DNA from: Chiridota heheva
Taxonomy: Eukaryota > Echinodermata > Holothuroidea > Apodida > Chiridotidae
DNA: 64,000 nt
NCBI GenBank assembly: GCA_020152595.1
Contig: JAIGNY010000476.1
Span: forward strand, 1,109,001 to 1,173,000
Direction: 5' to 3'
Below, piece after piece: positions 1-64,000 of this stretch; positions within the stretch are counted from its first letter, which is position 1, and each line of letters starts with the position of its first letter. A program made the translations under genes and the position numbers. Below the pieces are notes generated by a model, which was not told the DNA's origin, did no database searches, and worked only from the letters and a program-made list of their open reading frames with translations.

Positions 1-124
1 GTATTGTACCACATGCTTTCTCTACAACATGGTACATTTTACATACAGCTATGTGTAGTTTAAGAATAATGGTCATCATCAGTTTTACCTTTCCCTGAAG
101 AGTTGGTCAATATAGATATGTCAT

Positions 125-1812
125 CTTTACGGAATCACTCTCAACTCCAAACTTTCCTATCTCCCCCATATCAACAACCTCAAAACCAAATGCCACAAGA
201 TCCTCAATCTCCTCGAGGTCCTCTAAAGCACTGACTGGGGAGCAAATCTCACCCTGCTCACCTTATATCGCTCCCTCCTCAGATCCAGGCTGGACTATGG
301 CAATTTCATCTTCGCCTCTGCCCCCAAATATTACTTGGAATACCTGGAGGTCACTGAGAACTCTGCCCTAAGGCTTTGTCTTGGTGCTACTCACACCTCC
401 CCTATCACCAGTCTCCATGTCGAAGCCAACAAACTCTCCTTCAACCTCCAGTGCACGAAGGCCGGCTTCTCCTTTGCTTTCCGCATCCTCACTGATCCAC
501 GAAACCCAAGCTTCCATTCCATCCGCTCTCCCTCCTTCACCAACCTCTTTAATCTCAACAAACGCATCCCCCCACCTTTCAGGATCCGGTTGCACTCCCA
601 CTTCTCCAAAGCGCCAAAATTTCTTTTAAATTTCATTGTTACGTGTATCAATATCAACATTTTCTCGATTGCCAGACACACCACCCTACCTACACCTACC
701 TGGACTATTCACCCCCCAAGGTTTACCTTGGTCTTTCATCCTTCATGAAAGCTCTCCACAACCCAGCCTTCTTATTCCAAATACTGTCAACTCAGTAGAC
801 ATTTCCATGACTAAGTCCTTCCTCTTCACCGATGGCTCCACACGGGAAGGCTTCTCTGCAGCCGCCGCCTGTCCTGGCCTCACCCTCTCCTCAAGCTTAC
901 ATGACGGCACCTCTATCTACTCTGCCGAGGCGAAGGCCATCCTCCTAGCCTTAACTTTCATAGAACTCTCTTTCCAACCAACCCCCTCCCCAATTTCCTC
1001 ATCTTCTCTGACTCTAAATCCGTCCTCACTGGCGTCCTCAACATGCTCTGGCCCAACTCTCTCATTCTACAAATCCTCAACAAATTCCACACTCTTTCCT
1101 TCCTAGGAAAGAAAATTCTCTTTTTCTGGATTCCCAGCCATGTCGGCATCCCTGGCAATGACAGAGTCGCCATCAAAGCTCTGTCGAATAACATTTCTCC
1201 TTTTCTTATTCCACACTCAGACCTCCATCTCTCCATCTCCAACTATATCAACAAACCTGTCAAAACTCCTGGAATTACGAAACCAGTATTAAACTTCACA
1301 CCATCAAATCCAAAGTTGGGACCAACACCCCTCTGCAGTCGCAACCGCAGGGAAGACATCGTTGTCACCCGCCTCGGCCACTCCTCTCTTACTCACTCCC
1401 ATCTCTTGTCTGGCTCCCCTGCCCTCTCTGTCCCACTTGCAAGACCAATCTCTCCATCAAGCATATTTTTTTAACCTGTTCCCTATACCAGAACTCCAGA
1501 TCTCTTCTCTCCTCACTCTCCTCAATCTAGGACCTATTCGAAAACAATTCTTCCTCAAACATCAATTTCTTCCTCAACAACAACCTCTTCCACCACATAT
1601 AATCTCCCCCTGCCTCCCTTTCTACACCTTACCTTACACACCCCTTTCTTTTCACTTAGTTTTTCTCCCACATTTAGCCTTTCCTCTTTATCTCTCTTAC
1701 AAACCTTCCATCTCCTCACTGTCCTAACTCTTACAGCATAATTTATTAACACTCTCTTGGCACATTTGACTCTGACTGTTGTGGTGCCATTAAACATCAA
1801 CAAACCAAACCA
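125..1812 (+). pseudogene. 5'-truncated non-LTR retrotransposon (I/Nimb-like LINE), RT C-terminus plus RNase H
   Basis: Decayed end of a LINE ORF2. From about 128 one frame reads like the end of a reverse transcriptase: YGITLNSKL, then LLRSRLDYGNFIF near 270, then ALRLCLGATHTSP near 365. From about 810 it reads as RNase H: a TDGS motif, SAEAKAILLAL, then WIPSHVGIPGND near 1130. A trailing LTHSHLLSG segment near 1390 resembles the Cys/His tail seen after RNase H in these elements. The frame shifts several times and contains stops, so it is dead. The 3' end near 1812 is fixed by a second copy on the minus strand (32393-32925) that ends in the same sequence, including GGTGCCATTAAAC or GGTGCCGTTAAAC. 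RNase H after RT points to the I/Nimb/Loa group; the exact clade is uncertain. No promoter or first ORF is visible, as expected for a 5'-truncated insertion. Confidence 0.85.
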
Positions 1813-2085
1813 TCATCTTTACTGTATGTCAATTTCTCCATTGTGTTGAAAAAGTTGTTGGTTTAGAGTTCTGAGTGATATGCATAAATTTATCTTGAGA
1901 TGTATTGAGAAAAATATGCTTAAAGGACTTTCAAAAATGTTATTAGATCAAAGGTTTAGAGCATGTTCATCAAACAAATGAGAGGTGATGGATGGTGACT
2001 GGGAGTGTAAGGGAGGGGGGGGGGCGCAGGATCTGGAGGTAGAAACACATTGTTTGGATGATGAGAATTTTTTTAACCCTTAATG

Positions 2086-2430
2086 GACCACGCCCAGAAA
2101 AGGTACATGCACTTCACTCAATTTCAGTCCGACATGAGTTTATAGTAATCCTTGTTGGACCACGCCCAATAAGGGGACCTGCGCTTCACTCAGATTTAGT
2201 CTGACAATGGTTAATAGTAACTCTTGTTGGACCACACCCGATAAGGGTACCTGCATTTCACTCAAGTTTCATTCTGACAATGGTCAATTGTAACCCTTGT
2301 TGGACCATGTCCAATAAGGGAACCTGCATTTCACTCAGTTTCAGTTTGACAATGGTTAATAGTAATCCTTGATAGACCACACCCAATAAGGGGACCTGCG
2401 CTTCACTCAATTTCAGTCTGACAAGGGTTT
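2086..2430. repeat. Tandem repeat, ~72 bp unit, five copies
   Basis: Units begin with GGACCACGCCCAATAAGG-like sequence at about 2086, 2157, 2229, 2302 and 2374, so the period is 71-73 bp. The copies diverge by substitutions. The array lies about 130 bp upstream of a coding exon. Confidence 0.85.
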
Positions 2431-2563
2431 AAATTTGTGTTCAGGGCATGCAGTCAATGAGGGGCTTTTTACCCATTTCTGGTGCTGGGAATGCTGCTGT
2501 AACAAATAGGGTGAAATACTTATAATAACTACCAATGGTTCTTTGATGCATTTTATTTTGCAG

Positions 2564-2692
2564 ACCTGTGATAATTGCGAACGTATGAAAATGCAGATTG
2601 CAAAGAGAGATAAGAAAATTATTGAACATGAGAGCACAATTAAACAACTGATGGCGCTCTGCCAAAAGTTTGAAACCCAACTTATGCAACAG
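2564..2692 (+). CDS. Internal exon of an unidentified coiled-coil protein gene
   Basis: A 43-codon exon with a clean acceptor (TTTTATTTTGCAG ending at 2563) and donor (GTAAGC from 2693); both junctions are in phase 0. The peptide starts TCDNCERMKMQIAK and ends FETQLMQQ. It is charged, Lys/Glu/Gln rich, has a CxxC near its start and has heptad-like spacing typical of a coiled coil. It joins in frame to the terminal exon at 7176. An alternative terminal exon at 3115 is also in frame. I do not recognise the protein. Upstream exons must lie left of the window or remain unseen in 1-2563. Confidence that this is a real exon is good because splice sites, phase and amino-acid composition agree. Confidence 0.7.
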
Positions 2693-3114
2693 GTAAGCTT
2701 TTTCTTTCAAAGTTCATTATTATGTGTATCAAGGGTTGAATTACCTGATTTTTTTTTATTCATTAATATCATTTTTTTTATGAGATATAAAATGTAAGAT
2801 ACTGTGACTTGAATGGTAAAAAGGATTCAAGTGATTGTTAGATGTTAGACAATAGTTTATTAAAGCGTGGGTTGCGGAGTGGTGCAGAAATAATGTTTAA
2901 ATATGGATCAACACTCAACAGATAGTAAAAATGAATGAATGTGGATGAACGTTTGTGATCTAAACTTTTCGTCTTTGAAAGGAGTTTCAGTTTAATTGCT
3001 TTTTGCCCAGAATGTAAAAAGTGCAAATCAAAAACATTAAGTTATACGTTTTTATGTGGTAACTTTTGCTCGATTCTTGGGGTATTTTATCAGAGGAATT
3101 TCTTTTGATTTTAG

Positions 3115-3156
3115 ACGATACTGAAGGAATGTGTTGACTTGGTGAAGAAAGATTAA
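3115..3156 (+). CDS. Candidate alternative terminal exon of the coiled-coil gene
   Basis: After a good acceptor (TTCTTTTGATTTTAG ending at 3114), 13 codons in phase 0 reach TAA at 3154-3156, giving TILKECVDLVKKD. This follows naturally on the coiled coil of the exon at 2564-2692. An AATAAA lies at 3607-3612, about 450 bp further on. This would make a short isoform by using an earlier last exon. There is no transcript evidence here; a chance acceptor with a short open frame is the main alternative. Confidence 0.35.
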   Translation, partial: TILKECVDLVKKD

Positions 3157-3606
3157 ATGAAGACATGGTGAGCGACTGTTGAATCCCATTATATAGGACT
3201 ATGCTTCTTGTGATTTTACCAAACCTCCAAATACATATCCAAATCTTGCACTAAAAATACACTGAGATTGGTCGATTGAAGATGATTTGAAAAACATGTA
3301 TTGCTTGCTCTTTTCTGTTACAAGTTAGTAAAATCAAAGTGTGGTGTAGAGACAAAAATGTTGTTATGAAAATTGGAAAAATGGGTGTTTCAGAGAAGTG
3401 TCATTTGTTGATCGTGTATGTTTTACTGTACTTAATACCATTAGACAACTAGATTTGAAAATCTGCGGTTGCTTATTTAGGCATAGATTCTATAGAGTTT
3501 AACTTAGGTTAAAAAAAAAAAAAAACACCAGTATCAGAGTTTTTCAAGTCTTCTGGCAGTTAAAATAGTTTCACCTTGTTTATGTAGATGTTATTTTTCA
3601 GATTAC

Positions 3607-3612
3607 AATAAA
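3607..3612 (+). promoter_or_regulatory. Possible polyadenylation signal for short isoform
   Basis: Canonical AATAAA about 450 bp downstream of the candidate alternative stop codon. Such hexamers are common in AT-rich DNA, so the link is inference. Confidence 0.25.
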
Positions 3613-4309
3613 TGTTTATCTGTTAGAAATGTAGATTGAAATAAGTTGCAAAGATTTCCAGGATGTGGATGATTTAGGTTTTTAGGGTATTTGCAAAAAT
3701 TGATATTATAGGTGTAAAGTATTACCTATGTCCTGTTATGATACCTATTTCTAGTTCATGTCTGCCTTCAGTTGTTTGTCTTGAACTTATTCTGTTGAAA
3801 TGCTGTGGTAATTTTGGTAAGTGTGTAATCATTATTTTGGAGCATTGGGACAGTGAGTATCACACAAATGCCTTTGTTTGATTTTATTCATGTTCTTTGG
3901 ACAAAAATGATAATTTTTCTGATTTTACTCTTTTTGGTAAGCATGCGAAGCATAATGCAAACCTATGTAATGGCGAGAACATCCGGCCGGCCGGTTACAG
4001 ATTTTTAATAAGATTTTCTCAGAAATGCTAAAGTTTTTTGAGAATTCCTCAGAAAATGTTAAAGTTTCTTCAGATATCCTTATGGAAGGTTAGAATTTTC
4101 TTACAAAATGTTAAAGATTTTCAGAGACATTTAAGACAGGATTGGAGACTAGTTTCTTTAAAAAGTCTACAAAACATTTGATATATTCTTAGAAGATAAC
4201 TGTAAAATGATATAATTTTCCAATATTTTTCAGAGATCCTCAAGTCTTTCTTGTAGAACTTGAGATTTAAAATCCTTAAAATTCTTCAAAATATTTGGGC
4301 CCCAACAGC

Positions 4310-4655
4310 TGTATCAGGCATGAATATTAAACTCCACCTTTATTATTGTGGTCATTTGCATAAAGTTGCTACAGTATATGAACTGACCAAACTTTTTTAT
4401 TTAGTATGCTTAGTCAGGGAGTGTGACAGGATGTGATTGCATATGGACATAGGGAGGGATGCCATGTGGGACATGGATGGGGGCCATGAGGGACATATGA
4501 TATGATATATACCATGTGGTATACACCAAGGGCTATATCAGGCATAATTATTTGACTCCACCTTTTTTTCTTATTCAACAAGTCATTTGCATATAAGTTG
4601 TTATATGAAGTGACACTTTCATACATAGTATGCTGAATCAGGGACTGATAACTAG
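4310..4655. repeat. Diverged direct repeat pair (about 4310-4437 and 4530-4655)
   Basis: Both copies contain CTATATCAGGCAT, then ACTCCACCTTT, then GTCATTTGCATA, then TAGTATGCT..TCAGGGA in the same order. They flank the first minisatellite units, and a weaker partial copy lies near 5630-5690. They look like the flanks of a larger, duplicated repeat unit. Confidence 0.6.
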
Positions 4656-5620
4656 GATGAGACTTCTTATGGAGCCTATGGGATGTCATGTGGGACATAG
4701 GGTGGGATGCCATGTGGGACATGGGGTGGAATGCCATGTGGGACATGGGGTGGGATGCCACGTTTGACATGGGGTGGGATGCCATGTGGGACATGGGGTG
4801 GGATGCCATGTTTGACATGGGGTGGGATGCCATGTGGGACATGGGGTGGGATGCCATGTTTGACATGGGGTTGGATGCCAAGTGGGATATGGGTTGGGAT
4901 GCCATGTGGGACAGGGTAGAATGCCATGTGGGACATGGTGGGATGCCATGAGTAACACAGAGTGTGACATAGGTTGGGATGCCATGTGTGACATAAGGTA
5001 GGATGCCATGTTTGACATAGGGTAGGAGGCTATGTGGGACATTGGGTAGGAGGCCATGGGGACATGGGATGTGATGCCATGACTTTGGGACAAAGTAGGA
5101 TGTCATTGGGAGGGATACCATGTGGAACATATGGTGGGACATAAGGTAGGATGCTATGTGGGACATCAGGTGGGAAGCCACTGATGCGGGACACAGGGAG
5201 GGACACCATATGGGACATAGAGAGGGATGTCATGTGGTACATATGGTTGGATTAATTTGGGACATACATGTAGGATGGAATCCATGTGGGTCATAGAGTG
5301 GGATGCCATGTGGGACATGGTGGAATGCCATGTGGGACAAGGCATGGGATGTCATGTGGGACATGTGGGATGTCATGTGGGACATGTGGGATGTCATTTG
5401 GGACATGTGATGTGGGACATAGGGTGGAATGCCATGTGGGTCGTAGGATGGGATGCCCTGTGGGACATATGATGATATGCTACGTGGGACAAGGGATGAG
5501 ATGGGATGTCATGTGGGACATGGGATGGGATCATGCTATGTGGAAGATATGGTGGAATGCCATGTGGGACATGGGATGTCATGTGGGACATGGGATGCTA
5601 TGTGGGTCTTAGTGTGAGGT
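4440..5620. repeat. 24-bp minisatellite, regular core 4680-4960, degenerate flanks
   Basis: The core unit begins GGATGCCATGTGGGACATGG and repeats every 24 bp; about eleven regular copies lie in 4680-4960, followed by variable-length copies to about 5620. The unit is divisible by three and lacks stops in several frames on both strands. This creates long apparent open frames (for example HPMSHMAS repeats on the minus strand) that are not genes. It lies in the last intron of the coiled-coil gene. Confidence 0.95.
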
Positions 5621-5639
5621 GCCATTTTTTTAATTAGCA

Positions 5640-7170
5640 AGTCATATGATATGGATGTCAATTTGCATGGGCATGCGAACCATGACGGTATTTACTGTTC
5701 TAGTTTAGTAAAATAACAGTAAAAGTGTAGGGTGAAACTTGAACACTGTTTAAAATTCTTCATTGAGCACTTCATGGATCTAGTGTGTGATTTATGTACA
5801 TTTAAACACTATGAAACCGTACACTCCCAACCCAACATTTTTATGCTTTTTTGTACTTAATTCTTATCCAACTGTCCTTTCATTTTTCTGTCATGAATAA
5901 GCATTGAATGAATGCTGAGACGTGAAACATTTACCCTGCACTGATGTGCATGGTATGTCACTGTGATATACAAAATTATACAAAGTAGTTCATTGACTAT
6001 GCATAGTCCACAAAAATAGCCAATTATTTTGTTACTTTGCGAAATTTGGCATAAAAGACATGCAGTTCTGCTGAAAGTTGATTACAATATTGGTTGTATA
6101 TGCACAGATACATGTACAATTATTGAAAAAGTGCAGATTTCGTGCACGATGCTTGGTTCGTGGCAAAGAATAGGGCAGCTATTTGTATATTCCATTGTAT
6201 CAATGAAAAGAGTATTCCATTGGGTAAATGGGAGAGAAAAAAAGTTTTTAATTTGGATAATAGCATGCAGAGCTATGAATTAAAAATAAAAAAGTGCCAA
6301 AATGCACCACAAATCATCAAAGTTGATACATTTACCCAAAATGTAAGAAATAGGGCTAGGTATTAGCAAAATTCGATTAGATTTGAACTAGATAATTTGT
6401 CAAGATAATGGTGACTAAAAATGAAATTAAAATTCTTTTTGCAAGTGTTGTTTAATGTTTTTGGAGAAACATTTGTTTTTGGTGATTTTTTTACAAAAAA
6501 ATAAAAATTCTGCATATTTACCCATAATTTACGCAAAAAAATTCAATATAACCCCACACAAAAAAAATATATCTTGAAAGACCTAATGTAGTATGTTCAA
6601 ATGATACTAAATGCACCCCACTAGGATTTTGGTTTAGTCCCGTTTTTTTTCTTCGTCCGAAATTGGTACTTCCAAATGGGTCATGGTGCGACCGCTTGTA
6701 GTTCAAGGGTTAATATCACACAAATGCTCATGGTTGATTTTATTCCTGTTCTTTGTGGAGGAAAGAATGGAATTCAGGCCAATAAGAAAATGGAACAAAG
6801 TTGTGATCTTTGGTGTGGTGCCTGCAAGACCTTTTAAGGTGAAAATATGAATTAATGCAGGAAATGATGGAATTGCTCAGTAGCAAAACCACCACTTACT
6901 TATGCGATGGCAGCATACACTTTCAGCGACTAAAATCAAACTTCTTCCTTAGAAAATGCTCACATCAGCTTTTGCTAATAACTGAGGTTTGTTGTTGGCC
7001 ATTATACTTTTTGTTCATTTTGAAATTGATTTTTAAAGTATTGTGATTCTTTTTATGATATATTCAAAGGTTATGAAAAGAGCAGCTCTTTTGGGAAATG
7101 CCATGTTGTTATAATCTGTTGTCAATGTAAAAGTAAAATACACTCACCAAGCTTAAACATATTTTCTTCT
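5640..7170. other. Intronic stretch without recognisable features
   Basis: Last-intron sequence of the coiled-coil gene. It is AT-rich with short open frames only. I see no exon-like segment with splice sites and no clear repeat unit. Confidence 0.5.
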
Positions 7171-7175
7171 TTCAG

Positions 7176-7256
7176 GACGTCCTTTTAAAACAATTTGCTG
7201 AGGACCAAGGACACAAAGTGCCCCTCATGATGAGAATGAAGAGCAAGGAGAAATAA
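7176..7256 (+). CDS. Terminal exon of the coiled-coil protein gene
   Basis: Acceptor TTTTCTTCTTTCAG ends at 7175. The frame (phase 0) then reads DVLLKQFAEDQG...MKSKEK and stops at TAA 7254-7256, giving 26 codons. This continues the coiled-coil exon at 2564-2692 across a 4.5-kb intron. The basic C-terminus and Gln/Glu-rich start fit a coiled-coil protein. Two AATAAA-type hexamers follow, at 7505-7510 and about 7620. The product is not recognised. Confidence 0.7.
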   Translation, partial: DVLLKQFAEDQGHKVPLMMRMKSKEK

Positions 7257-7504
7257 GAGATGGAGGTCAAAGTGGACAATGACATTCCAAGATAGACTTA
7301 CTTGCCAGTTGTTTACAACAAGCAACAATTTAGCCAAGTATTGGCTTTAATAATGTTTTTCATCGTACCATTAGTATATGCAAGGAGGTCGTATAGTTAT
7401 ACATATAATATAAATATCATTATTACTTTGAATATTTACTGATAACATGCAAATTGGGAATATGAAGCAATTAAAGGTGAGCTTGTTGTGCCTTTTGATT
7501 AACA

Positions 7505-7510
7505 AATAAA
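7505..7510 (+). promoter_or_regulatory. Likely polyadenylation signal of the coiled-coil gene
   Basis: AATAAA about 250 bp after the stop codon at 7256, in AT-rich 3' UTR-like sequence. A second AATAAA occurs near 7620. Confidence 0.45.
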
Positions 7511-8030
7511 CCTGTTACTTAATTCTTAAGTCATAAAATTATTTTTTTACTTAATTGCTTGGTACAAAGTGATTTAAGTTGTTAAATACACAAGTTTTTA
7601 AAGTTTGTTTTAATTTTTAAATAAAGCTAATCAAATTCTGAAGATCTTTGATGTATGTGAAATAGCTTTATTAAATAATACATATTCTACTGACAACTAT
7701 GATACTTATAAGATTAATGTTGAATATAGTAAGTTTTGAAATTAAGTTTTAATTTAGGGAAACCTGTGGGTGAAAACAGGTGTGCAGATCTAGCTTGAAA
7801 CAATATATCTCATCCAATGCACTAAATCTTACTGCCATATCAGATGCATTAAGTGGTACCCTGCAGTCAGACTTGTAGTGTGAGTACATTACTGTGGGTA
7901 TGAGTAAAAGGCTGTGAGTACAGGTCTCAAAGCTGCGAGTATGGGTATAAGTACGTGAGTATGAGATCCAAAGCCCTTGTTATGATTAATAGTACAAGAT
8001 CGGAAATATAAGTAGAAATGTATATCACAA

Positions 8031-8574
8031 CAATTAAAGGATTACCTCAGGGGTCAAGCAAGTCTATCTTATATGAAAGAGGACTTCCTAAGAAAAAATT
8101 AGTGCAGAAAGCATTCAAAAATCTTATTCCCTTAAGGGGATATCTAAGTTTAAAGTTTTGTTTAATTTGTATAGAAACGACTGAAATCAGACTAGTTGTG
8201 ATTTGATAGACCCAGATTCCTGAAAGTTTATGTATTCTATCATATTTGTTGTGTGATTTTGTGGCTTAAAAAACATGGGATATGTCAGAAATGTAGTAAA
8301 ACTGAATCTAGTAAGGATATTTATAATATACTTCCTGAAGAAAGATCGTGGAAACATCATTTAAATAGCGAAAAATGTAACTAAACCTTCTTTAAAATGC
8401 ATTAACAATTGTTAGAAATGTGATGATGAGAATGCCAATCTTTCATAGTAGAAACTTGAATCCTTAACGGAAAAAGATTTTTGAATGCTTTCTTCAACAT
8501 TTTGTTTCTTTTGAAGTCCTCTTTCATACAAGATGGACTTACTTAACTCCTGAACTAATTCTTTTACAACAATT
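8031..8574. mobile_element. Foldback (MITE-like) element, copy 1
   Basis: A palindromic element of about 540 bp. The left arm starts CAATTAAAGGATTACCTCAG and continues with TCTTATATGAAAGAGGACTTC. The right arm carries the inverse, GAAGTCCTCTTTCATACAAGA, and ends ...TTTTACAACAATTG. Inverted similarity extends inward through the arms (CGACTGAAATCAGACTAGTT). There is no coding capacity. Other copies are at 24041-24578, 56165-56674 and 62758-63085. Confidence 0.8.
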
Positions 8575-9040
8575 GATTAAAAGATAGGTTAAATAATGAA
8601 GTCACTTCTCACGTTGTTTTTCTGTTAAAAAAACTCAAAAAACTAACTAAATGAAATAAAGCTATCAAGGTAAAATAATGTGTATGAAAAATCAACAATT
8701 AAACATAACAAATTTTAAAAAGTATAGATAGGTGACTGTGAGTCTCATGAATTCACATTCTATCCTGAGGCCCCATGGTAACGTCATTTGAGGTCGCAAA
8801 TGAAATTTGTTACTGGGCACCCTGATATTTATTCACAATCATAAATACTCTAAAAGTTTACAAAAAAAAACTTGAAAATATTCTCGCAATTTTTAGAATT
8901 TTATTTGTTTAGAAACAAATTGTCCCATTGTACGTGACGTCACAATTAAAATTATTCATTCAGCAACATCAAGAAATACAATTGGCAATCAAAACCAGCA
9001 GAAAAATGGTAATCTGAACGATAAAATCAGAACATTTTTT

Positions 9041-9520
9041 GATCAGTATTGGTATATTGATGGGACACGTGATCAGTATTGGTATATTGATGGGACACGT
9101 GATCAGTATTGGTATATTAATGGGACACGTGATCAATAATGGTATATTGATGGGACATGTGATCAGTATTAGTATATTGATGGGACACGTGATCAGTATT
9201 GGTATATTGATGGGACACGTGATCAGTATTGGTATATTGATGGGACACGTGATCAATATAGGTATATTGATGGGACACGTGATCAGAATTGGTATATTAA
9301 TGGGACACATGATCAATATAGGTATATTGATGGGACACGTGATCAGTATTGGTATATTAATGGGACACGTGATCAATATAGGTATATTGATGGGACACGT
9401 GGACAGTATTGGTATATTGATGGGACACGTGATCAATATTGGTATATTGATGGGACACGTGATCAGTATTGGTATATTGATGGGACACGTGATCAGTATT
9501 GGTATATTGATGGGACACGT
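9041..9520. repeat. 30-bp minisatellite, 16 copies, E-box in nearly every unit
   Basis: Exactly sixteen head-to-tail 30-bp units, starting GATCAGTATTGGTATATTGA and ending TGGGACACGT. Each unit junction gives CACGTG followed by ATCA; variants with CATGTG or CACATG occur near 9155 and 9305. The unit is a multiple of three and is open on both strands, so the long Ile/Pro-rich open frames here are artefacts. Confidence 0.97.
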
Positions 9521-9529
9521 GACTCCATA

Positions 9530-11160
9530 GGTGAGATACTTTTTGTTCTCTGGCTCGTAATCCTTTCTTGATCTGGAGTGAATTTTTCTTGCCTCGTTGT
9601 GGTTCATTTAACAATATTCAGCACTACTATCATGATCATCCCTCGTAAATCTCTAAAACACCAAAATATCCAAATCTTTTCAAAAGTAATGAGTCTTTTT
9701 TAATCCACCTTTACTATCTGGAAAAAGTCCACAGGTTTTCCCAAAAAAAAGAAAGCCCTGTTGATATACTTACCCAGCAAGTCTGCTTGGGCCTTACCTA
9801 ACAGCAGTCCAAACTTTCTTTCTGAACTGTTTCAAGCAGATCAAATGACATTTACAAACCACATTGCCATAGACACTGGCAGTCTTGATGAATGACATAT
9901 CAGCAACAGCAGCCATTAACCAAAGCGCAACTCTTTCTTGCACCTTTACTTTTGGCCTTCAACTATATTGAAGTTTCCCCAGGTAAATGCATTGCAATCT
10001 TTTCAGACTCAGAATCAGGCCACCCAGGAAGAACCAGGACGCATAAATACAAGAGTCTGCTATCTTTTAAAATGATTTTAAACAGTTAGTTTCGTCTCTA
10101 CAAAGTCAGATCTGAACTGGTTTAGTTACACCAGTTGCATCTTTACACGTTGAATGGTGGTGGCACTCATGAAATGTAATTATTTTGCAAAACTAGGAAA
10201 TGACTTAAATTAAAAAACACACTGTTTAATTTCAAAGTATTTTTAATAGTCTGAAAAGAATCAACTTGTTACTCTTTATGCAAGAAAGCTGTCACAAGAT
10301 ATTATTTCATAAGCTCATTCCAAGCCTTAATAACCATTGTACTAGCCTCGACTAAGCCTACACAGAGATATTGTGATAAAGGTTTAAAGTACCATAATGT
10401 AGGTATTTTTAAATGCATATCTCTCATTTTAGAAATGTTCAGTTTTGATAAGAAAGATGCCAACACATGGAGGTACACCAACAGCCTATTTTCCTAAGCA
10501 TTCTTTGTTTGTTTACAATTCTTGACCAGTGGTTGGATGATTTCCTGCACTGTGCATGGATGATGTTAGTGTACATCCTGGTATTTTGAACATAAGACAC
10601 ATTTTTTTGTTGAGGTTTTTGGTAAACCCGATGGCGGCAACTGCAAATCCTCTACCTTTTTGCATCTTGTCATACGGGGATTTAAGTGAGCGTATTTATT
10701 TTCAAGATATACATTGGCTACGGTAAGGAACTTCATAACATTTCTTCACTACATCCCTACAAAATCTGAAAAGAAATGTTGAAATTACAGAGATCATCAG
10801 ACACTTTGTCGGTGGAAACATGCAAAGATTTGTGCACAAGTAAACGTAACTTTTTAACCTACGTCCGCACAATGTGTGTGCTTTCAAACTCAAAAATGAA
10901 AATATCATCTCTAAGCTAATTCCACCAAATTTGCAATTTGCTGCAAAAATACCCAAGCAAAGGTAGAGGTTTGGGCCTCTTAAGCCGACCAACTTTACAC
11001 TGGCTGTAATGGTCAACTTCTTTGTTTTCACCAACAAACTGTTTGGTAAGATTTTCGCACGTTATTATTATTACGTCATCCCAAATAACCTAGTTAGGCC
11101 TATTATATGTACAAATGTTTTCTGAAGAAAGAATTGTAATTGTGTCCTGTAATTTGGGTA
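9530..11160. other. Non-coding stretch, nothing recognised
   Basis: AT-rich sequence with only short open frames in all six frames. I found no splice-bounded exon, RNA gene or repeat array. Confidence 0.4.
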
Positions 11161-11167
11161 CACATGT

Positions 11168-12585
11168 AGGCAATGTGGTACACAGTTACCTATGAAATGA
11201 AATTACCCTTAATCTTGAATCTTCATTGAAACATTCATCGCAGGAAATGTGGTACACACTTACCTATGAAATGAAACTACCCTTAATCTTGAATCTTCAT
11301 TGAAACATTCATTGCAGGCAATGTGATACACACTTACCTATAAATGAAACTCTTCTTAATCTTGAAACATTCATCGCAGGCAGTGTGGTACACACTTACC
11401 TATGAAATGAAATTCCCCTTAATCTTGAATCTTCATAGAAACATTCATTGCAGGCAATGTGATACACAGTTACCTATGAAATGAAATTCTTCTTAATCTT
11501 GAAACATTCATCGCAGGCAACATGAGATGTACCTCCGCTTTCCGTTTAGTATGCACTGCAGCCGCCGATTTTGGCCAAAATCGACAGTTGCACATCACAC
11601 GCCTCGCCAGAGCAAGGGCAACCCAATATGATATCATTATTTGCTTGGCTTGGCGCAGCTAGGATCTGATTACATTGCCAACTCGCGCGAGTGTAATATG
11701 ATGCCTCTATCTGATGCACGTTATTAATGGCCCTATGATAGCATACTGAAAGGAAAGAGCTTGCACACTTAATGAATATGGTACACACTTAGCTATGAAA
11801 TGAAATTCCTCTTAATCTTTAATCTTCAAAGAAACATTCATCACAGGCAATGTGGTACACACATAGCTATGAAATGAAATTCCCTTTAATCTTGAATTAT
11901 TGAAGCATTTATCGCAGACAATGTGGTACACACTTAGCTATGAAAGAAATTCCTCTTAATCTTGAATAATCATTGGAACATTCATCGCAGGCAATGTGGT
12001 ACACAGTTACCTATAAAATGAAATTCTTCTTAACTTGAAACATTCATCGCAGGCAATGTGGTACACACTTAGCTATGAGAGAAATTCCTCTTTATCTTGA
12101 ATAATCATTGAAACATTCATTGCAGGCAGTGTGGTACACAGTTACCTATGAAATGAAATTACCCTTAATCTTGAATCTTTATTGAAACATTCATCACAGG
12201 CAATGTGGTACACACTTACCTATGAAATGAAATTCCCCTTAATCTTGAGTTATTATTGAAGCATTCATCACAGGAAATGTGGTACACACTTACCTATGAA
12301 ATGAAATTCCCCTTAATCTTGAGTTATTATTGAAGCATTCATCACAGGAAATGTGGTACACACTTAGCTATGAAATGAAATTCCCTTTAATCTTGAATGT
12401 TCATAGAAACATTCATCGCAGGCAGTGTGGTAGGTACACACTTAACCTATGAAATGAAATTCCTCTGAATCTTGAATCTTCATAGAAACATTCATCGCAG
12501 GCAGTGTGGTACACACTTAACCTATGAAATGAAATTCTTAATCTTAAATTATCATTAAAGCATTCATCGCAGACAATACAAAACT
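11168..12585. repeat. ~74-bp tandem satellite, interrupted once
   Basis: Units start AGGCAATGTGGTACACA and continue with TTACCTATGAAATGAAATT, TTAATCTTGAAT and ACATTCATCGC; successive starts at 11168 and 11242 give a 74-bp period. Units vary in length through internal deletions. The array is broken by a non-repeat block at about 11521-11776. Confidence 0.92.
11521..11776. other. GC-richer insertion within the 74-bp satellite
   Basis: About 255 bp with no resemblance to the satellite unit. It carries GC-rich words (GCAGCCGCCG, TCGCGCGAG) and the palindrome TTTTGGCCAAAA. The satellite resumes directly after it. It could be a small mobile insertion or the original single-copy sequence around which units amplified. 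No coding signal is seen. Confidence 0.6.
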
Positions 12586-12589
12586 TTCC

Positions 12590-15500
12590 CATTTGATGCT
12601 GTAATGTCTTGATAATTCTGTTAGGCCTAATATGTAAATAAAATGTAGGCCTTTGATGTAAATTTCAGATTTCACAGAAATTTATTTTATTTTGTTAAGT
12701 CTTATATATCTCCTTCAATGTAAATTTTAGATTTAAGAGAAATTTCAGTCTGATACAAGAAAACTTTTAAATGATGTAATAAAGGTATCGTGAATTTACA
12801 CTACCATAAAGGCTAGGCAAAAAGCATTAGCAGTTACACAAAGGCAGAACCTATACTTGTCAATTGAGTCCTAGGCTAGCTAAGCATGTAGGTTACCTAG
12901 GTAACGCATATACCTTAGTGACCAAGATGAATATACCTACCATCTGCCAACTTAGGCATTCTTACCATCTGCCTGTTTTCCATAACTTTTTTTTAGTTTG
13001 ATGAAAACTCAGATTGTTCTAGGAAATTTTTGGAAACAAAGATAAATACAACAGGCAAATATTCCTGAAGCAGGCATAGACCAATATCTGTCTCTCTGTA
13101 TCATGTTCAATGTTGTTAGAGAATGTTAGGACAAGTAAACATATTATGACGATCAGCTGATTGATCAGCTGATTAAACAGCTGTATGGGGTTATGGAGTA
13201 CAATGGAATCACCCAAATTTGCAAATTCCGTTACATTTTTCAAGAATTTTAAGTAAGTATTGTTTGATATTGAAATTAAGATGAGCATAATGTAAGTGAT
13301 TGTTTCTTTCATGAGAGTCAAACTTAGGAAATGCAAACAAAGACAAGAAATTCAGAAATATTCTTGCACACACCTCAAATACCTGCATTGTGCCAAATGA
13401 CACCTAAGGCCTCCACACAATGCTCCACTCAGTCGTGCATGTTGCGGCAATCTTCATCACACTCCAGGTTCTGCACCCTTCCTTGTATCTTTCTTTTTCA
13501 ACAGTTCTCCTCCATGTTGTGTGGGGCCTCCCTATTCTGTGTTGGGCCTCTCTATTCTGTGTTGGGCCTCCCTATTCTGTGTTTGCCATCAGGTGCCAAT
13601 GTGAGAGCTGTCACACAGTTGTTCTGTCCATGTCTTAAAATATGACCAATTTACTTCGCCAAGAGGGGTTTCTTACAATTAGCCTATTATGATTGTCATA
13701 ATCAAGTAATAAGTGATCAATGTGAATCAAAAAAATTACATGCAAAAAATGCCTTTCCTTCCATATATCAAAGTTCAGATACTTTAAATAACAACCTTTA
13801 TTCTCAGAAACTGAAAATTCTCTCTTAAAATTCAATGTCTGTAATTTGACACTCCTCTGCATCTCCAAGTGAGCACAAATAATTCCTAGGCCTGTCAATG
13901 TGCTTCCTATTAAGAAAATATAATCGTTTTCTCTAATAACTTTTCAAGGTGCAAACGAATGTGCATCACTTTTTCTGCTAGGCTTAAAGTTTGTCATTTT
14001 TGGATTGCAGGAACTCGGCATTTTATTCCATAGCATAGCCTTTGCTACAGAAAAAGGTTTTCACTTTTTTCTTCTACTTTGTGAGTTCAGACTTACTTTA
14101 ATGATCTTTTTCTTGTGGTTTTAAGCGAAAAACTCATCAAAAAGGGCATGCAATACCTAGTTTATTTCAACAAGGAGCTATTAACTCACTTAACTGCTCC
14201 ATGATATTATCAAGGAACCACCCATCTGACCAAATATTTAACATAGCATGGAAGGGCCAAGCAAATAATAATACTAATACAAAAAAAGATACCAGCTGAC
14301 TACTTAACAGGATATCAGCTACTTATATCATGGAGTTAAAAAAGAACTCCATGCTTATATGTACTATCAGTCACTGCAAGTTGTGACCCTCTACATCAGT
14401 GCAGAGTGGCATTAGTACAGAGCTAGTGCATGAAAATGAGTACTTGCCTCTTAAATTGGCTGAGTATGAATATCATAAAATGTACTTTAGTACTACAAGT
14501 CTGCCTGCAGTTTATAAAGCATCTGATGTTTTTGTAGAGAAATCTCAGACATAACCAGTTTTGCTAAAGAAAATTGCAAGAAGATAAGTTGTAATAATTA
14601 AAATGAATTAATATCTATTCTTAATTGCTGTATCATTTTGTGATGGAAGAAATTTGCAATTAAAAGGTGATATTATCAGAGAGAAACTTCAGATAAACAA
14701 GTATGTTTTAAACCGTATTTTGTGAAAGTTTGAGAAAATGATTGTTGTTGTCTTTGTAGCCAACATTCCTAGCCTGGTAACCTCATTTATCTATTATTTT
14801 AAAGTTTTTATATCTATGCAAGTTGTTTTTCGACATAATTTTTTTAGTTAAAAAATCATACATTTGAATAATATGGATTTGACAGTGTCTGATTTAATAT
14901 TGTGGAGTATCTGTAGATGATGTATAATTAGCGTTGATCACCCTTTCTTTCCTCCTTAAGAGAAGTTTGGAAGTTATCCAAAAACAATAAAAAACAATCA
15001 GTTCAGCACTTCCAAAACATTTTGTCACAAGTGCGTATTATTGATACCATCTCCAAGATAAAGTGCTAAGTCACAAGTACTCAGAGTAATGCAAAAAGTA
15101 CAAAGTAAAGTAAAATGCCTCTGATGGCTGTGGAAGCATTTCCCCAGCTGGGTCAGTTCTGCCCCACCCTGATAGCAGCAGTAACCGGAGATGTCACCAG
15201 CAAAAGATGAACAGGTAGACCCCAAATAAACTTCATCCCCGACATCCTTTTTCATCAAAAAATTTAACCGGACAGGATGGTTGGGTCAACAGTTTTAGTA
15301 ATATTACATCCTAGGTGGCCCAAACGTCTGAAGAGAGTGCAGCTGTACAACAGCATGTCTGTTAGGCAATGCCGCAACTGCGATTGTGTCATCATGGAGA
15401 CCTTATATATTATACACATCTCATTGTATCTCTTTCGTTGCTGTTAATGTTAAGGCAGGACAGCAGAGGTTGCTTCTTACCACAGAGACCTTGTACTCTG

Positions 15501-17370
15501 GTCGCAAATCTTGACACTTCCAAATGAAAATTGAACTATTCCCGTCTGTTAACACAGAGCTACCAGAGAGCAAAAAACGTGCATACACTGCACAGATGAT
15601 ACAAGTGCCGAATCACCAATGACATCGTTAAATTATTGGCCAGTTTAATTGCAAATAAACCTCTCCCATGTGATTACAGGAATAATACCATACCAATTTG
15701 AGAATAGCCCACATAAATAAAGAAAACAAAACTGAAATAAACCCAAATGACAGAGGACTACTTTCAAGTAGATCACAATGTTCTGTTCAAGGATACCCAA
15801 AAAAAAACACAAGATGAACAAGTTACGCCCCAATAAGCCTCATCCCGACATAATGTATTTGACGCAATAAGTGCCCATGCTCTAATAAGCGTCCATGCTT
15901 ATAATGCCCCCCAACATTTTTAAATGTGAAATGGCAATTTTATTTAGGGTTTGACATTTATGATGGTTTTTGTATGACTAGAGCCAGCTTATGTATGTAT
16001 AGTGCTAGTGCACTTCGAACACAACTGTATGCATATTCTGAGCATGGGTGCTTATTATGTAAACACTCAGGCATTTAAAATGGCACAATTCTATTTTGTA
16101 AGCACCCAAGGGTGCTTATCATGTCAAATCCAGTAATCAAAGTAAAAAGTAAATTTGAAAACATTTATCCAATGTATTTTGTGCGTAAATAACCTTATTT
16201 ATGTGTGTACAGAGCATTAAAAATGTGACATCTTTTTGATAGCATGAAACCATACGCATTTAGTGAAGGTTAATGATAGTCAACATGTACTTTACATTTA
16301 GCCATATAAATTCTTTATAAAGATGTTAAAGCATTGGTTCCTTTCATGGTGTAACTTATTAACTTTACACAAGAAAGAAATCATGTTTAAATTTTGAGCC
16401 AACATTTTGCACAACATGAAAGCAAAAATGATAATTTACTCCGAGCTCAAGCTTACGCTCCTTGTTTTATTAAACATTTTTGCAAAATAAGATGCCTTTT
16501 TTTTTTATTGTAATTAGTAAGTTTCTTCTATGCATCTTTATATTATTCATTAAGAACTATCAGAAAACATTGTTTGTTTTTAATTGTTCACATTTTATAA
16601 ATGCCAGTCTTTTACACTGAAATATATTCCATGCACATTTGTTTGGAGATTTTCCTATAGATGCCAAAGTTTTCTTATTATTCCTTATTGCATTTGGTAG
16701 AAAGTGTTCTCAACATGGTATGCAAGTAAGTAGGGTTTTCATCAATATATTTAATTTCAAGTGGAATAACCATATTATATGTACAAGCCCACCTCGATTG
16801 AATTCGATATTCATGTAAATGATTGACTTATGAACATTTTTTTAGAACTTGCTCAATGATGAATGATATAAGGGTGAAGTAAATTATCCTTTACAATAAT
16901 TCCAGATTTGGATTATATCAAACTTATATCCAGCTTGTATCGGGGATAATAAGGTCTGATCTAGCCAGATATAATCTTTATTAAATGCTCGTTTGATATA
17001 CAAATCAAGTTTATATCAAGATATATTAATTTGTATTAAGTTATATCTGCCCAATTCTTCAAAATCAAATCCAGATTTGGATTTGATATAAATCCCCTAC
17101 CTGGATATTATGTTTTTGTTGTGAGATATCATTTGGTTAGAAGAGAACTAAATTATTGAGAAGCAACAACTTTGATCTGGATTACCAGTTTCTGTTCTGA
17201 GAATTGTTATATGATCTGCATCTTAACTGCCCATCAAATTAAAGAACTATTGTATTTTTTATTGTCTGTTTTGAAAAGTAATTTTTAATTGCAATGTCCT
17301 TTGCAAAATGTTTACCTTCTTTAAGATTACCCTGCATCACCACAATCCTTAGGGAAAATCATACTTATTT
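12590..17370. other. Long stretch without supported genes
   Basis: AT-rich DNA with short open frames. The only structure I see is a 20-bp unit repeated three times at about 13523-13582 (GGGCCTCCCTATTCTGTGTT). No exon with matching splice sites was convincing. Confidence 0.45.
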
Positions 17371-17379
17371 GTATGATAG

Positions 17380-17388
17380 ATAGATATA

Positions 17389-17435
<47 letters not shown>

Positions 17436-17500
17436 GATATATACATATATATATATATATACACATATAGATATATACATATATATATATATATACTGTG
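17380..17500. repeat. TA-rich microsatellite with ATAC/ATAG interruptions
   Basis: Alternating TA run with several ACATAT and AGATAT interruptions. The Tyr/Ile open frame across it is low-complexity noise. Confidence 0.95.
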
Positions 17501-18840
17501 TGTAGTTATTGTACAGAAAACATTCTATATTTGGTGTATTTATGATGGAAAGAAGTTAAATCTTAATCCAAATATTCTTAATTTCCTCCTATGTAAAGTT
17601 TCCCTGATTGAGATGTGTCAGATGACGTTTAAAAGATATTTGTATTTCAATATTGTTCTGTAGAAAGATACTATCTTTTGGTGGTTTAATGGATGCAAGT
17701 TTTATGGATGCAAGTTTTATGGATGGAAGCTTTAAATTTAAAATTATTTGATTATAAAATATATATTTTTTTTTTTGGAATGGCTTGGATAAGTATTAAT
17801 AAATTAGTACATTAGTAAAGGGAATATCAGATTAATTACATGAGTAATACAATGATATCTTTTGTTATTGTTTTTTCTTCTACACATTACAATGTAATTA
17901 ATGATCATACCAAGAAAAATTGTCAATTTTTAAAATGTAAACATTTCAAATACAGTGAGTTTGAAGGCAATCTTGTTTACTGGGATAAAATCTTAAATAT
18001 TGCGGACCCCAGATAAAGCCATGCCCCTCAGAAACATGTAGTGCACTAACTTGCAATAGGTCGAGAGGAGATTAAGACCCCCACCCTTAGAGGGGGTACA
18101 ACAACCCTCACCCTTAGAATGTGAGGGGTATTTTTTTTTAATCTTAAAATGGGTCCATCCTTTTCAGTGGAAATTCTGTCAATTATAGCTCAAACATTTA
18201 GGGTAAGACCCTTCTTAAGAGGCTTTGACCCCCATTTGGAAAAGTCTAGATCCTTTCCTGCTTTTGAAGTGACAGCTCTACAATATGCTGAAATGAACAT
18301 GTTCTGTTCCCAAACATTGTTCTATGTGCTGTCATTACCATTACTGTACCTCAAACTTTCATGGATGAGCAACCTGTGGAAAATAATTACTTCTGATCGC
18401 ACCTTTAGCCAGAACTGTACGTAAGGGGGGGAACAAGCACGCTTAGAGGGGGCACTTGGGCAGATTCTCCATATACCCTTGTGTCATATATTTTTTTGTT
18501 TAATCTTAAGGGGTCCAGATACCTTCGCAAGGGGGAAAATGGCCACCCCATGCTGGGTGTTATGGACATGGTTGTGAATGTCCAGTATTCTTTCCACCAG
18601 GAATGTTCTTTTACACCTACATTTTTGGGGCAGGAGGGGGGGGGGGGGGAACACTCTTCAGAGGAAACCTGAATGATAATTAACTGGCCTAAATCCCATC
18701 TGAAACCAGATTAAATAACATTGAACATGATCAAATCTAGAAATAGCAAATAGTCCCAGAACTTATTTTACAGCAACTTTGCATTTAATCCGGATTAAAT
18801 CATCTCTCAAGTTTTTAAGAGGGGGTACGTAGGAAAATAA

Positions 18841-18912
18841 GTGTTTTTGTTTGATGAGGGCTTAACAGCATCACGACAGTAAGGGTCAAATTGTGCCTGC
18901 GAAGTTGGATCA
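18841..18912 (-). mobile_element. LINE 3'-tail fragment
   Basis: Read on the minus strand, this contains GGCACAATTTGACCCTTACT and GTCGTGATGCTGTTAAGCC. It is a diverged version of the 3' end of the LINE at 125-1812 (tail GGCACATTTGACTCTGACTG). It is very short, as for a severely 5'-truncated insertion. Confidence 0.6.
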
Positions 18913-20077
18913 TTCCAAGTAGTGAGAAAAGAAAACAGGGAGATTGAGATAAACATGGGAACTAAAAGCCAGAAAGCTGAGATTGATAGAGGAAGTGCAT
19001 GGGTGAAAAAAACCAAAGTAGAGAGAGGGGGGGGGGGGGTGGGAGAAGGAGGACTAATTATTGTTGTAGAGGGAAGCATGATGAAGGAAGGCGATACATT
19101 TTATCCGGAGGCTTTTTCTGGAAGAGCTCGGCTATTGAGTTGTGGGGAGCGAGGGAAGCTTTGGGAAGGTTGTACAAGTGCAGAAAGCAAGTCACAAACA
19201 TGGTTAATCTGGAATGGTTATTTTCTCTGGAGGGACTAGAACCTGAATTCTGGTGAGATGTTTTTTAAAATATTTTTATGAGGGTTCCTTTATTGGTTTT
19301 CCCTCCTGGAACTACTCTTCATAAACACCTACTAGCAGATGTCAAATTTCTGTTTTTTAATTTTTATGATGATATGAGTGCAGTTCCATCATGTAAAAGA
19401 ACAAATGATTGGATAGGAAGAATATTTCTTTAAAAATTTAAAATATCACAACAGAAATGACATCGTAAATAGTATACACATTACTTTTGTGTCTCTATTT
19501 GCTACACACTTTAGCAATTAGATTAGTAACCTAACAAATCTCATATCTATGAAAGTTAAATAAGGAGTTAGATGAGACTGCAATTAGTTCTTAACATACT
19601 TTCTTTAACTTATTTGAATGTTCCGATTGGGAATGAATCTTACTCAGATATATCTTTCTAGATAATTTCTTAGGTTTAACTTTTTGATATTGAAAGAGCA
19701 ACTCCTTAGATTTCATAGTTATTATTTGAAAATATGTAAATAGAATGTATTCCAATTTCACAAAATTAGGTCAAAGCATGCATCCTTCAAGATAATGAAA
19801 GAGATACTATAACATGACCATATGACAACAATAATGTAGATGTAATTTAAGTGGACATGCAAATCAGGATCCACCAATCAGTGTAGAATCAACATGGTTT
19901 GAAAACTTCTGGTATAGAGTGCATTCCGACCTACATTTCAGTCTCTTAGACTAAGATTATTATTAAAACTATGACGGTTGATTTGAATCAGTAATTGTTC
20001 ACAAAAGTTTAAGCATCAGTCTCTGTTTAGTCATCCTCTAACAATACAGTGGCTTTTTAGCAGACCAATTACACAAA

Positions 20078-20260
20078 TTTGGCCTTTTTAAAACTCCTTT
20101 GGCCTTTTTAGAACCCCTTTGGCCTTTTTAAAAAACCCTTTGGCCTTTTTAAAAAACCCTTTGGCCTTTTAAAAACCCCTTTGGCCTTTAAAAAAACTCT
20201 TTGGCCTTTAAAAAAAAAACCTTTGGCCTTTCTAAAACCCTTTTTAACCTCTTTGGCCAG
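20078..20260. repeat. 20-21 bp tandem repeat (GGCCTTTTTAAAAACCCTTT)
   Basis: About nine units with starts at 20081, 20101, 20121, 20142, 20163 and 20183 onward. They vary mainly in A and T run length. Confidence 0.93.
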
Positions 20261-20269
20261 TAATTTTTC

Positions 20270-21500
20270 TCAGCTACCGACCAAGTTTTATTCTGTGTGC
20301 AATATTAATATATTTATAGTTGATTCTCACTATTTATAGATCTTAAATCTGGCCTATCTGAAGCTCCACACAGTGTGTTGTATTGGTTGTTTTTATCATC
20401 ACTGAACTGTTACAGATATTTTCTGCAGGTCAATAAAACGTCATAGCAGTTAGATTTTGCATGCAAGAGAGATTACTCATTTCGGAACCTAATCTCCTCT
20501 TCAACTCATTTTTCTATGTAGAACCTGTTTGGGATTTTTGTCGGTCAACAGATTTTCAAAAGATTCTTGGTTGGTAATCTGGATGACCTGGCATTACCCT
20601 AGATGGTAATGTCTGGTCACTATAATACTAATTATTTCTCGTTTTGGTACCAAAAAAATCTCAACTAGAATGATGGCGCTTAGACAAAGGTTCAAACTTG
20701 CCACATAATTCACAATGCCAGATAAAATTTGAATCCTTCATTTTCAGCATTGTACATTAGTACAGACACTGCTTAAAAACTTGTCGGTGCAAATTTCAGA
20801 CTTCTTCTGATATGCATCATTCCACAAGATTAACTTTGCTTCATCTTTGCTTCGAAGGACATTTCATACTCCTTGGGAGATGTTGCTCCCCTTAATGAAA
20901 ACTCTTTTGTGTTGGGTGAAATCAATCACATGCATGGTTTATTGATCACCTAGCTTGTATGGAATGTTGACCAGATCACAGTTTTGTGGTTTGGGGAAAT
21001 AAAGAAAAAGATAACCTTTAGTTCGACCAGCTCGCTCTTTATAAGGGCCGGTCAAGTGTTCCTGCTTTTAAGCAAAGCCATTTTCTAATGATCCAATATT
21101 TTATATGATATTGACAGCAGCATCCAAAATGTTCTTACAAACACGTGATTGATAGAATTCTGAATTAACACATTTGAGTACAAAAAATACCCACACATGC
21201 TCTTCATTCACAACCAAACTTGATTGCATTTACCTTAGGCAAGATCCTTCTAATACTCCTTACTTGTCATGTTTAAAACCCTTCAAACCACATCCGATGA
21301 AATTTCCAAACATTTAAAAAGGTGATTATAATGTGATTTAAAATCTCTGTACATCTTATATGACATGTTTAAAGCTTAACTACATTATACATTTCAATTA
21401 AAACATCTTTTTATCTACAATTTGTGATCATCTGATAAAAACGTTTCATTTTCAAAAAAAAACTTTGGTAACATGAAAATGATAAAAGAATAAGTATAAG
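20270..21500. other. Non-coding stretch between two minisatellites
   Basis: No exon, RNA gene or repeat unit recognised. The open frames are short and uninformative. Confidence 0.4.
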
Positions 21501-21514
21501 TTTACTTAAAGGAT

Positions 21515-22505
21515 AATTGTAATTAAAGGAGAAGTTTGGTTAAAGGATTAGTTTGGTTATAGGATCAATTGGTTAAAGGATAAGTTTGGTTATAGGATCA
21601 GTTGGTTAAAGGATAAGTTTGGTTATAGGATCAATTGGTTAAAGAATAAGTTTGGTTATATAATCAATTAGTTAAAGGATAAGTTTGGTTATAGGATCAA
21701 TTGGTTAAAGTATAAGTTTGGTTATAGGATCAGTTGGTTAAAGGATAAGTTTGGTTATAGGATCAATTGGTTAAAGAATAAGTTTGGTTATAGGATCAAT
21801 TGGTTAAAAGATAAGTTTGGTGATGGGATCAATTGGTTAAAGGATGAGTTTGTTTATAGGATCAATTGTTTAAAGGATAAGTTTGGTTATTGGATCAGTT
21901 GGTTAAAGGATAAGTTTGGTTATAGGATCAATTGGTTAAAGAATAAGTTTGGTTGTAGGATCAATTGGTTAAAGGATAAGTTTGGTGATAGGATCAATTG
22001 GTTAAAGGATAAGTTTGGTTATAGGATCAATTGGTTAAAGGATAAGTTTGGTTATTAGATCACTTGGTTAAAGGATAAGTTTGGTTATAGGATCAATTGG
22101 TCAAAGGATAAGTTTGGTTATTGGATCAGTTGGTTAAAGGATAAGTTTGGTTAAAGGATCAATCGGTTAAAGAATAAGTTTGGTTGTTTATAGGACCAAT
22201 TGGTTAAAGAATAAGTTTGGTTATAGGATCAATTGGTTAAAGGATAAATTTGGTGATAGGATCAATTGGTTAAAGGATGAGTTTGGTTATAGGATCAATT
22301 GGTTAAAGGATAAGTTTGGTTATTAGATCACTTGGTTAAAGGATAAGTTTGGTTATAGGATCAATTGGTTAAAGAATAAGTTTGGTTGTAGGATCAATTG
22401 GTTAATGTATAAATTTGGTTATAGGATCAATTGGTTAAAGGATAAGTTTGGTTATTGGATCAGTTGGTTAAAGGATAAGTTTGGTTAAAGGATCAATTGG
22501 TGGTA
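21515..22505. repeat. 33-bp minisatellite, about 30 copies
   Basis: Units read GGATAAGTTTGGTTATAGGA then TCAATTGGTTAAA. A unit start at 21611 recurs at 21644, giving a 33-bp period. Variants alternate CAATTGG/CAGTTGG and TTATAGG/TTATTGG in a pattern suggesting higher-order blocks. Confidence 0.96.
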
Positions 22506-23289
22506 CAATCTTGCTATTCAATAAATCATAACCATCAAAACTTTTTTAATCCAATCAATTAAGAAAACAAACTATACCAAATCAAGAAAATATTGTATCT
22601 TGTACCAGGGACAGGGATGTCAGATCCTCACTTTGGTGGAATTATGATATGAGCTCACCAAAGCAACATTTATGGTTGAAGAAAGCAAGGGCTACTGTAA
22701 GGTTTATAATTCGGAAATGTAAGATCATTTATACCATTTAAGGCAAATTTAAACATGTTGCTAAGTGGTTTTAAGCAGGTAATAAATATGGTTGAATCCA
22801 GACAAAGTATGCCAAAAGTAAAAACAATTGTTTAAATCAACCACGAAAATGATTTTCAAACACATTCTATGAGTACAATCTGACAAGTTGCTTCTTCAGA
22901 TACCCTTTAATTTTTACTTCTAACACTTGTTTTCTAACATTTCAACCCTACCATCTGCAAGAAACATTCATACTATCATTTCTACAGTGAAATGGAATAG
23001 ATAACATTGAAACTAACAACGACTCAAAACTTATTTTTCCCAAGGTGAAATAGTATTCTACGATCAACAAGAATATAAAACGTGCAAAAATGAAATCTTT
23101 CTGTTTTTAAAATTGTGTAAGAAACTTAAAAGCATAAATGGCAGTTTTTTAACAGTGGTGTAAAGACCTATAACTAGTTTTACGTTTTATTTACAGAGGA
23201 GTTGACATTGTTTTCTGTTATTTTCTAGTTAAGATGGAGCTACATGATTTATGATTTAAGTTAAAGTTAAATCCATACTATAGCCTTGA

Positions 23290-23845
23290 AGACTTATCAG
23301 GCTGTTGCTTATCCCTGGTTTCCTTAGCATAAGTGGATAACACACGACTCTCCCTCAACAGGAAGCCAGTTTATCGCAGGATAATTCCCAGCAATGCTGG
23401 TACTCATGGAACAGCTGAGTGGACTGGAGCAAGTAGAGTGAACTGGAGCAAGCAGAGTGAACTGAAGCAAGCAGAGTAAACTGGAGCAAGCAGAGTGAAC
23501 TGGAGCAAGCAGAGTGAACTGAAGCAAGCAGAGTGAACTGGAGTAAGCAGAGTGAACTGGAGCAAGCAGAGTGAACTTGAGCAAGCAGAGTGAACTGGAT
23601 GGAGCAAGCAGAGTGAACTGAAGCAAGCAGAGTGAAGTGGAGCAAGCAGAGTGAACTGAAGCAAGCAGAGTAAACTGCAGCAAAGCAAAGTGAACTGCAG
23701 CAAACTGAGTGAAGTGGAGCAAGTAGAGTGAACTGGAGCAAGCAGAGTGAAGTGTTGTGCTAAAGGACACAAAACAGCCCTCGTGGTGGGAAACTGGTAC
23801 CTATCGTATACCAGCATGATTCCTTAACCACTGCACCCTAATGAT
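23290..23845 (-). mobile_element. tRNA-derived SINE copy with an internal expanded minisatellite
   Basis: The two ends match the SINE-like repeat at 31785-32030. Near 23390 both have CAGCAATGCTGGTACT, and both end with GGACACAA..., a GGTACC block and CCTTAACCAC. On the minus strand the latter reads like a tRNA A box (GTGGTTAAGGA). Between these blocks this copy carries an expanded 19-bp array. Confidence 0.6.
23412..23760. repeat. 19-bp minisatellite inside a SINE
   Basis: The unit GAGTGAACTGGAGCAAGCA repeats about 18 times with A/G variants. Because 19 is not a multiple of three and the unit lacks stops on the minus strand, all three minus frames stay open with a repeating Leu/Ser/Ala pattern; none is a gene. 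Confidence 0.95.
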
Positions 23846-24040
23846 GATTTAGAGGTTGATAATTGCTGATCAGTTCAATGACTGACACAGCGTCAACGGT
23901 TAACAACAGGGATAGTGACGTGTTCACTGGTTGGAAAGGGGCTGCACTTTGGGAATTTATCATCACTAACAAGTCCCCGCCCCCACTCCCACCCCCACTT
24001 AACCATCAATATATCATATGTTATCTCCAATAAACTGTGT

Positions 24041-24578
24041 TAAAGGATTAATTCAGTGGTCATTCAAATTTATCATATATGAAAGAGGACTTCAAAAGAA
24101 ACAAAATGGTGAAGAAACTACTTCAAGATCTTATTCCGAAAGTGCTGTCTTATCTGTGTAAAAAGAAGTGACTTGTATACTATGGAAGGTTGGCACCCTC
24201 ATCCTCACATTCTTGACAATTGTGAATGTATTTTAAAAAGAAAATTTACTTTACTATTTGGTTTATTTTCCCTCAAACTTTTTTCAGGTGGTAAATTATA
24301 ATTACTCTTACTAGATTCTGTCTGACTACTTTCCTTACATATTCATGTTATTTATGCCACAAAATCGCACGACAAAATATGTTAGAATACAGAAAGACTT
24401 TGAGGGATCTGAGCATATGACATCACAACTACTGTAGTTTGCTTTCAGTCGTTTCTACACAAATGACACCAAACTTTAAACTTGAACATCTCCTTAACAG
24501 AATAAGATTTTTGAATGCTTTATTTACCATTTTGTTTCTTTTGAAGTCCTCTTTCATATAAGATGAAGTAATTCTTTA
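24041..24578. mobile_element. Foldback (MITE-like) element, copy 2
   Basis: The left arm begins TAAAGGATTAATTCAG and contains CATATATGAAAGAGGACTTC. The right arm carries GAAGTCCTCTTTCATATAAG and ends ATTCTTTA. It belongs to the same family as 8031-8574 and lies just downstream of the XNDC1-like gene. Confidence 0.75.
24519..24524 (-). promoter_or_regulatory. Possible polyadenylation signal for the XNDC1-like gene
   Basis: TTTATT on the plus strand gives AATAAA on the minus strand, about 390 bp after the stop codon at 24911. It falls within the foldback element, so the gene's 3' end may be supplied by the repeat. This is weak evidence only. Confidence 0.2.
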
Positions 24579-24910
24579 AGTTAGTCCATCAACAATATTC
24601 TACAAAACCATGATCCTAGGGATCAATAGGGCTCCTATGCCCATATTTAGTGATGGTTTAAGTGCAATAACTAATTACTGTTTTGACTTTGTTGGTGATA
24701 AGTGAAGCTATCATTTGCTCCTCAGCCTCTTCAGCCTTAATTTGTGATTATTCAGAGGTAAATAATGCTACCTTTTTGTCAAATTGATAGCAAAAAGCTC
24801 CTGTGATTTCTTACTTCCCCGTCTGCAAGTTGTACCATGTAGTGAAATGTGATAATGACCCCTGCTACATCACAAACTTCGGAATGTTTCCAACTTAGTT
24901 CAACTAAAGT

Positions 24911-25988
24911 CTAGAGATAGTTTAATATTTCTTCATGTAAAGTTACACTGGGTGCACTACCTTCTTCAACAGCACACTGCCAAGCCAAAAATTCATCCAA
25001 GACTCTCGCATCTTCAGCTGCACAAGAATCAGCATGGCTCTCAATGAGTGTCATCGAAAACTCTTTGTGACATATCGGACATTCTAAAAAGTCATCGCCG
25101 TAGTAACGATCCTCCCCTTTTTTTCTGGGTAGCCTACCACTTTCGTCTTCCTCTTCTTTTGTCGGATCTAAGCCAAATTCCTGAAAAATTTCTGGATCCT
25201 GGACCACTAATGGCTTGGAATCTTCCGGCTCTGGAGGGATGTTCTCGACGTCTGGATAACCCTCCCCATCAACCTCAAACTCATTATCTGAATTCACATG
25301 CACGGATATCCAATCTTTACTTTTCTTGCTTCCTTTTTGTTTCTTGGGTTTCCTTGCTGTAGGCGGTCCCTTCTCTTCCCAGGTTTTGTCCAAGGAAGAC
25401 AGAATCCTCCAGATTGCCCCCTTTTTGGAGCATAAAAAGATGCATCTACAAAGCTATCCTCCACAGGTTCATAATCAGATTCCTCATCACTTGAAAACAC
25501 AACATATGGGGCACCCCAACGGTTGGATCTCCTCCCCGAACCCCAATCCTCGTCACCCCCAGAATACCATTCGTGGAACTGGGGTCGATAGTTTGTGAGA
25601 TCCAAATAGCAAGGTGTTCGGCCAACTCTTACTGGGCCATACTTTCTTCTCCTCTTTGGCAGGGTGGTTGTAGATGAGGTGCTTGGTGTGTTTTCTGATG
25701 GATATGGTGTAGCTTTTATGACTGATGCTGCATTCACAACTTGTGGTCTTGCGGTTGCTACTGGAGTTTGATTTGTGCCTCTTTGTACCAGCAGATATGG
25801 GTCACTTAGCCTAGATATTGTTGCTGGTTTTGAATATTGGCCACTTGGTGTAGATAATGTGACTGGCTTTGATATACAGGTTTCCTTTCTTGTAACTGGC
25901 TGGACATTGTTTGTGACGGCTGTTAATACTGTTGGTTTACCAGAACAGACCAATAGGTGGACATTCATCTGACTGGCAGTGAAGTACT
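24911..25988 (-). CDS. XNDC1-like exon 9, end of finger 1, finger 2 and stop; one frame break
   Basis: Acceptor T-rich...GCAG before 25988. It starts KYFTASQMNVHLLVC, giving the His and last Cys of finger 1. A Ser/Thr-rich and acidic region follows (GRTPCYLDLTNYRPQFHEWY, SSDEESDYEPVEDSF). The frame breaks in a C5/T5 run on the plus strand (25417-25426). Past it, the other frame continues with KGAIWRILSSLDKTWEE, an acidic stretch and the second finger CPICHKEF...ESHADSC (about 25022-25081), ending EEILNYL and a stop. Either an assembly indel or a real frameshift allele explains this. Confidence 0.8.
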
Positions 25989-28900
25989 CTGCAAAAAAAA
26001 AAAAAAAAAAAAAAATGATTCAAATAAATTTGGTTGATCTTATATAGATTACATGTAAGGTTATATAGAGATGTCCACATCCATTTGATATATCAATTGT
26101 AAAGAAATGGTTGGAGACATACAGGGAATCAAACCTGGGATGGTAGCTTGTCAAGCAGATACTATGATTGCTAGAAATCCTTTAAAAAAACAACTTCCAG
26201 AAATTTTGGATCCTCTCCAACATTCAATGTAGAAATGACATATGGCAAGATCAAGGAATCTTGTTTTGTTTTTTTATATATAATGAATGCAATTTTCTTC
26301 AGGAACAACAAATTTTCCATGTGCACATTTGACATTTAGACACACTCGTGCCAAAAAGTTTCTCTTTAAGCCTACCCGCACCCAACACCTAAATTAATCC
26401 TGAAAACTCAGGTATGACAATTACCAACCTGACTTCCTGTTCTGTGTATTGTGTTTCCACACAAACAATGATTGTTTATCTGCCATTCCCATGCACACCA
26501 CAGTCAAGTAGCCCAAGGCTATTTGTGTGTATAAGATTACAGAAAGCCAGTGCTGAGTAATCAGGGTACTTTTGTGATTGAAATCACTCATCTGTGTTAA
26601 GTGTCTTAGTGGGAGAAATTTGTTTGCAAACTGGTGATAAAAATAGTTGTGTATTACATGATGTGTGCACTAACTGTGAATGATTGACAGACCATTTCTG
26701 CTAAGGAAAGATATTGCTTCATGCTCACAAGCTATCTACAAAGTTGTGACATCTGTGTTAGAAAATTGTTGCCATTCTTTATGTGTCAGAATGTTCCTCC
26801 AATTATTGGGAAGTTTCTGTTTATCAGGAATGTGACATCAATCTTTTTAGGTGGGTGTTTTAAGTGAGTTTCCTTAAACTTTAAAAAATTTTTTTTTTTT
26901 TCTCCACAAAATATGAGCAATTCCCATGCTCCTGTTGGACAGGATTAAGAGTATCATTGGTGAAAAAATATCTTCCCCTGCCACACTACCCACACAGACC
27001 AGTCCCCTCCCTATGCAGCTGCTCTGAATTAATTTAACTTACTTTGACAAAATGGACAACTCCTGAGATGTATTGCAGCTGATGATCCTTTGACCTGAGA
27101 GGTGGCAGTTGATGTTTGGCAGTGCAAGGCTGATGAACTAAGGCCGAGAGATTATAGAGCAATGAGAAGAAAAAGTAAGTATCTTTATCAATCTTTTTAT
27201 ACAACATTCTGAATTGTTTTCAATGAATTAAACAACCATTGAATTTTGTGTGCAATGTTTTTCTAAACATGTGAAGTGTCAAAAATCTGTATAATTTAAG
27301 CACTTTTTGTTGGTTAGATGCTGATGCGATCCCAGCGTGCCAAACATTACTTTAGCTGGTTATCAGTTAGTAGCTCATATGTTTCATCTAATAAGAGGAT
27401 AATGGATCACTATATGGAACATCAAACTTATCTCAAATTTCCTCAAGGAATGCATGAAATTCAATCAAATTCAAAATCATGCCAAAAAGTTTCTTTTTGC
27501 AACTTAAGCCCACCCGCACCTGACACCTGAGTTAATCCTGAAAACTCAGGTATGCAATTACCAACCCGACTTCCTGTTCAGTGTATTGTGTTTCCACTCA
27601 AAACAATGATTGTTTATCTGATCTGCCATTCCCATGCACACTGCAGCCAAGTAGCCCAGGGCTATTTGTGTATAAGATAACAAAGCCAGTGCTGAGTAAT
27701 CAGGGCACTTTTGTGATTGAAATCACTCATCAGTGTTACGTGCCTTAGTGGGAGAAGTTTGTTTTTAAACTGGTGATAAAAATAGCTGTGTAGCATAATG
27801 CTTGAGGTAATAATGTGCATTAAGTGTGAATGATTGACGGTCCTTTATGATTGAGACAATTATCTCACTGTGATTCATATAAAAAATGTTTAAATCCACA
27901 TCTTTCTACTAGCTTTAAAATTAAAATTAATGATGGGCCTTCGCCAACCCCATATGAACAAAACTCATTTCATTTTTGAATGCACAGGTGCAGAAATCAT
28001 ATCTACCTTTGACCCATATGAACAAAATCCATTTGTAACCTTTAACCAACTACAAAAAGAACCAACTTTCACCTTGAACAAGCTCATTTTCCCTTTTGCT
28101 CCGTACAAACAGACCCATATTCACATTGTTATTAGGACCTAAGGAGCATAGAAAATTAGAACTGAACCTCTCCTCTGATAAAAATCCTGTAAAATAGATT
28201 TCAAGTCAATAAAACAAGACTTACTTTCTTTTCCTTCGTTAGTGGCATTTGGAACATCTTATAATCATATATATGTAATTGGCAGTGGTATCTAGGTCCT
28301 AAATTTAGATTTCAGGGCACATACAAGACAGCACTTGGCCCACAGATAACTAGGATGACAAAAAACACTACAAACAATGGTGTTACATAACTCTGCCTGA
28401 CCACTTTGTGGTGAAGTATAAGAAAGACAACCTAATAAACTTTACCTTTTGGGCAATGAATCTCCCTTAAGCGCTGATGTAATAGGATGACCCTTGACCT
28501 CTGATCCAGACATCCAAACTTTGGGGGTACCACAGACTTTGTGTTGTGTGTTTGAAGATGTAATCTTGGGGTTGGATTCCTTCCCTGGACCAGAAACTGA
28601 GTGGTTCAGCCATGTTGGTTGAGTCAGATCTTCATCTATATTGTCTCCAATTTCATAATATTTTTGTTGTTCTGATGACGGAAATAACTTGCGGACGGTT
28701 TTGACCCTGATTGTGGTTGCAGCTCCGGGGTTTTTATCATTCATGATAGCAGTATAATTTGCTGTCTCTTCATGCGCTTTAGGAGTTACTGTCCCAAGTT
28801 GACTTATATGATTGTTATTGGTTGTTGCAGCCTGAAGTAATCTGCTATTCTCGCTATTTCTGACAAGTTTCTCAACTTTACAAATAGTCTGTTTTTTGAA

Positions 28901-31900
28901 CTCTTCTTTCATTTCCTTGTCCAAAGCATAACCATACCTCTCTTCAAATTTGCTCCTTAAATCTACAAAGAAACAGAAATTAAAAAGACAAATCAAGAAC
29001 ATTTTTGTAAAAGAAAGACTTCCTAATTCTAATTTTCAAATTCAAAATGAGCATTCTTTTTTTTTTCTGCATAAATTACACCAAAATGGTGCAGTTTGCA
29101 AAATAACATCACAATAGATTAAATGATTTATTGTCAGAATTATAGGGTATTTAGACCTCATGCATATGCACTGGGTTAATCTTTACAACACACAAAATAG
29201 TGATTTCATCAATTATATGAAACAGGGATCGAAAAATCAACAAAAAATCAACTTGCCTGCTGGACAGGGATAAATGAATTCATGATTGTCCTGAAAGTAA
29301 ATAAGGTTGCCTGTAAAAGTTTTTGTACACCAGTAAATGCAATGTAAATTTGCTGAAAACTAAGTTGTCTGTCCAGGCAGGTCTAGTAAATATTAAGTAA
29401 ATTTTGGTTGTCCCGGCAGCTGGTCGTATGATATGTCGAACCCAGACATAAAATCGCTTTTGCAAGGAGCAGTCCTAAACGTATGGGAAACAAACTACCC
29501 CAATTCTATCAAGTTACCATTTTCCCAATTTTTTTATTTTTCATAACATTTTTATTACCTCCCTGCAGAGTTCTGTTTCTTCATCAATACTCATCATGGC
29601 TAGTCTTGTAAAAAGATTTTATGTACCCCTTTGTATTAATTTTCCTGAAAGTTTCCTCTATTTTCACTTCTTGCTATGATCTGTTATTGCATGTATTCTC
29701 TTTTTAGAAAGGATGTTTTCTAGTTTCTGAAAAATAAGAAACTAATTCATTCCTTTGCATGATTTACAATATCAAAAGAAACTTTTTTGCTTGTACCTTT
29801 TAACGTGGCATACTGAAGCTGGCCTCCCTCACTCTTTAGAAACTTCTCTGCCTTCACTTTGAAGAGCATGATGTCATCTTTTGGTGTCTCAGTTGGTGCT
29901 GTTGCTTTCGTCTTCGCTGATACAGAATTTTGCATCCGTAACACATTATTCCTTTTCACCAAACTGCTAAAAATGAAAAAGGTTGCTTTGATTCACAGAT
30001 CAGAATTCCTAATAGGGCTGTCACGATATATCTATTATTGTGATTTTGTGATGTTTTTTTAAGATATCAAAAATACCCTGACTAACATATTATGATATGT
30101 CATTTATACATGTAATCATTACTCTCTTCATCAAACTAAAAGTAGGTTGCTTAATTAGATTCAAAGACCAGAATTTTTTAGATCAAAACTACAGTCAATG
30201 ATATTTTCTAAAACAAGTAATGTGTTTGAATACTGCTAAATTCTGCAAAAGCAGTAATGTTCATCATAACAAATCCTGGATGATCAAGGCAAGTGTGGCA
30301 CTAGAAACGAGGTTCTAACCATAAGATACCCATTTTCATAGAGAAAAGCATTCATGGTATTGCAAAAAACTATTCACTGCTCACTATCACAGGGTTTTCA
30401 GCATGCAAATTCTGTTTTCCAAAATCTAAGGAAAGGAAGCAGAAAAAAATCAGATATGCTGCCAATATTCACTTAAAATCTCATTCAGTTTTATCCCTCT
30501 GAAATTCTATTTCACAAATTTTCACTTTGATATTTAATTCATGTTTAAAATTGTATTTTTAATGTCACGGAAAGCTACATCATGATATTGCAAAAATGCT
30601 CTATGTATTACTGTTTTATTATATATTTTTTTTTATGGGAATGTTTTCATTATAAATGAGAATCCGATCTGTCTTCCTTCACTGTTGCAATTTAGGAATA
30701 TGCGATAACCAGGTAAGATTTTAAGTTAAAATTTGGCCTTTACGTACATTTATGACACAGTACGATCAATGCATGGAGTTGTAGGCCTGAATTTGATTGG
30801 TCCATTATGGACACGTGAATTTCGGCCATGTGACATTTTTTGAAATAGATTTCCAGAAATTACCGATTCTGATATGAAAAGGTCTATAGTATATTGCAAC
30901 TAATGTTTGTTTTTTTCTTCAGATATTCATTTCTTTTTCAACTTAACAAAAACAACTTATATATACACAAATACAACAACCCATTTTTATAACAATTTAC
31001 AAAGTTAGAAGAAGAATTATTCCATGCCATTTTAGTTTTATAGTGTTGAAAATGGGAGAACCTAAAATGCAATCGTATGAGATATAAAATATTTTTACAG
31101 CATGTTGATATAGGCTGGCATACTTTCAATAAGATCAATAAACTTGTCATAAGTGTTGCTATTGGAAGATAATTCTTTTTCAACTCAAAGAGAAAACTGA
31201 AAAGTAGTAAGAAAATGAGAAATGCATGGTTTAAGGTCTTGGATTTTGTAACACAAGATAAAATACTTTGCATGAAAAATCATAAAATTATAAATGTTGT
31301 TTTTATGGCTTATCAAGTAAATAAACTGAATGAAATTGAATTGAATTGAAGATGCTTGAGTTGATAAAGTTGTAAGTATGAAACCAATTTACCTTTCTTT
31401 GTTGGTTTCCAGGTACTTTCGATAGAAGGCATTGTTCGTTTTCCATGATGGTGCTATGACAGGATGATGCTTTGGTGGTGCATTGTATGGCTAATATGAA
31501 AGAATGTGATTTGGATCAATAGTTTAAGGAAATTTAAACCTTTAAAATATCATGAGTGAACTTTCTGATGAGCAACATGTTGATCAGGCAGTAAAAGGTA
31601 CATCAGTTTATATAGAACAATAGTGTTACCACACCGTTGATGGGTAAGTGAATTTTTCAAAATAGATGCCCTACATACAAGTAATATTTTTGCAATTTGT
31701 CGAAGCTGTAAAATACACTTTGATATAGTGTCCTTGACTTTTATGCAAGATTACTAACTACCATTTAAAAGTTAAATTCATATCATGCTTATCTCCTGTT
31801 TTCTTGGCGTATGCGGGTTAGAGCAGCACATGGTTCCCCTAGACAGGATGCAAGTCCATTGTAGGCGAACTCCCCAGCAATGCTGGTACTTAATTTACAG

Positions 31901-34900
31901 TCGAGTGTACTTTAAGTAAAATGTCTTGCTCAAGGACACAATGCAGGGCTTGTGGCGGAAATCCAATCCGGTACCTTTTGCATACGAGCTTGCCTCCTTA
32001 ACCACAAAGCCACTGCACCTCTACTGACTATCATTTACTGACTATCAATTAAATTGAAGGAAGCCTTGTTCAACATACCACATTAAGTGCAGTTGGTCTG
32101 AACGGCTCTGAGGGTCTTTGTTTTGTCTTTTCTTCTCCAGCACTCACTCTCAAAAACGCTAAGCCAAACTGCTGCTTTCGATTGTATGGCTGGGAGCAAA
32201 TCACTTTGATGCAATCCCATTTCTGATCTCTGACTTTCTCCTTTAACTTCGCTAAAACAGGAATCAGAATTTATTTTTAATCTTCTTTATACATAATAAA
32301 TGATGGAAATATGTGAGTTTTTCTATTAAAAAAAAAAAAATCTTTTTGAAAATAGAATGAAGATCCTGGGTTACAGTAGTTGTGGTTTGGTTTGTTTATG
32401 TTTAACGGCACCACGACAGTCAGAGTCAAATGTGCCAAGAGGGTCTTAATAAATAATGGTGTAAGAGTTAGGATAGTGAGGAGATGGAAGGTTTGTAAGG
32501 GAAATATAAGGGGAAAAGCTGAATGTGGGAGAAAAATGTAGGTGAAAAGAAAGGGGTGTGTAAGGTTAGGTGTAGAAAGGGAGGAGATTATATGTGGTGG
32601 AAGAGGTTGTTGTTGCGGAGGAAGTTGATGATGTTTGAGGAAGAATTGTTTTCAAATAGGTCCGAGATTGAGGAGAGTGAGGAGAGAAGAGATCTGGAGT
32701 TCTGGTATAGGGGACAGGTAAAGAAAATATGCTTGATGGACAGATCAATGTTGCAAGTGGGGCAGAGAGGGGCAGGGAGCCGGATAAGAGATGGGAGTGA
32801 GTAAGAAAGGAGTGGCTGAGGCGGATGCAGGTGACAACTATGTCTTCCAACTATGCAGAGGGGTGTTGGTCCCGACTTTGGGTTTGATGATGTGAATAGT
32901 TCTGTATCAAATATCTCCAAAGTGTCCGCTACAAAATCACAATTGCTTTTTGTAAAGTTTAAATATTAAACTCAGAATGTCAATTTGCAACTTTTCAGGA
33001 ATAGATCAAATTAATTTTGCTAGAACTAGGTCACAAGTCCATCTTGGTCTTCAAGACAAGTAGTAACAATTGCTCTATAGAGACTTGTTTCACAAGACAA
33101 GAAATTTGTATGCATTTCAAGTTCATTTCATCTAAATTTGTAATATAATGCTGCAGAACCATTTCCACTCTAAATTGTATACAACCTTCATAACGAACAT
33201 CCACCTGCAATAAACACCGGAAAACAAAGCATGAAAGTAGCAAACATTTCTTTACAATCAGTTACAGACTTAATTTTTAGGCACCAATATATGTTAATAC
33301 GTGATACATGACTAGGTGGCCATGGTATTTTCATATGCATGTCCTTTTAAAGAGGTGAAGATTATTAATTGTCAAATTATAAAAACACTTTGTGGGGTTT
33401 TTACCATCCCCTTCCTAACAAATCCTGGCATAAAAGACCTTTCTTGTAATTTTCCGTGACTTTTGGAGAGATTTACAATTAAATATTTCAAAATGTTGAG
33501 CTGTGTACCGCAGTCATACTTAAACATCACAAATTAATAATATATTGAAAATTCCTTCACAATATGGTCTTAATCATAGAAGTAACAATGGAGAATGCTG
33601 AGCTCGGTCGCTGAGTGAAGCCGCCAACCTGTATTTTTGAAAGTCACCAAAATCATGGTTTTCCCCATTGACTCCAATGAAAAGGAATTATGAAGTCAAG
33701 TCATAGATGTCAGAGATTTTAAGACCTGACATATTTGTATGTATCTCAAATGCTTGTGTAGTCCTGTTTCACCCAACACCTTATATACAATTCCCCCCCC
33801 CCCCTCCTCTGTTCTTCATGATCAACAATTAGAAGAGTGACCCAAGAAAAGAGTCACACATAAATTTGCCAAATAATATTTCATACCCATCAGCAGGATT
33901 GATTAATTAGGCTGATGGGGTAGTGGTCTGTCACTCTGTCCATCTGTGGGGGCAAAGGGTTGTTTCAACACCAATTAATGTGCTATCAGAGAACAGACTA
34001 AAAATGTTGTGAAAAAGAGGAGTGTATTAGTCAGGAGTGGAAATAATATTTTATTTTTTGAAAGTCGTGAGAGAGAAAAATGATGTGGGGAAAGGGAAAT
34101 GGCAACAACAATAACAAAACTGAATGCCTAATTCCAACAGTGAACATCAATTTAGTGAATTTTAAAGAATAGTTAATATTGCAATAAGTTTCTGCTTTAT
34201 TTTTTCTGGCTGGAAGAAATCTTTTTACTTTTCTTTTCTTGTCACACCTTTTCTCCCCCATCTATTGTTCTATTTTCTCCTTTTCTTTCTCTTCATTTGC
34301 CTTTCCTTTTCTTCAACTTCTTTTCTTTTCCTTTCTTTTTTCTTCCACCAGACTTGAGAAGAAAGTAAACAACATTATATTATTTCTGAAGAGAGGATGA
34401 GTTACGATACCTTTACTGAACATTTTCACTCCACTCTTGTTTTTGCCATTCTTGCTATCCATTACCGACATATAGGCTGTGGCTGGTATGAGGGTATCCC
34501 AGGAACCATCTGGATTGGAAAAACCCTTCACCTGGACCTCAATAAAAGCACTCCCATAGTTGCCTGATGAAGAAGAAAAAACAAAGTTTTAGAAATTTTA
34601 GAAAACTCGTAGTATAATGGTAAAATGCAACACAGATTTTATTGAAGTAAGTTTACTATGTGTTTCTTAGATTATTAATTTTCATTATATTTTTATTTTT
34701 GACTAAAATTTCATATTTAACACAAACATTTTACAAGAATATTTTTAGTTACAATTATCTAAACCAAAATTGATAAAATCATCAAAAAATCTTAAGATTT
34801 TCAGTTATCTTAATAACGGAATAAAGTTGTAATACAAGAAACTCATAAAGTGACCAGATATTTATTAGTTTGCACCATGAAAATTACCAAGGACCATCAC

Positions 34901-37900
34901 CAGCCTTCTGGGCCTGCCATGGCCCAGGAACACTTTAAATTTACTTACTCATACTTATGTCAAATCTGAGTAATTGCAATTTCTGTTACCTCTCAAAGTG
35001 TCAGTAAGGCCATCCATAAGATAAAGTGATTTTTTTTTTTTTTTGCTGTAACACAACTTCTTCAAAAATATTGGGTCAGTATGTAGGCAAAACATTTGTA
35101 TAGTCAACATAAATATTTTCTTTATACTATTTACACACTAAAACACTGTTACTTAAGATTAACTAAAACTCTTCTTGAAGTTGAGTGGGTAAGAATTTTG
35201 CTGGGTTGGTGTTCCAAGAAAAAACTTGTTTAAGGGGGCTTATGATGTGAAACAAGCGACAGCAAAGACTTGAACATCTGGAGACCGGTGCACACGTATA
35301 CTTACCAACATCAATGAAGTTTATTTCAACTGCTTTTTCGAGTCGGAATTCTGCCTGAATGCATCCAGATTTATCATTGGGAGAGCATAACCATCGGCGC
35401 CACTGGCTTCCCTGAGCAAGAAGGTTGTCTGCCCGATGCACTTCATCCTACCATGAAAAATAAAGTTCAGTGTTCACATTAATTAGAGGAATATGAAATC
35501 TCCCCACCCCCATTTTGTATTTGTAATTCAGATTGTGTATACTTCAGTTTAAGTTATTTGATAGCAATTGAATATTGAGGAAAGTCTACAGTGCTAAAAT
35601 GAGGTGCTCAACAGATTGTGACCAAAGGGATACATCTTATACATTCAGGGAATTCATTTCTTTGTTTGATGTTTGATGAAGGCTTAATGGCACTGTGCCA
35701 ACAAGGGTCAAATTGTGCCCAAGAGGTTAGGTCATTCCATTATTCATTTTGGTCAGAGCAATTTGGCTTTTGATTACTGCATGAATGGTTCAAATCTTGG
35801 TTGTGTTGATCAAGAAAGGGATTTAATGTTGTCATTACTAGCAATATGAAGCTTTCTAAACAATGTGCTTTAGCAACTGCAAGGGTAAATAGGAAAATAG
35901 GATGCTTGGTTTGATTAGAAGAATTTTTGTTTTGTTGGTAGAGGTTGTTCTTAATTTGTATAAGCAGTTAGGCAAGCCTCACCTTGAGTGTGTGCTATCC
36001 AGGCTTGGAGTCCCTTTATGAGAAGGATAAGTTCATTTTGGAGCAGGTTTAACGAAGAGCCACTAAAATTATTCCTGAAGTAAGGAATCTCTTTTATGAA
36101 TCTAGGTTGCAAATTTTTGGTTTGACCACGTTCAAGTTGAGAAGAGTACATGGCGATATGATTCAGGTTTTCAAATTCCTATCTGGTAGTGATGCTTTGA
36201 CTTCCTGTAATTTCTTGCATGTTTCAACTAATCCTCATGTGACGCGTGGTAACAGTTTGAAGTTGACCCGAGTTCTCACGGATAGATATTCGGCATTTAA
36301 GCTTTTGCAAAGAGTTATTAATGAGTGGAATGGTTTGCCTGGGTGGGTAGTTAGCTCCAATTCTGTCCACAATTTCAAAGTCAACATTGATAAGTTCTTT
36401 ACTAAATCTGGGCGTCTTTGATTTTTTTTTTTTATGGTGGTGGTGGTGGTGGTGTTGTTAGTTAGGGCTTTTTATGGGATGACTTACCCTTCTTAGCCCA
36501 TCATCTTGTTATGTTATGTAGTTTGCATAGTTCTAGGCCTATCACATTGTAGGTTTAACAATAGGTGCACTGTATGGTATCTCAAAATTCAGCTCACACA
36601 TTCCTATAATTTGCATGTTCTTTATTCTTTAAGTAGACTGTGGAATTTGTGTTATATCAACCTACTGCCTTATGCAGATTATTAGGCTTAAGTTAGATCT
36701 GGCATTCTCTGATTAGCTGGTTCTCATCACATGATCAGTGGACTGCAGATTTTCTTAGGAATAACTTATGAGGTACTTCTGTGATATTTCAGCATATACT
36801 ATTTCTCTTACTATTATCAAAATTTGAAGAAAACCCAAAATAATGCAGCCCTCAAGGGTTAAAAAAAGCTACTAACGAGTGATTCTTTCTTTGCAATATA
36901 TTCAGAATAAAAAGTGTTTTTCCTCAAGAGGTCAAAGGTCAGGCTTTAAAGAAGTATAGCGCATTGTTGAAATGTTAACCATATACACCTGTATGGGCAC
37001 TATAGCAAATTCATGCCAAAAAATTCTCTTTAAGCCTACCCACACCCAACACCTGAGTTAATCCTGAAAAGTGAGGTATGACAATTACCAACCCGACTTC
37101 CTGTTCAGTATATTGTGTTTCCACTCAAACAATGATTGTTTATCTGCCATTCCTATGCCATACCACAGCCAAGTAGCCCAAGGCTATTTGTGTGTATAAG
37201 ATTACACAAAGCCAGAGCTGAATAATCAAGACACTTTTGTGATTGAAATCACTCATCCGTGTTAAATTTCTTAGTGGGAGAAGTTTGTTTGCAAACTGGT
37301 GATAAAAATAGCTGTGTATCATAATGCCTGAGGTAATAATTTTCATTAACTGTGAATGATTGACAGACCATTTCTAAAGGAAAGATATTGCTTCATGTTA
37401 GCACCTATCATGCAGGGCATGGGTGTAAAAAGAATTACATTCCACAGTCTGTGTCATACGGGATGGACTACGGAATGGCCCTAGCAGACCACTAGGGTCC
37501 CCTAGGGATCTGCTAAGGCACCGGTTCTTAATCATTTTTTTCCAAAGGCCATCATTTCACAACGGACTCAGGCCTCGGGCCAATCGCGTGGCAAAACCAG
37601 TATCATGTGACAAAAAAATCAAAACCTGTCAAAATAATCCCTGAATACAAACAAGCTGAGAGCGAGCACGATAAGAAAGATGCGTGGAAGATGTCGGCGG
37701 TTCTCCTAACAGCCTTCCTTTGACAAGCTGCGAGTCTGCCCATTTTATAATAAAACTAAAAATAACATAAGCCGCGATGTTATAATGTACTTTATCACAA
37801 AAATGTTCAAAAGGGTTGTGAAGATGATATCAAAGAAAGATGAAATGGGCAGTTGCCATTTTCAAGTCAAGCTTTGCATAAAAAAAATATATTTATTGTC

Positions 37901-40900
37901 TACCGTTGTTTAATAGTATTCTATAAGAAGCAATTTATTCTTTGCAATATCCCATTGATTATACTCTAACAATGTACATCCTTTCTTTCAATTAGTTTGT
38001 CTAAAAATGCGGCAATCATATGGGGTGAAACCGAGGATGTACGAACACATTCTTGGTGAAACTAAACAATAACCAAGGCTTTCACACATGTCTGCTTTAT
38101 GAGGCCATATCCATATCCCAAATCCAAAGACCAACTTATTTTCCATTAAAATGTGTAAATTCAGCTGGAGGCAGCTGATGTCAAAACCAAAGCTGTTTGT
38201 AGATTAATTGACTGTGTCTACACATGTGTTAGCTAAAAATAATAAATTCCCTCCAGAAAAGGAGAAACCTGTGGAAATTGTCCCCTGGATTCATGGGAAG
38301 TATACTTTATCCCCCTCACAGTTCAACTCTCTCTCTCTATCCTTTTATCTACCTACTGTGGTGTAGCGGTTATCATACCTGTCTACAGACCACGTGGCCC
38401 CGGGTTCAATCCTGGGGTGGGTAGACACGCCAGTGCACCACAACTGGTTATCAAAGGCCGTGGACATTGACTTGGTTGTCGATGTTATGTCTGTCCGTAC
38501 GTCGTACCTGTGTTCTCGTCCGGGTCGTATTAAGCGTTTCGTGATAGCATTTGTACTATCATAACCGAATATCAGGCGACGACCCCGTCATTGTAATTGT
38601 GTGTTCAACTCTCTCTCTCCCCCTCACAACACTTTTTCAAAGAAAACAAATTTTAAATCATTCATACTGACAATACTTGTCTTACTATTAAACTGGCAAT
38701 GATCCTATTTTTGTTGGCTAACAGCAGTTTACTTTCTTTAAGAAAGGGAGAAATTCATAGAATTTCAGTGGACTTTCTCAATGGAATCCAAGGAAGTACA
38801 CTTCAGGCCCCTCCAGCAACAAGTTTTAAAAATAAAAATATCTGTTACTAAGGTTGCATCTTCATTTTTGTTGTTAAATTTCCTTAAATGAAGGATAATT
38901 CCATTCTTTTTTTGGAGGGGGGGGGGGGAGAGAGAGAGGGGAAAGGGGGTCGCCTTCCTCCAAATTAGCAGGAGAAAGGAGCTTCAGCCCCCACTTTTTC
39001 AGAAGATTACAGTACTTAATTTAAAATTTCAACTTAAAAAGTTTCATAAATCAATACATGTTTTTGTCATTTGATTGAAAAACTCCACAGCTGCAAGTTT
39101 TTTAATTCACTTTACATTGCAACAATGAATACAAATCACTCAGGTAAAAATAACGAGTGAGGGTGATTAACAGGGATAGTATTCCATGTTGTTCACACAA
39201 CAGAGGATATTGTGCACTTTAGTGTGAACAAAGGGGTACCTCCTTGGTGTCTTATCATTTTCCTGGTGTGAGTAGTCAGCTGTTGGCAATTATTTACACA
39301 TAAGCTCATATTTTCCAGAATGAATTGCAGATTTTCATGAAAATGAAAATTGTTCTATTTCAGGTATGCGAACAATAAACGAAAAATAAATCCCGTGTGG
39401 AGATTTTCTTGCTCTTAAAGACAGCCAAATTTCAAGTCTTTGGTCAAAAACCTGACTATATACATTTCAAAATGGGAGATGATCGAAAGTGAACAGAAAG
39501 TTTCCATTTTATAACCTCAACTTCATTGAGCTTAAAATGAGAACAATAATATACAAAATTAAATATTTGGATGAGGGTTCTGGAAAATTCTTTTACATAC
39601 ACGTTGGAGTCCACAACTTGATCAATTTTCTATTCCATTAAAGGCGAACTTGGTGAAGTTGGAAATCCTCTTTTGAGTTTTGTCCTCCCTCCTTACCCCC
39701 CCCCCCTCTCCCCCCACATCACTTAAATTTCAGTATGGATGGCTGAGTCTCCAGCTGTGTTTCAGCTCCCTGGTTAGGTTGCATAAGAACAATCTCAAAA
39801 TGTTAATTCCAAACTCCCTCTTAACTCCAAAATTATGCTCAAGTAGAGTAACTTTGGTCAGTCACAAAAATTGTTTATATTTCCTCAAAAGCATTGAGCA
39901 ACAGAAGGGAATGGCTAAATAAAGCTCATACACTTGGTCAAAGATGATTTTACCAATACCTTCGTATTCATATGCATGGTGGGTCATATTCACTTGCCCT
40001 CCCCTAAAACTACTGATCAGACTAAAACGTTGGGCACGTGGGCCTTAATTTAGATGGCAAATAAAGTTAGATGGTATTAGATTAGTTGATATTATATGAT
40101 AAATTAATGATTTCTCAGAGGCAGTGGCACAGGCAGAACATAAATATTTCAGGCATGTTGAATAATATAAATTAATCAGGGATCCAGGGATGAAGCTCTG
40201 GTAGGGGCCCCCTGCATTTCTTGTGAATTTGGTAGCAGAAAATTGTGTCATATCTAGGGGCCCCTAAGCCCCCAGAAGCCCTGCTGTCTCGTTTTGATAG
40301 CATAAAATTGCTGAAAAATCACGTAAATCGAGGGGTGAAGCCTTGCGTTTCTGAAGATTTTGACAGTAGAAAATGGTGTCAAGTCTAGGGGCCCCGAAGC
40401 ATTCCTCATGATTTTGATATATGAAAATTGATAAAAATCGTGTCAAATCGAGGGGTGAAGCCTTGTGTTTCTCATGATTTTGAAAGTAAATGGTGTCAAA
40501 TCTAGGGGCAAAGCCCTGATAACAACCTAGAGAGCAAATCTCCCTTTAATCTAATAATTTTCAAGTCTCCAAATTGACAAGTTAGTTGCCAAATTATATC
40601 ACTAAAGTACTGAAGTAGCCAAGTGATCCTATCTTTCAAGCCATGTTTTAAAGCTATTTAATTATTCATGAGTATCTGTTGTGCCTCCATGAAATAGAAT
40701 GATATAATGAATTAACAAATCAATAAGCTCAATCAAAAGAGAAACAAAGGAGCAGTTCTCTCATTTGTCAGCTGTTTTCTGTATATTTAAAAAAAAAAAA
40801 AAAGCAAAAGGTTTAAAAAGCAAATTTTACTTCAAGACGCAACTACTTTTAATTATCATTGATAATTATAATTCTATTTAATTTATTTGTTAAAAAACCA

Positions 40901-42265
40901 GAGTGGATTTGTATTTTATGTAAAAACACATCAAAGTTGCCGATGTTTTATCAAGCGTTGAAATATTCATTGGGGTAACATTATGTGACTAATACCCCTT
41001 TCAAGCATGACATTTTGACCTCTTTAGCATCTAAACCTCTTATAAAAATATTTTTGTTGTTGTAATTTGGTAAAATTTTGGAAATCAAGTCCAGAACCGG
41101 CTTATGATCATTGAACTTGGAGAGCGATGAAATAACCACTGGCCAACAACATCAGCCACTTGATGATGAATCAATGATGGTGATTAATCCGGGGAGTTGT
41201 TAAGAACTCCCTGATTAAACCTATTGAAACTGTAAACAAACAGTAAAGGACATTTCTTACCAAGGTTGAACCCGAGGTAAGTAAGTAAGTCATGTAGACT
41301 TGTTTGTTTGTATTTGTTTGTACATGATCCTCCCTTATGGGAACTCGGCAAGACTCCTATAGAGAGCATAGATGCCAAGCTATAGCCTGCATAGCAGATG
41401 CCAGCCTCATGCGACCGGGATGGAAGTGAATGAACACTGGGTTTCACCCTACTCTTTTCGAGAAGTGTTCAGAGAACCAAATAGGGTGTGACTGTCCTAC
41501 CATCAGAACCGACGGCTTAACGTCCCCTCTGAAGGACGACGAGCACCATTCAACCATTGCCACTTTTCTCAACAGCTGAATGAGCAGGAGCTGCAAACGA
41601 CGTACTTTCGCTTTGATGATCGGCGTATCTGTCTGCATAGCTGTGGGAAAACTGGTTAGGCTTGAATTGGGTACCTCCAGTATCTCAGTCGTGTGCTCTA
41701 CCAACTGAGCTACCAGACTCCTTAGACTTGTTGCCTTCCTTCTAGCTCAGTCTACAGATCATGGCTTGCAGTCTTGCAGAATAGATTTTTCGAACACTTC
41801 ATACATGCAGTGGGCAAGAGCCAGCAGTTACATGTTACAACAATTAGATTGGCCCCTGTTACAAGAAGAAATCACATGCCTAGGTAGACCTAGTAACGTT
41901 TTTAATAGACCTACTGTAACGTTAACGTTGGGTACAACGTTACAATTTGTAAAATTAAAATCCAATTTCTTTTAATTTGACGAAGATAACCTAGCCTAAT
42001 CCCACAACAGAATTAATACAAGAAATAATCATTATCTTAATTTACAAGTTTCCTATGTCCAATACTTCTTCCCTCACATACTAATAAAATCTGGACATGC
42101 TATCCTAGTCCTGAATTATTTTTCGCAAAAATGGTACCATCTACACGCAAAATTATGTGCATCAAATTTACATTCGAATTTAATACATAACGTAATTAAA
42201 GTTGGCTTCTTTTATTTTACCTGTGAGCTGTAACGAATAACCTCTTTCAGGAAAATGGGTGCCAT
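24911..42265 (-). CDS. XNDC1-like protein: XRCC1 N-terminal domain plus two UBZ4-type zinc fingers (nine exons, spans introns)
   Basis: Nine exons were assembled by splice sites and codon phase: 42221-42265, 35306-35447, 34411-34563, 32079-32251, 31393-31490, 29797-29966, 28446-28962, 27043-27137 and 24911-25988. They sum to 2471 nt, one short of 824 codons; the missing base maps to a homopolymer in the last exon. Residues 1 to about 155 form an XRCC1_N-type beta-sandwich, with hallmark VIRYSSQ, ADNLLAQG, IDVGNYGSAFIEV, MDSKNGKNKSGVKMF and VICSQPYN..FGLAFLRV. The DSK.GKN.SGVKMF segment and overall match favour XNDC1 over XRCC1 itself. There is no BRCT domain. The middle is low-complexity and basic/acidic. 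Two C-x2-C-x11-H-x3-C fingers follow (C460-C479 and C768-C787), as in the ubiquitin-binding UBZ4 fingers of RAD18, SLX4 and WRNIP1. A nuclear DNA-repair or ubiquitin-reading role is inference. Confidence 0.85.
25417..25426 (-). other. Homopolymer frameshift in XNDC1-like last exon
   Basis: The plus-strand sequence is CCCCCTTTTT. One extra base here would join the two halves of the last exon and make the whole nine-exon CDS exactly divisible by three. Confidence 0.7.
25993..26013. repeat. Poly-A/poly-T tract at intron 8 acceptor
   Basis: A run of about 20 A on the plus strand serves as the pyrimidine tract of the acceptor before exon 9 on the minus strand. Confidence 0.7.
26346..26735. repeat. 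Dispersed ~380-bp repeat, copy 1 (intron 8)
   Basis: Contains TGCCAAAAAGTTTCTCTTTA, TAATCCTGAAAACTCAGGTA, GACTTCCTGTTC, AAGTAGCCCAAGGCTATTTG and ATTGAAATCACTCATC in fixed order, ending near GACAGACCATTTCTGCTAAG. It has the same order and orientation as 27476-27850 and 37010-37400. It is non-coding. Confidence 0.85.
27043..27137 (-). CDS. XNDC1-like exon 8, first half of zinc finger 1
   Basis: Acceptor ...CGGCCTTAG, donor GTAAGT. It encodes SSALHCQTSTATSQVKGSS, then AAIHLRSCPFCQ, with the CxxC of the first UBZ-like finger at the 3' end. The finger is completed across the intron by exon 9, which supports both junctions. Confidence 0.82.
27476..27850. repeat. Dispersed ~380-bp repeat, copy 2 (intron 7)
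   Basis: Same word order as copy 1, with small indels (an extra ATCTG after TTTATCTG, and GCAACTTAAGCCC near the start). Confidence 0.85.
28446..28962 (-). CDS. XNDC1-like exon 7
   Basis: Acceptor TTTCTTTGTAG, donor GTAAAG. Its 517 nt encode LRSKFEERYGYALDKEMKEE, then a Ser/Thr/Asn-rich linker ending DSLPK plus AG. A helical charged start and a disordered middle are likely. It enters in phase 1 and leaves in phase 2. Confidence 0.85.
29797..29966 (-). CDS. XNDC1-like exon 6
   Basis: Acceptor TTTCATTTTTAG, donor GTACAA. It reads SLVKRNNVLRMQNSVSAKTK, then FLKSEGGQLQYATLK, a basic linker. Its phases (2 in, 1 out) match both neighbours. Confidence 0.82.
31393..31490 (-). CDS. XNDC1-like exon 5
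   Basis: Acceptor TTCATATTAG, donor GTAAAT. The 32 codons plus 2 nt start PYNAPPKHHPVIAPSWKTN and are proline- and histidine-rich, probably linker after the folded domain. Confidence 0.8.
31785..32030 (-). mobile_element. tRNA-derived SINE-like repeat (intron 4)
   Basis: On the minus strand the start reads like a degenerate tRNA: GTGGTTAAGGAGGCAAGC as A box and GGATTGGATTTCC as B-box-like. The remainder contains CTTGAGCAAGACATTTT and ACCAGCATTGCTGGGGAG. The same blocks frame the 19-bp minisatellite at 23290-23845. Confidence 0.55.
32079..32251 (-). CDS. XNDC1-like exon 4
   Basis: Acceptor CTGTTTTAG, donor GTATGT. It encodes KLKEKVRDQKWDCIKVICSQ, then PYNRKQQFGLAFLRVSAG, the last strands of the XRCC1_N domain, and ends in phase 0 after PTALNV. 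A SINE sits about 50 bp beyond its donor. Confidence 0.92.
32393..32925 (-). pseudogene. 5'-truncated LINE copy 2 (intron 3)
   Basis: Minus-strand fragment matching the last ~550 bp of the LINE at 125-1812: LTHSHLLSGS near 32800, then the Ser/Thr/Pro-rich tail and the same 3' end (TTGGCACATTTGACTCTGAC and GGTGCCGTTAAAC). It is inserted in the same direction as the host gene. It has no intact domain. Confidence 0.85.
34411..34563 (-). CDS. XNDC1-like exon 3
   Basis: Acceptor TTCATCAG, donor GTATCG. It completes Gly then reads NYGSAFIEVQVKGFSN...MSVMDSKNGKNKSGVKMFSK, ending in phase 1. It carries the most diagnostic XNDC1/XRCC1_N residues. Confidence 0.92.
35306..35447 (-). CDS. XNDC1-like exon 2
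   Basis: Acceptor ...CATGGTAG before 35447, donor GTAAGT after 35306. It encodes DEVHRADNLL...EINFIDV plus one base of a Gly codon. The segment matches the XRCC1_N core (ENLL....W......G..........L......I..IDVGN). Confidence 0.9.
35663..35740 (-). mobile_element. LINE 3'-tail fragment (intron 1)
   Basis: On the minus strand it reads TTGGGCACAATTTGACCCTT and GTGCCATTAAGCCTTCATC, a diverged tail of the LINE family seen at 125-1812 and 18841-18912. Confidence 0.6.
35840..36422 (+). pseudogene. Non-LTR retrotransposon remnant, reverse-transcriptase C-terminus (L2/CR1-like)
   Basis: A broken frame reads LYKQLGKPHLE, then DKFILEQV-like and RATKIIPEVRNL; an intact stretch follows (IFGLTTFKLRRVHGDMIQVF, VTRGNSLKL, LLQRVINEWNGLP, SVHNFKVNIDKF). 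This is the well-known C-terminal end of L2/CR1-type ORF2 proteins. It stops at TGA near 36420 and is followed by a (GGT)n run at 36434-36456, possibly its 3' end. It is unrelated to the LINE at 125-1812 and lies opposite to the host gene, in its intron 1. Confidence 0.85.
37010..37400. repeat. Dispersed ~380-bp repeat, copy 3 (intron 1)
   Basis: Same block order and orientation as 26346-26735 and 27476-27850, ending near GACAGACCATTTCTAAAGGA. Confidence 0.85.
38357..38630 (+). mobile_element. tRNA-derived SINE, full-length-looking
   Basis: The head looks like a tRNA: GTGTAGCGGTTATCATACC as A box, then GGGTTCAATCCTGG as B box about 45 bp later. The body (ACTTGGTTGTCGATGTTATG, GTCCGTACGTCGTACCTG, GGCGACGACCCCGTCATTG) recurs inverted at 55968-56155. 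The tail is GTTCAACTCTCTCTCT. A second such tail word just upstream (38322) may be a remnant of an earlier copy or a duplicated target. Confidence 0.8.
38640..40190. other. Intron 1 sequence, nothing recognised
   Basis: Intronic DNA of the XNDC1-like gene with a G-run near 38917-38930 and a C-run near 39695-39715. No coding or mobile signature seen. Confidence 0.4.
40195..40520. repeat. Degenerate tandem repeat with AGGGGCCCC and GAGGGGTGAAGCC blocks
   Basis: The phrase TCATGATTTTGA..GTAAATGGTGTCAAATCTAGGGG recurs about every 55-60 bp with alternating TCGAGGGGTGAAGCCTTG and TCTAGGGGCCCC blocks. Five or six diverged units are visible. Confidence 0.65.
41180..41722 (-). mobile_element. tRNA-derived SINE, second family (intron 1)
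   Basis: On the minus strand the head reads GTCTGGTAGCTCAGTTGG then TAGAGCACACGACTGAGATA, a clear tRNA D-arm and anticodon-arm region. A B-box-like TTCAAGCC follows about 40 bp later. The body continues about 450 bp with no coding signal. The A box is nearly perfect but the acceptor and T arms are eroded, so it is a SINE and not a functional tRNA. Confidence 0.7.
42221..42265 (-). CDS. XNDC1-like exon 1 (start codon)
   Basis: On the minus strand ATG is at 42265-42263, followed by 15 codons (MAPIFLKEVIRYSSQ), then donor GTAAAA; it ends in phase 0. It supplies the first beta strand that every XRCC1_N domain has and joins in phase to the exon at 35447. The intron is 6.8 kb. The start is chosen because the family begins about this many residues before the VV/VI-x-x-SSQ motif. 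Confidence 0.8.
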
Positions 42266-42346
42266 GTATCCCTAATAACCTACACACAATTCCTGAATTT
42301 CCTGGAAGCTTCTTCTAGTCGAGATTCATCACTCGTTCCAGCCGAG

Positions 42347-42354
42347 TTTCGCGC
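42347..42354. promoter_or_regulatory. E2F-like motif upstream of the XNDC1-like start codon
   Basis: TTTCGCGC lies 82 bp upstream of the ATG (minus-strand gene) in a short CpG-containing patch (CGAGTTTCGCGCGG). E2F sites are common at DNA repair and S-phase genes. A single match is weak evidence. Confidence 0.3.
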
Positions 42355-42631
42355 GGTTTTGAAATGTGGTGTACCACACTAACTACAGAACTAGTCTAAC
42401 GTTAGCATATGAAGTGCATTGGATGAAATTCAGCCAAAATTTCACAAATGTATGATTCGTGCATGCTAAGATGTCATCAAGATTTTAGACTGATACACCT
42501 GTAACATTATTTTGATGTTTTTTTTCCATGACCGATGATCGATTTCAAATTTTTCTTTTGCTGATTTTCCACATAAATGCATTACAAACAATTTGGGGCA
42601 TTTCAGAGAAACGACGATTCTGAATTAAGTA

Positions 42632-43412
42632 GGCAGTGGCGTAAGAAGATATTTGACATTGAGGGGCCAGATTTGATTTTTGTCCCAACAAATAAAATCA
42701 TGGTAAAACTAACTATAGAAGGGGGAAAAGTGGGAGGGGGGAGGATCGTAAAATTTTTGAAAATTTTGGTCAATTTACCCCAAAATGGAGAAAATTTCAC
42801 GAAAATTAAGGGAATTTTTGAAAAATTTAAAATTCCCAAAAACGAAGTCAATTTTCCGAAAATGAAGCAATGAAGCAATTTTCACGAAAATTGAAGCAAA
42901 TTTTAGAAGAATTGATACAAATTTCCCGAAAATTAGGAAAATTCTCGAAAATGAAGACTATTTTACAAAAACAGAAGCAAATTTCACGAAATTTGAAGTA
43001 CTTTTCACAAAATTTCAAGGAAATTTCCTGAAAATAAAGGAAATTTCCAGAAAATAAAGACAATTTTCAGAAAATGTGGAAGATTTTGCGAAAATTGAAG
43101 CAAATTTCGCGAGAATTGATGTAATTTTCCCGAAAATGAAGAAAATATCCCGAAAATTTCCCAAAAACTTGAAAATAAATTTCCGAAAATGAAGAATTTT
43201 TTTCGAAAATTGAAAAAAATATTACGAAAGTTGAAGGATATTTCTCAAAAATTGAAGTTTTACTGAAAAGAAGATGCCATGGATTCTGAATCTTTAAAAT
43301 CAATTCGTTAGACATTATCATTGGGCGGGGCATGAGGGAAAATGGGGTACTTGGCCCCAAATCAAATCATTAGGGGGGGAAGGGGCTTGGCCCCTTGTCC
43401 TACGCCACTGTA
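42632..43412. mobile_element. Putative non-autonomous element with CAGTGGCGTA inverted ends
   Basis: CAGTGGCGTAAGAAG lies at the left end and CCTACGCCACTGTAG at the right, facing each other about 780 bp apart. The interior is a degenerate array (see 42785-43265). No clean target duplication was identified. Confidence 0.45.
42785..43265. repeat. Degenerate short-unit array (GAAAATTGAAGCAAATTTCACG)-like
   Basis: Units of about 20-24 bp combine GAAAATTGAAG with CAAATTTCCCGAAAAT or AAATTTCACGAAAAT. Because TTTCCCGAAA-like words are near-palindromic, both strands look alike. Units differ strongly, so the array is old. Confidence 0.7.
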
Positions 43413-43740
43413 GCCCAGGGGCAAAAGAGCTCGCCGGGATACCAAGAAATTTCCCAGTGCGTTCTTTTCTATACATAAAAAATAATAGGCATACGGCAAT
43501 AACGAGAAACAAATCTTCAGTAATATTTCAGGATGACTACCGAGAATCACGTTTGAAATATTACAGTTGTAAAATGCCCATATTGTACTTCATAAGGCCC
43601 AATACCCTAAATTTGGCTCAAAAATATATAAAGAATAAGTATTGTGTACAAGTGATTAGTGATTAGGCCTATCAATAATATTTTGCTTCAAATGTTCTCC
43701 TCATAATTTCAGGAGAAATTTCTTTTCTACCTGGCAGCAT

Positions 43741-43862
43741 ACATGGTACCCTAAGTGATTATCTTAGCTGATTAATCGAATTTAACATTGAATTTGAGCA
43801 TAAAGTACATGGTACCTTAAGTGATTATCTTAGCTGATTGTTCGAATTTAACATTGATTTTG
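43741..43862. repeat. Two-copy tandem duplication, ~65 bp
   Basis: ACATGGTACCCTAAGTGATT and ATCTTAGCTGATTAATCGAA recur once with few changes at about 43808, followed by AATTTAACATTGA in each. Confidence 0.8.
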
Positions 43863-43864
43863 TT

Positions 43865-45530
43865 TTCTTTTCATCTATTAAATTTCGGAATGTCTCGATT
43901 ATAAAGGAGCTGACGACTGAGAGCATATTTCTTTTAAGTCTCAACAATATTTGAACATATGTATCGTGCATGTGCGTGACGGTACTAAAAATCTTTAGAT
44001 ACGAATGTTCAAATTAATCATAATTCTTTTCTTTAAGAATAATGTAATTTTTTGACGACATGAGCATTACAAATTAGGCCTGTGTTTCTTCAAAAATTCT
44101 TCGACAAAAAAGGAGTCCTTACTGTTCGATCCGGAGCTCGGGAATTTTGGGGCATTGTCGCCCAAGCCCTCAGTAGACCCTTATACTGTCTATTATCAGA
44201 TCATGCATTGATCCATAACCCCCACAATTTTGCCCGAATTTCCTCAATTTCCAGGGGAAATTTCTCCTCTGCCTGTTTAAGTTAGAAGTTGTAACCGGAA
44301 TGCTTATTTGAGTAGATTTTAACATGAAATATTAAAATTGTCTTCTTTTCATCAATTAAAGGAGTACTACATTGTAAAGTGATGGCGGACTTACAAATTT
44401 CAGAATTTGCATGCAGACAGACAGAATGTATCCTCGAAAATTATGAATAGATCTTTTAAAATAAAGAAATGACGAGGAGGAAATGTTGATGGCCTAATTT
44501 TGTTCAAAATAACAGTCGATAACACCCAGCTATGGCAGTTTGGGGCTAAAAAAGGTTGAAAGGGGCCATCACTTCAAAATCTGGACTCTAAACATAATTT
44601 CTGGGAGGAGGAAGAGAGGATTGTGCAACACTTTCAACCCGGCCATCGCTACACCCATGCGTGATTTTTCTTTATCATGGACATTGTTGTTTTGAGTTTC
44701 ACAAGCATTATCAAATGAGTGCCTTTCAAGTTTGTCAAAAATTTTGGATCTATGTGTTAAAAATGTTCATTTTTTGATCGATTTTGATCAAATTTTCTTC
44801 TTTTCACTCAAGAATAAATGTGAAAATAAGAGTTCGACTCATTTGTTTCTAATAAGGGATATGGAATGGGGGCAGGGGTGGCGCAACGTATTTTTGATGG
44901 GGTTGGGGGTAAAATTGCTAATCGAGTTATCATTACCTATAGATAATCGATGTGCCGCCTTAGGGGCACTGCGCATGCACAGCGTGCTCCCAATAGGCGT
45001 GGGGTCCAGGGGCTTGCTTAGGGCCTTGGTGGGCGAAGCCCCGGAAACTCCTGCATTTTACATAAACAAAACCTACATGCTTAAATTCGATTAAAATTAG
45101 GAATATTTGGAATAGAAATATTACACGTTTTCATTTAGGAAACTTGATATGAATTGGCACAAGTCGACTAGAGAATCGCCCATAAGTGTACGACCAAAAA
45201 AAAAGTTAAGGATGTATCCATCACGGGAGCCATCAGTTTTTGTTTTTTGAGGGAAAGACATAAAAAAGTAAATTTCAAGTCGTTTTATTCTTAGAATATA
45301 AATTACTCTCAAACACAATTTCATGAAATTAGATAATCAGTCATGCATATTACAAGAACGTGTACATTTTCTAACAATCACATGAGAAGAACAGAAGAGA
45401 ACACAATTTTATGATCATGGATCTTAGTTTTCTTCGATATAAACAAAACATTTGTTACTTCGTAATCAAAGGAGTGAAAAAGGAATAAGCATATACTGAA
45501 GGCTTTTTCATAATGAAAATAGATTATTTT
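43865..45530. other. Non-coding stretch left of the large transposon
   Basis: No recognisable gene. Fragments with AGGGGTGGCGCAACG and GGCGTGGGGTCCAGGGGC near 44875-45030 resemble ends of short repeats, but I cannot delimit them. Confidence 0.35.
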
Positions 45531-45535
45531 ACTTA

Positions 45536-45703
45536 TAGTCTGGTTGCAAATGGCCAAAAAATGACAAGTGCTAAACATTTTGGGTACAAGTCGGGAAATG
45601 ATTTCAATTAATAGTTTAGGCGTATAAGAGTCTAAAAAAACCTGTTTCCACAAAAAAAAATCCTTGAGGTGGCCGCCATTTTGAATTTCAAAATGGCCAC
45701 CAA
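45536..45703. repeat. Left terminal inverted repeat
   Basis: Pairs with 52222-52394. Both carry TAGTCTGGTTGCAAAT at the tip and end at a GGCCGCCATTTTGAATTTC/AAAATGG palindrome. Confidence 0.85.
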
Positions 45704-46393
45704 ATAGAGCATATTTTATAAAAATATAAGTATTTTGGCATGTTTTAGGTAAGGTTAACATTGAATAACTGGTAAAAATGTTGATCTTATATGGAATAAA
45801 AAGACTTAACAAGAATCTATATGTTCAGCAGTTTGCAGTAATTTTTAAATTCAAAATGGCCGCCATTTTGCAGATAATTTGAACAGAACATATTTTCACA
45901 GTCTCTTTTAAGTTTAAAGATGATGATGGATAATAGTTCATTCATAGCTGTTACGAAATGAAATATAGAGCGTGTATTATTCAGCATTTTTTTGGAAACC
46001 TTGTCATCTTTGTTTTCAAAATGGCCCCCAAAGGTTTGTTTCTACTTCGAACTTTAGACAAAACATCAAAAAGTTGTTCCATTCAGTATATCTTAAGCTT
46101 CTCAGTATATTGAAAGAAAGTTAAGGGGGTGTATGCAAATTTGATTCAAAGTAAAATAAAACCTGGTGATTAGATCATTCGGATAAATTTGATGTTGGTG
46201 GCCATTTTAGTTCCAAAATGGCGGTATGGCGGCCATTTTTGATTTTGAAATGGATAGCTTTCATAAATTATTTCCCAAACACCATTGCTGGAAGCTGACT
46301 TCAACTGTTCAAAGAGATTATCAAAAGGAAAACATTGCTTGCTACGATATGAAAACAAAAACTCATACAAGGTATATTTGAGAAATGACTGCA

Positions 46394-49300
46394 TCATAGT
46401 ATATTCAAAGGCGAAGATTGTGGATTTTGGCAGTGCTCTGTGCATAAACATCCTCGAGTGCAGGGAACTTTCATGGAAGTACACTTGCATCTGCGTGTTG
46501 CACACCGCAAACCCTGGAAAGGACAACTGCATGATTTAAGTTCTGGCCACGTTTCTAGCATTGGGTCCACTGTGAGAAGGCGCGGTTTCAGGATTCCATC
46601 TATTGTAAGAAACCAGCCGCCCTCCTCTGGAGATGGTAGTGATGGATTTTGTTCAAGAGCCATCTCCCATACATATGGCTGGTAATGGGCTCTTCTAATG
46701 TGCAGATGTAAAGCATCTGCAGTAGGTGGTAGTAACTCAACACTTTTTTTCACCTTGTGAAAAAATGCACTTCTGATTTCTTGTATTTTACTTGATTCAG
46801 TAGATGGATCATACAATTTGCAAACAAATGCTTCCGCATCAGACATAGCCTTTTTATCAAGAACTTAACTTCACCTAACCGCTCAAGCAGTTGTGGGTGC
46901 TTTACAAATTCCTTCCACGCCGATTTTTTGCCTTTTTTTAAGCAAATTGGCTCGTTGTGTCACTGCCTGTAAGGGCATGAAATGCAAGCAATGATGCTCT
47001 TGCCTTGTTATCAATTTGGATTTGATGAACAGGAATGAAAGATTGTTTTTTTGCTGTCCCCCCTTGCATCCACACTTGTTGACATAGGTTGGGCATATGA
47101 TATACAAGAAGCACCAACACATCAGTATCACGGCATACAATATTAAGTAGTTGAAATCCTGAGTTCTTTGCATCTTGAGCATGAAGTAGGATACGCGTGT
47201 CAGCCTCCTCGTGGTTTGATTGCAGATTTGACACATCTCTGCCAGACGAAGACCATGCCTCATCTGAGTTTAAGAAACCACCGCCAAGAACCAGCTCCTT
47301 GTTGGGATCTTCACAGGGATGATTTATCATTTGTGTGCAGAAAAAGTTTGCTAGGCTTTCTTTGTTTTTCCCAAATGTAATGAATTTTTCCCAGTTGCCA
47401 ATTTTCTGATCTCTGCTGGTTACTCTGGTTTCTATCCCCTTGTTTTTTCCACCTTGCACGCTTGTTTCGTGTACCACCTTTAATGGAGTCGTCCAGATAT
47501 CGATCAAAAACAATGTCCACCCTGTTGCATGTCTCAGAAAAATGTTTGTAAATTGACTTTCGAAAGTTGTCACACCATTCACCAAAGTTTTTTGCTCCTA
47601 TATGATTGCCAAGAGACTAAATTACTGCCATAGCATCCACAATAGTACATGTAGGACTGTTGCTGACTGGTGGTAGATTCTGAGCTTTACCTTGATCTAA
47701 TATTTTGCCTAGATCTGATTTACTTGATGGATATCTCAGCTTTTTATCAACAGTTGCTATTGATAAAGGCACAGGTGAGAGTTCACGTTACAGCAACCCA
47801 TCTACATCAACTTCACGTCCAGCATCTAATGCAACAATCACTTGACGTAAAAGATTGATGCGTGCCTTGGTAGTGGTTGTTTTTACTTTATCCACATTTA
47901 CAGTATGACTGTACATTGGACCAAACGTGTTAAGTTTCTGTCTTTTGATTTTATCATGGAACTTTGTTGTCTCTTTGATGAGTCTGTCATTCACAAAGTC
48001 GTGTATTAACTTCTTTCCTGTTTTCTCTGCTTTCACAAAGTCATTCTTCACATCAGTACTGGCAACATCTCCTGTGGTGATTGATATCAGGTCTGGCGAA
48101 TCATTGGAAAATACATCAAAGCCTTCAAATTCTTGAACAAGTTGTGTGATATCTTTTTGATCTCTTTCCATTCGCTTAGGTCCCAGATCTTTATGTTGCA
48201 AATCTGTCTCATTCGCCACATGATACATTTTCTTTGTGTCTTCGGCGAGCTGAGCCCGTTCATTGTATGTAAGACACCAACGTTCTCGTGCTGAATCTGT
48301 GCGGGTGATGCCAACTAAACCACCGGCAACTTTGCCCCGTTTGTTGATATGCTCAAGTGCTTGGCCATCAGGGATTTGATTGAATCTTTGTGAAGTTTCT
48401 TTAGTACCGAAGTCACCATCTGCAAAGCCTTGGTAAACCTCTGGTGCTGTCTCCTGTAGCATCTTCATATCTGCTAGAAAAATCATACCCCACCTGGTGT
48501 AAATAACATGGTCAAAGAGAGCAAACCAGGGTAATATTTCAGCTAGTGATGAAAGGTATAGCGCCCAGTCTCCATCTCGAAGAGCACGGGTAAATCTCAG
48601 AAGAATAGTAACAAGATACATATACTTCCACCAAAATTGGAATGTTGTTAGGTCCTTGTGGTCAGCATCAAATTCATCAAGAAGTGTTGATATGGGTACA
48701 ATATCTCCAATGAATAATGCCAGTGTCGATTTTATTTGCTCATCATCATATTTGGAAAACCCTTCAATACTCTTCCCTGCTGTTTCTCTCAACTTGCTTC
48801 CTAACTCCTTCTCATTCTCTTGTGCCCAATCAATAAACTTTGGCCAAAGAATTGTCCAAAGTGCTTCAAGTGCAAGTTTATGTGCACGTATAACTTTTTT
48901 CCACACCTCTCCTTTGAGAATATTCTCTGTTGTGTTTTCTCCAAATACTCCACTCTCTACCTGTATATCATTGAGACCAGCTCCTTGCATGAACTGACCA
49001 ATCACTTTTGAAAAATTCATCTGTGTGTGTGGAAGCCTCCTAACATGATAACAAAATCTTTGCAATCTTCCAACTTCTCCCATTGAAGCATTTTAGCTTT
49101 GTTGTAGAGTGCTTCATCAAAGGTAATTATTGTGTATGTTGCATTTAGTTTCTTTGTCATTGCTTGACATTTTATCATCACTGTCCAAATCGTGTCATAA
49201 TCATCAGCAGGAGCATTGATTATTGGAAAAGGCCCAACTTCAGTTTGTGGCAACTTATTCTTTAACACTTTCTGGTTGAATCCACTCCAGCAGTCCAGGC

Positions 49301-51235
49301 AGGTTCTTGTTGGTTTTCCTGATTTTCTTGTCGCAAAAGAATCCATGTCATGTCCATGCAGAATGCTTTGGCTATCGTTTCCTTGTCTGGGTCGTACCAA
49401 GTGAGCTGTACATCTTTTGGCATCACTGGTCCTAGTTTGGCTGCAAGCATGTTTGAGTTTTAAAGCTCACTCATTTCTGATGGAAGACTTGTTTTGGATC
49501 TGTTGGATCTTAGCTCAACATTTATTTCTCTTTTTGGCTCATTTGGTGCTTTTTTGCGAAGAGCCACATATTGTGTTGCATAAAAAGTGTCCATACCACT
49601 GAGTGTTTCTTCATTGATATCGATATTGTCGTCTGCATAACGGACATATCCACAATTTTCCCAAGTGGTAAAATTACGTGGTATCATCACTTTTCTATGG
49701 CCATTGTAACGCTGAAGAGCATCATCGGCAATGGCTTTGTCAATCTGAATAACATGCTCATAGCTGATAGAATGACCTGTTGCATGGAGAAATTTTATGA
49801 GCCCTTTTGACCTCGTGGCCTGGTGAATAGTAACGCCAAGGCCGATATGCTTTGGTGTTAGTTTCTGCCCTTCAGAAGCAAGAAAAATGATGTCTTGACA
49901 AATACTGAGAATTTTCGTTCTAAGAGCATTTTTCTTTTGACTCTCATTTTCAACATCAAACACATCTTCATTGCAGAGAAGACGAATAAGAAAGTAAACA
50001 TTATCTGGCACCACCATCTGCGCATGCTCCTCATCAATTCCTCCAACGAAGTCATGACTAGCTGTAGCTTCAATGTCCCGACGTAGTTTTACAGCCACTT
50101 TAAAAATCCTGCTTAAAATATCAGTGTCGTCATTTTCTGCTTGGTTACTCATAGAAGCCTCACAAACATCTAGTCCTTGCACCTCTGTTATATCTTCTAC
50201 AAATCTTTCCATAGCCATATCTTGAGCCAAAGAAGGACAGACTAGCTGCGGATCTGTAGCACACAAGGTTTGAACAAAAATCACATTATCCCTAAGATAC
50301 CTCTGTATTTTCTCCTTGAACCTATTACTTCTGTAAACTTCTGAAACCATTGCAAAATCTGTGAGAAGCATATAAGAATATTGTTCCCAAATGCTTGTTA
50401 ATGTATAAATGTGTCCTTGAGCAACACTTTTTTCAAGATCAGCCATTACATTTTCAAAGCAAATTGTTTCGGGAATGTTATCTTGGTTTTCTTTAAGCTT
50501 ACTGTGCTTCTTCAAAATACATGTATAACAATTCAAATGATACTTGGCCTCTGCAGCTATAAGATTATGTACTCCAGCTAATCTGTGTCTCATTACGCTA
50601 TCAAACTGAGCGAGGGTCAGGATTTTTCTGATGTTGGGAAAGTCTGAACTTGACGTAAATGAAAGTAAGGTATATCGTCCTGGCAGTACATGCACTTGTT
50701 CCAGTCTACAGAAGGCAGCGATAATCTTCTCGATCTTGGTGAATTTCATCCATCTTCCAGGGGACTTGACTCTCCAGATGAAATGGTAATATTTCGCTGA
50801 CCTTTGCTCTTGAGACGATTGATGTAAACTTGGTTTGTAAATACGTTATAGCAGGGTCTATGCCAAAGAACATTTTTGTCAGTTTCCCGTAGGTTGACTA
50901 TTTTCAAACGGCCTAGTGCGTCTATAAACTTAGTGTCATTGTATTTCTCTCTTTCCAGGGCACTTTCAATTACTCGGGTAATTCCTTCTGGTGTAGCCGC
51001 TGACAAAGGATGTTTTTTTCTTAGAGAGCCTAACCTCTTGACACAAGATGCAATTTTCCCACTCAATTTCAGACTCTGTCACTCTTTTTCTGATTAAAGC
51101 TGTAGACTCCAGCTTAATAATTCTGGAGGGAAAGTTGAAAGATGTTTTACTCCCTTTGTAAGAAACCAAACTGATGTATTTTGTCAAATGTAGGATACAT
51201 ATGCAATCATAAGATTTAACAAGGCACTGGTCCAT
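46394..51235 (-). pseudogene. Transposase of the large DNA transposon, frame-broken
   Basis: Order on the minus strand: an N-terminal CILCQE Cys pair and WHRPCYNVF (50746-51235). A 429-residue open segment follows (49460-50749) with VHNLIAAEAKYHLNCYTC, HIGLGVTIHQATRSKG and LHATGHSISYEHV. Next is a segment with TYTIITFDEALYNKA and LGGFHT (49017-49450). A 431-residue segment follows (47788-49083) with QMNFSKVIGQFMQGAGL, ALRDGDWALYL, YTRWGMIFLADM and GGLVGITRT. Then comes a nuclease-like segment (46938-47585): EEADTRILLHA, CRDTDVLVLL, FHALTGSDTTS, with GKKSAWKEF in the next frame. The C-terminus (46394-46846) holds LPPTADALHLHIRRAHYQ and a Cys-rich tail (CSC..GLRCATRRCKC..PCTRGCLC). I recognise this as a repeat-borne invertebrate family often annotated as uncharacterised. 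At least five frame breaks, several in simple runs. Confidence 0.8.
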
Positions 51236-52221
51236 GGGTTAAACCAATGAAAAATTGAGTGGTATTAAAATGATTTTGAAAAGCTTATTAGAACAAAAAT
51301 AAAAAGGAGGACAGGGATACAAATTTCAGACAAATACAAGTTGTTATTGCCCAGTCGTACCTCTATCTATAACATACACTCAGTCCCTCCCCTCCATGAA
51401 ACCTTTGTTAAAGTAACATACTAACCAAATGTAAGATATTTTGAAAACATGTTCAAACAAACGGCCATGTACAATTTCTAAGGTGTATATACTCATTGCT
51501 GGCAGTTTGCTAGTAAATCTAACATTGTCAGATTAAATTAAATTGTAGTTAGGTCTCGGATTATTGTCTTAAGGTAAATCAGGCATGCATTTGATGGTAA
51601 TCTCCTACTTAATGCAAATTTATATGAATACAGTTATATTCTTAAGTATTTTACATTTGTCGTGGAGCTGATATATGTAGGTACAAACAATAACACTGAA
51701 CATGATGTTTTACCTTGTTAGCGAATAATTTCGATCTGAACATACATAAAACATATTTTCTATATTCATTTGACATGTTTAACAAACCTAGCCTTGCACC
51801 TATCTTTAAAAATGCAGATATCTTACCTCTATTTTGCATTAATCTTGATAGCACATGTGTGTGACATATATTACTGCAGCAGTGCTAAAATGTCTGTCAC
51901 ATGGTTGCCAGATGCATCTGATATAAAACTATCAAAATTTTGCAAACTTAGGAGTCAATTAAATTGGTTGGAAAATTGTTCAGTTAGAAGTAAAAATTGA
52001 AAATATATTTTTATATTATTTCTGACAATTTATTATGGCGGCCATTTTGATTTTCTTAATCGCCATTTTGTTTTTCTAACTGATCGCCATTTTTAAATAA
52101 ATGAGAAACATCTAAAATGGTCTTATAAAGTCATCTACCATAGAAAAGCTCACATAATACCCACAATAGTCCTGTATCTAACGTAAAAGTTGAGAGAATC
52201 TATATATACTATGTTCAATAA

Positions 52222-52394
52222 GACGACCATTTTGAAATTCAAAATGGCGGCCAAAGAAAAAAAATAGAAATGGAAACAGGTATTTTTGTAATCTCCTATA
52301 CCTATTTTATCTATATGGACCTGTTTCCAGCTTGTACCCAAAATGTTTAGCAAACCGATATAGAAGCATCTTTTTGCTATTTGCAACCAGACTA
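52222..52394. repeat. Right terminal inverted repeat
   Basis: Inverse of the left end, with substitutions and a few short gaps. The tip is ATTTGCAACCAGACTA, followed directly by the TTA duplication. Confidence 0.85.
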
Positions 52395-52399
52395 TTATA

Positions 52400-53760
52400 C
52401 CATCTGTCAGTCTGTCAGTAGAACCGTGAGATTAGTTGGTAAATTTACAAGCTGGTCGGTAATCTCTTTCTATGTACACCGACATATCTACTTAAAGGAC
52501 TATGGACAGCTAGCAGATTTAAGATATGTGAAATTCCGAGTAAACAGTCTTTACAATTTGTAAAAAGCTTATTTAAAGAAATATTTCGATGGATTTTCAT
52601 TTTTTCATAAATGATAAAGACAAATATCAGAAAAAAGTGCCGAACACAACCATGTCAACATCTTATTCCGTTTAGAAGTTACGAAAGTGGGCAACATCTG
52701 TGATGTCATAGAGACAATTTCAACAAAACATCTTTTTGTATTTCTTTAAAACTGATTTGGATTTTTTTTATTGTTGTAAATGTGATGTACACCAAGAAAA
52801 AAACAAAATGTTTTCTTGTAAATGATATAATCCACCCTATCTCTCTTATGAACCGAAAATGCAGTTCTATAATGTAAAAAAAAAAGTGTGATTAAATTAA
52901 TAAGAAATACATAAAAACTGTGCTGGAATTGACTTGATGACATCACCAAGCTGACAGACATATACAGTACGAGGTGTTTTTAAGAACATTTCTCTACTCT
53001 TTAAATTGTTATAACTTCTAAATGGAATAAGATATTAACGTAGTTTTTTTTCACAACTTTGTTTCTATAAATATTCTCTATCATATATGAAAAAATGAAA
53101 ATCTATGGAAATATTCCTTTAATGTTCAAGTTATGACGAAACAAAGTTTCAAGATTTGTTCATTTGTGCAGAAATTGTGATGTAGTATATGAGGAACACA
53201 CAATCTTTATGTAGTTCTTTAAATTCTGTTCTTCAAATTCAGCTACTTGTGAATTTCAGAATGTCTGTTCTAGACTCATGATGATTTGGGGTATGACCAA
53301 GTTCTGAAAGCAGTTGTCTGAAGTCAACTGCTATTATTATAAACAACATTGACAGAGGAATAAAAACAAAGGCTTTACAAAAGTTGAAAGATTTAAGTTC
53401 CCTTTGATATATATGGTATTGCGCAATAACAGCTAAAACTTGAAGATACAGTAACTGTAAATTGGTCAATTTTTAATTAATTTTGATGTAGTTTTTTGCT
53501 ATTTTATGGTTTAAACCATATATTAAACAAATTAAGCATATGTTGCCTGTATTTGTACAAAGTCGTTTAAAAAATGAAACAGAAAGCTCGCATTAAAAAA
53601 TTGCTGTGGGAAAAATTGTACGTAAAATGAAAAAGAAAATAATGTAATTATAAAAAAGGCACCAATAAGTTGTGTCTACATCTATGTTACTGATCAAATA
53701 TTCAACGTTTATAGTTTGATAACCCATGATAAGAATTTCTTATTGAATGAGCTAAGCTGC
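52400..53760. other. Non-coding stretch between the two DNA transposons
   Basis: AT-rich; only short open frames and no recognisable repeat boundary. Confidence 0.4.
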
Positions 53761-53769
53761 TTCTATTTG

Positions 53770-55512
53770 CGCGTAGAAACCCATGTAAGACTCATCTTTT
53801 CTCAGCCGCTCCAGACTGCGAGATACTAAATCTGATTGATGGTTTCTTGAGCGGTTGTGTTTTCCCCCTAAAATGTTGCTGACAGTTGTTCTGTACCTGA
53901 ATTATTAAATGTGAGAACGTCAAGCCGAAGTAAGCGCTAAACTTATCCATCTTTGCAAGTAATCCACCAGCCTTGCGTCCTGGTTAATCAGGGTTTCTAG
54001 CATTGATTTCCTCCAATGTTTGGCAAAGAATTGCATAGTTGGCTACAACAGCCTGAATTGTTCCTGTGCGAACTGTCCACCTCGTGGGGGCATAGCGGTT
54101 TCAAACCAGGGAAACATAGAGTTAACTGAGCCTGTATAGCATGTATAGTTTGAAAAACTGTTGTTTGCTTTAGTGAATTAAGTATGAGACTTCCATGACT
54201 AAGTCAAAAGCATATTTCACTGGAGCACATTCACGACCAGCTGACTGCAGGCACAGGTTGGTACAATGGGCCAAACAATGCACAAACAAGGCGGACGGAA
54301 CTTCCTTTTCAATGAGAGCTGCAAAATTATTCAGATGGTCGCTCATCTGCTCATGTTGCTGGCTCCGCCATATGCTTGCCCTCTACATTTAGAAATTGGA
54401 AGTGCAAACCTTATCAAACAGTCATTCAGTGCATTGATTAAGGTGAAAGCTCTGGTGTCAGGAACGTTGATCAACTCTAAAGGATCTTCATGAACTCCGA
54501 AGTAGTTATCAACCCATCTGATACATAAGCTCAATTGCTCCTTCCTGCTCACATCGGTAGCTTCATCTGCAATTATTGAAAAATAGTGCACACTCCTTGT
54601 ATGTATTTCACTCAGAACTTAAGTTCCCATCAGTCTGATTTGTTCGTTTATAATATCAGGTGAAAGATATTTTTTCTCTTTGATCCAAATTTCCAAATCT
54701 GGACACTCTTCACTTCTTACCTGGAGTAGTTGTTTTAAGTTTCCATTAATATTTTTAGGACCCTGATTGATAGTCCCTGTTTTGTCAAGAACTTCAGTGA
54801 CAAAAGCTGCTTTGACATCATGTTCCTATGCAGGTTCGGATTGGACTTTTCTTGTTTTAATAGGAGTGAGTGCACATATCTCTGTTCATTCTATTTTCAG
54901 AACTGCCTCTCTGTGACCTTCAGATTGGGCATGTTGATTGAACTTGTCCAGGGCCTTTTTCAATTTTCAAAACCAGCAATAACGAATGAATCTTCCCCTT
55001 TTTGTGTTAATCCTAGTAGCTTATGGGCACTATAATACATGCAGAAAATACAACAGACCTTATAATTTGTAGTACAAAGCGTCAACCAGCTGACCAGGAA
55101 AGCTTCCACACCAAGATGAGGAAAATTGACGAATCTTTGTTTCTTGCTTTCTTCGAGTACCTTTTAGAATTTCTGGATCTTTTGGTTGGGAATGGAGTCA
55201 ATCCTATTTTACAGCAATCAGCGGTGCATGTGTCTGGAACACAATATAATTTAAATATACGTTATCAATTTTTCATACATAAATCAAACTTTATATATAA
55301 CAAGTCCCAAAATGAATATAGTATCTAATATAGTTCTTTTTGGCTGAAATTGGCCTAAAGCACCCACCTGTCTCGCAATCTCGTGTAGCATTGGTGGCTT
55401 CTGATGGTTGTGCATCTGCAGTAGGCCTATCATCAACTGAACGGAATATTCCAAACAGTGTGATCTGTTTCCAGTTTCTTAGTTCGGGGAGGTTTAACTT
55501 CTGACATGGTTC
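53770..55512 (-). pseudogene. hAT-family transposase pseudogene (ZMYM/P52rIPK-like type)
   Basis: Minus-strand pieces in hAT order. A start-like MSEVKPPRTKKLE lies near 55510. The TTF-type finger region reads CIFCMYYSAHKLLG and AGFENWK, then FNQHAQSEGHREAVLKI in a shifted frame (about 54870-55060). KKYLSPDIINEQIRLMG (about 54640-54690) precedes the catalytic segment: HYFSIIADEATDVSRKEQL, then CIRWVDNYFGVHEDPLEL and CRGQAYGGASNMS (54343-54591). Next is VHCLAHCTNLCLQSAGRECA (about 54230-54290), then TRWTVRTGTIQAV near 54060. In-frame stops (a TAA near 54620) and several frameshifts mean it is inactive. The DEATDVS Asp-Glu pair and the HCLAH motif are typical of this hAT group. No terminal inverted repeats were identified. 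Confidence 0.82.
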
Positions 55513-55967
55513 TAAAATATAATTAACAAAATACATCATCGACATCTTTATCATTATAATCAATTTCATATATAATTTACGATGAACGGAAATACACATG
55601 CGGCCATTGTTTGTATTTCAACCAATCAGAAACTTATAACTAGTAGATAACTAGTAGATAACTGTGGAGTTACTGAGGCGACCCGTTACACACTAACTCC
55701 ATGCTCACATATAAGCCCCAGTTCTTGAACAATACCGGTAATTTGTTTTATTTGCAGCAATAACTGTATATTTTGTATTTAAAAAAAAAAAAAAAAACCC
55801 TCGTCTACAAGCCATAGTTTTGCAATAACACCATTGAAAATAAAACATTGGTAATGACTCGCTTTTCAAAATGTTGGCTTTTGATAGACCATTCCAAACA
55901 CACTAAATTTTTTTAATTGCATTTGGTCCTTTGCCGCTAACTGCTGGCACTTAAAGAATAAGTTCAG

Positions 55968-56155
55968 TGAGAGAGAGAGTTGAACACACAATTACAATGA
56001 CGGGGTCGTCGCCTGCGTATTCGGTTATGATAGTACAAATGCTATTCAGTGGTCAGGTACGACGTACGGACAGACATAACATCGACAACCAAGTCAATGT
56101 CCACGGCCTTTGATAACCAGTTGTGGTGCATTTTACCCACCCCAGGATTGAAAAG
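55968..56155 (-). mobile_element. 5'-truncated copy of the tRNA-derived SINE
   Basis: Inverse of most of 38357-38630: GAGAGAGAGAGTTGAACACA tail, CAATGACGGGGTCGTCGCCT, CATAACATCGACAACCAAGT, CCACGGCCTTTGATAACCAG, ending at CCCACCCCAGGATTGAA, within the B box. The tRNA head is missing and a foldback element follows at once. Confidence 0.85.
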
Positions 56156-56164
56156 TGGTCTTCA

Positions 56165-56674
56165 ATAGATAAACAAAATGGTGAAGAAAGCATTCAAAAT
56201 CTTATAGAAACCGTTGAGGAGTTCAAAATATTTTTAAGATTTAAAGTTTTGGTATAATTTCTGTAGAAACGACGACTGAAATCAGACTAGTTGCCGCGGC
56301 GATGTCACAGCCTCAGATTCCTGTCTTTATGTATTTTATAGAAAGTTTATTTAATTTGTTCACTAATGTGGTATATTATAGATACCCTTCCTAGATTCAG
56401 TTCGACTACTTTTTTGACATATCTGATGCTTTTTAAGCCAAAAAATCGTAGGACAAAACATGATAGAATACATAAAGATTTTGAGGAATCTGAGGCTATG
56501 ACATCACAACTAGTCTGATTTTAGTCGTTTCTACACAAATGATACCAAATTTTAAACTTAAATATCTCCTTAATGGAATAAGATTTTTGAATGTTTTCTT
56601 CACCATTTTGTTTCTTTTGAAGTCTTCTTTCATATAAGATAAACATGCTTGACCCCTGAACTAATCCTTTACTT
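56165..56674. mobile_element. Foldback (MITE-like) element, copy 3, left end missing
   Basis: Contains AAACAAAATGGTGAAGAAAG at the left and the complete right arm, with ATTTTGTTTCTTTTGAAGTC, CTTTCATATAAGAT and CTGAACTAATCCTTTA. The left tip (about 50 bp) is absent at the SINE junction. Confidence 0.75.
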
Positions 56675-56699
56675 GGTCAAACCCATAATGTTTATGAAC

Positions 56700-58140
56700 G
56701 TATGCGTTTTACTCAGACGTGCAATGAATTTTAAACGATGACAGAATGTACGAGGTGACTTAAATTTATTTCATTACATGAGATACAGGTGTAACATATT
56801 TATTTATTGCACATTGTTTTTCCTATAATTAGTGAGATTGACGTTTTCATTTGAAAATCCCTATCATGAAATGGATTGTCCCGAAAGTTTTGTCCATGAA
56901 TTTAAGCATAGAGTCTTTGGAGTGTTGGCCTTACGCTAAAAATTGTTTCCTTTAAAACGTTCCATATTCCATAACAGGATTGTACACTGTATAATATACA
57001 ATCAGACTATCGATTGATAATGTAAGTTATATTATCTGATTAATGAACTCACTAGATTTGCCGATCGGAAGTTTCGGAGAAAAATCTTCTAGCTGGCTTT
57101 CACGGTTCACCACTTGGAACTAATTTAAAGTGATAAAGTTATGTTGTACTACCATGCGCATGCGCGAGAGCCTCTGGAGTTCTAATGGGCAATCTATTGG
57201 GGTTAGAATTGTTTGTGGGACCTAGATTCAACTTTTATTTTCTTGCAGTTGTTTAATATTATTGGCTACGACAGTAAATTGCAATAATACAAATATATTC
57301 CTCTAGATTTCATTGGCGCGGGGAGGGGAGGGGGGACCAATTGTAACAAAATTGGTGATTGAAATATTGGCGTGCACGTAACCCCCTGTTCCTACGCCTA
57401 TGTGTCTGCAATTGGCTCGATAAAAATCCAATTGACTTTCCAGATTTGATCGCAAGAAATTCAATTTGAAGAAATTCGTTATACCAGGTTACAATTTCAA
57501 GTTCATGTGATACTTCATCTGTGCTGATAGTCTTGATCATAGTTAAGGGACTCTTGTCAAGCAGCGTGATTTTGTAGTCTTGTTGGTCAAACTGATTTCT
57601 GATACAATAAATGCGAACAAATCCAGGGGCGCAGATTAAGGGGTGTAGAAGAATTGGCAAATAATTCGGGAGATAGTAAGCAGGTAAGAGAGAGATTGTT
57701 GTTTCAAAATGTTGTCTAATTCTTTATTTTCCTTTATACACTTTGTGCAAAATATTGGATAGTTAATACCCCTTACCCTGGCCCGGAGGGATCCATATAT
57801 TTTATGATGTAAAGTAATAAGTACACAGCTTAATTGGTGCTATGATAAAAAAAAACTTACCCCCTCAAAATTTCAATTGGGGCCCCAATTTTCGCATTCT
57901 GGCTATACGTTTCCGGCCTTAGGAAAGTACCAGATTTACCTTTCGTACTCCAATGCACAACAATCTCCGAGTGGGTCCATGGCTGTCATTTAGCAATAAA
58001 GAAGAACCCCGTGACCTCTTCGTCTCCATTATCTTTGGTTAAATCATTCATAACAAGCGGGAAAGTCTCAGACTGGGATCCGGGTATAAAGTCATGTGCA
58101 CGGGGAGAAAAGGGGGGGGAAGGGGGAACTTCCATATGTG
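56700..58140. other. Mostly unexplained stretch; possible gene fragment at 57400-57625
   Basis: On the minus strand an open frame reads GFVRIYCIRNQFDQQ, then DYKITLLDKSPLTMIKTIST and LEIVTWYNEFLQIEF. It looks more protein-like than its surroundings, but I do not recognise it and no clean splice sites bound it. Short repeat-end words flank it (CCTACGCCTATGTG on one side, CAGGGGCGCAGATTAAG on the other). Confidence 0.25.
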
Positions 58141-58146
58141 AGGTGT

Positions 58147-58348
<202 letters not shown>

Positions 58349-59649
58349 CGTGCCTTTTTGCACCATTTTTGTAGTGCAGGTGTCTTTTAGTATAAAAAAG
58401 TACTATCTATTTTTTAGTAAATAAAATGGTAATTTTTCATAATTTTTGTAGTGGTGGTCCCCAAAAATGAGGTTTTACTGTGTTAATTTTGTACTGCTGG
58501 TCTATTTTCACAATATTTGTGTTGAATACTCCTACAGCAGAGACCAAAATTGACTTCTTTCATACTCCGCTATCAAAATTGTATAATTTCATACTGCAGT
58601 TACCAAAAATCTGTCATACTGCGGGAATGTTTTTGGGTTGGTGAACTGCACACTCCTACCACTTTTAGTATTAGGTGCTCCCCTCCCCCCTCCTCCCGGG
58701 CATGTGCATTCTTTGTGATTTTTAAGAAAGTTTGGCTACCATCACCTGGGCATGAACATCACTTATATACCTATTTATATTTTCTATTCCATAGTGTTTT
58801 CCACTTTAAAATTCACTATTGGCTGGGTCATGGCGCGCACACAGGCAGATCGGGGTTCAAACCTCAGCTAGTCAGGACAGATTACACTTTAGATATGCAA
58901 ATAAGGTATATATTTCAAAATTGCAACATCTTTATATTGATTACGTGTCTGAAAGTGTTCGTCACTTGTATATTTGTTAAATTTTGAGAGAGGAAAGTTG
59001 CCATGCGGCCCGGGATCAGGGGCCCACAGATATACAATGACTCACATAACCATCAACAGATAAATCAGCGAAAACCCATGCCTGACAATTAGACAATTTG
59101 CGAAAACGTTATAAATTGGACTGAAGACCATTTTTGCTCTTCAAGATTTTTCAAGATATGAGGGTCCCTTAGTTTGCCCCATGGCCTCCCGATACTCTCG
59201 GCAGCCCTGCCTCACGCACTAGAAGTACAATGTGAAACTGCAGTTTAATGTTGGCATTGCTGACGCATGAAATATAAGTATTACTGCAATACGTACTGAC
59301 GTAGACGAAGTTTGACTACACATTATGTAACTTCGTCAACACCGTCAACACGTTCTTGTAGATTCTATGAGCAAGAAAAACATGCGAAGAAGCTTTGTAA
59401 AAAGTTAGAAATGGATTTCGCAGTTTGGGAAGTTTCATCAAATTGTAGGAAGATCACATGACATAAATATTTAGCCTTAATGGTCTAATCGATAACGTGT
59501 TTTTAGTTTTCGAGGTACGGCAACACGTTTTCGAGATTTGGCAACACGTTGATGTCGACGTTCGCCACACACACGTTGTTGAAGTTCGATAATGCGTTTA
59601 ACCAAAACACTATTTTTCCGATAGTTTGCCATAGAACTTTGAAGACATC

Positions 59650-59966
59650 TCATGAGTTTGTTTCCTCCAAGTCCTTCTTCATGTGGTTTAGAGAATCTTT
59701 GTGCGCAGTATTTGCACGACTTTCAACAAACATCTTCGTAATCCACGGGGTGTGCAAAGTAAACTCTTCGTACACCCGGCTGCCCGTTTTGCCGTCAGTA
59801 AGTTCTGGTTTCACCCCGCGGAGCATGTTGCCGTCTAGCATTGCATACCAGATATAGAAATAATGTATCACTTCCTTTCCGGGTCTGTGGGTGACAAACA
59901 AGGCTTTTGATAATACCTCATAATTCAAACAAATATAGTGGAAAAATGTTATGCCCACGATCATGC
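59650..59966 (-). CDS. Possible terminal exon of an unrecognised gene
   Basis: On the minus strand a strong T-rich acceptor (T run then AAG before 59966) opens about 105 codons ending in TGA at 59650. The peptide starts MIVGITFFHYICLNYEVLSK, with a membrane-like first 20 residues, then VTHRPGKEVIHYFYIWYAM, LRGVKPELTDGKTGSRVYEE and TPWITKMFVESRAN, ending DLEETNS. The composition is richer in GC and in charged residues than the neighbourhood, as expected for coding DNA. I do not recognise the family. Upstream exons would lie at higher coordinates and were not found up to 64000, so this could also be a captured or dead exon. Confidence 0.4.
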
Positions 59967-59989
59967 CTTAAAAAAAAAAAAAAAAATCT

Positions 59990-62750
59990 ATGAATATTAA
60001 TCGAAAAAAATGTGCAAATCTATCGTATCATAAATTGAATTGAGTTTTGTGAAGCCTCCAAAGCTCAACTTTTAAACAAGGTTTAAACTTCTATAGGCAT
60101 TAGACAGTTAGAAAGCAAAGAAAATTATAAAAACTATAGGCAAAGAAAGATATTCAAATGCAGTGAGGTTTTACGTTGTTGGGCAAAGTTATACAATCAA
60201 AACTGTATATACTTGTCTGAAAGTGGGAGGGGCAGAGGATATCGTTCCGTTGTGTAAGTGTCTTTCGTCTATTGTTGTGAAGAATTACGTAATCTTTTAT
60301 GAAAATAAAAATACTGAGGAGTCCGGGTGTTGCAGTAACCTCAGATGCATTTGATGCCTAGATGTTATCAAGATGCACATAATGATAGTTCCTATCCTTT
60401 CAAACTTTTATCAGCAGTGGCGGCAATTTCTTTTTAAAATTGGGGAGGGGGAGGGGGGGCACGAGGGTGTAGGAAGCTTTCGAAAAAAGGGCACAACCTG
60501 TTAGGGGGCACAACCTATTAGGGGGCACGACCTCTTAGGGGGCACTTTTCAAGTCATATGTCCCACATCCCACTCTGTGTATTAAATAAGTGAGCCCCAA
60601 ACAACAAAGTAAAGTAAAAGGAACACTTTATTTTTTAGAAGGAGGCACTTTTCCAATTATGGGGACACATTCACCCGTACATAGAACTGACAAAAGTCAG
60701 TAAGTAATAGAGGGACAGCGCCTTTCATTTTCAAAAGAGGAAGTTTTTTTTTTTGTGTGTGTAAAAGTGGCGGGGGGAGGGGGTTGGAAAAGTGGGGGAG
60801 GGGCATGTTCCCCCGGTTTCCCTGTTGCTACACCTATGTGGGGAGGAAGAAACCAGGCAGTGGAGTAGCCAAACATGATATGACTTCATTTTTAGGGGAA
60901 AATAATGATATTCGTCCCCCAACAAAAAAATTGGGGGAACACGTCCCGCCGGGATCGCCGCTTATGCTTATCAGAGTTCATAACATGGGTACTAAAGTCT
61001 CAAGGGAAAGATTATCCTTGAGTCAAGCATGATCATTTCATATTTTGTTAAGAATTCAGGATTGTTAAATGTTTATGCATGACAGGCAACACTCTTTATT
61101 TTACTGACCCCATCGAACATTGAGCGTGTAGGCCTACTCAGGGGTGTCGGAAGGAATTCGGAGGAAAGAGCTCGGGGCAAGGGGAAAGAATATCAAGTGA
61201 GGGCACTTTTTTTAACAGTGATTGAGGGGAACTTTTCAGTTTAAAAAAGGGGCACTTTTGTCAGTTTTCGAAAAACTGGAAGACCCACCATTACCCACTG
61301 GCATGGTTCCTACACATAGGGTTTGAGCCTATAGTCGGGATCATGGGGGGAACAAGGGGGGTCTTGCCCCACACCCACTTTTTTCCAAACGTATACTTTT
61401 GTATGGTGATGTTTTGTATTTTGGCGTGATTTTGTGATTCCCTTCACTTTTGCCCCACTTTCGGTAGGCATATCCTTCCGTTTGATATTGGGGGGCCAGG
61501 ACCAATGTTGGTAATTGCTCATCGGGCGAATAGGTAAAATCCTACTTTTGAAAATTACTGCTTAGAAAACATTTGGGGCCATGCCCCTCCCACCACGGCC
61601 CTTGGCGTCGGGCCCCTGGTAAATAATATGCTTTAATTGTGTCAAATAAATACTAAATGTATGTTACAAGTTATTGACTAAATAGGATTTTCGAGTGACT
61701 CGCTGGTTTGTTTTCAAGCTTCAAGAATGACCTAGAATTTCATACAACTTTTAAAAGTGCACCTCCTGCCCGCCCTCAAATTTCAAAAGGGCACACCCTC
61801 TCAACTTTCAAAAGGGCACCCCTGCCCCTTCGCCCCATTGCCCTTGTGGTTTCGACAGGCTGAGCCTATACTACACACCATCATCCAACATATAATTGTT
61901 TCATGAGTTTAGACTTACTTGGTATATGTAAGTGTTATATTCATCTTCACGGGTATGGTCCAATCCCCAAAGACTGGGACATTCTCTTTATATTCATAAA
62001 CTTCTTCATCAAAGCCATCTTCGTTTTTTCTCCTTTCTATGAGTTTCGTGTATTCTCTTTAAATATCAAAGAAAGGAAATTAAATTTATACAATTACCAG
62101 CCGGTTAATCATAATGTCATGAAAGTCTATAATTATGCCACCTATGCTATATACATAATCACATTACAGGGGTAGATGTTACATCCCTGTTCCCTATAAT
62201 ACGCTATTTGTAAACGTATTGCGTAGTTATCTGGTTATACCTTTACTAGAGGGAGATCTCCCCCTGAACGCCTTATATTGGTTCCGTGGCCTGGTAGTAC
62301 GTTAGTAACAAGAAGTGTCGGAAGGACAGTATGCTCGACTATTCAAAGCTAGCGTAGACAATGGGCTTGTTGGTGGACGTATATGCCGGTAATGGAGCTA
62401 GTAAGGGAAGTCATTTCAAATTACATGAGCTTTTGAAGGATGCACCTAAATTTCCTCTTTCTTTAGATTTTCACATTTTACTGCAAGTCTCAAAATATCT
62501 TTGAGTTGTATCAGACATTTTGTGTGAGGTTACACAGTAACTCAGAAAACATGTAAGAAATCTTTATAAATGAAACACCTCTTTTCATTATATTCATTGA
62601 GTCACAAAGAAAGGAGAGACCCATGACTTGCCCATGGCAATGAAATATTAAAATATGAACAATATATCCTTGCAGCATAATGCAATTATTTCTTATTTCT
62701 TCCGTAATTTACTTACCTAATTACTTACCTAACTACCCTATCTATTCATC
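59990..62750. other. Repeat-derived stretch without genes
   Basis: Contains short units such as TTAGGGGGCACAACCTATTA and GGGGGCACGACCTCTTAG repeated about three times near 60500-60545. G-rich blocks near 60445 and 60775, and AGGGGCACTTTT-type words near 61200-61260 and 61780-61820, look like fragments of one or two decayed repeats. No coding signal seen. Confidence 0.45.
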
Positions 62751-62757
62751 TTAAACT

Positions 62758-63085
62758 GTTAAAGGATTAGTTCAGCGTTCAAGTTAATTCACCTTATATA
62801 AAAGAGGACTAAGAAGAAAACAAAAGAAATGGTGAAGGAAGCATTACAAAATGTTAATCCATTAAGGAGATATTTAAGTCAAAAGTTTTGTCTCATTTGT
62901 TTAGAAACGACTGAAATCTGACTACTATATAGTTGTGACATCACATGCTGATACCATCAGTCTTTAGGTATTCTTTCATATTTTTCCCTGTGATTTTGGT
63001 GACTAAAACTTGGATACGCCAGAAAAGTACTTGAAAAGAATCTAGTTAAGGGTAATTATAATTTGACAGCTGAAAAAGTTGAAGG
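62758..63085. mobile_element. Foldback element, copy 4, left half only
   Basis: Begins TTAAAGGATTAGTTCAG and continues with CTTATATAAAAGAGGACT, ATGGTGAAGGAAGCATT and GAAACGACTGAAATCTGACT, like the left arms of 8031 and 56165. The right arm is missing and a tandem array starts directly after. Confidence 0.7.
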
Positions 63086-63087
63086 AA

Positions 63088-64000
63088 AATTGTTATGCAA
63101 ATAGCCTAATCAATATGCACACTACACTCACCATTGAGTGTAGACAATGCTCTTCACATATATGATCATTTGTGTAAACAAAATCCCCACTCCCGCTTTG
63201 ATTTAAGACATATAATAGATACAAATATTTTCATTGTTATGCAAATAAGCTAATTAGTTTGCACACACAACCCCCAACCATGCTTATTTGAACAGCACCC
63301 ATGTCCTCCTCTACCCCTGTGGCAAGTTACATGAATGTACACCATTCATAATTTAAGTTATGCGCTCATGAATGTTAAACATTTTGTACAAACGTCTATT
63401 CTTATGCAAATAACTTAATTAGTATGCCCACTTCACCTCACCATTAAGTGTACACAAAGCTCTTCACATATACGATCATTTTGTGCAAAAAAATCCCCAC
63501 ATCCACTGTAATTTAAGTGATATCATAGATACAAATATTTTCATTGTTATGCAAATAAGCTAATTAGTATGCACACACAACCACTAATCATGCTCACTTG
63601 AACAGTACCACTATGCCACACAACCACCAATCATGCTCACTTGAACAGTACCCCTATGTCAAGTCACATGAATGTACACCATTCATAACTTAAGTTATAA
63701 AAACTTCAACCAAAAACTTGAACCAAAATTTTAACCTGGCAAGTATTTTCATTGTTATGCAAATAAGCTAATTAGTATGCACACACAACCCCCACAATCA
63801 TGCTCATTTGAACAATACCCATGTCCTATACCCTATGCCAAGTCACATGAATGTACACCATTCATTAGTTATGAAAACTTTAACCAAAAACTTTAATCAA
63901 AATCTTTAACCAAAACTTTAATCTGACAAAAACTTCATTGTTATGCAAATTAGCTAATTAGTATGCACACACAACCCTCCAATCATGCTCATTTGATCAG
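63088..64000. repeat. Tandem array with ATGCAAAT motifs, continues beyond the window
   Basis: Units contain TTGTTATGCAAATAAGCTAA, TTAGTATGCACACACAACC, CATGCTCATTTGAACAG and CACATGAATGTACACCATTC. ATGCAAAT occurs at 63095, 63239, 63404, 63549, 63757 and 63943, so unit length varies between about 145 and 210 bp. Two sub-types alternate: one adds CTCTTCACATATA.GATCAT, the other adds CAAGTCACATGAATG. Confidence 0.85.

Follow-up and report, generated by a model that had tools for sequence, protein, structure and literature searches.

Academ transposons have terminal inverted repeats. Two lineages are described in PMC10045372, which points to Kojima (2020) as the source of AcademX: AcademX has target-site duplications of 3 or 4 bp and a nuclease, and AcademH has duplications of 9 or 10 bp and a helicase. 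Among molluscs, as far as the account in PMC10294476 goes, Academ is almost restricted to bivalves, for which a curated library contains 100 full-length consensus sequences with a mean length of 5,565 bp. An earlier reading of the present locus, made from its sequence only (hereafter the sequence-only reading), had held that the family is seldom delimited with its ends, a claim that this library, as described, does not support.

The locus lies in a 64,000-nucleotide stretch of the genome of the holothurian Chiridota heheva, which we call the window. The features of the element are as follows, in window positions:

45533 to 45535, unstranded: left target-site duplication, TTA (single TTA at the four paralogous empty sites read)
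45536 to 45720, plus strand: left terminal inverted repeat, outer 16 bp perfect (first 16 bases identical in 20 of 20 copies)
46399 to 51078, minus strand, approximate: transposase coding region, a single frame in the family, broken in the window copy (21-copy alignment, frame 1317 to 5996 of the reversed element, mapped by offset)
46424 to 46537, minus strand: C-terminal cysteine-rich stretch, CXC-like (Pfam TCR, E = 0.32, below cut-off)
46930 to 47650, minus strand, approximate: XPG/FEN nuclease-like region with IVDAMA, VDIVFD, HEEADTR, DTDV and TGSD blocks (acidic blocks in order; weak statistics)
47617 to 47619, minus strand: in-frame TAG at element position 4776, common to 14 of 21 copies (21-copy alignment)
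48278 to 49378, minus strand: DUF6589 region, probable DDE/RNase H core (mapped by offset from sister copy L059; residues 385 to 751 of its translation, P0001)
52203 to 52394, minus strand: right terminal inverted repeat (alignment with the left end)
52395 to 52397, unstranded: right target-site duplication, TTA (sequence and empty sites)

Ends, target-site duplications and sister copies

On reading the sequence, we found a DNA transposon of 6,859 bp (window 45536-52394) flanked on both sides by TTA; TAGTCTGGTTGCAAAT begins the element at 45536, and its complement closes it at 52394. The inverted ends and the perfect 3-bp duplication (45533-45535 and 52395-52397) claimed by the sequence-only reading are thus confirmed. 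Its estimate that the ends are inverted over about 170 bp holds for length (about 185-192 bp), although the identity is imperfect: positions 1-185 of the left end and 1-192 of the right end agree at 135 of 195 aligned positions (69%, 13 gaps, E = 2e-17), with a perfect inverted match over the outer 16 bp. A partly palindromic, GGCCGCCATTTTGAA-like motif occurs in several unevenly spaced copies near both element ends (window 45664-46274 and 52030-52268), and these copies are possibly candidate protein-binding sites.

When the window flanks were joined with one TTA, they gave 25 matches in the genome, two of which are the window's own flanks and 14 of which span the junction by query range. All four paralogous empty sites that were read, picked among the better matches, have a single TTA at the junction, and they show directly that the insertion duplicated 3 bp. 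The insertion site itself (window 45420-45535 and 52398-52520) lies in an older interspersed repeat: its joined flanks match 23 other places at 68-95% identity. Since 14 matches extend across the junction, the element inserted into a repeat that was already present.

Elsewhere, the window contains long tandem arrays (58146-58346, 21536-22501, 9040-9522 and 11168-12577), including about 100 copies of TA and units of 33, 30 and 74 bp. Two open frames of 180 and 241 codons overlap on its minus strand at 24911-26019 and are perhaps exons of a host gene; one of them includes a finger-like motif, CPIC...H...C.

The 1.1-Gb host genome was searched with the terminal 200 bp of the element on either side, as the sequence-only reading had proposed, and 40 matches were scored for each (of 181 candidates for the left end and 172 for the right), at 94-100% identity. 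Pairing among the scored matches yielded at least 26 copies with both ends, 20 of which were fetched. The ends of these 20 were set by alignment to the window ends, so a duplication exactly there is independent support: the 3-bp duplication is exact in 18 of the 20 and has one mismatch in the other two, and one copy also has a 4-bp match at its flanks. A 21st copy, picked for its long open frame, has an AAA/AAA duplication, which brings the exact duplications at identical ends to 19 of 21, with varied sequence. Every one of the 20 copies has TAGTCTGG as its left end, and the complement stands at the right end in 19, with one base change in the remaining copy. Different boundaries in other copies, which the sequence-only reading had named as a reason to abandon its delimitation, were not found among the 20 copies aligned, all of which keep the same ones. 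The left-side trinucleotide is of 12 kinds among the 20 copies, with A as its last base in 15, and therefore TTA is not required by the element. Divergence from the majority sequence in the 21-copy alignment is only 0.5-3.3%, suggesting that the movement of these copies was fairly recent.

Exact matches to the 16-base end number 124 in the genome (58 on the plus and 66 on the minus strand), against none for the reversed control, which argues that the inverted ends are not a matter of chance. Among the first 100 of these 124 places, 84 form 42 convergent pairs of 4,113-7,001 bp, 34 of which fall at 6,700-6,900 bp, and 16 are unpaired.

The transposase and its superfamily

The family frame, on the minus strand of the window, comprises about 1,560 codons, and two in-frame stops are present even in the majority sequence of the 21 copies. 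Relative to that majority, the window copy has five in-frame stops and six frameshifting indels. Thus, the single long transposase region described by the sequence-only reading exists as a family frame and is broken here, and the transposon it called complete is so at its ends but not in its gene. The window copy is not autonomous, judging from its present sequence, which cannot encode the protein. No intact gene, and hence no intact source copy, was seen among the 21 copies read, which have 0-9 in-frame stops and 2-22 frameshifting indels each relative to the majority. The longest open family frame among the matches listed is the 1,212-codon frame of L059, translated as P0001.

Residues 385-751 of P0001 match the Pfam family DUF6589 (PF20231; E = 7.2e-07), at 28.7 bits narrowly above the cut-off of 27. 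Fragments of the window copy matched nothing in Pfam above cut-off, DUF6589 included, and the window copy is absent from the 27 DUF6589 places listed in the host genome, 26 of which are above cut-off. No DUF6589 match was obtained in 14 control genomes, a zero that is weakly informative because the controls include archaea and perhaps no animal. Our literature search found no paper that names DUF6589. We regard it as the probable DDE/RNase H core of the transposase; the DDE triad was not located, and the two predicted structures were of insufficient quality for a fold comparison (mean pLDDT of 32.2 for a window fragment and 41.8 for L062 with window rows).

Relatives of the protein also occur beyond the family. 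At least 21 further, diverged loci (32-48% identity) are present in the host genome, which therefore has several related families. One of the 27 DUF6589 places, L061, is a distant relative above the DUF6589 cut-off; its open frame (L061:228-5552, minus strand) runs to 1,774 codons and has the regions in the same order. L062 is below that cut-off (16.8 bits) and L060 has no DUF6589 match, yet both still align with P0001. Two relatives came from bacterial assemblies, namely a planctomycete bin (L062:1-4401) and a Bathymodiolus gill symbiont assembly (L063:926-1470), and both are probably contaminating animal DNA. No relative was found in the viral contigs scanned.

Downstream of the DUF6589 region, P0001, L060, L061 and L062 share IVD(G/A)MA-, VDIVFD-, HEEADTR-, DTDV- and (T/S)GCD-like blocks in the same order, with substitutions in, for example, L061 and L062. 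The last acidic block is gone from L059 through a frameshift and reads TGSD in the window fragment. In our reading, these five blocks represent the acidic residues with which FEN/XPG nucleases bind metal. Statistically, the correspondence is weakly supported. A profile of four sequences matched only Exonuclease 1 chains in the PDB, at the last block (the GCD motif; E = 0.54-0.56), and a profile of three sequences matched first YacP, a PIN-like protein, at the first blocks (E = 0.46) and then unrelated chains (E of 1 and 1.9). Comparison with an archaeal FEN-1 profile gave 0.1% probability with the last block in register, single-protein sequence searches of the PDB gave only chance-looking matches, and the Pfam XPG_I model had five matches in the genome (four above cut-off), none within the transposon family. 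The C-terminal likeness to XPG/FEN nucleases is therefore weak, with the blocks in order and the similarity below statistical significance. Cysteine-rich tails similar to that of the window element also occur in L060, L061 and L062.

Taken together, the 3-bp duplication, the nuclease-like region and the lack of a helicase match the description of AcademX, so that the Academ label given by the sequence-only reading is probably right. We consider it highly likely that the element is a cut-and-paste DNA transposon, belonging most likely to the AcademX lineage. The architecture (3-bp duplication, DUF6589 core and XPG/FEN-like motifs) favors the label, which is unproven because the nuclease similarity is below significance and the comparison was made with the printed description.

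It is improbable that the element instead represents a separate, undescribed superfamily whose PIN/FEN-like tail and 3-bp duplication resemble those of AcademX by convergence only. Such a reading would accommodate the unknown function of DUF6589, the silence of the literature found about it and the weak nuclease link, but the architecture together with the duplication fits the AcademX description (PMC10045372), and Academ is frequent in bivalves according to the account in PMC10294476. Another superfamily with 3-bp duplications is still less probable. PIF/Harbinger, whose duplications are restricted to TWA-like trinucleotides, is suggested above all by the TTA at the window site, which is the left-side trinucleotide in four of the 20 copies in all, and by the preference for a final A. 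However, the sister copies also have TCT, CAT, CAA, GTA, AAA, CTT and other duplications, so PIF/Harbinger was rejected on the 12 different left-side trinucleotides, which are not TWA-restricted. In addition, no piece searched, whether from the element or from its relatives, matched a Pfam model named for any other transposase superfamily, a match that by the sequence-only reading would have spoken against its label. CACTA/EnSpm elements, with CACTA/G-type termini, were rejected from the left end common to the 20 copies, and AcademH from the 3-bp duplication and the absence of a helicase Pfam match in any piece.

For an Academ-type transposase, we would expect the protein to bind the inverted ends and its central RNase H-like DDE core, in the DUF6589 region, to excise the element and insert it at a target whose strands are cut 3 bp apart, after which gap repair would produce the 3-bp duplication. 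At the ends, the C-terminal XPG/FEN-like region would probably trim or cut flaps or the second strand. We observe both the ends and the duplication, and the cutting and joining chemistry is drawn by analogy from DDE transposases in general.

Shared stops and probable movement in trans

Some stops in the family frame are shared among copies. Besides the TAG at element position 4776, a TAG at 3432 is present in 11 of the 14 copies with the former stop, and a TAA at 4605 in nine of the 21. In a midpoint-rooted tree, of which we used the topology alone, the 14 TAG-4776 copies group together, apart from the seven that keep CAG at this position; those seven are also broken. The other two stops map less cleanly: L039, L040 and L053 are inside the TAG-4776 half without the TAG at 3432, and one of the copies with the TAA at 4605 (L055) is outside it. 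The 14 copies lie in different places with different flanks, and 12 of them have an exact 3-bp duplication. They are thus separate insertions, which most simply postdate the appearance of the stop, and a stop common to independent insertions is most easily explained if other copies supplied the protein that moved them. A lineage with a dead coding region, including the window copy and most of the sister copies read, has thus probably been mobilized in trans, although partial proteins from stop-bearing copies may be active.

Selection on the gene left no visible signal in these data. The fixed differences that separate the halves of the tree have no third-position excess (22, 18 and 18 by codon position; p = 0.76), so purifying selection is not visible in them. 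Changes confined to single copies are slightly uneven in the dead half (225, 171 and 178; p = 0.011), and number 109, 89 and 124 in the other half (p = 0.057).

We think it very unlikely that readthrough or splicing bypasses the shared in-frame stops, or that they mark the boundary between two protein products, with the copies being autonomous. The stops are indeed present in copies that spread. However, the codon at position 4776 encodes Q in the seven other copies and that at position 3432 encodes W in seven copies, both within conserved stretches; each of the 14 stop-bearing copies carries one or more additional in-frame stops; and no copy among the 21 has fewer than two frameshifting indels relative to the majority. 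Movement in trans therefore remains our preferred reading, and the half of the tree marked by one stop would preserve the history of a DNA transposon that lost autonomy and yet kept moving.

Non-autonomous short derivatives, for which the sequence-only reading had proposed a search, were not seen among the first 100 of the 124 exact-end places, where the shortest pair measures 4,113 bp. Because this search used exact 16-base ends only, diverged short copies could be missed; the at least 72 coding-region places of the family, set against the 124 exact ends, count against a large hidden population of them. It is conceivable, if rather doubtful, that most of the spread of the family is by full-length copies with a dead coding region, moved in trans and leaving no short derivatives, and that internal sequence or a certain minimum length is required for transposition. 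In any case, the seeming absence of short derivatives is an oddity that can be tested.

Comparison with described transposons

Overall, apart from its stop-bearing lineage, this is an ordinary transposon of a group already known in animals and catalogued in bivalves. Being delimited by its ends, its duplication and its empty sites, the family offers a clean reference for Academ-type annotation. Typical transposons with terminal inverted repeats yield miniature elements; this family seemingly has none, though the ends alone should suffice for movement. AcademH belongs to the same superfamily by name and differs in its longer duplications (9-10 bp, against 3 bp here) and in its helicase, for which we found no match. 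The Academ families of bivalves, compared by description, are likewise long elements, with a mean of 5,565 bp (PMC10294476) against about 6.8 kb here. The closest likeness, by description only, is with AcademX, which shares the 3-bp duplication, the inverted ends and a single long protein that includes a nuclease-like region, and from which the window family differs in that its nuclease homology lacks statistical confirmation.
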